The notes under the pieces are model-generated. The model was given only the letters and a program-made list of their open reading frames with translations. It ran no database searches and was not told where the DNA came from. From the NCBI RefSeq assembly GCF_024345535.1, contig NZ_JAGQBH010000004.1, positions 248,001-312,000 on the forward strand: DNA of 64,000 nt, in the 5' to 3' direction. The number at the start of each line of letters is the position of its first letter. The first letter of the stretch is position 1. The stretch is from Cyanobium sp. N.Huapi 1H5. Its GTDB lineage: Bacteria > Cyanobacteriota > Cyanobacteriia > PCC-6307 > Cyanobiaceae. Positions 1 to 64,000 of the stretch are shown here, piece after piece. The position numbers and the translations under genes are program-made.

Positions 1-173
1 TTCAGGAGGACGACACCGTCATCTTCGAAGCCCGCAACTACGACGCCGGCTCAAAGGTGACCCTCCGCTCCAAGGTGCGCTGGGTGCGGAACACCGGCTT
101 CAACACCTACGTGGGCCTGTCCTTCCTCAACGCCTCGCTCCCCCAGGAGGCCCTCACCAGGCTGGTCGCCTGA
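1..173 (+). CDS. PilZ-domain protein, C-terminal fragment
   Basis: The last 56 codons (reading from base 3) of a gene that begins left of the window. The visible residues contain VRWVRNTGF and, ten residues later, YVGLSF. This matches the end of a PilZ barrel, where a conserved Trp and a G-L-x-F strand follow the c-di-GMP-binding part. The RxxxR and DxSxxG ligand motifs would lie upstream and are not visible, so c-di-GMP binding cannot be judged. A second PilZ gene lies at 17733-18077. Confidence 0.6.
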   Translation, partial: QEDDTVIFEARNYDAGSKVTLRSKVRWVRNTGFNTYVGLSFLNASLPQEALTRLVA

Positions 174-179
174 GCTCGA

Positions 180-923
180 TCAGCTCTCCGCGGCGGCAGG
201 TCCAGCCTCCTGAGCCGGTAACGGGCCATCCGTGAGCGTCCGGCTGAGCTGGGCGCCCCGAAACTCAGCTCCATCGAGCCTGGCGCCCCGCAGGTCGGTC
301 TGGCTCAGATCGGCACCGGTGAAGTTGGCCCCGCGCAGATCGGCGCCACGAAGATTGGCTCCGGCCAGATCGGCGCGGCTGAAATCCGCCTCGGCCAGAT
401 CGGCACCATGGCAATCGGCGTTACGCAGCACCGTGCCGGAGAAGTTGGCACCGCGCCAACGGCTGAACGGGATCCTCAGACCTTCAAGATCCACGCCCCC
501 CAGATCGAAGCCGTCCTGCCAGAGGCCATCGGCGGAGAGCATCTCCAGGGCCCGAAGGCGGCCCAGGCTGTTGGAGGCCCCGGCCTGACGCTGGGCCAGC
601 AGCAGCTCGAACATCTCCTGGTGCTCCTTCTCCTTGCGCTGTCCGGCTTCGAGCAGATAGAAGATCGCCGCCGTGACGATGCTGAACGATTCGACGGTGC
701 CGACGCTGATGATCTCCAGGAAATTGCTGGTCAGGCAATCGGCCTGACCGGCCTTGGCATGGCAGTTCTCGAAACGGTTGACCACGGCCAGCAACGCGAA
801 GGACAGCGCGGCGGCCACCAGCACCCGGAAACCGAAGGAGCGGTCCAGCAGCCGGAAGAACGGCGATTCACGCCGCCGCTTCTGGCGTGCGTACCAGGTG
901 GAGTCGGAGGAGGGCCTGCGCAT
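180..923 (-). CDS. Membrane-anchored pentapeptide-repeat protein
   Basis: 247 residues. A basic N-terminus is followed by a hydrophobic segment at about 33-48 (VLVAAALSFALLAVV) and a second at about 72-92, giving two likely membrane spans. A charged helix precedes a C-terminal run of A(D/N)Lxx pentapeptides from about residue 150 to 225 (GANFSG, GADLAEADF, GANLRGADL), which in this family fold into a right-handed quadrilateral beta helix. Both ends are probably on the same side of the membrane. The start lies 5 bases after the stop of the upstream HAD gene, so the two are probably co-transcribed. Cellular role unknown. Confidence 0.8.
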   Translation of the reverse strand: MRRPSSDSTWYARQKRRRESPFFRLLDRSFGFRVLVAAALSFALLAVVNRFENCHAKAGQADCLTSNFLEIISVGTVESFSIVTAAIFYLLEAGQRKEKEHQEMFELLLAQRQAGASNSLGRLRALEMLSADGLWQDGFDLGGVDLEGLRIPFSRWRGANFSGTVLRNADCHGADLAEADFSRADLAGANLRGADLRGANFTGADLSQTDLRGARLDGAEFRGAQLSRTLTDGPLPAQEAGPAAAES

Positions 924-928
924 CGGGG

Positions 929-1876
929 TCAGTCCTGAGTCGAGGGAGAGGGGAAGATCCGGTCCCAGTCGCGCCGCAGGCTGACCAGGCTCCAGTCGTG
1001 GTGGCGGGCCAACTCCAGGCCCTGATCCAGGCGGCCGAAGGGGGAGGCGCGGTCGTAGGCCACCTCCCGCTCGCCGTCATCGTGGTGCAGCAGCAGACCC
1101 AGTCGCTGGCCGGGGCCGGCAGTGGTCCAGCGCAGCATGGCCAGGTCGCCGTCGGAGTTGCCGAAGGCCGCGATCGGGCGGCGGCCGATCGCCCGTGCGA
1201 TCCCCACCGGCTTGGCCTCGCCGTCGTTGATGGAATCCACCATGGCTTCGCGCCAGACAGTCGGCTGGCCGTTCTCCTCGCCGTAGCGGAGCTGCAGCGT
1301 CGAGCCGATCACCCGCTCCGGAGGGATGCCGTAGGTCTCCTCGGCGAACACCCGCACGAACTCGACACCGCCACCGGTCACGATCCAGCTGCGGAACTCC
1401 CTGGCCCGCAGGAGGGCCAGCAGTTCCAGCATCGGCTGGTAGACGAGCCCGGTGTAGGGCACCCCCAGCCCGGGATGGCGGGCTTCCCGCAGCCAGGTGC
1501 GGGCCAGGTCGGTGAAGGCCGCGTCGGTCATGCCGGCATGGGTGATTGCCGCCAGCTCCAGCAGCCCCTCCAGGCCGTGGCCCAACAGGGCCTCGATGTC
1601 GTCGGCCAGGGCCGCCGCCACCAGGGGATGGCCTGCCAGCTCGGCCCGCTCCGCCACCAGGCTCCGGACCCGCTGGAGGGCGAAGGCCAGCTGCACGTAC
1701 ATCGGCTGCTCCGACCAGAGCGTGCCGTCGTTGTCGAACACCGCGATCCGCTCCTGGGGCGCCACCCAGCCGGGGGCCCCGGGGGTGCTGACCGCCGCAA
1801 CGAACGCGAGCAGGCGCCGTTTGACGCTGCCCTCCCGCCAGGAGGGCAGGGGATCGGTGCCAGCGTCAGCGGTCAT
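929..1876 (-). CDS. HAD-superfamily hydrolase (phosphoserine phosphatase-like)
   Basis: 315 residues. HAD motif I is FDNDGTLW, with the nucleophile Asp near 48 and the acid Asp near 50. A helical cap-like region follows. Motif II-like VTGGG and a later GNSDGDLAMLRW (motif IV acidic cluster) complete the active site, so a Mg-dependent phosphohydrolase is expected. No signal peptide is evident, so it is probably cytoplasmic. The substrate cannot be read from sequence. It is the first gene of a two-gene unit with the pentapeptide protein and is convergent in expression with nothing else nearby; psbA lies upstream on the same strand, separated by a terminator. Confidence 0.8.
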   Translation of the reverse strand: MTADAGTDPLPSWREGSVKRRLLAFVAAVSTPGAPGWVAPQERIAVFDNDGTLWSEQPMYVQLAFALQRVRSLVAERAELAGHPLVAAALADDIEALLGHGLEGLLELAAITHAGMTDAAFTDLARTWLREARHPGLGVPYTGLVYQPMLELLALLRAREFRSWIVTGGGVEFVRVFAEETYGIPPERVIGSTLQLRYGEENGQPTVWREAMVDSINDGEAKPVGIARAIGRRPIAAFGNSDGDLAMLRWTTAGPGQRLGLLLHHDDGEREVAYDRASPFGRLDQGLELARHHDWSLVSLRRDWDRIFPSPSTQD

Positions 1877-2010
1877 GGGGCGAAGGCTGGGGCTGGAGGG
1901 GAACCGCCGACAGCGGTGTGCCGCCGGCCCACGCTGGCACGGCGAGGCGAACCACAGCCAGCCCCAGCCAGGCCCAGCCGGACCGGGCCGCCATGAACCG
2001 CGTCGCCATG

Positions 2011-2038
2011 AAAAAACCCCCTGCTCGCGCAGGGGGTT
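2011..2038 (-). terminator. Rho-independent terminator of psbA
   Basis: Read on the minus strand, AACCCCCTGC pairs with GCAGGGGGTT around a short GCGA-type loop and is followed by a T run (TTTTTT including the stem end). It lies 30 bases after the psbA stop codon. This is the clearest intrinsic terminator in the window. Confidence 0.9.
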
Positions 2039-2068
2039 GGAAGGTTCCAGAACTCTGGAGAGGTTGGA

Positions 2069-3148
2069 TCAGCCGATCGCCGGGGCGGTCAGGGCCACAG
2101 GGGTGGCACTGGCAGCGGCCAGGTCGAGGGGGAAGTTGTGAGCGTTGCGCTCGTGCATCACTTCCATGCCGAGGCCGGCACGGTTGAGCACGTCGGCCCA
2201 GGTGTTGATCACCCGGCCCTGGCCATCAAGGATGGACTGGTTGAAGTTGAAGCCGTTCAGGTTGAAGGCCATCGTGCTCACGCCCAGGGCGGTGAACCAG
2301 ATGCCGATCACGGGCCAGGCCGCCAGGAAGAAGTGGAGGCTGCGGCTGTTGTTGAACGAGGCGTATTGGAAGATCAGGCGACCGAAGTAGCCGTGGGCAG
2401 CCACGATGTTGTAGGTCTCTTCCTCTTGGCCGAACTTGTAGCCGTAGTTCTGGGACTCGCTCTCAGTGGTTTCACGCACCAGAGAGGAGGTCACCAGCGA
2501 ACCGTGCATGGCGGAGAACAGGGAGCCACCGAACACACCGGCCACACCCAGCATGTGGAAGGGGTGCATCAGGATGTTGTGCTCAGCCTGGAACACCAGC
2601 ATGTAGTTGAAGGTGCCGCTGATGCCGAGGGGCATGCCGTCGGAGAAAGAACCCTGACCGAAGGGGTAGATCAGGAACACGGCGCTGGCGGCCGCCACGG
2701 GGGCGGAGTAGGCGACGCAGATCCAGGGGCGCATGCCGAGGCGGTAGGAGAGTTCCCACTCGCGGCCCATGTAGGCGAAGACGCCGATCAGGAAGTGGAA
2801 GACCACCAGCTGGTAAGGGCCACCGTTGTACAGCCACTCGTCGAGGCTGGCGGCTTCCCAGATGGGGTAGAAGTGCAGGCCGATGGCGTTGCTGGAAGGA
2901 ACAACGGCGCCGGAGATGATGTTGTTGCCGTACATCAGGGAGCCGGCGACGGGCTCACGGATGCCGTCGATGTCGACGGGGGGCGCCGCGATGAAGGCGA
3001 CGATGAAGCAGATGGTGGCGGCCAGCAGGGTGGGGATCATCAGCACACCGAACCAACCGACGTAGAGACGGTTGTTGGTGGAGGTGACCCACTCACAGAA
3101 CTGGTTCCACACCGAAGCGCCGGAGCGCTGCTGGAGAGTGGCGGTCAT
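2069..3148 (-). CDS. psbA: Photosystem II D1 protein
   Basis: 359-residue PSII reaction-centre D1, five membrane spans, thylakoid membrane. Key ligands are present at canonical numbers: Tyr161, Asp170, His190, His198, His215, Ser264, His272, His332, Glu333, Asp342 and Ala344. The residues after Ala344 form the 15-residue extension removed by CtpA, one shorter than the common 16. Residue 130 is Glu ([10 protein letters not shown]), the D1:2-type state associated with high-light forms in Synechococcus; Gln130 marks D1:1. The gene is monocistronic, with its own promoter and terminator. Further psbA copies probably exist elsewhere, but none is in this window. Confidence 0.99.
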
Positions 3149-3231
3149 GAGTGCATGAAAGAGTGCCGTCGGGCAGAAGCGCTATCGCGCCGGCCGTGGG
3201 CGTAAGGAAGGGCGACGGATCGCCTCAGAGC

Positions 3232-3262
3232 AATGTAACAGACCATTGCGGCTTGTGAGGCG
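3232..3262 (-). promoter_or_regulatory. Candidate psbA promoter
   Basis: On the minus strand a -10-like TACATT (3232-3237, preceded by TGT) lies about 85 bases before the psbA ATG, with a weak CTCACAAG-type -35 region about 15-17 bases further upstream. The spacing and the AT-rich stretch around it in an otherwise GC-rich sequence support this. No experimental start is known. Confidence 0.45.
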
Positions 3263-3355
3263 GCGTTCATGAAGAAAAGATGAGCTTCCCGCCTGGCCTG
3301 ACCCCCCTGCCGCTGCTAGGAGGTGAGGTGCTCCGGTCATCCCGCCCTGCCGCCG

Positions 3356-3709
3356 ATGGTCTCGCGTTCGTCGCTTTCACCCCAGCCACAGCGCCGGCGC
3401 CTGCTCGGCCCGTTGCCCGCCCTGCTGCTGCTCCCCCTGCTGGCGGCCGGTTGCCAGGGCCTGCCCAATGCCGAGAGCCGCCGCGTCGACCAGCTCGAAC
3501 TCAAGATCCAGCAGCTTGAGCAGCGGCTCAACAAGGCCGACCTGCGTCCTGACACCGCCGATCCGGCCGGCAAGCCCCCCGCCGGCGTGGTCAAGTCGCT
3601 GACCCTGCGCACCGACACCGAGGACGACCGGCTGCGCATCTACTGGGCCGACGGCAGCAAGACCGACCTCCCCTGCACCAAGGAACAGACCACCCTCGTC
3701 TGCGGATGA
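3356..3709 (+). CDS. Small lipoprotein with coiled-coil segment
   Basis: About 117 residues from ATG 3356. A basic N-region (PQRRR) and hydrophobic stretch end in LLAAGC, a good lipobox, so it is a predicted lipoprotein. After Cys comes a heptad-like helix (RRVDQLELKIQQLEQRL), then a small domain with YWADGSK and two further Cys (LPCTK, LVCG) that could form a disulfide. A GTG at 3323 in the same frame is an alternative start. AGGAGG at 3318-3323 is too far from the ATG to decide. The gene overlaps the next by four bases (ATGA), implying translational coupling. Function unknown. Confidence 0.7.
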   Translation: MVSRSSLSPQPQRRRLLGPLPALLLLPLLAAGCQGLPNAESRRVDQLELKIQQLEQRLNKADLRPDTADPAGKPPAGVVKSLTLRTDTEDDRLRIYWADGSKTDLPCTKEQTTLVCG

Positions 3710-4137
3710 CCATGACCTCCCCTTCCCTGCGGCCCCTGCTGGGCTGCCTGGCCCTGATGCTGGCCGTCCCCCTGGCGGGTGCCTCCCCGGCCCGGGCCCA
3801 GATGACCCAGGAGCAGGCCTTCCAGCGGGGCCGCGCCGCGAACCTGGCCCGGATGCGGGCTGAGGTGATCAACGGCGGCCTCGGGGTCTACCGGCCGGCC
3901 CTCTGCATGTATGAGCGCAGCGGCGGCAACTGCCTGGTGCGCGCCGATGCCGAGGGTTTCCTGTTCCGCTTCTACGGCGGCGTCCCCGGCTGGGCCCAGC
4001 TCGGCCTGCCGCCGACCGTGGAGAGCGAGATTCTCGTCGCCCCGGATGGCCGCAGCGTCCTGAGCGTCGTCTACAACGGCGCGCCCCGGTCCCAGCCCGC
4101 CCCCACCGGCCAGAACCAGGCTCAGCCCGGGCTCTGA
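3706..4137 (+). CDS. Exported protein of unknown function
   Basis: 143 residues. Signal peptide with hydrophobic core [15 protein letters not shown] and probable cleavage after ARA ([10 protein letters not shown]). The mature part has two Cys ([13 protein letters not shown]), likely a disulfide in the periplasm, and a disordered Pro/Gln tail. It starts inside the stop of the upstream lipoprotein gene, so the two are translated together. The final 16 bases overlap the 3' end of the convergent deacylase gene. No family recognised. Confidence 0.7.
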
Positions 4138-5081
4138 AGCTCCCGGGCCAGGTCGGCCAGGGCCTGGCCCCAGCCCGGCTCCACCGGCCAGGACTCCCGG
4201 CGGGTGAGGCTGAGGGCGATGCCCTTCTCGCCGTAGGCGGCCTCATTGATGAACACGGCCCAGACGGGGCCGATCTCCTGGTCTTCCCGCGGGTGGTAGG
4301 GAATCGTGGCGCCCTCGGCCGTCAGGAACAGGGGATCGCCGGCGGCGACCGGTTGCCAGTCGCGGTTCTGGCGCTGGGGGTGCACCACCGCCGCCGGGGT
4401 GCCGTCGCCGTGGCGCGGCAGATCGAGGCTGCCCAGGTGCCGGTGCACCACCAGCCGGTCGGGCTGCCGCAGGGCTCCGGAGCGGGCCTCCGCCAGCACC
4501 TCCAGGGCCGCCTCCAGGGCCAGCTGGCTCTGCCGGCAGATCGGTTCCTGGATCACCCCCTGGGGCACCGGGCCCACCTCCACCACCAGCCCGCAGGGCC
4601 AGCGCTCCACCAGGTAGCCGGTCTGGGCACGGTCCTGCTCATGCAGGTAGATCGGCAGGCCCAGGCGCCGCTGCACGCCCGCCGCCAGGGCCAGATCGGC
4701 CGGCCGCCGGCCGTAGACCACCAGGCTGCTGCCCATGGCGGCGGTGGTGCTGTGCAGGTCGAGGGCCACCAGGCAGGGGGCGCTCCCGCCGGGCCCGTGG
4801 CGGGCCAGCAGCTCCCGGGCCCGCTCCAGTTCCCGGTCCCCCGGCTCCGGGCCGTCCAGGAGGTCCGGCACGAAGCTGCGGTTGAGGTCGCGGTCGAGAT
4901 AACGCACCCCGGCGGCGTGGGCGGCGGGGTTGCCCAGCACCAGCTCCAGGGCAAGGCCGCTGCTGCGCAGCAGCGCCGGGTGCCGTCGCCAGGCCTCCAG
5001 CAGCCAGGGCGCGTTGCGCTCGTTGCCGTGGGTGCCCCCCACCACCATCACCCGGCCCGCCACCATCGCCTGCTCGCTCAC
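4122..5081 (-). CDS. Aspartoacylase/succinylglutamate desuccinylase-family deacylase
   Basis: 319 residues, GTG start. A zinc carboxypeptidase-like fold of the AstE/AspA family: GGTHGNE supplies His18 and Glu21, the DLHST motif the third zinc ligand, and VVEVGP near residue 185 the region of the catalytic Glu. Arg in RDLNRSF binds the substrate carboxylate in aspartoacylases. Length matches the N-acetylaspartate amidohydrolases commonly found in cyanobacteria (about 300). Likely hydrolyses an N-acyl amino acid; the actual substrate in cyanobacteria is uncertain. Convergent with the exported protein gene, with a short 3' overlap. Confidence 0.85.
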
Positions 5082-5128
5082 AGGGCCCCAGCCTGGCGCA
5101 GAGTCAGGGCAGGACGTCGCGACTGACC

Positions 5129-6121
5129 ATGGCCCCGCCCGCCCCGCTGGTGCGCTCCGCCCGGCAGCTCTGGCAGTGCCAGTGGCGCCTGCTGATGGGC
5201 GGCCTTGGCCCCGCCGACAACCAGGGCCGTTACCGGCGGCCGGCCGGGGCCTTCACCGCCCTGCCGCCGGTGCCGGAGGACGCCGCCGAGGCCGGCGGCC
5301 ACGTGCTGATCGTGGGCCGCAGCTGCCCCTGGGCCCACCGGGCCTGGATCACCTGGAGCCTGCGGGGCCTGGCCCCGATGATCGACACGGTGGTGGTGGT
5401 TCCCGATCCGGACGCCGGACGCTGGCGGTTCTGCGAGCCCTTCGAGGGCTGCGGCACCCTGCTCGAGCTCTACCGCCGCTGCGGCGCCGATCCCCGGGCC
5501 CGGGCCACCGTGCCGGCCCTCTATTCGCGCCGGACAGGAACGATCCTGGTGAACGAGAGCGCACGGCTGATCGAGCTGCTCAACACCTGGCCCGCTCCGC
5601 CCGGGGCTCCGGACCTGGCCCCGCCAGCCGACCTCGCGGCGATCGCTGCCTGGCGGGAGCGCCTGCAGGGGGATGTCAATGACGGGGTGTACCGCTGCGG
5701 CTTCGCCCGCAACCAGGCCGCCTACGACGAGGCCGAGGCGGCCCTGTTCGCCGCGCTGGAGGCGGTCGAGACGGCTCTCGCTGGCCGGGGTGATAGCGGC
5801 GGCTGGCTCTGCGGCGGTGCCCACCCCAGCCTGGCGGACGTGGTGCTGTTCCCCACCCTGATCCGCATGGAGCTGGTCTACGCCCCCCTGTTCGGCTGCA
5901 GCCGCAAGCCCCTCTGGCAGCTGCCCCGGCTGTGGGACTGGCGGCGCCGCTTCCACGGCCTCGAGGGGGTGGCCGCCACCTGCTTCCCGACGGCCTGGCG
6001 GACCGACTACTTCGGGGCCCTGTTCCCCCTGCACCCCTCCGGCATCGTCCCGGCGGGACCGGACCTGGCCACACTGGTAGGCAGCCCGCCCCCGGCCGCC
6101 CCCGGCGCCCCCACCCGATGA
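5129..6121 (+). CDS. Glutathionyl-hydroquinone reductase (Xi-class GST)
   Basis: 330 residues. The thioredoxin-like N-domain carries the Xi-class SCPWAHRAW motif with catalytic Cys66; the all-helical C-domain contains [18 protein letters not shown] and YFGALFP. These enzymes use glutathione to reduce glutathionyl-hydroquinones, with glutathione disulfide as product, in the cytoplasm. It heads a tight run: the next gene starts within its stop codon (ATGA at 6118-6121). Confidence 0.88.
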
Positions 6122-6792
6122 GCAGCACCCTGGCCACCCCGGACGGCGCCGACCCCGTCTTCGAGGGGGTGTACGGCACCTTTTCGATCACCGCCCACGA
6201 CCGTCGCGAAGTGCTCGGCTACCGGCTGGCCCTCACCGCCGTCGCCCTGGGCCAGCTGGCCCTGCTGGCCCAGTGGCGCCAGCTGGGACCCGAGCTGCTC
6301 TGGCCCTGGCTGCTGGTGATGGCGGCCGGGCTGGGCCTGGCCCTGCGCTGGATCCACATCTACCTGCGTCCCCTGCACCGGGCCCTGCAGCTGTTCTGGC
6401 TGGCGGGCTGCCTGGGCGGGGTGCTGCTGGCCCTGCGGGCCGGACCGGGCCAGATGCTTCCCGCCCTGGCCCAGCAACCCCTGTGGATCCTGGCGGTGGG
6501 GCCCTACTTCGCCGCCCTGGCCGGCATCGGCTTCAAGGAGTTCTTCTGCTTCCAGCGCCCGGAGGCGATCGGCGTCACCCTGCTGCTGCCCCTGGCCCTG
6601 CTCGGCCGCCTGGCCGGCGTGCTCAGCCCGGCCACCACCGCCAGCCTGCTGGCCGCCGAAGCCCTGCTGCTGCTGGTGCTCTGCCTGCGCAAGTTCCCGA
6701 TGCCGGCGGCGGCGGATGTGGGCGACAAGAGCGTCTTCGCCCACCTGGAGCAGCAGCGCCGGGGGCAGGGCCCGTCCGCCGAAGCCCCATGA
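6118..6792 (+). CDS. DUF2301-family integral membrane protein
   Basis: 224 residues. Start ATG 6118 overlaps the upstream stop. About six hydrophobic segments (for example AVALGQLALLA, LLVMAAGLGLAL, LFWLAGCLGGVLLAL, LLLPLALLGRLAG, AAEALLLLVLCL) with the motif GIGFKEFFCFQRPEA. I recognise this as the cyanobacterial DUF2301 family, whose function is unknown. The downstream uup gene again starts in its stop codon. Confidence 0.75.
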   Translation: MSSTLATPDGADPVFEGVYGTFSITAHDRREVLGYRLALTAVALGQLALLAQWRQLGPELLWPWLLVMAAGLGLALRWIHIYLRPLHRALQLFWLAGCLGGVLLALRAGPGQMLPALAQQPLWILAVGPYFAALAGIGFKEFFCFQRPEAIGVTLLLPLALLGRLAGVLSPATTASLLAAEALLLLVLCLRKFPMPAAADVGDKSVFAHLEQQRRGQGPSAEAP

Positions 6793-8717
6793 GCCTGATC
6801 AGCCTGGTGGGGGCCGCCAAGGACTTCGGTCTGCGCATCCTGTTCGCCGACCTCGATCTGCACGTGGGGGAGCGGGACCGGCTGGGGCTGATCGGCCCCA
6901 ACGGCGCCGGCAAGAGCACCCTGCTGCGGGTGCTGGCGGGCCTCGAACCGCTCGATCGCGGCGAGCGCCGCTGCCACGCCCGCACCCGGGTGGTGCTGCT
7001 CGACCAGGAGCCCCGGCTGGATCCGGCCCTGACCGTGCTGGAACAGGTGTTCGCCGGGGACGGGGAGGCCATGGCCCTGCTGCGCGAGCACGCCGGGGTG
7101 AGCCACCAGCTGGCGAGTGGGGCGGAGGAGGGCCCGTTGCTGGCCCGCCTCAGCGCCCTGCAGCACCGCATGGACAGCTGCCAGGCCTGGGATCTGGAGC
7201 GCCGCTGCCGCGAGGTGCTGGAGCGCCTGGGCATCGACGCCGCCCACCAGGAGCGGACGATCGGCGAGCTCTCCGGCGGCAACCGGCGCCGCGTCGCCCT
7301 GGCGGCGGCCCTGGTGGCCGAACCGGAGGTGCTGCTCCTCGATGAACCCACCAACCACCTCGATGCCGAGGGGGTCGAGTGGCTGCAGAGCTACCTGGAT
7401 CGCTTCGCCGGCGCCCTGGTGCTCGTCACCCACGACCGCTACCTGCTCGATCGGGTCACCAAGAGGATCGTGGCGGTGGATCGGGGCGAGGCCCGCCCCT
7501 ATGAGGGCAACTACGGCACCTACCTGGCCCTGAAGGCGGCCGAGGAGGAGGCGGAAGCCTCCACCGCCGCCAAGCTCAAGGGGACCCTGCGGCGGGAACT
7601 GGCCTGGATGCGCCAGGGCCCCAAGGCCCGCAGCACCAAGCAGAAGGCCCGGCTGCAGCGCATCGATGCCCTGCTGGAGGCCCCCACCCGCCAGGGGCGG
7701 GCCAGCCTGGCGATGGCCGCCACCGCCCGGCGCATCGGCAAGCGGGCGATCACCGCCGAGGGCCTGGCGGTGGCCGTGGGGGAGCGCACCCTGCTGCGGG
7801 ACTTCAGCTACGACTTCAGCCCCGAAGACCGGGTGGGGATCATCGGGCCCAACGGGGCCGGCAAATCCAGCCTGCTGGAGGTGATCGCCGGCCGCCGCCC
7901 CCCCAGCGAGGGCCTGCTGGAGCTGGGGGCGACGGTGAAGCTGGCCTACTTCGACCAGCACAGCGACGTGCTGCTGGCCAAGGACGGCAGGCGCAAGGTG
8001 ATCGAAGTGGTGCAGGAGGCCGCCAGCCGGGTGCAGGTGGACGGGGTGGAACTGACGGCCTCCCAGCTGCTGGAGCGGTTCCTGTTCCCCCCCGCCCAGC
8101 AGCACCAGCCGGTGGCCAAGCTTTCCGGGGGCGAGCGCCGGCGGCTGCACCTCTGCCGGCTGCTGATCGAGGCCCCCAACGTGCTGCTGCTGGACGAGCC
8201 CACCAACGACCTGGACGTGCACACCCTGAGCGTGCTGGAGGACTTCCTCGAGGATTTCCGCGGCTGTGTGGTGGTGGTCTCCCATGACCGCTGGTTCCTG
8301 GACCGCACCGTCGACCGCCTGTTCCACTTCGAGGCGGGCCGGCTGGAGCGGTTCGAAGGCAACTACACCGGCTGGCTGGAGCGGCGGGCCCAGGCCCCCA
8401 CCCCAGCCACCTCACCCGCGGCTGCCGCCGGGACGGCCCCAGCACCGGAGGCCAACCGGCGATCGCCGGCGGCGGCCAAAGCGGCAGCGGCCGGACCCCG
8501 GCGGCGCAGCTTCAAGGAGGCCCGGGAGCTGGAGCGCCTCGAAACCGAACTGCCGGAGCTCGAGCAGCGCCGCCGGGAACTGGAGCAGCACCTGGCGGCC
8601 CCCAGCGGCCCGGACTACGCCCGGCTGGAGGCCCTGACCCATGAGCTGGCGGCCCTGGTGGAGCGGATCGCCGCCGCCGAGGAGCGCTGGCTAACGCTCA
8701 GCGAGCTGGCAGCCTGA
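6789..8717 (+). CDS. uup: ABC-F ATPase Uup
   Basis: 642 residues, two ABC domains in tandem and no membrane spans. Walker A motifs are GPNGAGKST (first) and GPNGAGKSS (second). Signature motifs are LSGGNRRR and LSGGERRR, and Walker B strands end in DEPTNHLD and DEPTNDLD. A basic helical interdomain linker (about 250-315) and a C-terminal coiled coil (about 575-640, rich in Leu/Glu/Arg) fit Uup rather than EttA. Family members act on ribosomes or branched DNA. Start ATG 6789 overlaps the upstream stop. Its last 27 bases overlap the convergent gene. Confidence 0.9.
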   Translation: MSLISLVGAAKDFGLRILFADLDLHVGERDRLGLIGPNGAGKSTLLRVLAGLEPLDRGERRCHARTRVVLLDQEPRLDPALTVLEQVFAGDGEAMALLREHAGVSHQLASGAEEGPLLARLSALQHRMDSCQAWDLERRCREVLERLGIDAAHQERTIGELSGGNRRRVALAAALVAEPEVLLLDEPTNHLDAEGVEWLQSYLDRFAGALVLVTHDRYLLDRVTKRIVAVDRGEARPYEGNYGTYLALKAAEEEAEASTAAKLKGTLRRELAWMRQGPKARSTKQKARLQRIDALLEAPTRQGRASLAMAATARRIGKRAITAEGLAVAVGERTLLRDFSYDFSPEDRVGIIGPNGAGKSSLLEVIAGRRPPSEGLLELGATVKLAYFDQHSDVLLAKDGRRKVIEVVQEAASRVQVDGVELTASQLLERFLFPPAQQHQPVAKLSGGERRRLHLCRLLIEAPNVLLLDEPTNDLDVHTLSVLEDFLEDFRGCVVVVSHDRWFLDRTVDRLFHFEAGRLERFEGNYTGWLERRAQAPTPATSPAAAAGTAPAPEANRRSPAAAKAAAAGPRRRSFKEARELERLETELPELEQRRRELEQHLAAPSGPDYARLEALTHELAALVERIAAAEERWLTLSELAA

Positions 8718-9179
8718 GCGCCGGCGCCGGTGCGGGTGGGGCACCTCCAGCAGGCCCGCCCCATCGGCCATCCGGGGGGGCAGACCGCAGACCGGCCCGG
8801 CGGGCTCCGGCAGCAGCCAGGGCTGGCGCTGCACCCGGGCGCCCCGGGCTTCGTCCTGCTGCATCGCCGTGGGCTTGTAGTCGTCCACGCTGCGGTGGGC
8901 CGCCATCTGGTCCCCCATGCGGCGCAGGTAGAGATCCTGGTACCACTGCACCGCGTCGGACTGGAAGGCCTCCAGGGCCGCCTGGACGCTGGCGAATCGC
9001 TGGCTGACGAGTCCGCTGGGAGCGCACTGTTTCCAGACCAGCACCTCCTCGAAGCCGAGGCCCCGGCGCCACTGGCGCTGCTCCGAGAGGTAGCAGTGGG
9101 TTTCGGGACCGTTGATCCAGAAGAGCCGCCCGTGCTCATCGATGAAATGCCGTTCCCGCCGCTTGCTGATGCGTGTCAT
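8691..9179 (-). CDS. Conserved hypothetical protein
   Basis: 162 residues, no signal peptide or membrane span. The N-terminal part is well structured (RLFWINGPETHCYLSE, LGFEEVLVWKQC, AFQSDAVQWYQDLYLRRM), while the last 50 residues are Pro/Arg-rich and probably disordered. They extend over the end of uup on the other strand. I do not recognise the family. The N-terminal two thirds looks like real protein; the exact 3' end is less certain. Confidence 0.55.
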   Translation of the reverse strand: MTRISKRRERHFIDEHGRLFWINGPETHCYLSEQRQWRRGLGFEEVLVWKQCAPSGLVSQRFASVQAALEAFQSDAVQWYQDLYLRRMGDQMAAHRSVDDYKPTAMQQDEARGARVQRQPWLLPEPAGPVCGLPPRMADGAGLLEVPHPHRRRRSGCQLAER

Positions 9180-9323
9180 GGGCCAACCGGGGCACTGTCC
9201 ATTCCGCTGCTAGCCACGGAGGACCCTCCAGCGCAGCCGCCGGCGCCGGGTTTGCAACGCTCAGGCCCCGACCGGGGGATGTGCGGAGACCCACAGGAGA
9301 CGGCGATCCCCCGGCCCCGACCG

Positions 9324-9329
9324 TATGGT
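9324..9329 (+). promoter_or_regulatory. -10-like box of cp12
   Basis: TATGGT lies 39 bases before the cp12 ATG. It fits the TANNNT pattern seen before several genes here. No good -35 is visible. The rest of 9180-9368 shows no gene. Confidence 0.35.
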
Positions 9330-9368
9330 GTCTGCGGTGAGTTCCGACCCGTGACGGCCGGTTTTTGC

Positions 9369-9587
9369 ATGAAGACGATCGACGATCACATCGAGAAGGA
9401 CAAAGTCGAGATCGAATCGGCCAAGGCCGACGGCAATCTCGGCAAGGTGCGCCACCTCGAAGAGGAGCTCAAGGCCCTCAACGAGTACAAGGAGCACCAC
9501 CCCGAGGACAACCACGACCCCAGCCCCCTGGAGGTCTACTGCGACCTCAATCCCGAAGCTCCCGAGTGCCGCGTCTACGACGACTGA
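9369..9587 (+). CDS. cp12: CP12-family Calvin cycle regulator lacking the N-terminal Cys pair
   Basis: 72 residues. The C-terminus YCDLNPEAPECRVYDD is the CP12 GAPDH-binding tail with its Cys pair, which when oxidised in darkness lets CP12 bind GAPDH and then PRK. The N-terminal half is a charged helix (VRHLEEELKALNEY) in place of the usual N-terminal Cys pair and AWDxVEEL core; no other Cys is present. Such short forms occur in picocyanobacteria. ATG 9369 is chosen because upstream in-frame sequence is low-complexity non-CP12 reading. Transcribed toward obgE. Confidence 0.88.
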   Translation: MKTIDDHIEKDKVEIESAKADGNLGKVRHLEEELKALNEYKEHHPEDNHDPSPLEVYCDLNPEAPECRVYDD

Positions 9588-9652
9588 TCGCTCGCTGCAG
9601 ACCCATCGGCCCGTGCTGACAGGGCCTTCCCTGGCCCGGGCCTGACCAGCGC

Positions 9653-10645
9653 TCAGGCGATGCCCAGCTGCGCCCATACGGCGGCCAGCAGGGCATCGAG
9701 GCCCTTGGATGCCGCCGCCGAAATCACCAGGGGAGGCCCGCCGGTGTGGTCACCGACGGCGGCCACCAGTTCCTGGAGCTCGGCCGCGTCACGGAGCTCC
9801 ATCTTGTTGAGCACCACCAGGCGGGGGCGCTCGCTGAGGCCATGGCCGTAGGCGGCCAGCTCTTCCTCCACCACCCGCAGATCCGCCAGCACATCCTCCG
9901 CGCCCGCATCGACCAGATGCAGCAGCAGCCGGGTGCGCTCGATGTGGCGCAGGAAGTCATGGCCCAGGCCGGCGCCGCGCGCCGCCCCCGCGATCAGGCC
10001 GGGGATGTCGGCGAAGACGGTGCCATCGCCGCTAGGCCGCCGCACCACCCCCAGGTTGGGCACCAAGGTGGTGAAGGGGTAGTCGGCGATCTTGGGCCGG
10101 GCCGCCGAGAGCACGGCGATCAGGGTGCTCTTGCCCGCATTGGGCAGGCCGATGATGCCCACCTCGGCCAGCAGCTTGAGTTCCAGCTGCAGCAGCCATT
10201 CCTCCCCCTCCTTGCCCTCGGTGAACTTCTCCGGGGCCCGGTTGCGGTTGCTGAGGTAGTGGGCGTTGCCCAGGCCCCCCCGGCCACCGGCCGCCACCAG
10301 CAGCTCCTCGCCGGCGTTGGTGAGATCCCCCAGCAGGATGCCGGTGCGGCAGTCGCGCACCTCCGTGCCGCAGGGCACCCGGATCGTCAGGGTGGAGGCG
10401 CTGGCCCCGGTGGAGCGGTTCGGTCCGCCGCGGCGGCCATCGTCGGCGGCAAACAGGCGCCGGTACTTGAAATCCAGCAGGGTCTGGAGGTTGGCATCGG
10501 CGACGAGGAGCACGTCACCGCCGCGGCCCCCGTCGCCACCGGAGGGCCCGCCGGCGGGGACGTACTTCTCACGACGGAAGGCCACGATGCCGTCGCCGCC
10601 GCGGCCGGCGCGCACGGCGATGCGGGCCTGATCGATGAACTGCAA
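9653..10645 (-). CDS. obgE: Obg-family GTPase
   Basis: 330 residues from a TTG start at 10645, giving LQFIDQARI, the usual Obg N-terminus; longer in-frame reading would run into the divergent ABC gene. The Gly-rich Obg domain (1-160) holds [19 protein letters not shown] and [11 protein letters not shown]. The G domain has G1 [10 protein letters not shown]3 DIPGL, G4 NKME (Glu in place of the usual Asp) and G5-like SAAASK. There is no C-terminal OCT domain. It is an essential 50S-associated GTPase in other bacteria. Confidence 0.92.
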
Positions 10646-10683
10646 GGAAGGGGTTCGGCCGGGGCTCGGATGAGGAACAACCC

Positions 10684-10689
10684 TAGGAT
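10684..10689 (+). promoter_or_regulatory. -10-like box (TAGGAT) of the orphan ABC ATPase gene
   Basis: TAGGAT lies 20 bases before the TTG start at 10710. The surrounding CCTAGGATCC is identical to the box before psbX (36669-36678). The -35 is weak. Confidence 0.4.
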
Positions 10690-10709
10690 CCCCCGGTTGC
10701 ACCCCTGGT

Positions 10710-11948
10710 TTGGCCGAGGTCCGCTTCGAGAAGGTCGGCAAGACCTACCCGCCCCGTCGCGGCGGCAGCCCGGTGGAGGTGCTGCGCCAGCTCGACCTGC
10801 ACATCCAGGACGGTGAATTCCTCGTGCTGGTGGGCCCGTCGGGCTGCGGCAAGAGCACCCTGCTGCGCCTGCTGGCGGGGCTGGAGGCCACCACCGAGGG
10901 CGAGATCTACGTGGGGGACCGCCCCGTGAGCCGGCTGCGGCCGGCCCAGCGCGACGTGGCGATGGTGTTCCAGAGCTACGCGCTCTATCCCCACCTGAGC
11001 GTGGCCGACAACATCGGCTTCGGCCTGCGGCGCAGCCGCCACCGCAGCCTGCCCCAGCAGCTGCAGGACAGCCTGCACCGGGCCACCCGCGGATTACCGG
11101 CCCCGCTGCGGATCGACTCCGAGCGGGAGCGCCGCATCGCGGCCCGCATCGACGAGGTGGCCGCCACCCTGGAGCTGGAGCCGCTGCTGGAGCGCCGGCC
11201 CAAGGAGCTCTCCGGCGGCCAGAAGCAGCGGGTGGCACTGGGCCGGGCCATCGCCCGCCAGCCGGCGGTGTTCCTGATGGATGAACCCCTCAGCAACCTG
11301 GACGCCAAGCTGCGCACCGGCACCCGCACCCAGATCGTCGAACTGCAGCGGCGCCTGGGCACCACCACCCTCTACGTCACCCATGACCAGGTGGAGGCCA
11401 TGACCATGGGCCACCGCATCGCCGTGCTCAACGAGGGCCGGCTGCAGCAGCTGGGCACGCCCATGCAGCTCTATCAGTGGCCCTCCAACCTGTTCGTGGC
11501 CCAGTTCATCGGCAGCCCGGCCATGAACCTGCTGCCGGTGGAGGTGGCCGGCTCCGCCCAGCTGCTGCTGGGGGGGCGGCGCTTCCCCGTGGAAGGTCCG
11601 ATGGCCGACCTGCTGGGCGACTGGATCGGCCACCGGATCACCGGCGGCCTGCGGCCGGAGCACCTGCGGCTGGCCCCGGCCACCAACCGCAACCTGGCGG
11701 CGGAGGTGAGCCACTGCGAAGCCCTGGGCAACGAACAGCTGGTCACCTGCCGGCTGCTGGAGGGCAGCCACCTGGTGCTGGTGCGGGCCACCCCGGACCA
11801 GAGCGTGACCGTGGGCCAGACCGTCCATCTCGATGTCGAGCCCACGGGCTGGCGCCTGTTCGACGGGCTCGGATCGGCCCTGCTGCCGCCCGAAGCCACC
11901 ACGGCACCGGCGCGGCAGGAACCCCAGCTGCCCGCCATCAACCACTGA
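10710..11948 (+). CDS. Sugar-type ABC importer ATPase (MalK/UgpC/GgtA-like), orphan
   Basis: 412 residues, TTG start. ABC domain: Walker [11 protein letters not shown]-loop [10 protein letters not shown], signature LSGGQKQR, Walker [14 protein letters not shown], switch [10 protein letters not shown]-terminal TOBE-type regulatory domain follows ([10 protein letters not shown]). A helical insert of about 45 residues (about 108-152) sits between the Q-loop and the signature. No permease or binding-protein gene is adjacent, so it must serve a transporter encoded elsewhere. In cyanobacteria GgtA plays such a role for glucosylglycerol; assignment to that system is inference. Confidence 0.85.
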
Positions 11949-11978
11949 GCCCTAAGCCACTGAGCGGCGGTCAGGGCC

Positions 11979-14405
11979 TCACTTCACCCAGATGACGCTG
12001 CAGCCGGGGCCCCCATCCCCCTGCTCGGCATCGCTGACCCGCTCCACCCAGGCCAGGCCGGAGAGCCACTCCCGCAGGCCCCGCTTGAGCTTGCCGGTGC
12101 CGATGCCGTGGATCACCCACACCGGGCCGTTGGCGCCCCGAAGGCGCTCCTCCACCGCCGCCTCGGCCTCGTGCACCCGCAGTCCGCGCACGTCCACCGT
12201 GTTGCCCTCGGTGCGCACCTCCGGCCCGCGGCTGCCCGGGGACCGGCGGCTGCGGATCCGCACCTGGGGCGGCGGCTCAGGGGGTGCCGGCTTCTCGCCG
12301 TGCAGCCCCTCGATGCCGGCCAGTTCCACCGACAGGCGCAACACACCGCAGCGGACGCTGAGCTCGCTGCCGTCGTCGGAGATCGCCAGCACCTCGGCCG
12401 CCTTGCCCAGGGCCAGCAGCCGGATGCGGTCGCCGACCCGGGGCCGCCAGCCGCCGTGGTCGCGCCGCTCCGGCAGGGGCCGGTGCTGCTGCTCGAGGTG
12501 CCGCAGCCGCTGGCCGGCCTGGCGGGCCGTCTCGCCGGCCACCCGTCCGCCGACGCGCACCTCCTGACCCACCGAGCGCAGCCGCCGGATCAGGCGGCGC
12601 ACCTCCCCCTGCCCCTCCCGGATCGACAGCTCCAGCCGCTGGCGGCGCTGCTCCTGCAGTTCCGCCGACTGCTCCTTCTGCTGCGACCAGCGCTGCAGCA
12701 GTTCCTCGTGCAGCAGCTCGGTGCGGGCCAGCAGCGCCGCCGCCGCCTCAGCCGCCTCCTGCTGGCGCTGGCGCTCCTGCTCCAGCCCCTCGATCACCCG
12801 GTTGACGTCCCCCTCGCCGCCGGGCTCCAGCTGGGCGGCGGCCACCGCCAGCACGGCGGGGTCGAGCCCCAGGCGGGAGGCGATCGCCAGGGCGTTGCTG
12901 CGGCCGGGGATGCCCCACTGCAGCCGGTAGGTGGGCGAGAGGGTCTCCACGTCGAAGGCCACCGACGCATTCTCGAAGCGGGGATCGGCGTACTTGAGCG
13001 CCTTCAGTTCGCCGAAGTGGGTGGTGGCGACGGTGAGGCGGGCGCGATCGGCGAGGTGGCGCAGCAGGGCGGCGGCCAGGGCGCTGCCCTCGGTGGGATC
13101 GGTGCCGGCCCCCACCTCATCGAGCAGCACCAGGGATGCCGGCCCCTGGGGCAGGGCCCCCAGGATGCGGGCGATGCGGCGGATGTGGCCGCTGAAGGTG
13201 GAGAGGTTCTGCTGCAGCGACTGCTCGTCGCCGATGTCGGCCAGCACCTGGCCGCACCAGGGCAGCCGGGGGGTGCCGGCGCAGGGCAGGAACAGGCCGG
13301 CGCGGGCCATCAGGGCCGCCAGCCCCAGGCTCTTGAGGGTCACGGTCTTGCCGCCGGTGTTGGGGCCGGTGATCGCCACCACCCGCAGCTCCGGGCCGAC
13401 CCGGATGGTCACGGGCACCACCGGCCGGCCACCTTCCCGCCGTTCCTGCCAGAGCAGCAGGGGGTGGCGCAGGTCGATGAGCTCGAAGGGGGCGTCGGCC
13501 GAATCGGCCAGCTCGGGCCGCACCGCCCCAAGCCACTGGCCGTAACGGGCCCGGGCCAGGCCCGCATCGATCCGCACCAGCACCTGCTGGAGGTGGTCGA
13601 GGGGTTCGGCCTGCTCGCCCACCCGGGCGCTGAGCTCGCTGCGGACCTGCCGCTCCAGCTCCCGCTCCTGGCCCTCGGCATCGCGGATGCGGTTGCCCAG
13701 GGGAATCACCGCCTGGGGCTCCACGTACACCGTGCTGCCGGAGGCGGAGCTGTCGTGCACCAGGCCGCCCACCTGGGCGGCGGCCCCGGCCTTCACCGCC
13801 AGCACCGGCCGGCCGCCCCGCTCGCTCACCACCGTGTCCTGGAGCAGGGAGCCGTAGCGACGCACCAGCTCCTGCAGCCGGTCGCGCCGCTCGCCGCGCA
13901 GGGCCAGCAGCTGGCGCCGCACCGCCTCCAGGGGGCCGCTGGCCCGGTCCGCCACCCGGCCGCCCTCCTCCAGGCAGAAATGCAGCCGCTGCTCCAGCTC
14001 CGGCAGGGTGCGCAGTTCGGCCACCAGGGCCGTGGTGACGGGACGCAGCTCCGGGTCCTCGATCTGGCGCCGCAGCCGCCGCGCCGTCGCCAGGGTGGCG
14101 GCCACGGCCAGCAGCTCCTCACCGCCGGCGCAGCCCCCCTTGGCGCAGAGGGCCACCGTGGCGGCGATGTCGGCGGCCCCCTGCAGGCTCACCCCCCCCT
14201 CGCAGAGGCCATCGAGGGCCAGCAGCTCGGTGGTCTCCAGCAGCAGGCGCCGGCTTTCGGCCGGATGGTCGGGCAAGCCGAGGCCGGCGCAGTGGCGGCG
14301 GCCGGCGGTGGTGCTGGCGAAACCGGCCAGGTGCTCGGCCAGCCGGGGCCACTCCAGCAGCTCCAGGGTGTCCTGGTGGATCTCGCTCACAGGGGCTGCG
14401 CTCAC
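11979..14405 (-). CDS. mutS2: MutS2 endonuclease/ribosome-rescue ATPase
   Basis: 808 residues. N-terminal MutS core and lever helices (1-300), ATPase domain with Walker A ITGPNTGGKTVTLK and Walker B-like LVLLDEVGAGTDPTEG, then a long coiled coil, a KOW-like segment (PRVGDRIRLLALG) and a C-terminal Smr domain starting with VDVRGLRVHEAE and ending in the IHGIGTGKLKRGLREWL motif. It lacks the MutS mismatch-recognition domain. Relatives suppress recombination or split collided ribosomes. The upstream VOC gene overlaps its start by four bases. Confidence 0.95.
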   Translation of the reverse strand: MSAAPVSEIHQDTLELLEWPRLAEHLAGFASTTAGRRHCAGLGLPDHPAESRRLLLETTELLALDGLCEGGVSLQGAADIAATVALCAKGGCAGGEELLAVAATLATARRLRRQIEDPELRPVTTALVAELRTLPELEQRLHFCLEEGGRVADRASGPLEAVRRQLLALRGERRDRLQELVRRYGSLLQDTVVSERGGRPVLAVKAGAAAQVGGLVHDSSASGSTVYVEPQAVIPLGNRIRDAEGQERELERQVRSELSARVGEQAEPLDHLQQVLVRIDAGLARARYGQWLGAVRPELADSADAPFELIDLRHPLLLWQERREGGRPVVPVTIRVGPELRVVAITGPNTGGKTVTLKSLGLAALMARAGLFLPCAGTPRLPWCGQVLADIGDEQSLQQNLSTFSGHIRRIARILGALPQGPASLVLLDEVGAGTDPTEGSALAAALLRHLADRARLTVATTHFGELKALKYADPRFENASVAFDVETLSPTYRLQWGIPGRSNALAIASRLGLDPAVLAVAAAQLEPGGEGDVNRVIEGLEQERQRQQEAAEAAAALLARTELLHEELLQRWSQQKEQSAELQEQRRQRLELSIREGQGEVRRLIRRLRSVGQEVRVGGRVAGETARQAGQRLRHLEQQHRPLPERRDHGGWRPRVGDRIRLLALGKAAEVLAISDDGSELSVRCGVLRLSVELAGIEGLHGEKPAPPEPPPQVRIRSRRSPGSRGPEVRTEGNTVDVRGLRVHEAEAAVEERLRGANGPVWVIHGIGTGKLKRGLREWLSGLAWVERVSDAEQGDGGPGCSVIWVK

Positions 14406-14833
14406 CCCGCAGGCGCCTGGGAAGTGGAGGCGGGGGCGGGGGCAGGGACGGGGATGGCGGCGGCACCCACGTTGGAGGGGATGCCGGCGGCCGGCTCGTA
14501 GAGCATCTCCAGCCAGTTGCCCTCCGGATCCTGCAGGTAGAAGGAGGCGGTGCCGTCGCGGTGGTCGTGGACCGGACCCACCCGGTGGCCCGCCGCTTCG
14601 AGCCGGTCGTGCACCGCGTCCACCTCGGCGCGGTCACTGAAGTGGAAGGCGAAGTGGGGGCCGGCGGCGGTGTAGCTGGGGCTGAGCAGGGCGATGCCGT
14701 CGCCGTTGGCGGGCGACTGCATGTAGGCCCAGTCGTGGGCGTCCCAGGTGAGGCGCAGCCCCAGCCCCTCGTAGAAGCGCTTGGCACGCTCCATGTCCTG
14801 GACCCGCACCGCCACGTGGCCGAGACGCGTCAT
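14402..14833 (-). CDS. VOC-family (glyoxalase I-like) protein
   Basis: 143 residues from ATG 14833 (MTRLGHVAVRVQDMERAKRF); a TTG at 14848 would add five residues. Paired beta-alpha-beta-beta-beta modules: His6 of LGHVAV, a central HFAFHFSD strand and the ending FYLQDPEGNWLEMLYEP supply typical metal-binding His/Glu positions. It could be a lactoylglutathione lyase or another VOC enzyme. A disordered Pro/Ala tail of about 30 residues follows. Overlaps mutS2 by four bases, so co-transcribed. Confidence 0.8.
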   Translation of the reverse strand: MTRLGHVAVRVQDMERAKRFYEGLGLRLTWDAHDWAYMQSPANGDGIALLSPSYTAAGPHFAFHFSDRAEVDAVHDRLEAAGHRVGPVHDHRDGTASFYLQDPEGNWLEMLYEPAAGIPSNVGAAAIPVPAPAPASTSQAPAG

Positions 14834-14878
14834 GGGAGGGGGCACCAACGGTTCATCGCACCATTCAAGCGGTGCGGC

Positions 14879-15880
14879 TCAGCCGTCGCGCAGCCACTGG
14901 GCGGCGTCGCAGGCGTGGTAGGTGAGGATCAGGTCGGCGCCGGCCCGCTTGAAGCAGAGCAGGGTTTCCAGCACCACGGCCCGCTCATCGATCCAGCCCC
15001 GCTCGGCGGCGGCCTTGACCATGGCGTACTCACCGCTGACGTTGTAGGCGGCGATGGGCAGCTCGCTTTCGCCCCGCAGGCGATGGATGACGTCGAGGTA
15101 GGCCAGGCCGGGCTTCACCATCAGGATGTCGGCCCCCTCCTGCTCGTCGAGCAGGGCCTCGGTGAGGGCTTCGCGGCCATTGGCCGGATCCATCTGGTAG
15201 GTGCTCTTGTCCTTGGGGATGGGCTTGCTGCTCACGGCCCGGGGGGCGGAATCCAGCGCCTCCCGGAAGGGGCCGTAGTAGGCGGAGGCGTACTTGGCGG
15301 TGTAGCTGATGATCCCGACATGCTCGAAACCCTCCTCGTCGAGGGCCTCGCGGATCGCCCCCACCCTGCCGTCCATCATGTCGCTGGGGCCGATCAGATC
15401 CGCACCCGCCCGGGCCTGGGCCACCGCCTGGCGGCAGAGCAGACTGATGGTCTCGTCGTTGAGCACCACCCCTTCGGCACTGACGATGCCGTCATGGCCG
15501 TCGCAGGAATAGGGATCCAGGGCCACATCGGTCATGATCGCCATGGCCGGATGCTCCTGCTTGAGGCGCCGGATCGCCCGGGGAATCAGGCCGCCCTCGT
15601 TGAAGCACTCGCTGCCGTCCTCGGTCTTGAGGCCGTCGGCCACCTTCGGGAACAGCACCACGCAGCGGATGCCCAGATCCCAGGCCCGGCCCACCTCCGC
15701 CACCAGCCCCTCCAGGCTCCAGCGCTGGGCGCCGGGCATGGCGCCGATGGGCTCGTTGGACGCGCCCTCGTGGACGAACAGCGGGTAGATGAAATCGGCG
15801 GCACTGAGCTGGAATTCCCGCACCATGGCCCGCAGGGCCGGCGTGCGACGCAGCCGGCGGGGCCGATAGGTGAGCTCCAT
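14879..15880 (-). CDS. hemB: Delta-aminolevulinic acid dehydratase (porphobilinogen synthase)
   Basis: 333 residues. Condenses two 5-aminolevulinates to porphobilinogen for haem, chlorophyll and bilins. The catalytic lysines lie in YTAKYASAYYGPFREA and LMVKPGLAYLD. The metal region TDVALDPYSCDGHDG is the Asp-type (Mg-dependent) form rather than the Cys-type zinc site. The RPRRLRR N-terminus is typical. Full length. Confidence 0.97.
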   Translation of the reverse strand: MELTYRPRRLRRTPALRAMVREFQLSAADFIYPLFVHEGASNEPIGAMPGAQRWSLEGLVAEVGRAWDLGIRCVVLFPKVADGLKTEDGSECFNEGGLIPRAIRRLKQEHPAMAIMTDVALDPYSCDGHDGIVSAEGVVLNDETISLLCRQAVAQARAGADLIGPSDMMDGRVGAIREALDEEGFEHVGIISYTAKYASAYYGPFREALDSAPRAVSSKPIPKDKSTYQMDPANGREALTEALLDEQEGADILMVKPGLAYLDVIHRLRGESELPIAAYNVSGEYAMVKAAAERGWIDERAVVLETLLCFKRAGADLILTYHACDAAQWLRDG

Positions 15881-15950
15881 GGGGCAGATCTGACTGGCCG
15901 GATCCTACGGAAAGCCCTTCCGGCGCTTGGAGGGCGAAGGGCCGCGGGGT

Positions 15951-16925
15951 TCAGAGCAGGGCGGAACTGATCCAGTCCTGGCGGGGGTCGACGCTGCGGG
16001 CCTGGCGCAGCTGCTCGAGCAGGTCCCGCTCCCGGGGGCTGAGGCTGTCGGGCAGCTTCAGGGTCGGGGTGAACAGCAGGTCGCCGCGGCCGTCCTTCAC
16101 CGGCCAGCCCTTGCCCTTGAGCCGCAGGCTGCGGCCGAGGGTCATGCCGGGGGGCACCTGGATCGTGGCCTCACCATCGGGGGTGGCGACGCGCACCTCG
16201 CCGCCCAGGGCCAGTTCGTCGAGGCTGAGGGGGAGCTCGGCCCGGAGCTGGTCGCCATCGAGGCGCCAGACGGGATGGGGCTGGAGCTTGAGGGTGAGAT
16301 AGAGGTCGCCGCGGCGGCCCGTGCCGGGCTGCAGGTTGCCCTTGCCCTTCAGCCGCAGGCGGCTGCCGTCCTTGACGCCGGCGGGAATGCGCACCTGCAC
16401 CCGCTCCTCATTGACCGCGAGGGTGCGCTCACAGCCGCGGAAGGCATCGGCCACCGGCAGGCTGATGGTGGCCTCGGCATCGAGCTGCACCTGGGTGGAG
16501 CGCTCGGCGCCGGCTCCACCGAAACCGGAGCCGAAGCCACCGGGGAAACCGCTGCCGAAGCCGAAGCCGCCGGGGGCGCCGGCCGCGGCGCCGCCGGCGA
16601 AGCGTCCCAGCAGATCGTTGATGAAGTCGTCGAAATTGCCGTAACGGCCGAAGTCGACGTCGACGCCGGGGGCGCCACCGCCGCCGCCCATCTGGTTCCA
16701 GTACTGACCGAACTGCTCGTAGCGGCGGCGCTTGTCGGGATCGGAGAGCACTTCATAGGCCTCGCTGATCTCCTTGAAGCGGGCCTCGGCGGACGCATCA
16801 CCGGGATTCACATCCGGGTGGTACTGGCGGGCGAGCTTGCGGAAGGCCCGCTTGATGCCATCGGCATCGGTGCCCCTCTCAACACCCAGAACCTTGAAAT
16901 AGTCGCGGTAACCATTCACGCTCAT
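15951..16925 (-). CDS. Class B (type II) J-protein, DnaJ/CbpA-like
   Basis: 324 residues. The J domain (about 8-75) includes the HPD tripeptide in [10 protein letters not shown], which stimulates DnaK ATPase. A Gly/Phe-rich linker (about 90-145, [19 protein letters not shown]) follows, then the two C-terminal substrate-binding barrels ([14 protein letters not shown] and [10 protein letters not shown]). There is no CxxCxGxG zinc finger, so it is not DnaJ proper. Confidence 0.9.
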
Positions 16926-17097
16926 CTCGTCACGCTCATGTCGCCAGGGCGCCCGTCACCGTCGAACCTGGAAATTGTCCCAGTCCCGCCGCTGAATTCA
17001 CAGGCCCGGGCAGGGCGGAAGCCCGTACGGCAGAGGGGTACAGCAGCTGGGCACGACTCTGGGGGCGGCCTAGATTTCCGGCCTCGCCGACCCGCCG

Positions 17098-17571
17098 ATG
17101 CCCCCCCTTTCCCCACCCCGGCCCCCCCGGCGGCCTTCGGCTCCGGCGCTGCTGCTGCTGGGCGGGCTGTCCGCCCTGGCAGGGGGCCTGCTGAGCTTCA
17201 GCCCCCCGGCCCACGGCGGCCAGGCCGGCGGCTCCACCACCCCCACCCTCGGTGAGGCCCTGGCCCCCTCCGGCGGCGAGCAGCTGGCGCTGACGGAGCA
17301 CCTGCGGCGGATCGGGGCCGTGTTCTATGGCGCCTGGTGGTGCCCGGCCTGCTTCCGCCAGAAGAGCCTCTTCGGCCAGCAGGCGGGGGACCGGCTGCCC
17401 TACGTCGAGTGCGACAAGACCAGCGAGGGCCGGGAACGCTGCCAGGCGGCGGGCATCAAGGCCTACCCCACCTGGGTCCTGGGCACCAGCCGGGTGGAGG
17501 GGGTGCAGACCCTCCAGGAGCTGAAGCGATGGAGCGGCTTCACCCAGACGCCGGGAACGGGTACCCCCTGA
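17098..17571 (+). CDS. Exported thioredoxin-like protein resembling the VKOR-fused Trx domain
   Basis: 157 residues. Arg/Pro-rich N-region and hydrophobic core (ALLLLGGLSALAGGLL) suggest a signal peptide or anchor. The Trx-like domain has FYGAWWCPACFRQKSLFGQQA with a CPAC active site, then YVECDKTS and IKAYPTWVLGTSRVEGVQTLQELKRWSGF. These strings match the Trx domain normally fused to cyanobacterial vitamin-K epoxide reductase homologues. No VKOR membrane domain is attached. Probably a lumenal or periplasmic disulfide oxidoreductase. A hairpin follows the stop. Confidence 0.8.
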   Translation: MPPLSPPRPPRRPSAPALLLLGGLSALAGGLLSFSPPAHGGQAGGSTTPTLGEALAPSGGEQLALTEHLRRIGAVFYGAWWCPACFRQKSLFGQQAGDRLPYVECDKTSEGRERCQAAGIKAYPTWVLGTSRVEGVQTLQELKRWSGFTQTPGTGTP

Positions 17572-17580
17572 GGGAGGAGA

Positions 17581-17598
17581 GGGTGCTGCAGAGCACCC
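17581..17598 (+). terminator. Hairpin after the thioredoxin-like gene
   Basis: GGGTGCT and AGCACCC form a perfect 7-bp stem around a GCAG loop, 9 bases after the stop codon. There is no T run, so termination is only inferred. Confidence 0.4.
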
Positions 17599-17664
17599 GG
17601 AAATTCGCCTGTCCACTGTCACCGTGTGGTGGTGATCCCTGGTAGACGCTGCGGGCAATTTTGG

Positions 17665-17670
17665 TAGAGT
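17665..17670 (+). promoter_or_regulatory. -10-like box (TAGAGT) of the PilZ gene
   Basis: TAGAGT, in a locally AT-rich stretch, lies 62 bases before the chosen PilZ ATG at 17733. A second in-frame ATG at 17661 would start before this box and is disfavoured. Confidence 0.35.
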
Positions 17671-17732
17671 CTTTAAACCAGTTCTGCAGAACACTGAAAC
17701 CCGTTCGAAGCCAATCTCCTCTCCCCAGGGAC

Positions 17733-18077
17733 ATGAAGGAGTCAAGACTTCCCGCTCGAGAACCCAAGTTTTCAGCGCCCTTTTTTCAGATTCTCATTAA
17801 AGTCGAGGTCTATATTCAGGATCATTGTTATTCCGGCCATCTCTGGGACGTGAGTCGTTCCGGCGCCTGCATCCGCAGCTTTCAGCAGGTTCCCATGGGA
17901 ACCCCCGCCCAGATTCGCTTCCACGATCCCAGCGACGAGGAGATCATCGAAGCCAAGGGCGAGCTGATCTGGATGAATCAGCTCAGGGGTGCCCACTACT
18001 CAGGGCTCAGGTTTGAAGAGGGTTTCGACATCTCCAAGACATTTCTCAGACTGCTGATCAAGGCGGAGGAGTCCTGA
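17733..18077 (+). CDS. Stand-alone PilZ-domain protein
   Basis: 114 residues from ATG 17733. A single PilZ barrel: DVSRSGACIRS is the D/NxSxxG c-di-GMP motif, and GELIWMNQ with YSGLRFEEGF forms the end of the barrel. An RxxxR-type motif is not clear in the N-terminal segment (SRLPAREPKF gives R4 and R8 spacing), so ligand binding is plausible but unproven. Codon usage is markedly less GC-rich than neighbouring genes, especially in the first 100 bases. Function probably as a c-di-GMP effector or partner-binding adaptor. Confidence 0.8.
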   Translation: MKESRLPAREPKFSAPFFQILIKVEVYIQDHCYSGHLWDVSRSGACIRSFQQVPMGTPAQIRFHDPSDEEIIEAKGELIWMNQLRGAHYSGLRFEEGFDISKTFLRLLIKAEES

Positions 18078-18130
18078 CGCGGAGGCGCCTTGACGTTGCG
18101 CACCCGAATCTTCCGTCGGGGCATCGATGT

Positions 18131-18144
18131 CCAGTCATGACTGG
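18131..18144. promoter_or_regulatory. Perfect 14-bp palindrome with nearby half-site
   Basis: CCAGTCATGACTGG is self-complementary. The left arm plus flank recurs as ATCCAGTCAT at about 18161-18170. Both copies lie 73-112 bases before the small exported protein gene, upstream of its -10-like box, a fitting place for an operator. No regulator is identified. Confidence 0.4.
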
Positions 18145-18203
18145 CGCCGGGCTGAGTCACATCCAGTCATCGAAGCCCGCAGCAACCACAGCGGTGAAAT
18201 CCA

Positions 18204-18209
18204 TACGAT
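18204..18209 (+). promoter_or_regulatory. -10-like box (TACGAT)
   Basis: TACGAT lies 33 bases before the ATG at 18243, downstream of the CCAGTCATGACTGG palindrome. No strong -35. Confidence 0.35.
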
Positions 18210-18242
18210 CCGGTGGTCCCCGTCGCTTGACGACAAGCAGCC

Positions 18243-18527
18243 ATGAACCTGCTCCATCACAGCCTCGCCGCCAGCCTCCTGCTCGGCACGGTCGCCACGC
18301 CGGTGCTGGCCGATTCCTCCGATTCCCTCAAAGGCAAGATCCAGTCCGTCGATGCCGGCCGACGCTCCTTTGTCGTCGGGGGGCAGACGCTGCTCACCAA
18401 TGCGTCCACGGACTACGACGATGGCCTGAAGACCTTCGCCGACCTGAAACCGGGGATGCAGGTGAAAGTGGAGCACTCCCAGCGTGGCGGCACCCATTTC
18501 GCGAAGGAGATCGAGCTGGACGACTGA
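18243..18527 (+). CDS. Small exported protein, DUF5666-like
   Basis: 94 residues. Signal peptide (hydrophobic SLAASLLLGTVATPVLA, cleavage after VLA|DSS), then a small beta-rich domain: LKGKIQSVDAGRRSFVVGGQTLLTN, YDDGLKTFADLKPGMQVKVEH and AKEIELDD. This is the pattern of DUF5666/OB-like periplasmic domains (G.V..VD....F.V.G..V......T...F..L..G..V.V.G). Function unknown. Confidence 0.7.
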   Translation: MNLLHHSLAASLLLGTVATPVLADSSDSLKGKIQSVDAGRRSFVVGGQTLLTNASTDYDDGLKTFADLKPGMQVKVEHSQRGGTHFAKEIELDD

Positions 18528-18555
18528 GGCCTCCCGGCCTGAGCCGCCCGCCCCG

Positions 18556-18933
18556 TCAGCGCCGGTACACCCCGGCGCCGGGAGCCCCGTAGCCCAGCCC
18601 GGGGCGAACCCCGGCCCCGGAGGCCGGCCCGCCGAGGCCACCGGGATTCCCCTCCGGCCCCCGCTCCAGGCCCGCTCCGGCCTCGCCGAATCCAGCCCCC
18701 GGCAACACTCCGGCGCCGGACGCCGGCCCACCCACACCGCCGGCACCAACCCCGGGTTCCCGATCCAGGCCGGCACCGGCCGCTCCGAAGCCGGCGCCGG
18801 GGGCCACCCCCGCCCCGGAGGCCGGCCCGCCGAGTCCGCCGGGGTTGGGCCGGGCCTCGCTGGCACCGGGGAGAGCCAGAGCGAGGGCCACCGCCGCGAC
18901 GGCCGGAACGATGAGGAGCTGGCAGCGTTTCAT
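18556..18933 (-). CDS. Exported glycine-rich repeat protein
   Basis: 125 residues. Signal peptide MKRCQLLIVPAVAAVALALALP with cleavage near SEA|RPN. The mature chain is three near-identical units of about 30 residues, each built on GGPASGAGV-x-PG-x-G(F/Y)G, then AGAG(L/V). No Cys in the mature part. This composition indicates a disordered or fibrous secreted protein; role unknown. Convergent with the small exported protein gene. The repetition is also clear in the DNA. Confidence 0.65.
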   Translation of the reverse strand: MKRCQLLIVPAVAAVALALALPGASEARPNPGGLGGPASGAGVAPGAGFGAAGAGLDREPGVGAGGVGGPASGAGVLPGAGFGEAGAGLERGPEGNPGGLGGPASGAGVRPGLGYGAPGAGVYRR

Positions 18934-19017
18934 CGCCGGTCATGCACAGGTGCCCTCGTCCTAGCAAGGGCAGCGCGCCAGGCCGCCGAAGGCACCGGTG
19001 GGGCGAACCGGGGCTCC

Positions 19018-19023
19018 TAGGGT
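19018..19023 (+). promoter_or_regulatory. -10-like box (TAGGGT) of the solute-binding protein gene
   Basis: TAGGGT lies 23 bases before ATG 19047 and matches the TANNNT boxes elsewhere in the window. Weak -35. Confidence 0.35.
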
Positions 19024-19046
19024 CGTCCTTTGGGCCCCGGCAGGTC

Positions 19047-20300
19047 ATGAACCCCGATCTGCAGGCCATGAACGGCGCCCTGCTGGTCCTGCTGCTGACG
19101 CTGCCGCTCAGCCTTCTGTCGGGCTGCGGCCTCGCTACGGAGGAGCTGAGGGGAACGGCCTATCTGGCCATCAGCGTCGAAGGTGACCAGCCGCTGACCA
19201 AGGCGATCCTTCAGGAGGAGGTCCTGCAGGCGCAGGCGATCGTGGCGGCCTTTCGCCAGCTGCACCCCCACGTGGCGATCGAAACCAACCTCCTGCGTGA
19301 GAGTGCCTTCATCAGGGAGGTGCGTCGCCGGCAGGCCGCAGGCCTGGGCCCCGATCTGATGCTGGTGGCGGGCTCCACCGCCCACACCCTGGTGGAGGCC
19401 GATCTGGCCCGCAGCCTGCAGCTGCCCCAGGCGACACGCCGTCAGGTGGACCCCGATTCCCTGGCGCGGCTGGAGATTCCGCCCCGTGGTCTGGCGGGCC
19501 TGCCGGTTCTGAGGCGACCGCAGCTCGCCTGCTTCAACCGCACGCGGCTGGCCGCCAGCCCGACCAGCACCGACGACCTGCTCAGAGAGGCCCGCGGGGG
19601 TCTGCGGGTGGGGCTGGCGGTGGAATCGCGCAGCCTCTTCTGGAGCACGGGCCCCCTGGGGGCGGATCGGGCGATCATCGCCGCCGCCGCCGGGCGTCCC
19701 CTGGCGGCCGGCGAACGGGAGGGGCTGCAGCGGTGGCTGGCCTGGCTCTCGGCCGCCAACTTCAACCAGCAGGTCTTCATCGAGCCCGACCAGGAAGCAC
19801 TGGTGCAGGGTCTGCTGGAGCGGCGCCTGGACTGGATCCCCTGCAACAGCGGCAACCTCAGCCGGCTGCGCCGCAGCCTGGGGAGCGCCCTCGGGGTCAG
19901 CGACCTGCCAGCCGGACCCTACGGTCCGCCCACACCGATCACGCGGCTGCGGGTGCTGGCCTTCGGCACGGACTCCACCGCCCGGCAGCGGCGCGTGGCG
20001 GAGGCCCTGGCCGTGTTTGCGCTGAACCCCTGGATCCAGAGCACCCTGACCACCGACAACCAGGACATGCTGCCCACCAATCGCTTCGTCCCGCCCTCGG
20101 CGCTGCACACCCCCGTGCTCAAGGCGATGCAGCGGTCCGTGCGGCAGGCCGACGCCAGCGACGCCATCGCCCGGCTGCTGCCCGCCGGCGATCCCCGCGA
20201 CCGCGAGCTGACGCGCCTGGTAACGGCCGTTGCCTTCGGTGAGATCACGGCCAAGGAGGCCACCGGCGCCGTGGTCCGGGCCCTGGCTCCCAGGCCATGA
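19047..20300 (+). CDS. Extracellular solute-binding lipoprotein (family 1-like)
   Basis: 417 residues from ATG 19047. Hydrophobic stretch LLVLLLTLPLSLLSGC ends in a lipobox. The rest resembles ABC sugar-type binding proteins: an early LHPHVAIETNLL and GPDLMLVAGSTAHTLVEADLARSL segment, a hinge region, and AVFALNPWIQSTLTTDNQDMLPTNRF near the C-terminus, as in MalE/UgpB-like proteins. No permease gene follows. Instead an MscS-type channel gene begins within its stop codon (ATGA), so the two are coupled. Confidence 0.75.
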   Translation: MNPDLQAMNGALLVLLLTLPLSLLSGCGLATEELRGTAYLAISVEGDQPLTKAILQEEVLQAQAIVAAFRQLHPHVAIETNLLRESAFIREVRRRQAAGLGPDLMLVAGSTAHTLVEADLARSLQLPQATRRQVDPDSLARLEIPPRGLAGLPVLRRPQLACFNRTRLAASPTSTDDLLREARGGLRVGLAVESRSLFWSTGPLGADRAIIAAAAGRPLAAGEREGLQRWLAWLSAANFNQQVFIEPDQEALVQGLLERRLDWIPCNSGNLSRLRRSLGSALGVSDLPAGPYGPPTPITRLRVLAFGTDSTARQRRVAEALAVFALNPWIQSTLTTDNQDMLPTNRFVPPSALHTPVLKAMQRSVRQADASDAIARLLPAGDPRDRELTRLVTAVAFGEITAKEATGAVVRALAPRP

Positions 20301-21541
20301 ACGACCTGCTCGGCCAGATGGTCGGCTGGCTGCCGATGCTGGGCCGGCCCCAGGTCCTGCTCCAGCTCGCCCTGGTGGCCCTGGCCGTGGCGGTCAGCCG
20401 CCTGGTGGGCCGCCGCTGCGGGCCGGCCGGCCGTTCAAGGTGGCTGGAACTTGCCGCCACGGGAGTGGTGGGTGGCCTGGGCTGGGGGCTGCTGACCATC
20501 ACCCGCCAGCCGACGGCCCTGGCCGGCCTGCTGGTCACCGTCGTGGCCGGCCTGCAGGCTTCGGAGCTGGTGCTGCATCGGGCCGAGCGCTGGCTTCCCG
20601 AAGACCAGATCCAGCCGCTGCGCCATCTGCTGATCCGGCCGTTCCTGCTCGCCGGACTGCTGTGGACGCTGATCGAGCAGCTGGACACCCGCGCCGAACT
20701 GGCCCTGATCCCGCTGGGCCGCTGGATGGGCGCCAATGTGAATGTGGGCGACATGACGCGGCTGGTGGTGGTGCTCTACCTGCTGCTGGTCGCCTCAGGG
20801 CCGCCGTCGCTGGGGGTGGCCTGGCTGCTGAAGCGGTTCTTTGCCCTGGAGCGGGTGAGCGCGCGCGCCATCGGCCTGATGGTGCGCTACGCGGTAATCA
20901 GCCTCGGAACCCTGGCGGTGCTGGAAACGATCGGCTTCAACAGCACCGCCCTGCTGGCCATCGCCGGGGGGCTGTCGGTGGGCCTCGGCTTCGGCGTCAA
21001 GGAGGTCTTCGGCAACTTCGTCAGCGGCCTGTGGCTGCTGTTCGAAGGCTCCCTGCGGCCGGGGGACATCATCGCCCTGGACGGCGACTTCTGCGAGGTG
21101 CGCCGTCTCGGCCTGCGGGCCACCCGGCTCTGGCGCGACCGGGACAACGCCGAGCTGGTGATCCCCAACCAGACCTTCTTCAACTCCAGCACGGTGGAGT
21201 TCAGCGTCGGCCGCACCCGGTTTCTCACCCAGATCGCCATCTGCGTCGATGCCGGCCAGCCCGCCGGCACGATCCTGGCCCTGCTGGAGGAGATCACCGC
21301 CGCCGTGCCGGGCGTGGAGAGCCATCCGCCCCCGAAGGCCTACGTGCAGGGGGTCGGGGACCGGGGCGGCGATTACGTGGTCAAGTTCTGGATCCACAGC
21401 CCCTTCGCCAACCGGAGGATCTGCAGCGCCGTCATGGCGGCGGCCATGGAGCGGTTCCGGGAGCTGGGCATCGACCTGCCCTTCCCCCGCCTGATCGTGG
21501 AGCGCGCCAGGACGGAGCCGCCCGGGCGAGGCCCCGGATGA
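20297..21541 (+). CDS. MscS-family mechanosensitive channel
   Basis: 414 residues. Several N-terminal membrane spans (about 15-35, 50-75, 105-130, 150-180) precede the pore helix and MscS beta domain. Typical strings are AIAGGLSVGLGFGVKEVFGNFVSGLWLLFEG and LRPGDIIALDGDFCEVRRLGLRATRLWRDRDNAELVIPNQTFFNSS. A C-terminal mixed domain follows. Would release small osmolytes from the cytoplasm on membrane tension. Overlaps the upstream solute-binding protein gene by four bases, an unusual partner for a channel. Confidence 0.9.
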   Translation: MNDLLGQMVGWLPMLGRPQVLLQLALVALAVAVSRLVGRRCGPAGRSRWLELAATGVVGGLGWGLLTITRQPTALAGLLVTVVAGLQASELVLHRAERWLPEDQIQPLRHLLIRPFLLAGLLWTLIEQLDTRAELALIPLGRWMGANVNVGDMTRLVVVLYLLLVASGPPSLGVAWLLKRFFALERVSARAIGLMVRYAVISLGTLAVLETIGFNSTALLAIAGGLSVGLGFGVKEVFGNFVSGLWLLFEGSLRPGDIIALDGDFCEVRRLGLRATRLWRDRDNAELVIPNQTFFNSSTVEFSVGRTRFLTQIAICVDAGQPAGTILALLEEITAAVPGVESHPPPKAYVQGVGDRGGDYVVKFWIHSPFANRRICSAVMAAAMERFRELGIDLPFPRLIVERARTEPPGRGPG

Positions 21542-21564
21542 TTGGGAAGGCCCCTTCCAGGGCC

Positions 21565-21739
21565 CATGGGTCATTTGGGTGACAAGGCTGACCTCACCCC
21601 GTCTCCGTTAAGAGTGTCAGGCAGCCACAGGGGCGGCTTGACGGGAGAAACGAACGATGTTGTTCGCTGTTACGGGTTCGCTCTGACCGAGCAGGCTTCA
21701 GTCACCCTCCTCATGCCCCGTCGAAACCATTGCAGCCCC
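21565..21739 (-). ncRNA. ssrA: tmRNA coding piece (two-piece, permuted ssrA)
   Basis: The 5' end GGGGCTGCAATGGTTTCGACGG at 21739 is the tmRNA acceptor-stem and D-like start. The tag frame follows at 21667-21617. After the tag is an H-type pseudoknot: GGGTGA (21599-21594) with TCACCC (21582-21577), and GGTCA (21593-21589) with TGACC (21573-21569). The 3' boundary is estimated. The acceptor half lies upstream on the same strand, the permuted order of alpha-cyanobacteria. The GGGGCTG 5' strand pairs with CAGCTCC of the acceptor piece (seven pairs, one G-U). Confidence 0.93.
21617..21667 (-). other. tmRNA proteolysis tag reading frame
   Basis: Resume codon GCG at 21667, then codons giving ANNIVRFSRQAAPVAA and TGA at 21619-21617. 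The tag, added to stalled proteins, ends in VAA, a ClpXP/Tsp-type degron, and closely matches picocyanobacterial tags. Confidence 0.95.
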
Positions 21740-21778
21740 GGGATGACGCACCGCCGGCGGGGCGGTGGGTCAGGGGAA

Positions 21779-21890
21779 TGGAGCTGAGCGGAATCGAACC
21801 GCTGTCCGAGACACTGGTGTGGACCACCTAGTTCGTCCGAAGACGAGCCTGTTCATCCTGCCACCTCCCCGCCAGCGCAGCCGCGGCCAC
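21779..21890 (-). ncRNA. ssrA: tmRNA acceptor piece (two-piece, permuted ssrA)
   Basis: Contains the T arm AGCGG-TTCGATT-CCGCT and 3' acceptor strand CAGCTCC plus discriminator A (21779); CCA is not encoded. Upstream is a hairpin CTCGTC-TTCG-GACGA. The 5' end is not definable by eye; 21890 is approximate. Separated from the coding piece by a 39-base spacer (21740-21778), which must be removed during processing. Confidence 0.85.
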
Positions 21891-21941
21891 AGGCGGTGGG
21901 CATCCCCGTACAAGGGGACCGCCAGCCAGCAGCATGGGGCG

Positions 21942-23117
21942 ATGGCCAGCTCCTCAACCTTCGACGTCATTGCCGTGGTGCCCCCGGGGCTGGAGGAGCC
22001 GGCGGCGGCGGAACTGACGGCCCTGGGCGCCCATGAGGTGCGCCCCCTGCGGCGGGCCGTGGGCCTGCGGGCCGATGCGGCCACCTTCTACCGCCTGCAT
22101 CTGCAGGCCCGGCTGCCGTTCCGCTTCCTGCGCCAGCTGGCCCGCTTCCCCTGCCGCGGCCGCGAGGAGCTCTATGACGGCGTGCAGCACGCCGCCGACT
22201 GGGAGCGCTGGCTGCCGCCCCAGCTGAGCTTCCGGGTGGAGGCCAGTGGCAGCGTGCCCGGCCTCACCCACAGCCACTACAGCGCCCTGCAGGTCAAGAA
22301 CGCCCTGGTCGACCGGCAGCGCCAGGCGTGGGGGTCGCGCTCCTCGGTGGATCTGGACGATCCCGACCTGGTGCTGCACCTGCACCTCAGCCCCGGCCGG
22401 CCCGGCGGCAGCGGCCCCGAGGCGGTGCTGAGCCTCGATGGCGGCGGCGCCAGCCTGCACCGGCGCGGCTACCGGGCCGCCATGGGCCTGGCCCCCCTCA
22501 AGGAGAACCTGGCCGCCGGCCTGATCGCCCACACCGGCTGGGACGGGACCGTGCCCCTGGCCGATCCCTTCTGCGGCTCCGGCACCCTGCTGATCGAGGC
22601 CGCCTGCCACGCCCTCGGCCGTGCCCCCGGCCTGGAGCGCAGCTTCAGCCTGGAGCGCTGGCCCGATTTCGATGCCGCCCTCTGGCAGCGGGAACGGCAG
22701 GCCGCCCAGGACCTGGCCCGCACCAGCCTCCCGGGCGGTGAACCCCTGGCGGCCGTGGTGGGCATGGAGCGGGATCCTGCCGTGCTGGCCATGGCCCGCA
22801 GCAACGCGGCGGCGGCCGGAGTGGCCGACTGGGTCGAGCTGCAGGAGGGGGACTGCCGCGATTTCCGCCCCCCGGAAACCCCCGGGGTGCTGGTGTGCAA
22901 CCCGCCCTACGGCGACCGGCTCGGAGCGGACGACGACCTGGAGGCGCTCTACGGCGACCTGGGTCGGATGGTGAAGGAGCGCTGCGGCGGCTGGACCCTG
23001 TGGCTGCTGAGCGGCAACCCTGCCCTCACCGGGGCCCTGCGGATGAAGGCCAGCCGCCGGGTGCCGGTGAGCAACGGCGGCATCGACTGCCGCTGGCTCC
23101 GCTACGACATCCGCTGA
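21942..23117 (+). CDS. THUMP-domain rRNA guanine N2-methyltransferase (RlmL/RlmK N-type)
   Basis: 391 residues from ATG 21942; the longer frame upstream covers the tmRNA locus on the other strand. N-terminal THUMP-like region (1-160) with LRRAVGLRADAATFYRLHLQARLPFR; then the Rossmann methyltransferase domain with SAM motif DPFCGSGTLLIEAA and catalytic NPPYG. Expected to methylate 23S rRNA guanine (RlmL-like); exact position uncertain. Confidence 0.87.
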   Translation: MASSSTFDVIAVVPPGLEEPAAAELTALGAHEVRPLRRAVGLRADAATFYRLHLQARLPFRFLRQLARFPCRGREELYDGVQHAADWERWLPPQLSFRVEASGSVPGLTHSHYSALQVKNALVDRQRQAWGSRSSVDLDDPDLVLHLHLSPGRPGGSGPEAVLSLDGGGASLHRRGYRAAMGLAPLKENLAAGLIAHTGWDGTVPLADPFCGSGTLLIEAACHALGRAPGLERSFSLERWPDFDAALWQRERQAAQDLARTSLPGGEPLAAVVGMERDPAVLAMARSNAAAAGVADWVELQEGDCRDFRPPETPGVLVCNPPYGDRLGADDDLEALYGDLGRMVKERCGGWTLWLLSGNPALTGALRMKASRRVPVSNGGIDCRWLRYDIR

Positions 23118-23234
23118 AGCGCACGGCAGGCTCCGTGGCGGCGCAGCCGTCGTTCCGCAGGAGGTTGGCGGCGAAGCAGACAGCCCTGGGCCGCGCTGCT
23201 AGCGGTGGGTCCTGCCTCCGCCGCCGCCAGAGCC

Positions 23235-24881
23235 ATGGCCTCACTCTTTGAAGCCCTCAAGCAGGACGTGCTGGCCGTGGAGAGGGATCCGGCCCTCGAC
23301 ACCGGCCAGGCCACGATGGCCCTGGTGCGGGAGTGGCTGGCCTGCCACGAACCGGAGATCTGCGCCCGCAAGCTGGCGGCGCCGACGGAGTTCAACGGCA
23401 CGTTGATGCAGTGGTTCCACTGGTACAGCAACGGCGACGGTGGCCACTGGCGGCGGCTGCGCCAGGAGGCGCCGGCCCTGGCGAGGGCGGGCATCACCGC
23501 CCTGTGGCTGCCGCCGGCGGGCAAGGGGGGGAGCGTGTGGGACGTGGGGTACGGCACCTACGACCTGTTCGACCTGGGCGAATTCGACCAGAAGGGCACG
23601 GTGCGCACCAAGTACGGCACCAAGCAGGAGTATCTGGAGGCGATCGAGGCCTGCCACGCCGCCGGGATGCAGGTGTACGCCGATGTGGTGTTCAACCACA
23701 AGATGAACGCCGACGAGCAGGAGCAGTACCGGGCCACGCCCTACGACCCCGGCGACCGCAACCGGCCCCTGGGGGAGGAACGCACGATCAGCGCCTGGAC
23801 CCGCTTCCGCTTCGACGGTCGCGGCGATCGCTATTCGTCGATGCAGTGGCACTGGCACCACTTCGACGCGGTGGATCACAACACGCTCGATCCGGGTTTC
23901 CGGGCCGTGTGGCGCACCCAGGGGGCCGGCTTCGAGGGCAACGTCGATCTGGAGAAGGGCAACTACGACTACCTGATGGGCAGCGACCTCAACGTGAACC
24001 ATCCGGAGGTCCGCGGTGAGCTGAAGCACTGGGGCCGCTGGAGCCTCGACCACGTGGGGGCGGACGGCTTCCGGCTGGATGCGATCAAGCACATCGCCAG
24101 CGATTTCTTCCTCGACTGGATCAGCGACCTGGAGACCCACGCCCAGCGTGATCTGTTCGTGGTGGGCGAGTACTGGACGTACAACATCGAAAGCCTGCAC
24201 TGGTACGCGGCCAACACCGGCGGCCACATGAGCCTGTTCGATGCGCCGCTGCACATGAACTTCCACCAGGCCAGCCGCAGCGGGGGCAGCTACGACATGC
24301 GCCGGCTGCTCGACGGCACCCTGATGCAGCAGCTGCCGCTGCTGGCGGTGACCCTGGTGGACAACCACGACACCCAGCCGCTGCAGGCCCTGGAATCGGT
24401 GGTGGAGGCCTGGTTCAAACCCCTCGCCTACGCCGTGATCCTGCTGCGGGACCAGGGCTATCCCTGCATCTTCCATGCCGATTACTACGGCGCCGACTAC
24501 ACCGACAGGAAAGACGGCCAGGAGTACCGGATCGTGCTGCCCAGCCACCGCTTCCTGATTGACCGCTTTCTGCTGGCCCGCGGCCACTGCGCCTATGGGC
24601 CCCAGTACGACTACCTCGACCACGACAACACCATCGGCTGGACGCGCCTGGGCACCCCGGGCCACCCCGGGGCCATGGCGGTGCTGATGAGCGACGGGCC
24701 CGCCGGCCACAAGTGGATGGAGGTGGGCAAGCGCCACACCACCTTCCGCGACCTGACCGGCCACATCCAGGCGCCGATCACCACCAATGGCGACGGCTGG
24801 GCGGAATGGCACTGCCCGGGGGGCTCGGTGTCGGTGTGGGTGGAGGAGGCGGCCCTGGCGGCGATGGGGATGAGCCTCTGA
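23235..24881 (+). CDS. GH13 alpha-amylase (cytoplasmic, GH13_5-like)
   Basis: 548 residues from ATG 23235. No signal peptide. The barrel holds GH13 conserved regions: DVVFNHK, GFRLDAIKH (nucleophile Asp, about 281), VVGEYW (acid Glu, about 310) and VDNHDTQP (Asp, about 377). The early MQWFHWY and KYGTKQEYLEAI strings are typical of the bacterial liquefying type. About 65 N-terminal residues precede the barrel (CARKLAAPTEF). Probably breaks internal glycogen or maltodextrins. Confidence 0.92.
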   Translation: MASLFEALKQDVLAVERDPALDTGQATMALVREWLACHEPEICARKLAAPTEFNGTLMQWFHWYSNGDGGHWRRLRQEAPALARAGITALWLPPAGKGGSVWDVGYGTYDLFDLGEFDQKGTVRTKYGTKQEYLEAIEACHAAGMQVYADVVFNHKMNADEQEQYRATPYDPGDRNRPLGEERTISAWTRFRFDGRGDRYSSMQWHWHHFDAVDHNTLDPGFRAVWRTQGAGFEGNVDLEKGNYDYLMGSDLNVNHPEVRGELKHWGRWSLDHVGADGFRLDAIKHIASDFFLDWISDLETHAQRDLFVVGEYWTYNIESLHWYAANTGGHMSLFDAPLHMNFHQASRSGGSYDMRRLLDGTLMQQLPLLAVTLVDNHDTQPLQALESVVEAWFKPLAYAVILLRDQGYPCIFHADYYGADYTDRKDGQEYRIVLPSHRFLIDRFLLARGHCAYGPQYDYLDHDNTIGWTRLGTPGHPGAMAVLMSDGPAGHKWMEVGKRHTTFRDLTGHIQAPITTNGDGWAEWHCPGGSVSVWVEEAALAAMGMSL

Positions 24882-24990
24882 AGAAGGATGAAGATTCCCC
24901 AGGCCTGTGACGGCAGATCACGTCCTGTTCCGCCGGCTTGAATTCGCCAGCTGATGCTCTGAGAGTGAGCGCCGCAGCGAGGACACCGCG

Positions 24991-26979
24991 ATGGTTCAGG
25001 TTCGCTACGGCGGCAAAGATGCGGCCCCCTACGCCCTTGATGTCAGCGACAATCACCTCGTGGTTCGCACCCTCAACCGCCAGGCAGTGATGCCGGAGCG
25101 GCCCTTTGAAGTGGCCACGGTCGGCGCCGAGGCCCACCGGATCCTCGCCCAGTTCGAAAGCCTCACGCGCTTCCGCGAGGCGGGGGTCGAACTGTTGCGC
25201 ACCAGGGCCCCCCAGGCCGATGGGGCCCTGCGCGATGCCGCCCGCAGCCTGCTCAAGGCGGAGCCCGGCATCGACTTCGCCGGCCGCGTTCTGGTCGATG
25301 GCAACGGCCGGCCCGTGGTCTACACGGAGAATCTGTTCGTCAAGTTCGACGACGACGCGGAGCCCGAGGCCTGCGAGGGCTTGCTGCAACGCCTGGGCCT
25401 CGCCATCAAGCGTGGCCTCAGCTATGCCCGCAACGCCTACTTCGTGGCGGCTCCAGGCAACAGCGGGCTGGCGGTGTTCCAGGTCGCCGAGACCCTGCTG
25501 GGCGAGGAAAGCGTCGCCCTGTGCCATCCGGAACTGGTGAGCCCCAGCCGCCAGCGCCGCCAGGCTTTCCCACCCGAATGGCATCTCAAAGCCACCGCCG
25601 TCAACGGCCGGCTTGTCGATGCCCACGCCGAGGTGGAAGCGGCCTGGGCCCTCAGCGACGGCACCGGGACGATCATCGCGGTGGTGGACGACGGCTTCGA
25701 CCTCGACCACGAGGAGTTCCGCTCCTCCGGCAAGATCGTCGCCCCGCGGGATGTGACCCGCCAGAGCGGTGACCCCCGGCCCGGCCGCGGCGACGACCAC
25801 GGCACGGCCTGCGCCGGGGTGGCCTGCGCCAACGGTCAGTTCGGCGCCACAGGCGTCGCCCCCGGCGCCCGGCTGATCCCGATCCGGCTGGCCTCCGGCC
25901 TGGGCTCCCAGGCGGAGGCGGAGGCGTTCGTGTGGGCGGCCCGCAACGGCGCCGATGTGATCTCCTGCAGCTGGGGCCCGCCGGACGGGGCCTGGTGGGA
26001 CCCGAACGACCCGGCCCACCGCCAGGTGGTGCCCCTGCCGGATTCCACCCGCCTGGCGATCGATTTCGCCACCACCCAGGGCCGCGGCGGCAAGGGCTGC
26101 GTGGTCCTGTTCGCGGCCGGCAACGGCAACGAGAGCGTCGACAACGACGGCTATGCCAGCTACGGCAAGGTGATCGCCGTGGCGGCCTGCAACGACCTCT
26201 CGAAGCGCAGCGCCTACAGCGACTTCGGCCGGGCCGTGTGGTGCAGCTTCCCCAGCAGCGACGGCCGCCCCTCCCTCACCCCCGGCATCTGGACCACCGA
26301 CCGCTCCGGGGTGGCGGGCTACAACCAGGGCAGTCCCCAGAAAGGGGACACGCCGGGCCACTACACCAATTCCTTCGGCGGCACCTCCAGCGCCTGCCCC
26401 GGCGTGGCCGGGGTGGCGGCCCTGGTGCTGGCCCGCAATCCCGCCCTGCGCTGGGACCAGGTGCGGGAGATCCTGCGGCAGGCCTGCGTGCGCATCGACC
26501 CCACCGGCGGCAACTACGACGCCAGCGGCCGCAGCCCCTTCTACGGCTACGGGCGGGTGAGCGCCCGCAAGGCGGTGGAGCTGGCCCGCCCGCCCCAGCC
26601 GGCGGCGGCCCTGGTGTTCCAGGCGGTGCAGGACGTGCCGATCAACGACTTCCAGACCGCCACCCTCACCCTGCCGGTGGCCGCCCCGGGCCCGCTGCAG
26701 TCGATCCGGGTGGCGGTGGATCTCGACCACACCTACATCGGCGATCTGGTGGTGCGGCTGCTGCCGCCCGCCGCCCTGGGGGCCGCCCCCGTGCTGCTGC
26801 ACGACCGCTCCGGCGGCGGCACCGACAACCTCAAGGTCACCTACGACGCGGTGAATGCCCCCGCCCTGGCGGCGTTGAAGGGCAAGGACCCCAGCGGCAC
26901 CTGGACCCTGGAAGTGTCCGACACCGCCCGCGCCGACCGGGGCACCCTGCGCAGCCTGCGGCTGGAGATGGGGTTCTGA
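24991..26979 (+). CDS. Subtilase (S8) with proprotein-convertase P domain
   Basis: 662 residues. No signal peptide. An N-terminal region of about 200 residues resembles a propeptide or lid (CEGLLQRLGLAIKRGLSYARNAYF). The S8 triad is Asp in AVVDDGFDLDHEEF (about 233), His in DDHGTACAGVA (about 270) and Ser in GGTSSACPGVAG (about 466); oxyanion Asn is in AAGNGNESVDN. A C-terminal P domain (about 545-662) holds TYIGDLVVRLLPP, LLHDRSGGG, and ends DPSGTWTLEVSDTARADRGTLRSLRLE. P domains normally follow kexin/calpain-like or bacterial secreted proteases. Location without signal peptide is unclear. Confidence 0.88.
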   Translation: MVQVRYGGKDAAPYALDVSDNHLVVRTLNRQAVMPERPFEVATVGAEAHRILAQFESLTRFREAGVELLRTRAPQADGALRDAARSLLKAEPGIDFAGRVLVDGNGRPVVYTENLFVKFDDDAEPEACEGLLQRLGLAIKRGLSYARNAYFVAAPGNSGLAVFQVAETLLGEESVALCHPELVSPSRQRRQAFPPEWHLKATAVNGRLVDAHAEVEAAWALSDGTGTIIAVVDDGFDLDHEEFRSSGKIVAPRDVTRQSGDPRPGRGDDHGTACAGVACANGQFGATGVAPGARLIPIRLASGLGSQAEAEAFVWAARNGADVISCSWGPPDGAWWDPNDPAHRQVVPLPDSTRLAIDFATTQGRGGKGCVVLFAAGNGNESVDNDGYASYGKVIAVAACNDLSKRSAYSDFGRAVWCSFPSSDGRPSLTPGIWTTDRSGVAGYNQGSPQKGDTPGHYTNSFGGTSSACPGVAGVAALVLARNPALRWDQVREILRQACVRIDPTGGNYDASGRSPFYGYGRVSARKAVELARPPQPAAALVFQAVQDVPINDFQTATLTLPVAAPGPLQSIRVAVDLDHTYIGDLVVRLLPPAALGAAPVLLHDRSGGGTDNLKVTYDAVNAPALAALKGKDPSGTWTLEVSDTARADRGTLRSLRLEMGF

Positions 26980-26991
26980 ACCCGGCAGGCC

Positions 26992-27357
26992 TCAGAACTT
27001 GCCGGTGAGGGCCCGGGTGGTGCGCATCAGGCCGGCGGTGGTCTCCGGCAGGTAGGGGCCCTTGAGCATCTGGCCGCCGATGCGCAGGCTGATCCCGGCC
27101 AGCACCAGGTCGATGGCGGCCACGGTCGCCGCGGCCTGCAGCCAGCTGAGGCTGAAGGCCTCGCGGATCCAGAGCAGCAGCACCAGCTCGGCCGCCACCA
27201 GCGCCAGGGTCATCAGGGTGAGGCCCAGGCCGAGCATCACCCCACCGCCCACCAGCCGCCGCTTCTCCTTATCCGCCTCCTGCAGGGCGATGCGGACGTG
27301 CAGGTCCATCACCGAACTGATCAGGGCCGTGACCCGGCTGAAGTTCGGACCCGTCAT
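26992..27357 (-). CDS. Holin-X-like (phage holin superfamily) membrane protein
   Basis: 121 residues. A charged N-terminal amphipathic helix (LHVRIALQEADKEKRR) is followed by two membrane helices (GGGVMLGLGLTLMTLALVAAELVLLL and AAATVAAIDLVLAGISL) and a basic tail. This is the form of the widespread bacterial 'phage holin family/YqjE-like' proteins rather than a phage lysis gene. Its start overlaps the stop of the upstream DUF883-like gene by four bases. Probably linked to envelope stress, as with YqjD/YqjE; inferred. Confidence 0.72.
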   Translation of the reverse strand: MTGPNFSRVTALISSVMDLHVRIALQEADKEKRRLVGGGVMLGLGLTLMTLALVAAELVLLLWIREAFSLSWLQAAATVAAIDLVLAGISLRIGGQMLKGPYLPETTAGLMRTTRALTGKF

Positions 27358-27830
27358 GCCGAACGCCGACCCGACGACAGCAGCAGCCCCACCAGCAGCC
27401 CCACGCCGGCGGCGATGCCGAGGGCCATCAGGGGCCGCTCCCGCACCGGCTTCTCGATCCGGGGCCGCAGGGTGGTGTTGAGCTCGTCGAGCAGGTGCTC
27501 CAGCTGCTCCTCCAGGGGCCGCAGCGAATCCACCACATGGCCGGCCTGCTCACCGGTGACGTTGACCAGATCGAGGAGCTGCTGCTTGACGCCGGCGGTG
27601 GTGAGCCCGCTCTGGCGGCTGATCACCTCCACCACGTGGTCGAAGCTTCCCCGGGTGGCCTCCAGGGTGTGGCGAGCCACCTCGGGCCACTCCTTCTGGA
27701 TGCTGGGCAGCAGGCTCTCGAAGCGTTCCCGGAACTGGTTCTGCACCTGCTGGGCCTCGCCGCTGCCGGCGGGCGCCGGGCCCGGGGCGGGGGCCGCCGA
27801 GGACTCGACAGGGGTGGTGTCCGTTTCCAT
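27354..27830 (-). CDS. DUF883/YqjD-like C-tail-anchored protein
   Basis: 158 residues from ATG 27830 (METDTTPVES). Pro/Ala-rich start, then long amphipathic helices (about 40-125), and a C-terminal KPVRERPLMALGIAAGVGLLVGLLLSS-type tail (split here for length: RPLMALGIAAGVG then LLVGLLL), the hallmark GIAAGVG-LLVG tail of ElaB/YqjD/DUF883 proteins, which bind ribosomes and the inner membrane in E. coli. Operon with the holin-X-like gene; the pair matches yqjD-yqjE. Confidence 0.7.
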   Translation of the reverse strand: METDTTPVESSAAPAPGPAPAGSGEAQQVQNQFRERFESLLPSIQKEWPEVARHTLEATRGSFDHVVEVISRQSGLTTAGVKQQLLDLVNVTGEQAGHVVDSLRPLEEQLEHLLDELNTTLRPRIEKPVRERPLMALGIAAGVGLLVGLLLSSGRRSA

Positions 27831-27900
27831 GGGGCGCTCCGTGCGACGGCTGCACCGCATCACCGTAGGAAGAAGGGCTTGTGATCGTCAGCACCTCGGT

Positions 27901-27906
27901 TAAATT
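27901..27906 (+). promoter_or_regulatory. -10-like box (TAAATT) of smc
   Basis: TAAATT lies 24 bases before the TTG start of smc in the short divergent gap between smc and the DUF883-like gene. Confidence 0.4.
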
Positions 27907-27930
27907 CGGCCTGCTCGGCGCACGGGCCTG

Positions 27931-30900
27931 TTGGTTCACATCAATCAGGTCGAGCTCACCCACTTCAAGTCCTTCGGCGGGTCGATGACCATCCCGCTGG
28001 AGGAGGGATTCACGGTGGTGACGGGCCCGAACGGCTCCGGCAAGAGCAACATCCTCGACGCAGTGCTCTTCTGCCTCGGCCTGGCCACCAGCCGCGGCAT
28101 GCGGGCCGAGCGGCTCCCCGACCTGATCAACAGCGCCGTGCTGCGGGAGGGCAAGGCCGCCGAAACCAGCGTCACCGTGCGCTTCGACCTGGGCGACTGG
28201 CAGCCGGATACGGCCGAGGACGGCCTGGACGTCCCCGAGCAGGGCCCCTGGCTGCAGCGGGGCCAGCGGGAATGGAGCGTCACCCGGCGGCTGCGGGTGG
28301 CCCCCGGCGGCACCTACAGCAGCAGCTTCAGCGCCGATGGGGTGCCCTGCAACCTGCAGCAGCTGCAGACCCAGCTGCGGCGCCTGCGGGTCGACCCGGA
28401 GGGCAGCAACGTCGTCATGCAGGGCGACGTCACCCGCATCGTCTCGATGAGCGCCCGCGACCGGCGCGGCATCATCGATGAGCTGGCCGGCGTGGCCCTG
28501 TTCGACTCCCGCATCGAGCAGAGCCGGGGCAAGCTCGACGAGGTGGTCGAGCGGCAGGAGCGCTGCCGCATCGTCGAGCAGGAACTGCTGGCGGCGCGCC
28601 AGAAGCTCGAACGCGACTGCGCCAAGGCGCGCACCTACCAGGAGCTGCGGGAGCGCCTGCACCAGGGGCGGCTGCAGGAGCAGATGCTGGCCTGGGAGGA
28701 GGCCCGCGCCCACGGCCTGGCCCTGGCCGGCCGCCTCGAGCGCCTGGACAGCCAGCAGGAGCAGGAGCGGGAGGCGATCGTCGCCGCCGAAGCCGAGGTG
28801 GTCGCCGCCGCCGCCGCCCTCGAGCAGCTGCAGGCGGAGGTGAAGACCCTGGGCGAAGACCAGTTGCTGGCGGTGCAGGCCGAACTGGCCGGCCTCGAGA
28901 CCAGTGGCCGTGAACTGGCCCGCCAGGCGGAGCTCCATGGCCAGCAGGCCGAGGAACTGCAGCGCCGCCGCCAGCAACTGCAGCAGAACCAGGCGGAGCT
29001 GCGCCGGCAGCAGCAGGCCCTCGGTGAGCGGGCCGACGACGGCGCCATCGACCGCGCCGAGGCCCTCTGCCGCGACGCCGAAGCGGCGGTGGAGCTCTCC
29101 CGGCGCCGCCTCGGGGAGGTGGCCGGACGTTCCGGCAGCTGGCTGGAGGAGCAGCAGGAGCGCAGCCGCCGGCGCCAGGAGCTGCAGGAGCGGCTCGCCC
29201 CCCTGCTAGCCGAACGCCAGCAGCTGGAGGAGCGGCTGCGGCAGGCGGGCGAGCGGCTCGAGGAACTGGGCGGCGAGGAACTCCAGGAGGACGCGGCCCA
29301 TGGGGAGGCCGCCGCCGCCCTGGCGGCCCTCGCCGAGCAGGAGCGCAGCCTGCGGGCCGCCCTGGAGGAACGCCAGGAGCGGGCCCGGGAGCTGGCCGAG
29401 GCCGTGGCGCTGCAGCAGCGCACCCGCGTGCGGCTGGAGCAGGAGCAGACCAGCCTGGAGCGGGAGATCGCCCGCCTCGACAGCCGCCGCGAGACCCTGC
29501 AGGAGAGCCGCGGCACCGGCGCCCTGCGCCTGCTGCTGGAGGCGGGGCTGGAGGGGATCCACGGCTCGGTGGCCCAGCTGGGTGAAGTGGAGGAGCGGCT
29601 GCGGGTGGCCCTGGAGGTGGCGGCGGGGGGGCGCCTGGCCCAGGTGGTGGTGGAGGACGACCGCATCGCCGCCCGGGCGATCGAGCTGCTCAAGAGCCGC
29701 CGCGCCGGCCGCCTCACCTTCCTGCCCCTCAACCGCATCCGCGGTGGCAGCGGGGGCACAGGGGGGGCGGCCCTGCAGCGGGGCGGCGCCGGCGGCAGTG
29801 GCGGGGTCGGGGCTGGCGGGCTGGTGGGGCGGGCGGTGGATCTGATCCGCCACGAGCCCGTCTACGCCGACGTGTTCCGCTACGTCTTCGGCGACACGCT
29901 GGTGTTCGCCACCCTGTCCGACGCCCGCCGGGAACTGGGCCGCTGCCGGGCCGTGACGCTGGAGGGGGAACTGCTGGAGAAGAGCGGCGCCATGACCGGC
30001 GGCAGCCTGCAGCAGCGCTCGGGCCAGCTGGGCTTCGGCCGCAGCGGCGACGGCGATGAGGCCGAGCCGCTGCGGCAGCGGCTGCTGGAGCTGGGGGAGA
30101 GCCTGCTGGCCTGCCGCCGCCGCGAAGCCGAGCTGGGCCGGAGCCTGGAGGAAATCCGGCCGGCCCTGCTGGAGCTGCAGCAGCGCCAGGCCGCCCTCCA
30201 GGCCGAACGGGGCGCCGCCGAGCGCACCCTGGCCCCGCGGCAGCAGCGCCGCGACCAGGTGGCCGGCCGGCGGCGGCAGTTGCAGGAGGCCCACCAGGCC
30301 GACCGCGGCCGGATGGACGTGCTCGATCAGACCCTGCCCCCCCTGCGCCAGGCCCTGGCGGAGCTGGAGGAGGCCGAGCGCGCCGCCAGCGGCAACGACG
30401 ACAGTGCCCGCTGGCAGGGGCTGCAGGGGGAGCTGGAGCGGGCCGACCGGGCCCTGGTGGAGGCCCGGCGCCAGCGGGACGACCTGGAGGCGGAACGGCG
30501 CGACCGGGCCCTGGGGGCGGAGCGGCTGGGCAGCCAGCTGGAGGCCGTCGCCGGGGAGGAACGGCGGCTGGTGGAGGCGGTGCAGGCCCTGGTGGCCGAG
30601 CGCCAGCTCTGGAAGGAACGCCACCAGGCGGAGCAGGAGCGCCGCACCCTGCTGGAGCGGCAGCAGAGCGAGCTGCAGACCCGCTTCGGCGAACGGCGCC
30701 GCGCCCGCGACGGGGCCGAAGCCCACCTGGCGGGCCAGCGCCAGGCCCTGCAGCAGCGCCAGTGGGAGCTGCAGCGGCGCCAGGAGGAGCGGCTGGCCCT
30801 GGCCGAGGAGCAGCGCAGCCACGGCCTGCGGCTGGCCCAGATGGAACGGGAGCTGCCCGACCCCCGCCCCGGGCTGCCAGAGGAGGTGCGCGAGGCCGGC

Positions 30901-31545
30901 CTCCATGCGCTGCAGCAGAGCCTGCGCAGCCTGCAGCAGCGCATGGAGGCCCTTGAGCCGGTCAACATGCTCGCCCTCGAGGAGCTGGAGCAGCTGGAGC
31001 AGCGGCTGGCCGACCTGGACGACCGGCTGGAGGTGCTCAGCAAGGAGCGGGAGGAGCTGCTGCTGCGGATCGAGACCGTGGCCACCCTGCGCCAGGAGGC
31101 CTTCATGGAGGCCTTCCGGGCCGTCGACGGCCATTTCCAGACGATCTTCGCCGGCCTCTCCGACGGCGAGGGCCACCTGCAGCTGGAGAACCCCGAGCAG
31201 CCCCTCGAGGGCGGCCTGACCCTGGTGGCCCACCCCAAGGGCAAGGCGGTGCGGCGGCTCGCTTCGATGTCGGGTGGTGAGAAATCCCTGACCGCCCTCA
31301 GCTTCCTCTTCGCCCTGCAGCGCTTCCGTCCCTCGCCCTTCTATGCCCTCGATGAGGTCGACAGCTTCCTGGACGGGGTGAACGTGGAGCGGCTGGCGGC
31401 CCTGATCGCCGCCCAGGCCCACCAGGCCCAGTTCATGGTCGTCAGTCACCGCCGGCCGATGATCGCCGCGGCCACCCGCACCATCGGCGTCACCCAGGCC
31501 CGCGGCTCCCATACCCAGGTGGTCGGTTTGCCGCCGGCGGCCTGA
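27931..31545 (+). CDS. smc: Chromosome segregation SMC protein
   Basis: 1204 residues, TTG start giving MVHINQVELTHFKSFGG, the standard SMC N-terminus. Walker A GPNGSGKSN (about 32-40), long first coiled coil, hinge (about 525-690), second coiled coil, and the C-terminal head with signature SMSGGEKS and Walker B YALDEVDSFLDG. The hinge contains a Gly-rich insert of about 27 residues (about 605-632, RGGSGGTGG, GGAGGSGGVGAGG), which is unusual. ParB-dependent loading onto DNA with ScpA/ScpB partners is expected. Confidence 0.97.
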   Translation: MVHINQVELTHFKSFGGSMTIPLEEGFTVVTGPNGSGKSNILDAVLFCLGLATSRGMRAERLPDLINSAVLREGKAAETSVTVRFDLGDWQPDTAEDGLDVPEQGPWLQRGQREWSVTRRLRVAPGGTYSSSFSADGVPCNLQQLQTQLRRLRVDPEGSNVVMQGDVTRIVSMSARDRRGIIDELAGVALFDSRIEQSRGKLDEVVERQERCRIVEQELLAARQKLERDCAKARTYQELRERLHQGRLQEQMLAWEEARAHGLALAGRLERLDSQQEQEREAIVAAEAEVVAAAAALEQLQAEVKTLGEDQLLAVQAELAGLETSGRELARQAELHGQQAEELQRRRQQLQQNQAELRRQQQALGERADDGAIDRAEALCRDAEAAVELSRRRLGEVAGRSGSWLEEQQERSRRRQELQERLAPLLAERQQLEERLRQAGERLEELGGEELQEDAAHGEAAAALAALAEQERSLRAALEERQERARELAEAVALQQRTRVRLEQEQTSLEREIARLDSRRETLQESRGTGALRLLLEAGLEGIHGSVAQLGEVEERLRVALEVAAGGRLAQVVVEDDRIAARAIELLKSRRAGRLTFLPLNRIRGGSGGTGGAALQRGGAGGSGGVGAGGLVGRAVDLIRHEPVYADVFRYVFGDTLVFATLSDARRELGRCRAVTLEGELLEKSGAMTGGSLQQRSGQLGFGRSGDGDEAEPLRQRLLELGESLLACRRREAELGRSLEEIRPALLELQQRQAALQAERGAAERTLAPRQQRRDQVAGRRRQLQEAHQADRGRMDVLDQTLPPLRQALAELEEAERAASGNDDSARWQGLQGELERADRALVEARRQRDDLEAERRDRALGAERLGSQLEAVAGEERRLVEAVQALVAERQLWKERHQAEQERRTLLERQQSELQTRFGERRRARDGAEAHLAGQRQALQQRQWELQRRQEERLALAEEQRSHGLRLAQMERELPDPRPGLPEEVREAGLHALQQSLRSLQQRMEALEPVNMLALEELEQLEQRLADLDDRLEVLSKEREELLLRIETVATLRQEAFMEAFRAVDGHFQTIFAGLSDGEGHLQLENPEQPLEGGLTLVAHPKGKAVRRLASMSGGEKSLTALSFLFALQRFRPSPFYALDEVDSFLDGVNVERLAALIAAQAHQAQFMVVSHRRPMIAAATRTIGVTQARGSHTQVVGLPPAA

Positions 31546-31637
31546 GCCGACCGCGTGGGCCACAATGGGCCGACCAGGCTGTTCCAGGCCGTGAAGTCGC
31601 TCCCGTTCCCCCTGCCGTCCAGCCCCGATCTCCGGAT

Positions 31638-32855
31638 TTGACCTCCCCGATTCCCCCCTCCACCGAGCCCGCCGCCCCCAGCGACCGCCTCTGGCTGCGC
31701 TCCGAACTGATGGGCACCCAGGTCATCACCCGGGACACCGGCCGCCGCCTGGGCGTCGTCGGCGAGGTGGTGGTCGACATCGACCGGCGTGAGGTGATCG
31801 CCCTCGGCCTGCGGGACAACCCCCTCACCCGTTTCCTGCCGGGCCTGCCCCGCTGGATGCCGCTCGACCGCATCCGCCAGGTGGGTGACGTGATCCTGGT
31901 GGATTCAGCCGACTCCCTGGCCGAGGGGTTCAACCCCGAGCGCTACAGCAAGGTCATCAACTGCCAGGTGATCACCGAGTCCGGCGAACAGCTGGGCCGG
32001 GTGCTCGGCTTCAGCTTCGACATCGAGACCGGCGAACTCACCACCCTGGTGATCGGGGCCCTCGGCGTTCCCCTGTTGGGGGAAGGGGTGCTCAGCACCT
32101 GGGAAATGCCGGTGGGGGAGGTGGTCAGCAGCGGCCCGGACCGGATCATCGTCTACGAGGGGGCCGAGGAGAAGCTCAAGCAGCTCGGCACCGGCCTGCT
32201 GGAGAAGCTGGGCATCGGCGGCGCCAGCTGGGAGCAGGAGGAGCGGGACCGGTTCCGCACTGGAGCCGTTCCCGCCGAGAACCAGCTGCCGGCGGGCCAG
32301 CCCACCGTCCAGGAGCAGCGCCGGATCCAGCCAGCCGCCAGCCGCAGCTTCCAGCCCGCCGAGGAGCTGGAGTACGTGGAACTGGAGGAACGGCGCGAGC
32401 GGGAGCCCCTGCGCCAGCGCCGCTACCTCGACGACGACCTGCCGGAACCGCGCCAGCGCCCCGAAGCCCGCCCGGCCGAGTCCTACGGGCGCGAGAGCGA
32501 GCGGCGGGAGAGGGTGACGCCGGACCGCTACGACGACCGCATTCCTGACCGCACGCCCGATCGCAACCCGCCCCAGCGCTACGGCGAGGAGCGTCCCGCC
32601 GGGGGGCGCTACAGCGACGACCGTTATCCCGAAGATCGCTATAGCGACGATCGCAACGCCGATGACCGTTACCCCGAGGAGCCCTACCGGCCCGAGCGCG
32701 GTTACGAGCCGGAGCCGGATCGTCCAGAGCCGCCCCGGGGCCGGGAACCCCAGCGGGACCCCTACGCTCCCCCAGCCCAGGCTCCGCCCCGGGAGGTCCC
32801 CCGCGCCAGGGAGCCGGTGGATGTGGAGCCCGAGATCCTCGACGACCCCTGGTGA
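31638..32855 (+). CDS. Two PRC-barrel domains with a long charged disordered tail
   Basis: 405 residues, TTG start. Two PRC barrels (about 18-95: RLGVVGEVVVDIDRREVIALGLRD; about 105-170: QLGRVLGFSFDIETGELTTLVIGA). From about 235 on it is a low-complexity Arg/Asp/Glu/Pro tail that includes repeats RYSDDRYPEDRYSDDR (about 323-338). PRC-barrel proteins act in RNA metabolism or photosynthetic reaction-centre assembly; here the partner is unknown. No membrane segment. Its place just after smc may be chance. Confidence 0.8.
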   Translation: MTSPIPPSTEPAAPSDRLWLRSELMGTQVITRDTGRRLGVVGEVVVDIDRREVIALGLRDNPLTRFLPGLPRWMPLDRIRQVGDVILVDSADSLAEGFNPERYSKVINCQVITESGEQLGRVLGFSFDIETGELTTLVIGALGVPLLGEGVLSTWEMPVGEVVSSGPDRIIVYEGAEEKLKQLGTGLLEKLGIGGASWEQEERDRFRTGAVPAENQLPAGQPTVQEQRRIQPAASRSFQPAEELEYVELEERREREPLRQRRYLDDDLPEPRQRPEARPAESYGRESERRERVTPDRYDDRIPDRTPDRNPPQRYGEERPAGGRYSDDRYPEDRYSDDRNADDRYPEEPYRPERGYEPEPDRPEPPRGREPQRDPYAPPAQAPPREVPRAREPVDVEPEILDDPW

Positions 32856-32873
32856 AAGGGCAGCCGCCCCGCC

Positions 32874-33290
32874 TCAGCCCTCGTTGAACTGCAGCGACGC
32901 CGAGTTGACGCAGTAGCGCAGGCCGGTGGGGGTGGGCCCGTCGTTGAAGACGTGGCCGAGATGGGCGTCGCAGGTGGCGCAGCGGATCTCGGTGCGCTCC
33001 ATGCCGTGGGAGCGGTCGGTGTGGGTGGTGATCGCTCCGTCGCTCACCCCCTGCCAGAAGCTGGGCCAGCCAGTGCCGGAATCGAACTTGCTGGCGGAAC
33101 TGAACAGCTCGCTGCCGCAGCAGACGCAGTGGTACATCCCGGTGGCCTTGTTGTTCCAGTAGGCGCCGGTGAAGGCCCGCTCGGTGCCCCCCTCACGGGC
33201 CACCCGGTACTGCTCGGGCGTCAGCTTGGAGCGCCAGTCGGCATCGGCGGGCACGGTGCTGGCTGAGGTGGTGGAATCGCTCGGCTGCAT
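32874..33290 (-). CDS. msrB: Peptide methionine-R-sulfoxide reductase
   Basis: 138 residues from ATG 33290. CVCCGSELF and [16 protein letters not shown] supply four zinc-binding Cys. [11 protein letters not shown] carries the catalytic Cys (near 127), and [11 protein letters not shown] is the substrate pocket. Repairs Met-R-sulfoxide in oxidised proteins using thioredoxin. The N-terminal 20 residues are not MsrB-like but are short. Confidence 0.96.
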
Positions 33291-33328
33291 GGTGGCGAGC
33301 CCCGCATGGGGCCATGGTGATCTGAATC

Positions 33329-34627
33329 CTATCCAGATCGCACCGGCACCCCGGAGCGCTCCGGCGGCGGCAGCAGACCCCGCACCATGGCCGCCACCGC
33401 CGCCACGGCGCCCGGCTGGCCCCGCAGGCTGCGCAGGTCGTCGGCCATGGCCGCCAGGCGCTCGGGATGCTCCAGCCAGTCGGCGGCCTCGGCGGCGATC
33501 TGGGCCGGTTCGATCGGCCCCACCCGCTCCGGCACCACGGCGCGGCCGGCGGAGATGTTGGGCCAGGCCAGGAAGCCGCGGTGGCGCATCCGCCAGGCGG
33601 TGAGGGCCACCCCCACCAGACGCCGCAGCAGGGGCAGCCGGGCCACCAGCCCCATCCAGCCGTCCCAGGCCTGCATCACCGCCAGGTGCTGGGTGGGAAC
33701 CAGCACGATCATCGGCACGGCCAAGGCCCCCAGCTCGGCGGTGTTGGCCCCCACCGTGGTGAGCGCCAGGGCGCACTGACTCAGGGCGGCATGGGCGGGA
33801 TGGCGCTCCAGCAGCAGGATGCGGGTGCCGGCCGCCGTGACGATCTCGTCGCCCTGGAGTTCGGGCTCGCCGGCCCCCCGGAGGCGGTTCAGCGGGTTGG
33901 AGGGGCCGCCGTAGGCCAGCAGTTCCCGCACCGAGGTGGTGGGGGCCACCGGCAGCAGGAAGCGGCAGCCGGGCCGCAGGGCCGCCAGCCGGTCGGCGGT
34001 CTCCAGCAGGAAGGGCACCCCCACCAGCAGCTTGGCCCGCTTCGAGCCGGGCAGCAGGGCCACCCAGTCGCCGGGCGGGAGGGGATCGTCCTGGCGGGCC
34101 AGGGTCGAGAGATCGGCCATCAGGTCTCCCACCACCGTGGCCCGCTGCCGCCAGCGGGGGGCCAGGCGGCCGGCGGCGGTGGGCCCCATCACGGCGATGC
34201 GGTCGTTCCAGCGGGGCCAGCGGGCCACCCATTCGGCATAGGTGAGGTGGCGGTAGCCCAGACGGGCCGACAGCAGCACGGTCCAAAACTGGTCGCCGCC
34301 GAGGAACACCACCACGCCCCGCTCGGGCCAGGGGCCGTGGCGGCGGGGCCGCAGCAGCATCCACCAGAACCGGGAGGCCGGCAGCACCCGCTCGAACAGC
34401 CCCCACTCCTGGGCCACCCGATGCTCCGCACCGGTGGCGTTGGGGCACGGGACGAGGACCAGCCGCAGGCTGCAGGGGGCGGCCGGATCGCGGGGCCGCA
34501 GGGGCTGCAGCCGATGGAGCTGCTCGGCCAGCGGGCGCACCCAGGTGCTCAGCTCCCCGGGGCCGTTGCTGACCAGCACGATCGCGCTCGCGGCGGCTGG
34601 AGCGGAGACCGGCGACGGCTGGGTCAA
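33329..34627 (-). CDS. LpxB-family glycosyltransferase-like protein
   Basis: 432 residues from TTG 34627; longer in-frame reading would enter tRNA-Leu. Two-domain GT-B fold relative of lipid-A-disaccharide synthase: N-terminal [45 protein letters not shown], then C-terminal [57 protein letters not shown]. The glycine motif GANTAE matches the nucleotide-sugar binding part. Known in cyanobacteria as LpxB-related proteins with unproven substrate; not the canonical lipid A enzyme by itself. The TTG start is inferred. Confidence 0.75.
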
Positions 34628-34669
34628 GAGAACCGCAGGTTCCGGGGGACGGGGCTGGAGAAGAAAAAA

Positions 34670-34751
34670 TGCGGATGGCGAGACTTGAACTCGCAAGGCC
34701 GAAGCCACACGCCCCTCAAACGTGCGTGTCTACCAATTCCACCACATCCGC
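34670..34751 (-). tRNA. tRNA-Leu (anticodon GAG)
   Basis: 82 bases, class II with a long variable arm. The 5' strand GCGGATG pairs with CATCCGC. The D arm has TGGTAGACAC, the T arm GTTCAAGTC. The anticodon stem CACGT/GCGTG has loop TTGAGGG, anticodon GAG, reading CUU/CUC. Discriminator is A; CCA is not encoded. A T-rich stretch (ATTTTTTCTTC on the minus strand) follows the 3' end. Confidence 0.95.
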
Positions 34752-34852
34752 GTGGTCGGATCGGGCCGGGGCCTTCACCGACTGAGCAATATACGCACAG
34801 GCTTCCCCACCCCCGGCGACCCCCATGCGGGGGTGGTGCCGGTGAGCACTGA

Positions 34853-34858
34853 TACAGT
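34853..34858 (+). promoter_or_regulatory. -10-like box (TACAGT) of accC
   Basis: TACAGT lies 52 bases before the accC ATG at 34911. It belongs to the same TANNNT class as boxes before psbX and ycf66. Weak -35. Confidence 0.35.
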
Positions 34859-34910
34859 CCGCCCCGGCACGGCCGCACCCCCGCCAGCCCCTTCGCCCGG
34901 ACCTGCACGG

Positions 34911-36260
<1,350 letters not shown>

Positions 36261-36291
36261 GCGGGGCCCAGCTCAGCCTCCGGGCCCCAGC

Positions 36292-36621
36292 TCAGCCCAC
36301 GGCCTGGCTGCGCAGCAAAGCGAGGGTGACCAGCCCCTGCTGACCCACCAGCAGCTCCCGCAGCAGGCTGATCAGCCCCACCCAGACCACCGGGGTCACA
36401 TCGACACCGCCGATGGGCTGGATCAGGCGGCGGGTGAGGGCCAGCACGGGCTCGGTGGGCGCACCCACCACCCGCATCACCCCCTTGGTGAGGTCCACGC
36501 TCGGGTACCAGGTGAGGACGATTCGGAACAGGAACAGCAGGGTCCAGCCCGCCAGGAGCAGCCCCAGGGCCAGGTGCAGCAGGGGCAGGAGGGCCGGTGC
36601 GGAAAGGGCCGGGGCCGTCAC
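36292..36621 (-). CDS. YggT-family membrane protein
   Basis: 109 residues, GTG start. Two membrane segments (LLPLLHLALGLLLAGWTLLFLF and VDVTPVVWVGLISLL) flank the family motif YPSVDLTKGVMRVVGAPTEPVLALTRRLIQP. YggT/Ycf19 proteins influence membrane or thylakoid organisation and cell division in other organisms. Convergent with accC. Confidence 0.85.
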   Translation of the reverse strand: MTAPALSAPALLPLLHLALGLLLAGWTLLFLFRIVLTWYPSVDLTKGVMRVVGAPTEPVLALTRRLIQPIGGVDVTPVVWVGLISLLRELLVGQQGLVTLALLRSQAVG

Positions 36622-36670
36622 AAAGCTCTAAGCGTCGGAACCCCGATCGTAGGAAGCCGCCGTCACTGCC

Positions 36671-36676
36671 TAGGAT
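36671..36676 (+). promoter_or_regulatory. -10-like box (TAGGAT) of psbX
   Basis: TAGGAT within CCTAGGATCC lies 30 bases before the psbX ATG. The identical 10-mer precedes the orphan ABC gene (10682-10691). Confidence 0.45.
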
Positions 36677-36706
36677 CCGCCGAGCTGTCCGGCGCGACCC
36701 CCTGCC

Positions 36707-36829
36707 ATGACCCCTTCCCTCGCCAACTTCCTCAGCAGCCTCGGTTGGGGCGCGGTCATCGTGGTGATCCCCATCTCCATCGCCCTGGTGCTGATCAGCC
36801 AGAACGACCAGCTCGACCGGCGCCTCTGA
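36707..36829 (+). CDS. psbX: Photosystem II protein PsbX
   Basis: 40 residues: [20 protein letters not shown], then a hydrophobic span continuing [11 protein letters not shown], ending QNDQLDRRL. This single-helix form with the SLxNFLxSLxxG start and DxLxR end is PsbX, which lies near the QB site of PSII. Free-standing gene between the yggT and ycf66 genes. Confidence 0.9.
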
Positions 36830-36876
36830 TCCGACGGGCCCCCTGCGCCTGCCGGTGACACGGTGGGCGCGGTCCT

Positions 36877-36882
36877 TAGAGT
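36877..36882 (+). promoter_or_regulatory. -10-like box (TAGAGT) of the ycf66 gene
   Basis: TAGAGT lies 26 bases before the GTG start at 36909. Confidence 0.4.
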
Positions 36883-36908
36883 GGGGCCCGTCGCCCGGGT
36901 GAACCGCC

Positions 36909-37886
36909 GTGGTCAACGCCAGCCTCAACTGGGCCAGCATCGTCGGCATCGTCCTGGCGGTCGGTGGAGCCTTCCTCTACTTCATGAGGAGCTTCAAGCC
37001 GGCCCTGGCCCGGGACTACGACGTGTTCTTCGCCGCCATCGGCCTGCTCTGCGGCGGCATCCTCTTCTTCCAGGGCTGGCGCCTGGATCCGATCCTGCAG
37101 TTCGGCCAGTTTCTGCTGGCCGGCACCACGGTCTTCTTTGCCTACGAGAGCGTGCGCCTGCGGGGGGTGACCACCGAGCAGGCCCGCCGCTCCTCCTACT
37201 TCGACGACGAGGAGCCCGCCGCCCCCTTCCGGCCCCGTGGTGGCCTCGGCGGCGGCCGCAGCTGGGACGACGAGCCCGACCGGTTCGATGAGCCGGAGCC
37301 CCTGCGGCGCCGCATCCCTTCCCGCGAAGAACCTGAGGACGACTTCTACCGGCCGCGCCGGCCCAGCCGGGCCGCCATCCCCGAGCGGGCCGCCAGCCGT
37401 CGCGGCGACGAGCCGGACGCCTGGGACAACCCCAGGGGCGAGCGTTCCGCGGCCCGCACCGAACGCCCCCCCCTCGACGATCGCCCCGAGCGGACCGCCG
37501 GCCGCTACAGCGCCGGGAGCCAGGGCCGCTCCGCCGCCAGTGATTTCGGCGCCCGTCGCCGGGACCGCGACAGCGCCCCGGAACCTCGCCGCGGCTCCCG
37601 CCCGGTGGCCGCCGCCGACAGCGTGCCCCGCTCCACCCGCCGGGGCACCGCCCCGACGGGCCGTGAACCCGGCCCCGCAGCCGCCACCCCGCCGGGAACT
37701 CCGATGGGCACCCCGATCCGCCCCAGCTCCCGCGGCGGCGCCGCCGATGACGTCAGTGATGCCGACTTCTCGCCGATGGCCAGCGGCCGGCCCCGGCCCG
37801 CGGCCCCGGACACCCGGCCGCCGGCGACGGAGCCGCCCGCCCGTCCCTCCACCGCCAGGGACAACAGCTCCCGTTTCGACGACTGA
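36909..37886 (+). CDS. Ycf66-family protein
   Basis: 325 residues, GTG start. Three hydrophobic segments in the first 85 residues (WASIVGIVLAVGGAFLYFM, DVFFAAIGLLCGGILFFQG, LQFGQFLLAGTTVFFAYES) with LRGVTTEQARR are the Ycf66 core. The rest (about 95-325) is a long Arg/Pro/Ala-rich disordered tail. Ycf66 is conserved in cyanobacteria and some plastids, with unknown function. It is followed by two lipoprotein genes on the same strand. Confidence 0.85.
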   Translation: MVNASLNWASIVGIVLAVGGAFLYFMRSFKPALARDYDVFFAAIGLLCGGILFFQGWRLDPILQFGQFLLAGTTVFFAYESVRLRGVTTEQARRSSYFDDEEPAAPFRPRGGLGGGRSWDDEPDRFDEPEPLRRRIPSREEPEDDFYRPRRPSRAAIPERAASRRGDEPDAWDNPRGERSAARTERPPLDDRPERTAGRYSAGSQGRSAASDFGARRRDRDSAPEPRRGSRPVAAADSVPRSTRRGTAPTGREPGPAAATPPGTPMGTPIRPSSRGGAADDVSDADFSPMASGRPRPAAPDTRPPATEPPARPSTARDNSSRFDD

Positions 37887-37941
37887 GCCACCGCCGCACC
37901 GGCTGCGGCGGCCCGCCGGCACCCGCCTGCCACTGCTGGCC

Positions 37942-38463
37942 ATGGCGCTGCTGGCCCTGCTGCTCTCAGGCTGCGGCAGCTGGAGCTGGGGCCGGCGCAG
38001 CGCCGGGCCGGTGGGCTGGGGCAGCGCTGATCGCCAGGATCCGGCCCTGAGCGGCAACGGCCGTGTGCTGGCCAGCGTGGTGCGCCGGGACGGCCGCGAC
38101 ACGGTGCTGCTGCAGGAGCAGCCCTCCGGCACGGTGCTGCCCCTGCGCCATCTAGGCCGGCTGCAGCCCCACCGCTCCCCGTCCCTGAGCTGGAACGGCC
38201 GCTATCTGGCCCTGCTGGTGCAGGAGGGCCCCCAGCGGCGGGTGGTCATCGAGGATCGGGCCACCGGACGGCTGCACCGCCTGCCGCTGCCGGGCAGCCT
38301 GGTGCCCGAAAGCCTCAGCCTGGCCGCCGACGGCCGGCGCCTGGCCATCGCCACCGAGGGGGACGGCCGCTCCCGGGTGCAGCTGTACGACCTCACCGCC
38401 CTGCTGGAGCCGGACCTGCCCGCCGGTCTGCCCGTGCGGGGCGCGCCGGGTGGGGCCCCATGA
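37942..38463 (+). CDS. TolB-like propeller lipoprotein (upstream copy)
   Basis: 173 residues from ATG 37942. ALLALLLSGC is a lipobox, but the ATG leaves no positive N-region; upstream in-frame CTG codons with Arg residues (RLRRPAGTRLPLLA) suggest an unconventional start. The mature protein has WD/TolB-like beta repeats: DPALSGNGRVLASVVRRDGRDTVLL, SPSLSWNGRYLALLVQEG and SLSLAADGRRLAIATEGDGRSRVQLYDL. Overlaps the next gene by four bases. Start uncertain. Confidence 0.65.
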   Translation: MALLALLLSGCGSWSWGRRSAGPVGWGSADRQDPALSGNGRVLASVVRRDGRDTVLLQEQPSGTVLPLRHLGRLQPHRSPSLSWNGRYLALLVQEGPQRRVVIEDRATGRLHRLPLPGSLVPESLSLAADGRRLAIATEGDGRSRVQLYDLTALLEPDLPAGLPVRGAPGGAP

Positions 38464-38966
38464 CGGCCGCTGGCGGCAGGCGGATGAGGACGGCAGCTGT
38501 GGCGATCGTGGCGGCCCTGCCGCCACTGCTGGCGGGCTGTATGGGCCCCCTCCCCCAGCCCCTGGTGGGGCTGAACCAGCGCCTCGAGGCCGCCGGCCCC
38601 GCCCGGGCCCCCTCACTCTCCGGCGACTGGCTGGCCCTGATCGTCAGCCAGGGCGGCCGCGACCGGGTGCAGCTGGTGGACCTGCGGCGCCAGCAGCCGG
38701 TGCCCCTGCCGGGGCTGGAGCGTCCCGACGCCCAGCCCCTGAGCGTGGCGGTGGATGGACGCGGCGAGCGGCTGGCCCTGGTGCGCCAGCTGGAGGGACG
38801 CACCGAACTGGTGCTCTACCGCCGCAACCTGATGGCCCTGCAGCCGGTGCCGCTCCAGCCCCCCGGCGTGCCCCGGCGGGTGTCCCTGCGGGCCGACGGC
38901 CGGGAGCTGGCGGTGGAGGTGAGCCGCCAGGGCCAGTGGCAGGTGGACCTGATCGCCCTGCCCTGA
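38460..38966 (+). CDS. TolB-like propeller lipoprotein (downstream copy)
   Basis: 168 residues, overlapping the upstream stop by four bases (ATGA). Basic start, hydrophobic stretch and lipobox LLAGC. Three beta-blade motifs follow: APSLSGDWLALIVSQGGRDRVQLVDL, PLSVAVDGRGERLALVRQL and RVSLRADGRELAVEVSRQG, matching those of the previous protein. Too short to close a full propeller. The two may associate, or each may form half a propeller. An alternative ATG at 38484 would shorten the N-terminus by eight residues. Function unknown. Confidence 0.72.
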   Translation: MTAAGGRRMRTAAVAIVAALPPLLAGCMGPLPQPLVGLNQRLEAAGPARAPSLSGDWLALIVSQGGRDRVQLVDLRRQQPVPLPGLERPDAQPLSVAVDGRGERLALVRQLEGRTELVLYRRNLMALQPVPLQPPGVPRRVSLRADGRELAVEVSRQGQWQVDLIALP

Positions 38967-39185
38967 TCAGGGCACCAGGCCCGCCCAGTGCAGAAAGGTG
39001 TCGTGGCTGAGGGCCTCGACCAGCAGCACGGCGACGAAGCCGAGCATGGCGAAACGGCCGTTGACCCGCTCGGCGTAGCTGCTCCAGCCGAAGGCGGGCA
39101 CCTCGGAGGTGGTGGCGCTGGTGGCGGGCGGGATGGCGGCGGCCGGGGGGGCGTCGGCTGATGGGGTGGCGGAAGGGTCGCTCAT
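38967..39185 (-). CDS. High-light-inducible (Hlip/SCP) chlorophyll-binding protein
   Basis: 72 residues from ATG 39185. A Pro/Ala-rich N-terminus precedes the single chlorophyll-binding helix AERVNGRFAMLGFVAVLLVE, with the ExxNxR motif, then SHDTFLHWAG. Photoprotection and PSII assembly roles are known for Hlips. Starts just 4 bases after the stop of the ABC exporter gene, so expressed from the same transcript at least in part. Confidence 0.93.
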   Translation of the reverse strand: MSDPSATPSADAPPAAAIPPATSATTSEVPAFGWSSYAERVNGRFAMLGFVAVLLVEALSHDTFLHWAGLVP

Positions 39186-39189
39186 CGGA

Positions 39190-41211
39190 TCAGTCCTCGC
39201 GGCCAAAGGTATAGCCGGCCGCCGGAAGCAGGCGCCAGCCGGCCGAGCCGTCGAGCTCCAGCACCGTGTCGTGGTACGCGGTGAGGGTGGGCCGGTGGCC
39301 GACGCTCACGAAGGCCATCTCCCGCTCCACCAGCAGTTCGTAGAGGGCCTTCTCGGTGGTGACGTCGAGGGCGCTGGTGGCCTCATCGAGCACCACGAAC
39401 CGGGGCGAGTTGAGCAGCAGCCGGGCAAAGGCCAGGCGCTGCTGCTCGCCGAGGGAGAGCAGCCGGGGCCAGTCCTGCTTGATGTCGAGGTCGGGATAGC
39501 GATGCACCAGCTCGGGCAGACGCACCTCCTCGAGCACATGGCGCAGCTGCTCGTCACTGAAGCGGTCGGTGGGCTGGGGGTAGCAGAGCTGCTCCCGCAG
39601 GCTGCCCAGCAGCATGTAGGGCTTCTGGGGGATGAACATCAGCTCGCCCACAGGCGGCCGCTGCACGCTGCCGGCGGAAGGGGGCCAGAGGCCGCTCACC
39701 AGCCGCAGGAAGGAGGTCTTGCCACAGCCCGAGGGGCCCACCACCAGCAGCCGCTGGTTGGCGGTCACCTCCAGGCTCAGATCGCGCACCAGCAGGCGGT
39801 TGGTGCGGGGCGGCACCAGATCCACATGGCTCACCAGGATCGATTCGGGACGCACGGCGCCGGCACCCGCCCCCATGGCGCCACCGGCGGAGGCCTGCTC
39901 GGCGGCGACGAACTCAGCCATCTCGGCACTGATGGACTCCACCTTGCCCTGGAAGCCCTCAAGACGGCTGATGGAGGCGGAGAAGGCGGCCAGCCGGTCG
40001 ATGTTGTTGACGATGTAGCTGACGGAGAACAGCACCTGGGAGAAGGCGATGCTGGCCTGCCCGAAGACACCGAAATCGACCTCCTTGGCGAAGTAGATCG
40101 GCGCGATCACCAGCCAGGGGAGGAAACGGGAGAAATAGTCGTAGGAGCGCTGGATGACACTGATCAGCGCCTCCCAGATGATCAACCGGTTGTAGTTGAC
40201 GATCACCCCATCCAGGCGGCGCTCCCCCTCCTTCTGCTCCTGGCGCTCGCCCCGGTAGAAGGCGATCGATTCGGCGTTGTCACGGATGTGGACCAGGCCG
40301 TAGCGGAAATCGGCCTCCAGTTTCAGCTGCTGGTAGTTGAGGTTCACCAGCTTGCGGCTGGCGAACACGATCAGGGCGGTGCCGCCCACCGAATAGGCCA
40401 GCAGCCAAAGGGCCAGGGTCTGGTTGATGCTCCAGAGAACGATGATGAAGCTGAAGAAGGTGAGCAGGGCGGAGATGATCTCCACCGTGACGCTCAGGCT
40501 GGTGGCGGTGAAGCTGGCCGCATCCTGGGAGATCCGCTGGTCCGGATTATCGATCTCCTCAACGCTTTCATCGTTGGGGTTCAGAACGTAGTAGGCCCGG
40601 TTGGTGAGATAGCGGCCCAGCATGCGGCCGCTGAGCCACTCCCGCCACAGCAGCCCCAGCTTGGGAATCAGGTAGCTCTGAATGGCACGGATCGGCAGGG
40701 CCAGCACCAGGCAGAAGGCATAGATCGCGACGATCTTCCAGAACTCCTCCGCCTTGTAAGCCACCAGGGCGTTCTCGATGTTCCGGGCGATGAAACTGAT
40801 GCCGACGTTGATGCCGTTGATCACCAGGATCAGCAGGGCGATGATGCCGAGCAGCAGCCAGGGCAGCCAGCGCCCCTGGCGCAGCTTGGCCCGCAGGCTG
40901 ATGAAGGCGCCCAGGCCGGCGGCGAACAGCACCATGATCACGATGCCGATCGGCCCGCTCCACACCGCCGCGACCTGCTCGGGCACCCCGGGCAGGAAGC
41001 GGCTGCGCAGTTCGGGGATCCAGGCCCCGGCCGCCGCCACCACCCCGGTGAGCAGCAGCAGGGTGAAGCCCACCACCACCGCCAGCAGGGCCACCACCAG
41101 GAGCAGGAACTGGCCGCTGCCGCCGCCGCCTTCGTCGAGGGGCAGGAAGTAAGGCTGGGCCAGGCGCTGCAGCTTGCCCAGCTGCTCGCGAAGGGCCTTC
41201 AGGGGGGTCAT
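39190..41211 (-). CDS. SbmA/BacA/ABCD-like ABC transporter, permease fused to ATPase
   Basis: 673 residues. Permease first: spans at about 33-60, 85-103, 118-135, 165-185, 260-300 and others, with the EAA-like loop ISQDAASFTATSLSVTVE. The ATPase follows (about 480-673): Walker A GPSGCGKTS, signature LSLGEQQR, Walker B FVVLDEATSALD, switch VSVGHRPTL. The architecture fits half-size ABCD/YddA-type proteins; in cyanobacteria a related protein is proposed to take up cobalamin. Substrate here unknown. Operon with hli. Confidence 0.87.
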   Translation of the reverse strand: MTPLKALREQLGKLQRLAQPYFLPLDEGGGGSGQFLLLVVALLAVVVGFTLLLLTGVVAAAGAWIPELRSRFLPGVPEQVAAVWSGPIGIVIMVLFAAGLGAFISLRAKLRQGRWLPWLLLGIIALLILVINGINVGISFIARNIENALVAYKAEEFWKIVAIYAFCLVLALPIRAIQSYLIPKLGLLWREWLSGRMLGRYLTNRAYYVLNPNDESVEEIDNPDQRISQDAASFTATSLSVTVEIISALLTFFSFIIVLWSINQTLALWLLAYSVGGTALIVFASRKLVNLNYQQLKLEADFRYGLVHIRDNAESIAFYRGERQEQKEGERRLDGVIVNYNRLIIWEALISVIQRSYDYFSRFLPWLVIAPIYFAKEVDFGVFGQASIAFSQVLFSVSYIVNNIDRLAAFSASISRLEGFQGKVESISAEMAEFVAAEQASAGGAMGAGAGAVRPESILVSHVDLVPPRTNRLLVRDLSLEVTANQRLLVVGPSGCGKTSFLRLVSGLWPPSAGSVQRPPVGELMFIPQKPYMLLGSLREQLCYPQPTDRFSDEQLRHVLEEVRLPELVHRYPDLDIKQDWPRLLSLGEQQRLAFARLLLNSPRFVVLDEATSALDVTTEKALYELLVEREMAFVSVGHRPTLTAYHDTVLELDGSAGWRLLPAAGYTFGRED

Positions 41212-41281
41212 GGGCGTGGGCGGATCGCGCCATTCTCCTCGCCGGCCCGGCCTGGCGGGGGCGGCGGTGTGCGCCCGGCCA

Positions 41282-41626
41282 TCAGCCCGGCGGCCAGGCC
41301 AGCGGGCGGCCGCCGATCACGTGCAGATGCAGGTGAAACACGGTCTGGCCGGCCTCGGCGCCGCTGTTGATCACGGTGCGCCAGCTCTCGAGGCCCTCCA
41401 GCCGGGCGACCTTGGCGGCGACCAGCAGCAGGTGGCCCAGCAGGGCCTGGTGCACCTCGGTGGCCTCCCCCAGCTGGGCGATCGGCTCGCGGGGAATGAT
41501 CAGCACGTGCACCGGCGCCTGGGGATTCACATCCCGGAAGGCGAGGCAGAGGTCGTCGGCATAGACCTCCTGGCAGGGAATCTCGCCGCGCAGGATGCGG
41601 CCGAAGATGGTATCGCTGCTGGCCAT
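41282..41626 (-). CDS. HIT-family (HINT-like) nucleotide hydrolase
   Basis: 114 residues. DTIFGRILRGEIP start, VLIIPREPI strand and the histidine triad in VFHLHLHVIGG (HxHxHxx). Likely hydrolyses nucleoside phosphoramidates or adenylylated amines. Full length for HINT. Stands between the ABC exporter and the divergent comM. Confidence 0.94.
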   Translation of the reverse strand: MASSDTIFGRILRGEIPCQEVYADDLCLAFRDVNPQAPVHVLIIPREPIAQLGEATEVHQALLGHLLLVAAKVARLEGLESWRTVINSGAEAGQTVFHLHLHVIGGRPLAWPPG

Positions 41627-41683
41627 GGGACGCCGGGGAGTGGTCGGGAGGTGGCACTGAACGGGCAGTGAGCTCCCCGGGAG

Positions 41684-43222
41684 ATGTTGGCACGGTGCAG
41701 CAGCGGGGCCCTGCGGGGCGTGGAGGCCCTGCCGGTGACGGTGGAGGTGGACATCGCCCCGGGGCTGCCGGGGCTGCGGGTGGTGGGCCTGGCGGATGCG
41801 GCGGCCCAGGAGTCCCGGGAGCGGGTGCGGGGGGCGCTGCGCAACGGCGGCCTGCGGGTGCCCCTTACCCGGGTGGTGGTCAACCTGGCCCCCGCCGACC
41901 TGCCCAAGGCGGGACCCGGCTTCGATCTGCCCATCGCCCTGGGGCTGCTGGTGGCCAGCCAGCAGCTGGCCGCCGCCGAGGTGGAGGGAATCTGGAGCGC
42001 GGGGGAGCTGGGCCTCGACGGCCGGCTGCGGCCGATCCGGGGGGTGCTGGCCCTGGCCCTGGCGGCGCGGCGGCACGGGGCCCGGGCCCTGGTGGTGCCG
42101 GCGGCCAATGCCACCGAGGCCGCCCTGGTGGAGGGGCTGCCCGTCTGGGGGGCCGACCATCTGGGGGAGGTGGTGGCCCTGCTGCGGGATCCTGGTTGCG
42201 CGGCGGCGCCCGTGGCAGCGGTCGCGCCGGAGCCGGCGGTGGCCGCCCCCGACCTGGCCGAAGTGCGGGGCCAGGCCCACGGCCGGCGGGCCCTGGAGAT
42301 CGCGGCGGCCGGCGGCCACCACCTGCTGCTGGTGGGGGCGCCCGGCAGCGGCAAGACGATGCTGGCCCGGCGGCTGCCGACGCTGCTGCCCCCCCTGGCG
42401 CACCAGGAGGCCCTGGAGGTCACCCAGCTCCACTCCCTGGCCGGGCTGCTGGGGGAGGGGGCCGGTCTGCGGCGCCAGCGCCCCTTCCGCAGCCCCCACC
42501 ACGGCTGCTCCGCCGCCGCCCTGATCGGTGGCGGCGCCGTGCCCCGGCCGGGGGAACTGAGCCTGGCCCACCACGGGGTCCTGTTCCTCGACGAGCTGGC
42601 GGAGTTCCGCCGGGAGGTGCTCGACCAGCTGCGTCAGCCCCTGGAGGAGGGCGAGCTATGGATCAGCCGCGCCCGGCAGCGCTGCCGCTTCCCCAGCCGC
42701 GTGCTGCTGGTGGCGGCCACCAACCCCTGCCCCTGCGGCTGGTACGGCGACCCCAGCCAGAGCTGCCGCTGCGGTGAGGCCCAGCGGCGGCGTCACTGGG
42801 GGCGCCTCTCCGGGCCCCTGCTCGACCGGATCGACCTGCAGGTGGTGATGCGCCGCCCGGAGGCCCGGGACCTGGGCGGGGCCTACCGGGAGGACCCGCA
42901 GCAGGGGAGCCCTGGCGGCGAAGCCAGTGCGGTGGTGGCGCAACGGGTGGCGGCGGCGCGCCGGCGGATGGGCGAGCGCAACCCCCAGGGGGCGGCCAAC
43001 GGCCAGCTGGATGGGCCCTCCCTGGCCGCCGTGGTGGATCCGGCGCCGGAGGCCCTGGCGTTGTGGGAGCGGGCCATCAACCAGCGACGCCTCTCCGCCA
43101 GGGGGGCGGAGCGGGTGTTGCGGGTGGCCCGCACCATCGCCGATCTGGCCGGCGAGGAGCGGGTGGCCAGCGGCGCCATCGCCGAGGCCCTCAGCTACCG
43201 CTCCTTCGACCGGATCGACTGA
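41684..43222 (+). CDS. comM: ComM/YifB-family Mg-chelatase-like AAA+ ATPase
   Basis: 512 residues. An N-terminal Lon-protease-like S5 fold (1-165, including IAPGLPGLRVVGLADAAAQESRERV), then AAA+ with Walker A GAPGSGKTM, HGVLFLDELAEF Walker B, four Cys in NPCPCGWYGD and SCRCGEAQRRR, and the C-terminal Mg-chelatase helical domain (SARGAERVLRVARTIADL). ComM is a hexameric helicase that promotes branch migration in natural transformation. Full length. Confidence 0.94.
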   Translation: MLARCSSGALRGVEALPVTVEVDIAPGLPGLRVVGLADAAAQESRERVRGALRNGGLRVPLTRVVVNLAPADLPKAGPGFDLPIALGLLVASQQLAAAEVEGIWSAGELGLDGRLRPIRGVLALALAARRHGARALVVPAANATEAALVEGLPVWGADHLGEVVALLRDPGCAAAPVAAVAPEPAVAAPDLAEVRGQAHGRRALEIAAAGGHHLLLVGAPGSGKTMLARRLPTLLPPLAHQEALEVTQLHSLAGLLGEGAGLRRQRPFRSPHHGCSAAALIGGGAVPRPGELSLAHHGVLFLDELAEFRREVLDQLRQPLEEGELWISRARQRCRFPSRVLLVAATNPCPCGWYGDPSQSCRCGEAQRRRHWGRLSGPLLDRIDLQVVMRRPEARDLGGAYREDPQQGSPGGEASAVVAQRVAAARRRMGERNPQGAANGQLDGPSLAAVVDPAPEALALWERAINQRRLSARGAERVLRVARTIADLAGEERVASGAIAEALSYRSFDRID

Positions 43223-43252
43223 GGGACGGGATGGACTGGGGCGAAGCGGCCC

Positions 43253-43441
43253 TCAGCGGCGCCGGCGCCGCGGCGGGCTGTCGCTGTAGGGCTGCACGCC
43301 GATCAGGGGCGGCCGGTGCTGGGCTTCCTCACCCGGATTGCCCCAGGCGTGGTTGATGGTGTCGGCCAACCAGTGGCCGAAACGCTCAAGCGCTGAGGCA
43401 GACCGCGCGTGGCCTGCGGTGGAGGCGACCGGATGGCCCAT
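43253..43441 (-). CDS. Small conserved-looking protein, function unknown
   Basis: 62 residues from ATG 43441 (MGHPVAST). The internal part ERFGHWLADTINHAWGNPGEE, split as ERFGHWLADTINHA and WGNPGEE, resembles short cyanobacterial proteins with W-N-P and VQPYSD strings. Ends in a basic PPRRRRR tail. Only modest evidence from length; start not supported by a ribosome site. Confidence 0.5.
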   Translation of the reverse strand: MGHPVASTAGHARSASALERFGHWLADTINHAWGNPGEEAQHRPPLIGVQPYSDSPPRRRRR

Positions 43442-43533
43442 GGACCCTGCTGCGATGGCCCCTCCAGCCTGGAGGCGGGAGGAGGTCAGGGCAACAGGTA
43501 CAAGCACCTGAAACGGTGCTCCCGAGGCCAGGC

Positions 43534-43704
43534 TCAGCGGCGACGGCGGCGCTGCTGGGCCTTGCGCTTGTACTTCTCGGTGGGGGTTTCGTGGTGGCGC
43601 AGCCGCTTCAGATCGGCAAAGATGCCCGCCTTGGACACCTGGCGCTTGAAGCGGCGCAGGGCCGATTCGATGCCTTCGTTTTCGCCGACGGTGACCTGGG
43701 TCAT
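43534..43704 (-). CDS. rpsU: 30S ribosomal protein S21
   Basis: 56 residues: [20 protein letters not shown], then [20 protein letters not shown], ending [13 protein letters not shown]. Canonical bS21, full length. A -10-like TAGGGT lies 31 bases upstream of its ATG. Confidence 0.97.
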
Positions 43705-43734
43705 GAAGTACTGCTGAGACGTTCGCAGCGTTGC

Positions 43735-43740
43735 ACCCTA
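43735..43740 (-). promoter_or_regulatory. -10-like box (TAGGGT) of rpsU
   Basis: On the minus strand TAGGGT begins 36 bases before the rpsU ATG, immediately after the DUF3747 gene's hairpin terminator. Same TANNNT class as other boxes. Confidence 0.45.
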
Positions 43741-43744
43741 GCAA

Positions 43745-43764
43745 GCGGGGCTTCGGGGCCCCGC
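43745..43764 (-). terminator. Hairpin terminator of the DUF3747 gene
   Basis: GCGGGGC and GCCCCGC form a 7-bp stem with a 6-base loop, directly after the DUF3747 stop codon at 43766. The following T run is only TTG. It separates this gene from rpsU. Confidence 0.6.
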
Positions 43765-43765
43765 C

Positions 43766-44692
43766 TCAGAGCTTGGTGGCGGGGATGGCCGGCGGAGCCA
43801 CGGGCTGCTGGGCGGCGGCGGGAGCCGGCTCCGTCGCGGGGGCAACGGCCGTGGGGCGGGTCGTCGACGGAAGCACCCGGCGGCCGGCGGCGGCGGGCCT
43901 GGTGCTGGGGACTGACGCGGCAGGCCGGCTGGTCGGGGCGGCGGCGGCAGGCGTGGTGGGGGCAGGCGCAGGCGTGGCGGCGGCAGGCGCAGGCGTGGCG
44001 GCGGCAGGCGCAGGCGTGGCCGTGGCGGCAGGGGCCGGCGTGCCCGTGGCGGCGGCGGGCTGGGCCGGCAGGGCGGGAGTGCTCGTGGCCGGCTGGGCGG
44101 CGGTGGCGGCCGTTCCCGGCCAGCTGTCGGCATAGACGTACAGGTGGCCGAGGTTGCGGCCGCCGAACTGGCGCCGCATCAGCCGCCAGCCCGGCTCCAT
44201 GTGGAGCTTGAGGAAGCCGGGGGCACTGCCCCGGGTGCGGGCCACCACCATCTCAGGGCCGGCCCCGGCCTTGGTGGGGAAGGCCAGCAGCAGCATGTCG
44301 CCGCCGCTGCGGGTGACCATCAGCCGGTAGGAGGTGGCCAGGTCCTGGCCGCCCACCCGCACCGAATAGCCGTTGGCGTCGATGTAGCGGTTGCAGATGC
44401 CGGTGAAATCGAAGGTGGCCAGCAGGGGGTTCACCGGAGACGGCAGGCCCGCGCCCACCTCGAAACAGGGGCGCACCGGCTTGAGCTGCTCGTAGATGTT
44501 GAGCTGGGCCTTCTCGCCCCGGGTGCCGATGGGGGCCGCCACCATCAGGAAGTTCTGCTGATCCACCTCGGCAGCGGCGAACAGGGCGGAGGCGCGGACC
44601 GGAGCGGGGACGGCGGTGGCCAGGGTTGTCGCCAGCACCGTCAGGGCCGCCAGGCCTGCGCGGGGAAGCACGGGGAGGGTCACGGCGTTCAT
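43766..44692 (-). CDS. DUF3747-family exported protein with Ala/Pro repeat tail
   Basis: 308 residues from ATG 44692. Signal peptide (VLPRAGLAALTVLATTLATAVPA, cleavage near ASA|LFA). Core 40-185: FLMVAAPIGTRGEKAQLN, CFEVGAG, PLLATFDFTGICNRYIDANG, VRVGGQDLATSYRLMV and GFLKLHMEPGWRLMRRQFGGR, matching the cyanobacterial DUF3747 family. Two Cys (CFEV, ICNR) may pair. The rest is an ATPAPAA-type low-complexity tail. Located in the periplasm or outside. Ends at a hairpin terminator. Confidence 0.82.
   Translation of the reverse strand: MNAVTLPVLPRAGLAALTVLATTLATAVPAPVRASALFAAAEVDQQNFLMVAAPIGTRGEKAQLNIYEQLKPVRPCFEVGAGLPSPVNPLLATFDFTGICNRYIDANGYSVRVGGQDLATSYRLMVTRSGGDMLLLAFPTKAGAGPEMVVARTRGSAPGFLKLHMEPGWRLMRRQFGGRNLGHLYVYADSWPGTAATAAQPATSTPALPAQPAAATGTPAPAATATPAPAAATPAPAAATPAPAPTTPAAAAPTSRPAASVPSTRPAAAGRRVLPSTTRPTAVAPATEPAPAAAQQPVAPPAIPATKL
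43961..44020. repeat. 21-bp tandem repeat inside the DUF3747 gene
   Basis: Unit GGCAGGCGCAGGCGTGGCGGC occurs at 43961-43981, 43982-44002 and partially at 44003-44020. The last copy diverges after 18 bases. Because 21 is a multiple of three it only lengthens the ATPAPAA linker, consistent with slippage. Confidence 0.85.
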
Positions 44693-44815
44693 CGAAGCGG
44701 CCTGAATCGTATGAACGGCAACCACCGGAAACCAGCCCGTATGTCCCAATCGGCCGGCCGGTTGTCGGGCCGGCCCGGGGGGTCGCAGTGGGGGCGCAGC
44801 GGGACCGCAGCGTGC

Positions 44816-45007
44816 TCAGGCGGGCTTGTTGATCCGGATCGCCACCAGCAGCGCCAGCACCGTGCCCGGCAGGCTGCCCGCCAGGATCCAGCGGGTGGCC
44901 TGGACGCCCAGATCGGGGTCGCCGTAGGAGAGCTCGAAGATCGAGCCGGTGGCGGCGATGCCGAGCAGGCAGGCCAGGCCGAGGAAGAGGCCAGCCAGGG
45001 GTTTCAT
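44816..45007 (-). CDS. Small two-helix membrane protein
   Basis: 63 residues from ATG 45007 (MKPLAGLFLGLACLLGIAAT). Two spans (about 3-23 and 41-57) connected by GSIFELSYGDPDLGVQAT. No known family recalled; looks like a conserved cyanobacterial small membrane protein. Sits just after def on the same strand with a 10-base gap. The two are probably co-transcribed. Confidence 0.65.
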   Translation of the reverse strand: MKPLAGLFLGLACLLGIAATGSIFELSYGDPDLGVQATRWILAGSLPGTVLALLVAIRINKPA

Positions 45008-45017
45008 CGGCATGGGT

Positions 45018-45623
45018 TCAGCGGATCGACTGGACGTCGGAGCGGCGGAAGCCCTCCTTCTGCAGGCCCTCGTTGAGGCTGAGCTCGTCGGTGACCCGAT
45101 CGACGAACAGCACGCCGTTGAGATGGTCCATTTCGTGCTGGATGCAGCGGGCCAGCAGGCCGTCGGCCTTGAGGCGGCGGGGGCGGCCCGTCTCGTCGCG
45201 GAAGCTCACCTCCACCACCGACGGACGCACCACATCGAGGTAGACCCCGGGGATGCTCAGGCAACCCTCCTCGTAGGTGTTGAAGGAGGCCCCGGCGGCG
45301 GTGATCTCCGGGTTGATCAGCACCAACGGCGGGGTGGCGGCCTCCTCCAGATCCAGATCGATCACCAGCAGCTGGCGATGCACGCCCACCTGGGGGGCCG
45401 CCAGGCCGATGCCCTTGGCGGTGTACATGCTGCGCAGCATGTCGCGGGCCAGATCCCGGATCGAGGCATCCACCTTGCTGATCCGCCGGGCCGGGGCCCG
45501 CAGCTCCTTCGAGCCCAGCTTGTGGATCTCCAGGGGTGGCCGCTCCACCGGCACCTTCGGCACCAGCACGGAGTTGCCGCCCTGTTCGGCCGACCGTGCC
45601 ATCTGGGCGAAGCTGCGGGCCAA
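45018..45623 (-). CDS. def: Peptide deformylase
   Basis: 201 residues from TTG 45623, which has AGGTGA five bases upstream; ATG 45602 is an alternative seven residues in, without a ribosome site. Motif 1 GIGLAAPQVGV, motif 2 EEGCLSIPG (Cys metal ligand), motif 3 QHEMDHLNGVLF (HExxH). Removes formyl from new proteins. The N-terminal extension of about 30 residues is longer than in most type 1B enzymes. Confidence 0.96.
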   Translation of the reverse strand: MARSFAQMARSAEQGGNSVLVPKVPVERPPLEIHKLGSKELRAPARRISKVDASIRDLARDMLRSMYTAKGIGLAAPQVGVHRQLLVIDLDLEEAATPPLVLINPEITAAGASFNTYEEGCLSIPGVYLDVVRPSVVEVSFRDETGRPRRLKADGLLARCIQHEMDHLNGVLFVDRVTDELSLNEGLQKEGFRRSDVQSIR

Positions 45624-45675
45624 GTCGTCACCTGAAACGATGACTGAATTCTAGAAGCAGCCTGCGGAGGATTCG

Positions 45676-47592
45676 GTGGGGGCGCAGCCATGGCGGGACA
45701 CGGGGCCCTTGCCCGCCGAGCTGGCGGTCGGCCGGACGGCCGGCGTGGCCGAACCACGGCTGGAGGGCGGGCGCCTGTTCTGGCTGGAGCAGCGACCCGA
45801 GGAGCGGGGACGCACCACCCTGATGGGGCGGGCCGGGGCCGGCGACGCGGCCGTGGAGCTGACCCCGGGGGCCTGGAACCTGCGCACCCGGGTGCACGAA
45901 TACGGCGGCGGCGCCTATGCGGTGGCGGGCGATCAGGTCGTGTTCGTCGACGACGGCGACCGCTGCCTCTGGCGGCTCGACCTCGCCGACCCCGAATCAA
46001 CGACGGCCGCAGGTGCACCCCAGCGGCTCACCGCCCCGCCCGACCCGGAGCGGCCGCGGGCCTTCGCCGATGGCCTGATCGACCGGCGACGCCGGCGTTG
46101 GATCGGCGTGATGGAGCAGGACGGCCTCGACCGGCTGGTGGCCGTGCCCCTGGCGGGGGGTGAACCGGAGCTGCTGCACCAGCCGGCCGACTTCTGCGGC
46201 TACGCCGTGCTGGCCCCAGGCGGCGACCACCTGGCCTGGGTGAGCTGGGAGCAGCCGTTCATGCCCTGGGAGCGCAGCCAGCTCTGGCTCGCGGCCATCG
46301 ACGCCGAGGGACAGCTGGACCAGGCCCGGCCCATCGCCGGCTCGGCGGCCGGGGATCCCCAGGGGATCTCGGTGTTCCAGCCCCTCTGGCTCGACGATGG
46401 CTCCCTGGTGGTGGCCAACGACCGCAGCGGCTGGTGGAACCTGGAACGGCTGGCGGATGTGGCCGCCCTGGGGCCGGACACACCGCCCCGCTGGCAGCCG
46501 ATGTGTCCCATGGAGGCGGAGTTCGCCGCGCCGCAGTGGGTGTATGGCCTGCGCACCACGGCCTGGGACGGCGCGCGGCTGCTGGCGGCGGTCTGCCGCC
46601 AGGGGCGCTGGGAACTGGGCCGGCTGGGCCTCGACGGCGGCCCCTGGGAGCCGATCCCCCTGCCCTTCACCGACCTGGCGGCCCTGGGCGCCGAAGCGGG
46701 CCGACTGGTGGCGCTGGCCGCCGCCCCCGCCATCGGCCCGGGGCTGCTGGAGCTGGACACGGCCAGCGGCACCTGGGAGCACACGCCGGCCGCCCCGGCG
46801 CCGCTGGCGGCCGAGGCGATCAGCCTCCCCGAACCCCTCTGGTTCGATGGCCACGGCGGGGCGCCCACCCAGGCCTGGTACTACCCGCCCCGGGGCGGCA
46901 GCCGCGCCGATGCCCCCCTGCTGGTGAAGGGCCACAGCGGCCCCACCGCCATGGCCGGCACGGGGCTGAATCTGACCATCCAGTTCTGGACCAGCCGCGG
47001 CTGGGGCGTGGTGGATGTGAACTACGGCGGCTCCACCGGCTTCGGGCGGGGCTACCGCGAGCGGCTCGACGGCCAGTGGGGCGTGGTGGACGTGGCCGAC
47101 TGCGCCGCCGCCGCCCGGGCCGTGGTGGCGGCGGGCCGGGCCGACCCGGCCCGGGTGGCGTTCGAGGGCGGCAGTGCCGGGGGCTTCACGGTGCTGGCAG
47201 CCCTGTGCTTCACCGACGTGTTCACGGCCGGCGCCGTCCGCTACCCGGTGACCGATCCGCAGGCCCTGCTGGCCGTGGAGCATCGCTTCGAAGCCCGCTA
47301 CACCGAGACCCTGATCGGCCCCTGGCCCGGCGCCAAGGGCCTCTATGAGGAGCGCTCGCCGCTGGGGCATGCGGAGCGGATCACGGCGCCGGTGGTGTTC
47401 TTCCATGGCCTCGACGACCGGGTGGTGCCGGCCAGTCAAAGTGAGCGGATGGTGGATGCCCTGCAACGACGCGGACTGGCGACGGAACTGCACCTGATTC
47501 CCGGGGAGGGCCACGGCTTCCGTGAGAGCGCTGTGCGCACCGCGGTGCTCGAGGCCACCGAAGCCTTCTTCCGCCGCCAGTTCCACCTGTGA
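45676..47592 (+). CDS. S9-family prolyl oligopeptidase/acylaminoacyl peptidase-like
   Basis: 638 residues, GTG start with GGAGG five bases upstream. An N-terminal beta-propeller domain (1-380: RVHEYGGGAY, repeating WRLDL, LWLAAID, WNLERLAD) and a C-terminal alpha/beta hydrolase. Catalytic Ser is in FEGGSAGGFT (GxSxGG), Asp in GLDDRVVP, His in GEGHGF. No signal peptide, so cytoplasmic. Overlaps the next gene by four bases. Confidence 0.92.
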   Translation: MGAQPWRDTGPLPAELAVGRTAGVAEPRLEGGRLFWLEQRPEERGRTTLMGRAGAGDAAVELTPGAWNLRTRVHEYGGGAYAVAGDQVVFVDDGDRCLWRLDLADPESTTAAGAPQRLTAPPDPERPRAFADGLIDRRRRRWIGVMEQDGLDRLVAVPLAGGEPELLHQPADFCGYAVLAPGGDHLAWVSWEQPFMPWERSQLWLAAIDAEGQLDQARPIAGSAAGDPQGISVFQPLWLDDGSLVVANDRSGWWNLERLADVAALGPDTPPRWQPMCPMEAEFAAPQWVYGLRTTAWDGARLLAAVCRQGRWELGRLGLDGGPWEPIPLPFTDLAALGAEAGRLVALAAAPAIGPGLLELDTASGTWEHTPAAPAPLAAEAISLPEPLWFDGHGGAPTQAWYYPPRGGSRADAPLLVKGHSGPTAMAGTGLNLTIQFWTSRGWGVVDVNYGGSTGFGRGYRERLDGQWGVVDVADCAAAARAVVAAGRADPARVAFEGGSAGGFTVLAALCFTDVFTAGAVRYPVTDPQALLAVEHRFEARYTETLIGPWPGAKGLYEERSPLGHAERITAPVVFFHGLDDRVVPASQSERMVDALQRRGLATELHLIPGEGHGFRESAVRTAVLEATEAFFRRQFHL

Positions 47593-49013
47593 TCGCATCG
47601 CTGGTGCCGGGGGTGGTGGATCGGGTGGAGTGGCTGGCGCTGGCCCTGGCCGCCCTGACCGTGCTGCTGCTGATCGGCGCGGGTATCGGCGGGCTGCTCG
47701 GCATGAAGCGCTGGGGGCTACCGGAGGCCCTGCTGGCGGGCGGCCTGGGGCTGGTGGTGGCCCCGGCCGGGCTGCTGCCCCTGCTGCCCCAGCGGGTGAT
47801 CGACCTCTGGGACCAGCTGCCCCTGCCCCTGCTCACCCTGGTGTTCGCCACCCTGCTGCTCGGCAAGCCGCTGCCGAAGCTCGGGGGCCTATGGCGCCCG
47901 CTCTCGGCCCAGGTGCTGCTGGCCCTCACCCTGGCCTTCGGCCAGTTCCTGGTGGCGGGGCTGGCGGTGCTGCTGGTGCTGCAGCCCTGGCTGGGGGTGA
48001 GCCCGGTGATGGCCTGCCTGATCGAGGTGGCCTACGAGGGGGGGCACGGCTCGGCCGCCGCCATGGGGCCCACCTACGAGCGGCTGGGGCTGGAGGGGGC
48101 CCAGGCCCTGGGGCTGGCCATGGCCACCGTCGGGCTGCTGGTGTCCACGGTGGTGGGCGGCCTGCTGGTGGTGCTGGCCCGGGCCCGGGGCTGGCTGATG
48201 TTCCCCGACGCGCTGCCGATCGAGGAGGCGATGGCGATCGTCGAAGGGGAGACCCCGCCGCTGCAGGAGGTGCCCATGGATCTGCCCATGGAGGAGGGCA
48301 CCGTGGAGGTGCCGGCGCTGTGGCGGCAGCTCGCCGACTGGGCCGTGAACCTGGGACTGGCGGGGGTGGCGGTGCTGTTCGGCTGCGGGGCGCTGGCGGC
48401 GCTGCGGTTCGTCGCCGACGCCAGTGGCGGGGTCTTCGCCCTGGTGATCGATGCCCTGCCCGTGTTCCCCCTGGCCCTGGTGGGCTCCCTGCTGGTGCGC
48501 CTGATCCTGGAGAAGAGCGGCCAGACCCAGTGGGTCTCGACCGCCATCCAGGGGCGGACCGGCACCCTCTCGGCCGATCTGCTGATCACCGCCGCCACCG
48601 CCTGCCTGGACCTGAGCCTGCTGGCCCACGACTGGATCCCCCTGACGGTGCTGGCGGTGGTGGGCCTGCTGTGGAACCTGGGGGTGATCCTGCTGCTGGC
48701 GCCACGGATCCTGCCGCCCGACTGGTTCGAGCGGGCGATCATCGAATTCGGCCAGGCCACGGGGGTGGCGGCCAGCGGTCTGCTGCTGCTGCGCATGGCC
48801 GACCCGGGCGACCGCAGCCAGGCGGTGACGGCGTTCTCGATCAAGCAGCTGCTGCTCCAGCCCCTGCTGGCCGGGGGCGTGATCACCGTGGTGGCGCCGC
48901 TGGTGGTGGACGGCTGGGGCCTGCCGGCCTGGACCGGCCTCTGCCTGGGCCTGGTGGTGCTCTGGAGCGGCCTGGGCCTGTGGCTGGCGGCGCGCGCCCG
49001 GGCGGCCGCCTAA
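47589..49013 (+). CDS. GltS-like sodium/glutamate symporter-family carrier
   Basis: 474 residues, GTG start within the upstream TGA. About ten membrane spans. The string EVAYEGGHGSAAAMGPTYERLG matches the conserved GltS substrate/Na site, and DLLITAATACLDLSLLAHDW fits the second half. The central loop (about 190-245) is longer and acidic. Distant from classical GltS, so substrate is uncertain. Translational coupling to the S9 peptidase suggests amino acid or peptide import is linked to peptide breakdown. Confidence 0.8.
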   Translation: MIASLVPGVVDRVEWLALALAALTVLLLIGAGIGGLLGMKRWGLPEALLAGGLGLVVAPAGLLPLLPQRVIDLWDQLPLPLLTLVFATLLLGKPLPKLGGLWRPLSAQVLLALTLAFGQFLVAGLAVLLVLQPWLGVSPVMACLIEVAYEGGHGSAAAMGPTYERLGLEGAQALGLAMATVGLLVSTVVGGLLVVLARARGWLMFPDALPIEEAMAIVEGETPPLQEVPMDLPMEEGTVEVPALWRQLADWAVNLGLAGVAVLFGCGALAALRFVADASGGVFALVIDALPVFPLALVGSLLVRLILEKSGQTQWVSTAIQGRTGTLSADLLITAATACLDLSLLAHDWIPLTVLAVVGLLWNLGVILLLAPRILPPDWFERAIIEFGQATGVAASGLLLLRMADPGDRSQAVTAFSIKQLLLQPLLAGGVITVVAPLVVDGWGLPAWTGLCLGLVVLWSGLGLWLAARARAAA

Positions 49014-49016
49014 CGC

Positions 49017-49098
49017 ACCGTCGCGCCGATAGGCGCGCTTTAGCGCACCGTCGCGCCGGGAGGCGCGCTCACCTGACCGTCGCGCCGCGAGGCGCGCT
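49017..49098. repeat. Three tandem hairpin units between convergent genes
   Basis: ACCGTCGCGCC-(GATA/GGGA/GCGA)-GGCGCGCT occurs at 49017, 49047 and 49076 (spacing 30 and 29). Each copy is a 6-bp CGCGCC/GGCGCG stem with a four-base loop, the loops differing. The array fills the gap between the end of the GltS-like gene and the aldolase gene, reaching the latter's stop codon. It may end transcription from both sides; no T run is present. See finding. Confidence 0.85.
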
Positions 49099-51209
49099 TA
49101 TCTGACCATGGCCGCCACGTTGCCGCCATCGACGGTGAGCACGGCGCCGGTGGTGCGCTCCATGCGGGCCAGGGCCACGAAGGCGTCGGCCACATCGCTG
49201 GCGCGCACCTCGGCCCCCAGCAGGTTGCCCGCCATGTAGAGCTCCTCGCTGAGGCCGCGGGCGGCGGAACGTTCGCGGATCATGGTGTCGTCGAGCAGGC
49301 CGGAGCGGATGCGGTCGGCGTTGATGGCGTTCACCCGCACGGCGGCCTCCCCTTCCTCGAGGGCGTACTGGCGCACCAGGGCCAGCAGGGCCGCCTTGCT
49401 GATGCCGTAGGCGCCGAAGTTGGGGCCGGGGTTGAGGGCCTGCTTGCTGACGTTGAACAGCAGCTGGCCCCCCAGCACCGGGCGGCCGCCGCCCTCGGGG
49501 CGGTCCTGGGAGCGGAACACCGCCAGGGCCGCCTGGGCCACGTGCTGGTGGGCGAAGAAGTTGAGCTCGAAGCTGGCCCGCAGGTCGGCGTCGGCCAGGG
49601 TGGCCATCGGGCCGGTCCAGGCGGCTCCGGCATTGCTCACGACGATGTCGAGCCCGCCGAAGTGGGCCGCCACCGCCGCGACGGCGGCCTGCACCGCCGC
49701 CGGGTCGGTGACGTCGCAGGCCGCGGCGAGAGCCCGCTTGCCGCAGGTGGCCGCCACCGCCTCGGCCGCCTCCCGGTCAAGATCGAGCAAGGCCACCTCG
49801 GCGCCGGCGGCGGCGAAGGCCCGGGCGGTGGCGGCACCGATGGCACCGGCGCCGCCGGTGACCAGCACCACCTGGCGGGCCAGGGGCTTCTCGGCCGCCT
49901 TGCCGAGCTTGGCCTGCTCCAGGCTCCAGTACTCCATGGCGAAGGTGTCGGCCTCGCCCACGGGCGCGAAGCGGCCGATGGCCTCGGCCGCCAGCAGGGT
50001 CTGGGCCCAGGCCTCGGCGATGTCGGCCACGGTGGCCGCCTCGGCCGCCGACTTGCCGATGCCCACCAGCCCCAGGCCCGGGATCGCCGCCACCCGCGGC
50101 AGGGGATCGAGCGCCTTCTTCACGCCCCCGGCGGCGGCGTTCTGGCGCTGGAAGTAGGCGCGGTACTCGGCCGCGTAGGCCTCCAGGGCCTGCTCCAGGG
50201 AGCGGCCCCAGGCGGCCAGGGCCTGGCCGTCGCCGCCGGCCGGCAGCGGCGGCAGCACCAGGGGCTGGGCCTTGGTGCGGATCACGTGGTCGGGGGTGGC
50301 GACGCCGCGGCCGGCCCAGTCGCCCAATCGGGCGTCGTCGCTGATGGCGCGGGCCAGGGGGGTGTCGCGCAGCGCCAGGATCCAGTGGGGACGGACGCCG
50401 GCGGCGACGGCGGCCCGGCCCAGGGCGCCCCGCAGCACCGGCAGCACCGCCGCCGCAGGGGCCGGGCGCTCCGGCACGGCCACGGCATGGAGTGAGCGCT
50501 CGCCCCGGGCCAGGCGCTCCTCGGCCCGCCGCACCAGATCGATCATCCGGTCGTAGCTCTGCTCGGCCGTCGCCCCGAAGGAGAACAGGCCGTGCTGCAG
50601 CAGCACCATGCCCTCCGGTTCGCTGCCGCCGGCCGCTGCCGCCTCGTAGGCCTGGGCCGCCGCCTTGGCCAGGGCAAAACCGGGCATCACGTAGGGCACC
50701 AGGGCCACCCGATCGCCGTAGACCTCGCGGCACACCTCGGCCGCATCGGGCTGGTCGGCCAGGGCCAGCAGGGCGATCGAGTGGGTGTGGTCGACGAAGG
50801 TGTGGGGCAGGAAGGCGTGCAGCAGCGCCTCCACCGAGGGGTTGGGGGCGGCCGGATCGATCAGGTTCTGGCGCTGGGCCGCCACCATCGCCTCATCGCT
50901 GAGGGCGTCGAGGACCCGCAGCGCCTGCAGGGGCTCCAGCCGAACCGCCGGATGGCCCGGCGGCTCGATCGTGCCCAGGTCCCAGCCCGATCCCTTGACG
51001 CACAGCACCCGGATCGGCTCGCCCAGCAGCCCGTGCACGGTGGTCTTCACCGAGGTGTTGCCGCCGCCGTGCAGCACCAGCTCGGGGTCGGCCCCCAGCA
51101 GCCGGGCCGAGTAGGTGCGCAGGGCCAGGTCTTCGTTCACCCCCTGGTCGCCGTACCGGGCGATCGCCTCGCGGGCGGCGGCATCCGACCAGCGATGTTG
51201 CACGGCCAT
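49098..51209 (-). CDS. Bifunctional class II aldolase / short-chain dehydrogenase (RhaD-ADH type)
   Basis: 703 residues from ATG 51209. N-terminal aldolase half (20-400): LVLHGGGNTSVK, VKGSGWDLG, FVDHTHS (zinc His) and a second-half SYDRMIDLVRRAEE. C-terminal SDR half (about 440-700): VTGGAGAIGAATARAF nucleotide motif, NAGAA, and Y-x-x-x-K in AYGISK. This fusion family includes rhamnulose-1-phosphate aldolase/lactaldehyde dehydrogenase. In picocyanobacteria the natural substrate is unproven. Single gene, no partner enzymes adjacent. Confidence 0.9.
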   Translation of the reverse strand: MAVQHRWSDAAAREAIARYGDQGVNEDLALRTYSARLLGADPELVLHGGGNTSVKTTVHGLLGEPIRVLCVKGSGWDLGTIEPPGHPAVRLEPLQALRVLDALSDEAMVAAQRQNLIDPAAPNPSVEALLHAFLPHTFVDHTHSIALLALADQPDAAEVCREVYGDRVALVPYVMPGFALAKAAAQAYEAAAAGGSEPEGMVLLQHGLFSFGATAEQSYDRMIDLVRRAEERLARGERSLHAVAVPERPAPAAAVLPVLRGALGRAAVAAGVRPHWILALRDTPLARAISDDARLGDWAGRGVATPDHVIRTKAQPLVLPPLPAGGDGQALAAWGRSLEQALEAYAAEYRAYFQRQNAAAGGVKKALDPLPRVAAIPGLGLVGIGKSAAEAATVADIAEAWAQTLLAAEAIGRFAPVGEADTFAMEYWSLEQAKLGKAAEKPLARQVVLVTGGAGAIGAATARAFAAAGAEVALLDLDREAAEAVAATCGKRALAAACDVTDPAAVQAAVAAVAAHFGGLDIVVSNAGAAWTGPMATLADADLRASFELNFFAHQHVAQAALAVFRSQDRPEGGGRPVLGGQLLFNVSKQALNPGPNFGAYGISKAALLALVRQYALEEGEAAVRVNAINADRIRSGLLDDTMIRERSAARGLSEELYMAGNLLGAEVRASDVADAFVALARMERTTGAVLTVDGGNVAAMVR

Positions 51210-51267
51210 GGGGCGAAACGGGGACTCTGGGGGGAGACTACGGGGAGCGATCCTCCAGGGGCTGCCC

Positions 51268-51723
51268 GTGTCCATCCGCTGCCTCCGCCCGGTCTTGAAG
51301 CCTTGGGCCTGCCTGGCGTGGCAACCCCTGCTGCTGGCCATTGGTGTGGCGGTGGGCGGCGGGATGGCGGCCCGCGCCATGGCCGAGCAGCCGGTGCCCC
51401 CCCAGATCCCCCGCGACGGCTGGAAGGACTGCGAGTACAACGACAAGCCCCTGGCCTGCGTCGATGAGCAGCTCCCCGGCGGGCTGAAGATCCGCTGGAA
51501 GGATGGCCAGTCGATGACCTACCGGGCGGTGTCCGCCAAGGGCAAGGACGCCAGCGGCAGCGACCTGCTGCGGGACCGGCTGGGGGGGATCTGGCGCCGG
51601 GAGCTCTACGTCCAGGGCAACATCACCCTCACCAACGAGGCCAACGGCAACCGGATCTTCGTGCCGCTGCGCTTCCCCTGCAAACCGCCCCTGAAAGGGG
51701 AGGTGGGCTACTGCCGCTACTGA
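51268..51723 (+). CDS. Exported hypothetical protein
   Basis: 151 residues from GTG 51268. N-terminal hydrophobic stretch (LAWQPLLLAIGVAVGGGMAA, cleavage near AMA|EQP). Mature part: WKDCEYNDKPLACVDEQLPGGLKIRWKDGQSMTY, split as WKDCEYNDKPLACVDEQ, LPGGLKIRWKDGQ; FPCKPPLKGEVGYCRY at the end. Four Cys suggest two disulfides. No known family. Starts 58 bases from the divergent aldolase gene and precedes a dehydrogenase by 11 bases. Confidence 0.65.
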   Translation: MSIRCLRPVLKPWACLAWQPLLLAIGVAVGGGMAARAMAEQPVPPQIPRDGWKDCEYNDKPLACVDEQLPGGLKIRWKDGQSMTYRAVSAKGKDASGSDLLRDRLGGIWRRELYVQGNITLTNEANGNRIFVPLRFPCKPPLKGEVGYCRY

Positions 51724-51734
51724 GCCCGCCCGCC

Positions 51735-52727
51735 ATGAGAGCGATCCTCGCCACCCCGGCCCTGGTGGACACGGAGCTGCCGGAGCCCGTCCTCGGCCCC
51801 CACGACCTGCTGGTGCGGATCGAGGCGGTGGCGGTGAACCCGATCGACACCAAGCTGCGGGCCGCCGTGGGCGAAGGGGATCCCCCCCGGCAGCTGGGCT
51901 GGGACGCCGCCGGGGTGGTGGCGGCGACCGGGGAGGGGGCGGGCCGCTTCCGGGTGGGGGATCCGGTGATGTTCGCCGGCGACGCGGGACGGGCCGGCTG
52001 CAACGCCGAAGCCGTGCTGGTGGACGAGCGGCTGGTGGGCCGCAGACCGGCGCGGCTCTCCTGGGCCGAAGCCGCCTCCGTGCCACTGACGGGCCTGACG
52101 GCCTGGGAGGCCCTGTTCGAGCGGCTCGACCTTGATCCAGCCGGTGGCTCTGGGCGGGGCCGCAGCCTGCTGATCCTCGGCGGCGCCGGCGGGGTGGGCT
52201 CGATCGCCATCCAGCTGGCCCGCCGGGCCGGGGCCGTGGTGATCGCCAGCGCCTCGCGGCCGGAGAGCGCCGCCTGGGTGCGGGAGCTGGGGGCCGACCA
52301 CGTCGTTGACCATCACCAGCCCCTGGCCCCCCAGCTGGCTGCCCTGGGCTTCGCGGCGGTGGACCGGATCGCCAACTTCAGCGACACCGACGCCTACTGG
52401 GAGGTGATGGCCGAGCTCATCGCCCCGCTGGGGTCGATCGTGGCGATCGTGGGCAACCGCCAGCCCCTCGACCTCAACCGGCTCAAGGCCAAGAGCGTGA
52501 CCTTCGCCTGGGAGTTCATGTTCAGCCGCTCCCAGTTCCAGACGCCCGACATGGGGCGGCAGGGGGAAATCCTGGATCACCTTGCCGCGCTGTTGGAGGC
52601 CGGCGAGCTGCGCCCCACCCTTTGCCGCACCCTGAGCCCCATCAACGCCGCCAACCTGGTGGTTGCCCACGCCCAGCTGGCCTCCGGCAGCACGATCGGC
52701 AAGATCGCTCTGGTGGGCTGGGATTGA
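51735..52727 (+). CDS. MDR zinc-binding alcohol dehydrogenase/quinone oxidoreductase family
   Basis: 330 residues. GroES-like N-domain with IEAVAVNPIDTKLR and WDAAGVVAATGEGAGRFRVGD; NADP-binding domain with LILGGAGGVGSIAIQLARRAGAVV. Lacks the structural zinc Cys cluster, and the catalytic Cys/His ligand pattern of true zinc enzymes is absent, so it fits the zinc-less ZinBAD-type or quinone oxidoreductases. Substrate unknown. Confidence 0.85.
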   Translation: MRAILATPALVDTELPEPVLGPHDLLVRIEAVAVNPIDTKLRAAVGEGDPPRQLGWDAAGVVAATGEGAGRFRVGDPVMFAGDAGRAGCNAEAVLVDERLVGRRPARLSWAEAASVPLTGLTAWEALFERLDLDPAGGSGRGRSLLILGGAGGVGSIAIQLARRAGAVVIASASRPESAAWVRELGADHVVDHHQPLAPQLAALGFAAVDRIANFSDTDAYWEVMAELIAPLGSIVAIVGNRQPLDLNRLKAKSVTFAWEFMFSRSQFQTPDMGRQGEILDHLAALLEAGELRPTLCRTLSPINAANLVVAHAQLASGSTIGKIALVGWD

Positions 52728-52923
52728 AGGGTGGGGGAGCCGGGTGGCCGTCGAGGAGCCGAGCCTGGCCCTCAAGGCCACCAGGGAACCCGATCTGGGA
52801 TCGTCCAAAGGAGAGGACCCCGGTTAGCCTTCCAAGGCATAGGTGAGGATTCAGCACGGCTGGCCTTCGGAATCCCTTTTCTTGGGACCACCACTGGTGG
52901 CGCCTATGCACCCCATTCACTCC

Positions 52924-54834
52924 TCAATCAAGACGCGACAGAAAGGTAAAGGCGGGAATTTCATCATTCAAACCAATCAGATCTTCTTTTGAATCAAGCC
53001 TCAGGACTCGCTTCACCTGATTCATCCTCTCGGCAGATTCTTCTTTTCGTCCCCGCTCCTTTCGCCAATACCAGGTGTGCATGAACCTCATGGGCTGAGG
53101 AGAGATCGCCCTGTCCACGATCCATCGCCCGAAGCCTTCTTTCTTGGCCAGTTCTCCGCTGACGAGATCTCCACTGAGGCCGAGTTGCCTGGTAGGCGTA
53201 TGAACATTGCTCCACCGCGTCACGGCAAAGGCAGCAGCGTGGTGGCAGAAGGTGAAGGTGTGATGCTGATCCCCTAGGCGCGTTCTGTAGTCCTGCTCAT
53301 AACTGAATCGCAGCCTTGGATACGGGTGGCGTCTGGCTTCAGGAGTATCCGGACCCTTCACCTCAAGCCAGGGAGGAGAAGTGGGCAGACTCCGGTTGCG
53401 TTTTTGCTGCTGGAACGTCCGGGCATCCCTGGCCAACAGAAACTCTGCATGGGCCAACGGACTTCCAAGGGTGATCAGATCGGTCACCAGCCATGGCTGG
53501 GTGTTGACTCGCATCCCCTTCCAGGCTTCATGCTGGAGCCTTTGGGCCAGCCTTGGCTCTTCTAGCTTCTCAGCAGCCGCTTTCTCCACACGGCGCAGGC
53601 TTTGGAACGGCCCATCACCGTTGGCCCGTGGACGCAAGGTGGGGCTCTGGTGAAGGGCATTCATCCTTGCCCAGGCATGGGTGAGGATGTCATACGCAAT
53701 GACAGACCCAAGGCTATGGCCCAACAGCACAATTCGATCGTAACGCCCGGAATCGTGAAGCTTCTCCACTAGCTCAACACCTTCTGTGCGAATAGCCTGG
53801 CGGTGAGCAATGTTGTCGGGGTGGGGCTGAAGATAGCGCGCGGCATCGCCCAGATAGTTGATAGCCAGCGGGAGTCCCAGTCGTTGCCAGAGAAGCTTCA
53901 CCAGAACAACGAGAAGCGGCAGGGAAACCAGCCACAACACCCATGCGGGCCCATCGGCTTTGACGGCTGTGCCGATCGATAGCAGAAGGACACCCAGGAG
54001 GATGAGCCAGGCAGCCAACCACAGCGGAAGGATCGCTCTGGGCACGTTCCAGGTCCACCTCCGCCTGGGGGGAGAGGTGGGGGGGTTCACAGGGACTCGC
54101 CGCAACGGCCAGCGCATCAGCAGACCGGCAAGCCAGCTGGTGAGCTGATCAAGCGTGGTGTCGCGAATGATATGAGCCCAATAAATTTCAAAGACATCAG
54201 TGGTTGGACGTTGATGATCAGAATTCAGCGTGGCCATGCGAAGCTCAAACGACCGAGAAAGTCGATCTGGCTTGATCCAAGCAGAGGACTTCTTGTTGCC
54301 AAGCACACCACTACCCAGAAAGCTGTAGAGCATCTCTCCAGGCTGCTGCTCTCCGATGCCATGGATCAGCACGACAGCTTGGCGAGGATTCTCACGGCGA
54401 TGGCGCAGCCGTCGATCAAGCCTCTGCAGGAGTTGCTTGCGCCGGTGCCAGTATTGAGAAACAGCCTGCAGGCCACCAGCAGGAATTCGGGTTTCCTTGA
54501 TCCTCAGAAGGCAGCCATGGGGATCGCCCGAATCACAGAGCGACAGGCTGAGGCGAGTCTGGCCTTTCGCAGGCCACCCCGGCAGGCCCTCCACTTGAAA
54601 GAGCACCTCTGCCATGTCCCGGTAGGCCACCAGAACAGCCTGGCGCCAGGGGCCGGATTCATCGCAAAGTGCGACCTGGGCATCCACATGGAGGTGGATT
54701 CTGGAGGCCGGCCCGAGCCACTTGCGCTGGCCTTCCTCTCGCCAAAGAACGTCCCAGGCGTGCGCCCGGGTGAGACCCAGCGGGATGGTCAGGCTGAAAC
54801 TGTTGCGATAGCCATTGGCCGCTTGCCTTCCCAT
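52924..54834 (-). CDS. SRPBCC-like domain fused to a membrane-anchored alpha/beta hydrolase
   Basis: 636 residues. Residues 10-125 read like an AHSA1/SRPBCC helix-grip domain (SLTIPLGLTRAHAWDVLW, GPWRQAVLVAYRDMAEVLFQ). From 150 an alpha/beta hydrolase: AVVLIHGIGEQQPGEMLY, then two membrane helices (about 266-290 and 298-318), NYLGDAARYLQPHP, and the elbow LGHSLGSVIA with probable nucleophile Ser374. A late HHTFTFCHHAA supplies candidate catalytic His. GC content is clearly lower than neighbours (near 56% by eye). No family for the fusion recalled; transfer is possible. Confidence 0.75.
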   Translation of the reverse strand: MGRQAANGYRNSFSLTIPLGLTRAHAWDVLWREEGQRKWLGPASRIHLHVDAQVALCDESGPWRQAVLVAYRDMAEVLFQVEGLPGWPAKGQTRLSLSLCDSGDPHGCLLRIKETRIPAGGLQAVSQYWHRRKQLLQRLDRRLRHRRENPRQAVVLIHGIGEQQPGEMLYSFLGSGVLGNKKSSAWIKPDRLSRSFELRMATLNSDHQRPTTDVFEIYWAHIIRDTTLDQLTSWLAGLLMRWPLRRVPVNPPTSPPRRRWTWNVPRAILPLWLAAWLILLGVLLLSIGTAVKADGPAWVLWLVSLPLLVVLVKLLWQRLGLPLAINYLGDAARYLQPHPDNIAHRQAIRTEGVELVEKLHDSGRYDRIVLLGHSLGSVIAYDILTHAWARMNALHQSPTLRPRANGDGPFQSLRRVEKAAAEKLEEPRLAQRLQHEAWKGMRVNTQPWLVTDLITLGSPLAHAEFLLARDARTFQQQKRNRSLPTSPPWLEVKGPDTPEARRHPYPRLRFSYEQDYRTRLGDQHHTFTFCHHAAAFAVTRWSNVHTPTRQLGLSGDLVSGELAKKEGFGRWIVDRAISPQPMRFMHTWYWRKERGRKEESAERMNQVKRVLRLDSKEDLIGLNDEIPAFTFLSRLD

Positions 54835-54976
54835 GGCTATAGGCGCTTGTTGAGGCGTAAGGATCAGCCGATCAGAGCCTATTCAACGATCGTTGGAAAA
54901 GCCATGGGATTGGCCTAAGAATCATGATGCTGCCTGTTGTCCAGGCCCCATCGCAGGACCAACGGGGGGCCGGCCC

Positions 54977-55954
54977 TCAGCGCACGGCCACCAGCACCCG
55001 GTGGCGGGGGTCGCAGGCCTGCCGGCGCACGTCGCGGAAGCCGGCCTGCTCCAGGGCCCGGGGCAGATCGAGGCTGAAGTAGTCCGCCAGGTAGGGCTCG
55101 GTGCTCTTGAGCAGGGTGGCGATCGGCGCCGGCAGGCGGCGAATCACGGCCGAATCGGGGTCCTGATCCACCAGGGCCACCACCCCGCCGGGGCGCAGCA
55201 GCCGTGCCGCCTCCCGCAGCACCGCCCGGGTGGCCTCCATGGGCAGCTCGTGGCACACGAACTGGAGGGTGATCAGATCCACGCTGGCCGCCGGCAGGCC
55301 GGTGGCTTCGGCGGCGGCGTGGTGCCAGCGGCGGATGCGGCCGCCGGGATCGCGGACCCTGGCCACCGCCAGCATCTGGGGGGAGAGGTCGAGGCCGTCG
55401 ACGGCAACGCCTGTGCCCTCACGCCGCTCCAGCCAGTCCTTGAGGGCCAGGGTGCCGACGCCCACCGAGCAGCCGATGTCGAGGGCGCTGCGCACCGGGC
55501 CGGTGAGGCTGGGCTCGATCGCGGCGAAGATCGCGTCCCGCAGCCGCCGCTGGGCGTCCTGGGGCTCCAGGGTTTCCCCCGGCCACACCCGCAGGGCCAT
55601 GGCATCGGTGGCCTGCTCCGCCTCGCCGGCCGCCGCCCAGCAGAGGTTGCCCTCCTGGTAGGCATGGAACCGGGCCCGGTAGTAGGCCGGCACCTGGGTG
55701 GCCGCATCCGTGCTGCTGGCCAGCAGCGGCTCGGCCTGCCGCACCAGCTCTTCGCGCCGGGCCCGCCAGGCGATGCCGCGACGCTCGGCGGTGCGGATGA
55801 TCAGCTGGCGGGCCTGCAGGAACAGCAGCCGCCGCAGGGGCTCGACCGCCAGCAGCCGGTCGATCAGCCAGCCGAGGGGATGGCGCGAGGCCACCCAGTT
55901 GGGGGGCGGGGCGGCGGCGGTCAGGGCCGGAGCGGCGGGCTGGGCCTGGGCCAT
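54977..55954 (-). CDS. SAM-dependent methyltransferase
   Basis: 325 residues. N-terminal helical extension (30-150, QVPAYYRARFHAYQEGNLCWAAA). Class I methyltransferase core: ALDIGCSVGVGTLALKDWL, VDGLDLSPQML, RIRRWHHAAAEATGLPAASVDLITLQFVCHELP, LLRPGGVVALVDQD. Relatives include methyltransferases of unknown substrate. Last gene of the minus-strand set behind the YeeE transporter, 20 bases downstream of its stop. Confidence 0.85.
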   Translation of the reverse strand: MAQAQPAAPALTAAAPPPNWVASRHPLGWLIDRLLAVEPLRRLLFLQARQLIIRTAERRGIAWRARREELVRQAEPLLASSTDAATQVPAYYRARFHAYQEGNLCWAAAGEAEQATDAMALRVWPGETLEPQDAQRRLRDAIFAAIEPSLTGPVRSALDIGCSVGVGTLALKDWLERREGTGVAVDGLDLSPQMLAVARVRDPGGRIRRWHHAAAEATGLPAASVDLITLQFVCHELPMEATRAVLREAARLLRPGGVVALVDQDPDSAVIRRLPAPIATLLKSTEPYLADYFSLDLPRALEQAGFRDVRRQACDPRHRVLVAVR

Positions 55955-55975
55955 GGACGGCGAAGGGGCGGCGAC

Positions 55976-57109
55976 TCAGTCTGACGGGGCTGCGGGGCCC
56001 GGCGCCGGGCGCAGCCGCAGCGAGGCGGCGAAGCCCAGCAGGGCCACCGCCAGCCAGATCCAGCCGTGCAGGCTGAAGCTCATCACCCCGCCCAGGAAGG
56101 CATTGACGTTGCACCCCGAGGCCAGCACCCCGCCGTAGCCCATCAGCAGGCCGCCGAAGCCACGCCGGACCAGGTCCGGAAGGGGCTCGGACCGCTCACC
56201 GCGCCAGCGGAAGCGGCCCTCGGCGAAGGCGGTGGCGACGGCGCCGTAGAGCAGGCCCAGATCGACGAGCACGGACTCGTTGAACAGCCAGGCGTCCGGC
56301 CCCGCCAGCAGGGCCTGGCCCCGGGGACTCCCCCAGAACAGGCTGCTGCCGGGATCCCAGCCCAGGGCCTGGGCGGCGTGGGCGCCACTGAGGGCCAGGC
56401 CCCAGAGCACCTTCCAGGGCTCGGCCGTCACCAGCAGCAGGCCCGTGGCCAGCAGGGCGACGGCGATGGCGCCGCCGTAAAGCCGGCGGATGGGGGAGCA
56501 CCAGGGGTGCTGGCCGCTCCAGCGCGTCAGCAGCACAACGATCAGGGCGATGAAGGCGAGCTGCAGGATCAGGGCGCCCAGCAGACCGAACAGCTCCAGG
56601 CCGACCGGGGAGGGCAGGCGCGGCAGGGGCAGGGCCGCCAGCTGCGGGGCGTGCAGGGTGCCGAGGAATGCGCCGACGACCAGGCCGATCAGGGCGGCGA
56701 GCACGCCGCCGCCGCCGCGGGAGGTGGCCGCCAGGGTGCCGCAGCCGCAGGCCCGGGCCCGCTCCATGCCGATGCCGAACAGGAAGGCCCCGGCCAGGAA
56801 GGGCAGGGAGAGGGGGGTGGCCAGCAGCTTCGGCTGCAGGCCCGTGAGGGGCTCGGCGGTGAGCACCAGGGCCATGGCGATCGCCAGCAGAGCCGCCAGC
56901 AGCAGCTGGGCGAAGACCGGGTGGGGATCCCGCCGCTCGATCAGCCGGCGATAGCCGGAGGCGAAACCGAAACCGGAGCGGACCAGGACGTGGCCGAGGC
57001 CGCAGCCCAGACCCCAGACCAGGGCCGAGGTGGGCTGCCGGGCCGCCAGGGCGGCGGCCACCGCCACGGCGAGGGCCACGGCGAGTGCGGCTGATGGAAA
57101 GCGCCTCAA
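55976..57109 (-). CDS. YeeE/YedE (TsuA-like) sulfur-compound transporter
   Basis: 377 residues, TTG start overlapping the stop of the small upstream gene. About ten membrane spans. Conserved Cys motifs: GMERARACGCGTLAA, and VLASGCNVNAFLGGVMS. In thiosulfate transporter TsuA/YeeE these Cys relay thiosulfate. It follows a rhodanese gene and a small Cys-containing protein, supporting sulfur uptake. The central stretch is longer than in E. coli YeeE. Confidence 0.9.
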   Translation of the reverse strand: MRRFPSAALAVALAVAVAAALAARQPTSALVWGLGCGLGHVLVRSGFGFASGYRRLIERRDPHPVFAQLLLAALLAIAMALVLTAEPLTGLQPKLLATPLSLPFLAGAFLFGIGMERARACGCGTLAATSRGGGGVLAALIGLVVGAFLGTLHAPQLAALPLPRLPSPVGLELFGLLGALILQLAFIALIVVLLTRWSGQHPWCSPIRRLYGGAIAVALLATGLLLVTAEPWKVLWGLALSGAHAAQALGWDPGSSLFWGSPRGQALLAGPDAWLFNESVLVDLGLLYGAVATAFAEGRFRWRGERSEPLPDLVRRGFGGLLMGYGGVLASGCNVNAFLGGVMSFSLHGWIWLAVALLGFAASLRLRPAPGPAAPSD

Positions 57110-57249
57110 CGCTTCTTGGCTTTGGCTTGGGATGGGGACTCGCTGCCGGTGTCACAGGCGAGGGCTGCGGCCGGCGGGAGCAGCAGCACCAGCAGCACGC
57201 CGGCCAGGGGGAAGAGCCGGGCGGCCTGGCGAAGGAGGGGCATGGACAT
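57106..57249 (-). CDS. 47-aa exported protein with one Cys
   Basis: MSMPLLRQAARLFPLAGVLL then VLLLPPAAALACDTGSESPS and QAKAKKR. A secretory signal ends at ALA|CDTG (ALAC is not a standard lipobox). The mature peptide would be about 16 residues with an N-terminal Cys. Stop overlaps the YeeE start by four bases and the gene follows the rhodanese by 29 bases, so it is part of the operon. Too short for similarity detection; its conservation elsewhere would tell whether it is real. Confidence 0.6.
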   Translation of the reverse strand: MSMPLLRQAARLFPLAGVLLVLLLPPAAALACDTGSESPSQAKAKKR

Positions 57250-57278
57250 GAAGAAACGGGGTGGAGCTGGAGGGGGGA

Positions 57279-58343
57279 TCAGCGGCTGCTCACCAGGGCC
57301 GGGCTGCCTTCCGGCCCAACGGCGATCGGCAAATTGGAGGCACTGTATTCGGTCCAGGAGCCCTCATAGATCCGCACGTTGGGGTACTTGAGGAGGTGCC
57401 GGAGGGTGAGGAACTGGAGGCTGGCCTCCCGGCCGGTGCTGCAGGAAATGATGATCTCCTTGTCGGGGGTGATGCCGCGGCTGACAAGCAGGGCCCGGAT
57501 CTCTTCGAGGGACTTCAGCTTGTGGGCGTTCCTCTTGGCTTCATCGGTGTTGTTCGCTTCGGTGAACGCCTGCCAGGGGATGTTCCTGGCCCCGGGGATG
57601 TGGCCGTTGCGGATGAAGGTCTGGTCGGTGCCCTCGAACTGGGCCTTGGGACGCGGGTCGATGATCACCACGTCCTTGCGGCCGATCCGGGGCTCCAGCT
57701 CCTTGAGGGTGATGGCCAGTCCCTTGACCGTGGTGGGCCGGAAGCTGCCGGCCTGGAAGGTGGGGAACGCCTTGGTGGTGCTCTGGCCGGCCGCCTTGTA
57801 GCCGCTGAGGCCCCCATCGACGATCGCGACCTGGCGCGCGCCGCTCTTCTCGAGGATGTAGGAGACGAGGGCGGTGCCGAGCACGTCGTTGCCGTCGGAA
57901 TAGACGAGCACCGAATCCCGGTTGGAGATGCCCGCCTCGCTCAGGAGGCTGGCGAGCTTGGTGGGACCCCAGATCTGGAAGGGCAGGCGGCCGTTCGGAC
58001 CACGGAAGGCCTGCTCGGAGAGGTGCACGGCGCCGGGCACGTGGCCACCGATGTAGGAGAGCGGCGGCACCGGGCGCACATCCAGCACCTTCCAGCGGCC
58101 CGAGCGGGCGGCGTCGGCCGCCTGCTCGGGGGAGAACACCTGGAAGCTCGTGCCCCCCGCGGCCAGGGTCGCGACACCGGCGCTGGCCTGGGCGGGAGCG
58201 GCGGCCTGGGCCTGGGTGGCGGGGGAGCTGCCGATGCCCAGCGTGGTGGCGGTGGTGATGGCGGCGGCGGCACCGAGCGCGGCGGACACCAGCAGACGCC
58301 GGGAGAAGCGGAGCCTGGAGTGGCGGACCCTGAAGAACAACAT
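57279..58343 (-). CDS. Exported two-domain rhodanese-family sulfurtransferase
   Basis: 354 residues from ATG 58343. N-terminal twin-Arg-like segment RLRFSRRLLVSAALG followed by an Ala-rich stretch suggests export, perhaps by Tat. Two rhodanese domains: the first (about 65-195) has an inactive site (VLVYSDGND, no Cys), the second has the active IIISCSTGREAS with Cys301. Transfers sulfane sulfur from thiosulfate or 3-mercaptopyruvate. Head of the set with the small Cys protein and YeeE. A 20-bp palindrome lies 22 bases upstream of the start. Confidence 0.93.
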   Translation of the reverse strand: MLFFRVRHSRLRFSRRLLVSAALGAAAAITTATTLGIGSSPATQAQAAAPAQASAGVATLAAGGTSFQVFSPEQAADAARSGRWKVLDVRPVPPLSYIGGHVPGAVHLSEQAFRGPNGRLPFQIWGPTKLASLLSEAGISNRDSVLVYSDGNDVLGTALVSYILEKSGARQVAIVDGGLSGYKAAGQSTTKAFPTFQAGSFRPTTVKGLAITLKELEPRIGRKDVVIIDPRPKAQFEGTDQTFIRNGHIPGARNIPWQAFTEANNTDEAKRNAHKLKSLEEIRALLVSRGITPDKEIIISCSTGREASLQFLTLRHLLKYPNVRIYEGSWTEYSASNLPIAVGPEGSPALVSSR

Positions 58344-58365
58344 TGAACACAAAAGTGATCGATGA

Positions 58366-58385
58366 ACCGATCTTAGAAGATCGGT
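58366..58385. promoter_or_regulatory. 20-bp palindrome in a divergent promoter region
   Basis: ACCGATCTT and AAGATCGGT are exact inverted repeats around a 2-base AG centre. The element lies between the divergent rhodanese (22 bases away) and exported-protein gene (83 bases away). Its form suits a dimeric repressor such as an ArsR-type sulfide/persulfide sensor, an inference. Confidence 0.6.
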
Positions 58386-58468
58386 GGGCGCTTCTGGTTG
58401 TGGGCTTAGCAACAGTGGGGCGCTCCAGGTATTCCGGGTTACCTTTCCTTCCATTCCGCGACCGAACC

Positions 58469-58897
58469 ATGCCCTGGCGTCCCCGCCTGCTGGCCCTCTC
58501 CACCTCCCTGCTGGTGGGGGCCGGCGCCCTGGTCGGCGGGGCCGCCCTGGCCACCCCGGCCGGATCGCTGCTCAAGGGCCTGGCGCTGCCGCTGCCCAAG
58601 CCGGCGGCCAGCCTGTTCGCCGCCAACGCCATCGGCCAGACCAGCCTCAACACCCAGCTGCCCGGCAAGCCGGACGAGCTGCTTGCCAAGGTGAAGGCGT
58701 CCCTGGCCAAGCAGGGCTACAGCGAGCGCAAGATCAACACCGTGGTGGGCCCTTGGGGCTTCAACCTGGTGCTCGATCCCCCGTCCGGCACCAAGGTGGA
58801 TGGCACCGCCGACGGCAAGGCCGCCGCCCTGGTGCTGCAGGCCACCGCCATCGGCCCCAACCAGCTCAACCTCAACGTCCGCTTCGAAGGGCTCTGA
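58469..58897 (+). CDS. Exported hypothetical protein
   Basis: 142 residues from ATG 58469. Signal peptide (RPRLLALSTSLLVGAGALVGGAA, cleavage near ALA|TPA). The mature part is a small alpha/beta domain (ELLAKVKASLAKQGYSERKINTVVGPWGFNLVLDPP in outline, TADGKAAALVLQATAIGPNQLNLNVRF). No Cys. No family recognised. Divergent from the rhodanese across the palindrome, so it may share regulation. The next gene is in the same frame 75 bases on. Confidence 0.65.
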   Translation: MPWRPRLLALSTSLLVGAGALVGGAALATPAGSLLKGLALPLPKPAASLFAANAIGQTSLNTQLPGKPDELLAKVKASLAKQGYSERKINTVVGPWGFNLVLDPPSGTKVDGTADGKAAALVLQATAIGPNQLNLNVRFEGL

Positions 58898-58972
58898 GGG
58901 GTCACGGACCCGAGTCACCCCACGGACAGCACCCCGGCCCCCAGCGGGTGGGCCCGCCACTGGAAATGGCTG

Positions 58973-59341
58973 GTGCCGGCCGGCTGCCTCACCGGGCTTG
59001 TCGGTGTGGCGGGCTTCATCGCCCTGATCCTCAGCCTCGTGTTCGGGCTGCTCAAGTCGACGACGCCCTACAAGGAGGCCCTGGCGAAGGCCCAGCGGGA
59101 TCCGGTGGTGATCGGCCGGCTGGGTTCGCCGATCCAGGGGGGCTTCCTCGTCTCCGGCAATGTCAGCCTCTCCGGCGGCACGGGGGAAGCCCAGCTGGCC
59201 ATTCCCCTGCAGGGGTCCAGGGGCAGCGGCACCCTCTACGTGGAGGCCCGCCAGAAGGCCGGCACCTGGACCTACTCCACCCTGACGCTCCGACCGGATG
59301 GCCCCGGCGAACCCATCAACCTGCTGGGGACCTCGCTCTGA
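58973..59341 (+). CDS. Single-span protein, cytochrome-oxidase-assembly Coa1-like
   Basis: 122 residues from GTG 58973. A membrane anchor (CLTGLVGVAGFIALILSLVFGLL) then a periplasmic-type domain: KEALAKAQRDPVVIGRLGSPI, GNVSLSGGTGEAQLAIPLQGSRGSGTLYVEARQKAGTWTY. This string order is that of the Coa1 (DUF1783) domain (G.G....G.L.V.A.K..G.W.......). The frame stays open for about 25 codons upstream without a clear start, so the real N-terminus may differ. Confidence 0.65.
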   Translation: MPAGCLTGLVGVAGFIALILSLVFGLLKSTTPYKEALAKAQRDPVVIGRLGSPIQGGFLVSGNVSLSGGTGEAQLAIPLQGSRGSGTLYVEARQKAGTWTYSTLTLRPDGPGEPINLLGTSL

Positions 59342-59371
59342 ATCGGGCCCCGGGCGGCTACGGGCAGCGGC

Positions 59372-60484
59372 TCAGCCCGCGGCCACCGGGTCGGCGTAGA
59401 GGGCCTGGAGGCCCGCCTCGCTGGCCGGCGCCACGCCCCGCTCGGTGATCAGGGCCGTCACCAGCCGGGAGGGGGTGACATCGAAGGCGGGGTTGAAGCC
59501 GTCGCTGCCGTCGGGCACCAGCTGCACGCTGGTGGGCTCCCCTGCCGCGGGCTTGCCGGCGATGCGGGTCACCTCCAGGGGGGATCGGGCCTCGATCGGG
59601 ATCTCCTTCACCCCGTCGCCGATCGACCAGTCGATGGTGGAGGCGGGCAGGGCCACGTAGAAGGGCACGCCGTTGTCGTGGGCGGCCAGGGCCTTGAGGT
59701 AGGTGCCGATCTTGTTGCAGACATCGCCCGTGCGGGTGGTGCGGTCGGTGCCGACGATCACCGCATCCACCTGGCCGTGCTGCATCAGGTGGCCGCCGGC
59801 GTTGTCGACGATCACGGTGTGGGGCACCCCTTCGCGGCCCAGCTCGAAGGCCGTCAGGCTGGCCCCCTGGTTGCGGGGGCGGGTCTCATCGACCCAGACA
59901 TGGATCGGCAGGCCGGAGCGGTGCGCCTTGTAGATCGGCGCCAGGGCCGTGCCCCAGTCGACCGTGGCCAGCCAGCCGGCATTGCAGTGGGTGAGCACGT
60001 TCAGGGGCTGGCCGCGGCGCTCCTCGGGGCGGCGGGCGGCGATCTCCTGGAACAGGCGCAGGCCGTGGTCGCCGATCGCCTCGCACATGGCCACGTCCTC
60101 CTCGGCGATGGCGCCCGCCTCGGCCCTGGCCGCCTCGGCGCGCTGCTCCGGTGCCAGGGGCAGCACGGCGGCCCGCACCCGCTCCAGGGCCCAGCGCAGG
60201 TTGATGGCGGTGGGGCGGGTGGCGTCGAGGCGCTCGAAGGCCGCGGCCAGGGAGGCGTCGGAGGGGTCGGCCTGCAGGGCCAGCATCAGCCCGTAGGCAC
60301 CGGTGACGCCGATGAGGGGAGCCCCCCGCACCACCATGGTGACGATCGCCTCGGCCGCCTCCTCCACGTTGGTGAGCGAGCGGGTGACGAACCGATGCGG
60401 CAGCAGGGTCTGGTCGATGACGCCGACCGAGCGGCCGCCCTCCTCGAGCCAGATGGTGCGCCAGGGCCTGCCGTCGATGTTCAT
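59372..60484 (-). CDS. mtnA: S-methyl-5-thioribose-1-phosphate isomerase
   Basis: 370 residues from ATG 60484 ([16 protein letters not shown]). eIF2B-like fold with [32 protein letters not shown] (active-site Cys), [46 protein letters not shown] and [21 protein letters not shown]. Catalyses the aldose-ketose step of the methionine salvage pathway. No other mtn genes are nearby. Confidence 0.96.
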
Positions 60485-60497
60485 CGGAAAGGGGGAG

Positions 60498-62135
60498 TCA
60501 TGGGGACGCAGGGGCCGGGGGCGCCGGCTCCGATTTTCCGCCATCACCGGGCCGGCCCAGCAGCTCACGGGTCAGGGCCCGGAAGCGGGCGGGCTCGAGA
60601 TCCCCGAGGGTCTCGCCGCGGCGGCTGCGCCAGGCGTTCCAGCCCAGCAGCGGCACCAGCCGGTTGTGGCCGGCCAGATCCAGGGGGGACGCCAGGGGGA
60701 CCACGGGTCGGGGGGCCGGCAGCGGCCCGCGGCGGGCCTCCAGCAGGGCGGCGATGGCGACCAGCTCTTCGTCCCGGCCGCCGCCGCCGAGGATCTCCAG
60801 GCCCACGGGCAGGCCGCGGCCATCGACGGCCAACGGCAGGGCCACCGCCGGCAGGCCGCTGGTGCTGCTCACCATGCAGGTGATGGCGGGCGAGGGCTCG
60901 CGCTGGGCGCCGCCGCGCCGATCCGGCAGCAGCAGCAGGCCATCGAGGCGCTGCGCCACCAGGGCCTGCTCCAGCCGCTGGCGATTGGCGGCCATCCGCC
61001 GGCGCGCCCGCGCCTCCGCCGCCGGATCGCTGGCCATCAGGTCGCGGCATTTGGCCGGGGTCCATTCCGGCGGCAGGCGGGCGGAGCCGCAGATGTCGTC
61101 CCAGCTGCGCCGGCTGCCGGGGTAGCGGGCCAGCTGGGCATCGATGCGGCGCCCCGACCCTTTCACGAAATCCGAACCCAGCCGGGTGTCGAGCCCCGAC
61201 ACCACCAGCGCCTCGACCACCTCCGCTCCGGCCGCCCGCAGCAGCGCCACGGCCCGCCGCAGGGCCGCCGCCGCCGCCGCCGTGGTGGGCGCCAGGTCCT
61301 GGTCGCCGGCCTTGGCCAGCACCGCCAGACGCCGGCCGCGCAGATCCGGCGGGGCCGCCGCCCGCCCGGGCCGCCAGCTGGGATCGAGCACCGCCAGGCC
61401 CCGGGCCAGCAGGCCCATGTCGCGGGCGATCAGCCCCGGGGTGCCGTTGACGAAGCCGAGCGGCAGCAGGCCGGCGCTGGAGACGCGCCCCTGGGTGGGC
61501 CGCAGGGTCACGGCGCCGTTGTAGACGGCCGGCAGGCGCAGGGAGCCGCAGTTGTCGCTGCCGAGGGCCAGGGGCACGAAGCCGGCCGCTACCGCCACGG
61601 CGGAACCGGAGGAGGAGCCCCCCGGGCTGAGCCAGGGGTCGTAGGCGTTGCCCACCCGGCCCGCCGCCCCCGACAGCCCGCGGATGCCGAAGGCGAACTC
61701 GTCCATGGTGGTGGTGCCGACCACGATCGCCCCGGCGGCCCGCAGCCTTGCCACCGCCTCGGCATCGGCCGCGGGCTGGTTGCCCAGCAGGGCCAGGGAA
61801 CCGGCCGCCATCGGCTGGTCGGCCGTGGCGAAGTTGTCCTTCACGGCCAGCGGCAGGCAGTCGAGGGGGCCGGCGGGGCCGCCCGCCGCCCGGGCGCGGT
61901 CGAGGGCGGCGGCCTGCTCGAGGGCGTAGGGATTGAGCTGCTGGAAGGCGTTGAGGGGCGGCCCGGAGGCGGTGGCCAGGTTGCGGCTCAGGATCTCCAC
62001 CTGCACCGCCCGGATCCGGGCCTCGCAGGTGGACGCAGGGCCGGCCACAGCGGCAGGAGCCCCCAGCACCAGGGCCAGCCCGGCGCCGAGCGATGCCGTG
62101 GCCATGCCGGTCCGGGGGCGTTGCAGCAGGTCCAT
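60498..62135 (-). CDS. Exported amidase-signature-family hydrolase
   Basis: 545 residues. A signal peptide ([21 protein letters not shown], start at 62135 by ATG). Amidase signature: Lys in [14 protein letters not shown], cis-Ser region [11 protein letters not shown], nucleophile Ser in [12 protein letters not shown], where a Cys replaces the usual Gly before the last Gly-Ser. Could act on amides outside the cytoplasm. It follows the cNMP-binding protein gene by 9 bases. Physiological substrate unknown. Confidence 0.88.
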
Positions 62136-62144
62136 GGCGCCGGC

Positions 62145-62555
62145 TCAGCCCCGCCGGGCGTCGCGCAGCATCATCGCCATGCGCTGCAGCAGCTTCCAGC
62201 CGATCACGCCGTTGGACTCCACCAGGGGGCGGAAGTCCCAGTAGGTGAGGCCGTAGCAGTCGAGGCGCGTGGCGGCGGTGATCGTGGCCATGCGGGTGCC
62301 GTCATCGATCAGGGCGATCTCACCGAAGAAGTCGCCGGCGCCGAGCCTGGAGCGCACGGTCCCCTGGATCGTCACCGTCGCCTCCCCGGCCTCGATCACA
62401 TAGAAGGCGGAGCCGCCGGAACCCTCCTGGATGATCGTTTCACCGGCCTCGAAGTCCCGCTCCTTGAACAGCAGGGCGATCTGCTGGAGCTCATCCGGGC
62501 TCAGATCGGCGAACAGCGGCACCCGCTGCAGCACTTCGACGGGGGCGCCGCGCAT
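62145..62555 (-). CDS. Cyclic-nucleotide-binding-domain protein
   Basis: 136 residues, almost only a cNMP-binding barrel: LFADLSPDELQQIALLFKER, FEAGETIIQEGSGGSAFYVI, then the phosphate-binding cassette FFGEIALIDDGTRMATI with Arg and GE retained. No DNA-binding domain or kinase is attached. The ATG directly abuts the TGA of the upstream gene (TGAATG), showing coupling with the ATP-grasp protein. Probably a regulatory subunit, inferred from position. Confidence 0.88.
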   Translation of the reverse strand: MRGAPVEVLQRVPLFADLSPDELQQIALLFKERDFEAGETIIQEGSGGSAFYVIEAGEATVTIQGTVRSRLGAGDFFGEIALIDDGTRMATITAATRLDCYGLTYWDFRPLVESNGVIGWKLLQRMAMMLRDARRG

Positions 62556-63374
62556 TCAGGGTCCGGCCTTGGTGATTGCTCGGCACTGAAGCAGAACCAG
62601 CCCGTCATCGGCAAACGCCCACTCCAGATCACGACCGGGGCCATAGACCTCCTCGCAGCGCAGGGCAAGGCGGTTGAGGGCCTGGAGCTGGGCGTCATCG
62701 AGGCAGAGCCGCTCCACCAGCTCGCTCGCCAGCGTTTCCTGGCGGGTGCCGCCCCCAGCCAGCGGCCGGATCGCCATGGTCTTGTAGCCCGGCCGGCACT
62801 CCCGCACCATCCCGGCCCGATCGAGGCAGATGTGGTCGGGGATCACCAGGCCCGCCACCACCGCTTCCCCCAGGCCCCAGCTCGCCTCGATCACCCGTTC
62901 GTCGACACCGGTGACGGGGTTGCGGGTGAACATCACACCGGCGCTGACGGGGGAGAGCAGCGTCTGGACGACGACGCCGACGCTGGGGCGGCTGAACAGG
63001 CCCACCCGCTTGCGGTAGCTGATGGCGGAATCGGAGTTGGCCGACCACCAGACAGCCCGCAGCGCCTCGGCCAGCGCCTCCAGGGAGGGCACGTTGAGCA
63101 GGGTCAGATGCTGGCCGGCGAAGCTGGCGGCGGCGCCGTCCTCGTCGATGGCGGAGGAGCGCACCGCCAGCGGACCGCTCAGGCCGCCCACCGCCGCCAG
63201 CACCTCGGCGATGGCGTCATCGTCGCCACTGGCCACCGCCTCCACCAGATCGGCGGCGAGGGCGAAGCCGCTCGGCACCGGCAGGCCATCGCGCAGGGCC
63301 TGGCCCAGGCCCACGGCCTTGGCACCGAAGCATGAGAGGTCTTCGGCCGCTTCGAGGGGAACGACCCTGCTCAT
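62556..63374 (-). CDS. PEP-synthase-like ATP-grasp subunit (PPDK_N alone)
   Basis: 272 residues. Fold of the ATP-binding half of PEP synthase/pyruvate phosphate dikinase: GAKAVGLGQALRDGLPVPSGFAL, GPLAVRSSAIDEDGAAASFAGQH, MFTRNPVTGVDERVIEASWGLGEAVVAG, DLEWAFADDGLVLLQCRAIT. The His mobile domain and C-terminal PEP-binding barrel are missing; the former is encoded just upstream, with a four-base overlap. See finding. Confidence 0.9.
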   Translation of the reverse strand: MSRVVPLEAAEDLSCFGAKAVGLGQALRDGLPVPSGFALAADLVEAVASGDDDAIAEVLAAVGGLSGPLAVRSSAIDEDGAAASFAGQHLTLLNVPSLEALAEALRAVWWSANSDSAISYRKRVGLFSRPSVGVVVQTLLSPVSAGVMFTRNPVTGVDERVIEASWGLGEAVVAGLVIPDHICLDRAGMVRECRPGYKTMAIRPLAGGGTRQETLASELVERLCLDDAQLQALNRLALRCEEVYGPGRDLEWAFADDGLVLLQCRAITKAGP

Positions 63375-64000
63375 GCCAGCACCGTCACCTCACCGGCGCT
63401 GCCGTCCACCCGCAGGCGCTGGCCGTCGGCGATGCGCTGGGTGGCTTCGCGGGTGCCCACCACCCCGGGGATGCCGTACTCCCGGGCCACGATCGCCGCG
63501 TGGGAGAGCAGGCCGCCACTGTCGGTCACGATCCCGCCCAGCAGGGGCAGCAGGATGTTGAAGGCCTCGGTGGTCGAGACGGTCACCAGGATGTCGCCGC
63601 GCTGGATCCGGTCGAACTCCGAGGGGTGGGACACCAGACGGGCGGGCCCCTCAACGGTCCCCTGGCTGGCCGCCAGACCCCGCAGCCGGTCGGCCTCGTG
63701 GGGGGCCGCCGAACTGCCGAACAGGGCCTCGAGGGCGAGGCCGGTGGCGCGCATCATGCGGGCGGCGGCGGCGGGCAGCCCGGCCAGGTCCGGCGGGGGC
63801 GGCGGGGTGCCGATGGTGGCCGGTGCCTCCTTGGCGCTGTGGGCGGCGCGGTAGGCGGCGCGGGCGGCCAGGACATCGGCATCCGGGTCGGTGCCGCCGC
63901 CCAGCAGGGCGGCCAGCTCGTCGAGGTCGGCGTCGAGGCCGTGGAGCGGATCGTGGAGCCGCCCGCGGTCCGCCAGGCGCCGGCCGGCGGCCAGGGCCGC
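63371..64000 (-). CDS. PEP-utilising mobile (phospho-His) domain protein, partial at 5' end
   Basis: Reading frame is open to the right window edge, so the N-terminus lies beyond. The final 130 residues hold the swivelling phospho-His domain: GLAASQGTVEGPARLVSHPSEF, ILVTVSTTEAFNILLPLLGGIVTDSGG, with phospho-acceptor His in LLSHAAIVAREYGIPGVVGT. The visible upstream part is helical and Ala-rich (LAARAAYRAAHSA), unlike the usual ATP-grasp. Precedes the separate ATP-grasp gene in the same unit. Confidence 0.85.
   Translation of the reverse strand, partial: AALAAGRRLADRGRLHDPLHGLDADLDELAALLGGGTDPDADVLAARAAYRAAHSAKEAPATIGTPPPPPDLAGLPAAAARMMRATGLALEALFGSSAAPHEADRLRGLAASQGTVEGPARLVSHPSEFDRIQRGDILVTVSTTEAFNILLPLLGGIVTDSGGLLSHAAIVAREYGIPGVVGTREATQRIADGQRLRVDGSAGEVTVLA

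Follow-up and report, generated by a model that had tools for sequence, protein, structure and literature searches.

The question raised by this locus of Cyanobium sp. N.Huapi 1H5 is what a single gene of foreign composition is doing between two ordinary chromosomal genes, and what the unusual protein that it encodes is used for by the cell. Herein, the whole stretch of 64,000 nucleotides that was analysed is called the window, and the features discussed below are collected in Table 1. As the best explanation, we regard the gene as encoding a mobile, membrane-anchored lipid esterase, possibly an effector in phage conflicts, and we give this reading as a whole a probability of about 0.45. The locus merits a moderate interest, since through it an unnamed hydrolase family comes into view whose members tend to adjoin defence genes.

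Table 1. Positions in the window of the island, of its gene with the predicted parts of the product, and of the two flanking genes.
Feature	Position	Strand	Basis
Island inserted between two convergent genes	52728..54976		GC 0.590; missing at the same junction in 19/29 relatives' loci
START-like domain fused to membrane alpha/beta hydrolase, 636 aa	52924..54834	-	Open frame; homologue of the same build in the UW140 MAG
START/SRPBCC-like domain, residues ~10-148	54391..54807	-	Model pLDDT 54; VIA-align Z 13.7 to 3q63_D; 27 Foldseek matches
Alpha/beta-hydrolase region, residues ~151-600	53035..54384	-	Motifs; 12-member alignment; weak Pfam Hydrolase_4, E 0.0007, below cut-off
HG motif HGIGE, residues 158-162, likely oxyanion-hole strand end	54349..54363	-	H158, G159, G161 identical in 11/12
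Two hydrophobic helices within the hydrolase fold, residues ~266-285 and 296-316	53887..54039	-	Hydropathy; other members by eye
Predicted nucleophile Ser374 in GHSLGS	53713..53715	-	Identical in 12/12 members
Predicted catalytic Asp556	53167..53169	-	Identical in 12/12; role inferred from motif and order
Predicted catalytic His586	53077..53079	-	Identical in 12/12; role inferred from motif and order
Left flanking gene, zinc-type alcohol dehydrogenase, outside the island	51735..52727	+	Pfam; in 37/42 genus genomes, own included
Right flanking gene, methyltransferase, outside the island	54977..55954	-	Pfam; adjoins the dehydrogenase in 19/29 relatives' loci

In fact, the composition of the island is far outside that of the rest of the window. 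The 2.25-kb island has 59.0% GC against about 72% for the window, and among 1146 windows of the same size, taken in steps of 50 bases so that they overlap one another and with none overlapping the island, the lowest GC is 0.659, with a mean of 0.723 and a standard deviation of 0.025. The gene itself, which has an ATG start and 636 codons in an intact frame, has a GC3 of 0.637, while nine neighbours that were measured range over 0.859-0.968, and the parts of the island on either side of it are also low in GC (0.638 for 52728-52923 and 0.577 for 54835-54976). A preliminary description of this DNA had reported a low-GC gene with low-GC flanks and a deviating codon use; its coordinates are right and both observations stand, to which we add the minus strand, a detail that it did not contain. 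The gene is present in one copy in its own 3.14 Mb genome. The right edge of the island is approximate, somewhere near 54966-54976, and in 52600-55100 only short repeats were seen, with no target-site repeat, terminal inverted repeat or mobile-element end recognised.

The two flanking genes, on the plus strand at the left and on the minus strand at the right, are convergent, and at the empty sites of the relatives they lie tail to tail without the island. The gap between them at these 19 sites, as measured between the alignment ends of both proteins rather than mapped stop codons, is at most 110 bases in 18 (one of them with a 10-base overlap) and 437 bases in one. This sample derives from 41 relatives, in 36 of which the left flanking gene passed the threshold, leading to the 29 loci compared; the other 10 loci are uninformative, their right flank being outside the compared DNA (102 bases in one and about 1500 in nine, less than the island length) or at a contig end, and for the genomes of these 10 the absence of the gene rests on the genus-wide search and not on site comparison. 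At the closest empty site, L012, the DNA is 95.5% identical on the left and 95.7% on the right, with about 12 bases between the flanking genes. Moreover, a homologue occurs in 1 of the 41 other genomes of the genus (G039), at a different genomic place and with an in-frame stop, where it should be considered that several of the 41 are incomplete assemblies and that the UW140 assembly is 73% complete; in a draw of 300 family genomes, only the window's own gene was found. The gene is an insertion, and its acquisition by transfer is well supported, because the site is empty in relatives, the gene is nearly absent from the genus, its composition is foreign, and its protein relatives are found on plasmids and a phage contig. 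Transfer had been proposed beforehand from composition and flanks, together with the advice to look for an empty site in close relatives, and the joined flanks described above bear it out; the case that had been set against it, in which every relative would ordinarily carry the gene at the same low GC, is ruled out by the genus genomes, the 300-genome draw and the empty sites.

Two other places in the window deserve a brief mention. At 55976-58454, a gene of a sulphur-transport family (PF04143) adjoins a two-domain rhodanese (PF00581), and this pair probably serves thiosulphate uptake and use. At 49098-51446, one frame encodes a class II aldolase joined to a short-chain dehydrogenase, and resembles the known bifunctional sugar-phosphate aldolase/dehydrogenases.

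The front part of the protein had been described as an AHSA1/SRPBCC-like domain. By sequence, residues 1-149 of either homologue match no Pfam family, AHSA1 included, at E <= 10, and the matches to solved structures are at chance level. The structural model, computed from an alignment of 2 sequences (the window gene and its sole homologue, 44% identical) and having a mean pLDDT of 54, is of low confidence, yet it shows the strand-helix order expected of START/SRPBCC proteins. With this model, Foldseek gave 27 matches at E <= 0.001, whose informative titles are START-type with many abscisic-acid receptors, and VIA-align gave a Z of 13.7 to 3q63_D, with an rmsd of 2.6 over 130 residues, followed by the AHSA1 entries 3eli (Z 11.2) and 2lgh (Z 11.1). 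On this modelling, a START-like helix-grip fold is accepted with caution for residues 1-149, so that the earlier assignment can be kept at the level of the START/SRPBCC superfamily, to which the low-confidence model would belong, whereas the AHSA1 subfamily is not supported. The front is rare and found in two genomes. It had no match on plasmids at E <= 1, and a search of 292 genomes of the phylum gave the own gene and one further match, which extends over 55 profile positions, contains two stops and, at E 0.009, is taken as chance.

The other genome with this front is a metagenome assembly of Synechococcus sp. UW140 (CAMDWF010000002.1, L005), whose homologue is taken, with its single in-frame TGA, to be that of G039 above; it has the same two-part build, is 55-56% identical and lies at another genomic locus, with one frame running through the START-hydrolase junction. 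An artificial fusion made by a frameshift, which the preliminary description had named as a way in which it might be wrong, is ruled out by this second gene. Its GC is 0.49 against 0.63 in its flanks. An in-frame TGA lies roughly level with residue 505 and ahead of the predicted catalytic Asp and His (region L005:11497-11545), with the reading frame conserved beyond it; the copy may be a pseudogene or the TGA a sequencing error.

As for the hydrolase region, the motifs HGIGEQ (residues 158-163) and GHSLGS (residues 372-377) are where an alpha/beta hydrolase had been suspected, and they were examined in 12 aligned members, taken from cyanobacteria, rhizobia, one roseobacter and one phage contig, with the stop of the UW140 copy read as X and its Asp and His lying beyond the TGA. 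A GxSxG-like nucleophile elbow is present with its Ser, the Asp and then the His follow after it in the order of the superfamily, and all three residues are invariant, as is G457-S458-P459-L460 in 12/12 members. The predicted triad is most likely Ser374-Asp556-His586, because D556 aligns with the DPISG and H586 with the HxxYW of the relatives; the full-length structure model, with a pLDDT of 38, is too low for triad geometry. The member lacking the HG part is the roseobacter entry, owing to its annotated start. In Roseobacter litoralis (L008:10001-10040), the protein match begins upstream of the annotated CDS start, and the annotated start of WP_222869634.1 is probably too short.

Moreover, the two membrane helices that had been placed inside the hydrolase fold are indeed found there by hydropathy, between the HG motif and the nucleophile elbow. 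Judged from the aligned sequences, this putative membrane insert is a trait of a wider, unnamed hydrolase family, because the other members have, by eye, a hydrophobic stretch at the same place. With two crossings, the hydrolase parts before and after them would lie on one and the same membrane side. The enzyme class is likely that of a lipase-like serine hydrolase, as suggested by these residues and by the weak Pfam matches of the family, which are lipase-like models throughout (Hydrolase_4, LCAT, Lipase_3, PGAP1 and DUF676) and all below the curated cut-offs; the best solved-structure match of the family profile is a diacylglycerol lipase at E 0.088, in the nucleophile region only. The full protein matches no solved structure by sequence at E <= 1, NCBIfam offers nothing usable for the hydrolase, no PADLOC-DB 2.0.0 model matches the window protein or the S. 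meliloti hydrolase at E <= 0.01, and four members have no match in PHROGs. In the open-licence PMC literature, titles and abstract starts yielded no paper on the START-hydrolase fusion or on the hydrolase family. The view that the whole arrangement belongs to no established family thus holds in part: it stands for the START-like front, with its two genomes, but the hydrolase with the membrane segment belongs to a wider unnamed family of rhizobia, roseobacters and other cyanobacteria.

On plasmids, the hydrolase was found in 11 of 72,556 records, all alphaproteobacterial and 6 of them typed conjugative; these stand for seven distinct loci, since three S. meliloti and three Phaeobacter records are near copies, and five of the 11 hold only a partial hydrolase (the three Phaeobacter, Rhizobium CB3171 and Pararhizobium A13). 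A phage origin was set aside: among 50,697 phage records there is no match at E <= 0.01. One member (L047) is carried by an IMG/VR contig, between virion genes and a LuxI/LuxR pair, and none besides it came up in three more scans of viral contigs. Within about 4 kb of that hydrolase, L047:10982-13354 encodes a PhyH dioxygenase along with an autoinducer synthase (PF00765) and its LuxR-type autoinducer receptor (PF03472 and PF00196). Virion, tail and DNA-ejection genes are carried by the contig as well, and the arrangement would represent either phage-borne quorum sensing or the border of a prophage. In the phylum, 6 of 386 genomes have the hydrolase, namely L042-L046 and the own gene. The distant cyanobacterial L043-L046 are chromosomal and share one gene order in 4/4 genomes, with a neighbour that we take to be an alpha-amylase by our own reading. 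In L042 (1099-3800), the relative directly adjoins genes that are haem peroxidase/oxygenase-like by our own reading, a neighbourhood hinting at lipid release followed by oxidation.

The setting of the other relatives is rich in defence genes. PtuA, the Septu ATPase, occurs in 25 of 72,556 plasmid records at E <= 1e-40 with the S. meliloti query, and it is close to the hydrolase in 8 of the 11 hydrolase records, three of them judged by match coordinates only, or in 4 of 7 by distinct loci. In these four loci, PtuA and PtuB as identified by PADLOC are neighbours of the hydrolase, separated from it by 0-2 annotated genes; in the remaining three the PtuA search gave no match, two of them being annotated without any Septu listed and the third having no annotation, with the fragments of CB3171 and A13 outside the PADLOC scan. 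No fixed operon is shown, because hydrolase and Septu are not oriented alike at all loci. Besides Septu, the Phaeobacter hydrolase fragment is adjoined by CBASS genes, and the UW140 homologue ends 5.7 kb from the BREX genes BrxHI, BrxD and PglZ, the last being cut by the end of the compared stretch. Beside the window copy no defence gene was recognised, and its own genome has no convincing PtuA, the best being a weak match of 25% over 115 residues at E 9e-4. Two further observations were made at these loci. The long PtuA proteins of L006, L007, L009 and L010 match not only PtuA models but, at the front, also PtuB (HNH) models, and would represent a variety of Septu whose PtuA begins with an HNH-like part. 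In R. etli (L007:11858-12955), a trypsin-like peptidase gene with a weak PADLOC RT-Protease match lies between hydrolase and Septu, by which a protease-activated hydrolase is conceivable.

From these results a possible mechanism can be drawn. The gene would be mobile cargo, a single gene inserted between two convergent chromosomal genes, and its product most likely a serine esterase or phospholipase. A hairpin of two helices, set into the alpha/beta-hydrolase fold, would hold it at a membrane and place the Ser374-Asp556-His586 active site at the lipid surface. The START-like front, of a fold with a hydrophobic pocket, probably has a lipid or some other hydrophobic molecule as its ligand, which may feed or switch the hydrolase; when triggered, the enzyme would attack the cell's own membrane lipids in conflicts with phages or plasmids. 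The lipid substrate, the sidedness and the control by a ligand are what we infer in this scheme. Against it we count the pLDDT of 38 for the full model, the missing PADLOC match, the window copy without a defence neighbour and with only a weak PtuA-like match in its genome, the changing orientation to Septu, the 3 of 7 plasmid loci without PtuA, and the single, housekeeping-like gene order of the four distant cyanobacterial genomes. A defence role of the gene and its family, taken on its own, is tentative and to our mind has the odds somewhat against it, as defence use rests on the company kept by the relatives. The most specific form is unlikely, namely that the membrane-embedded lipases are a family of anti-phage or anti-plasmid effectors, often partnering an HNH-fronted Septu, and that the START-bearing cyanobacterial version senses a hydrophobic infection cue and cuts membrane lipids.

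The gene might instead be an ordinary enzyme of lipid metabolism, a membrane esterase by which lipids of the membrane or of storage, or foreign esters, are remodelled, acquired for metabolic use and handed its substrate by the START-like domain, in which case the defence neighbours of the relatives would reflect no more than the mixed gene content of plasmid cargo regions. The copy in the window without such a neighbour fits this, and so do the shared gene order and amylase-like neighbour of L043-L046, which look vertical and physiological, and the peroxidase-like gene, by our reading, next to L042; however, the close relatives are on a plasmid, on a phage contig or beside BREX, PtuA is near 8 of 11 hydrolase records though it occurs in so few plasmids at all, and the distribution in the genus, 1/41, is very patchy. 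We hold this metabolic explanation to be possible, yet rather doubtful. It is improbable that the gene is passing cargo without present function, kept by chance and heading for decay: the TGA in the UW140 copy, the partial hydrolases on plasmids and the lack of a sigma-70-like promoter in the island (weak evidence, as the scan gave 0 where chance alone would give 0.3) would agree with decay, but the 636 codons are intact, and all predicted triad and motif residues are kept despite a difference of about 44% from the nearest known relative.

Returning to the membrane-anchored lipid esterase as the preferred reading, lipid-cutting effectors, such as the phospholipases of CBASS, are known as the last step of several bacterial immune pathways. 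The present hydrolase family, which has a membrane hairpin in its catalytic fold, no above-cut-off match in four family libraries and a strong tendency to adjoin Septu on plasmids, is a testable candidate for another lipid-cutting immune effector, and the START-like fusion would naturally couple lipid binding to lipid cutting in one polypeptide. As to the enzyme, its HG, GHSLGS and GSP motifs resemble, as we presume, those of DDHD phospholipases.

Among known proteins, the intracellular lipase-like serine hydrolases (LCAT, PGAP1, DUF676 and Lipase_3) are like the window protein in the nucleophile-elbow region but match it only below the Pfam cut-offs. The START/SRPBCC superfamily (3q63, which is M. 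loti MLL2253, and the AHSA1-type 3eli and 2lgh) would share the fold of residues 1-149 by the low-confidence model, unlike which the window front has no Pfam sequence match and is fused to a hydrolase. According to passages of Kaur et al. 2020 (PMC7159879), alpha/beta hydrolases are partners of caspase-type conflict systems; the likeness would lie in the kind of enzyme acting in bacterial conflict, and the window gene has no recognised caspase-like neighbour. The nucleases in passages of PMC12799240 were also considered and set aside, being of the metallo-beta-lactamase type and not of the window hydrolase family. The distant cyanobacterial hydrolases of 410-450 aa (L042-L046) have no START-like front and are chromosomal with a gene order common to 4/5, but share the HGIGEQ-like start, GHSLGS, GSPL, DPISG, HxxYW and the hydrophobic stretch in the fold. 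The UW140 homologue differs in its site, its BREX surroundings and its TGA, whereas it agrees in the two-part build and in having GC below its surroundings. Finally, the plasmid hydrolases of rhizobia and roseobacters, annotated as 'hypothetical protein' (WQP09411.1, WP_012760220.1, WP_041679174.1 and WP_222869634.1), are without the START-like front, but in the hydrolase region they are 33-40% identical to the window protein, with the same predicted triad and membrane insert.
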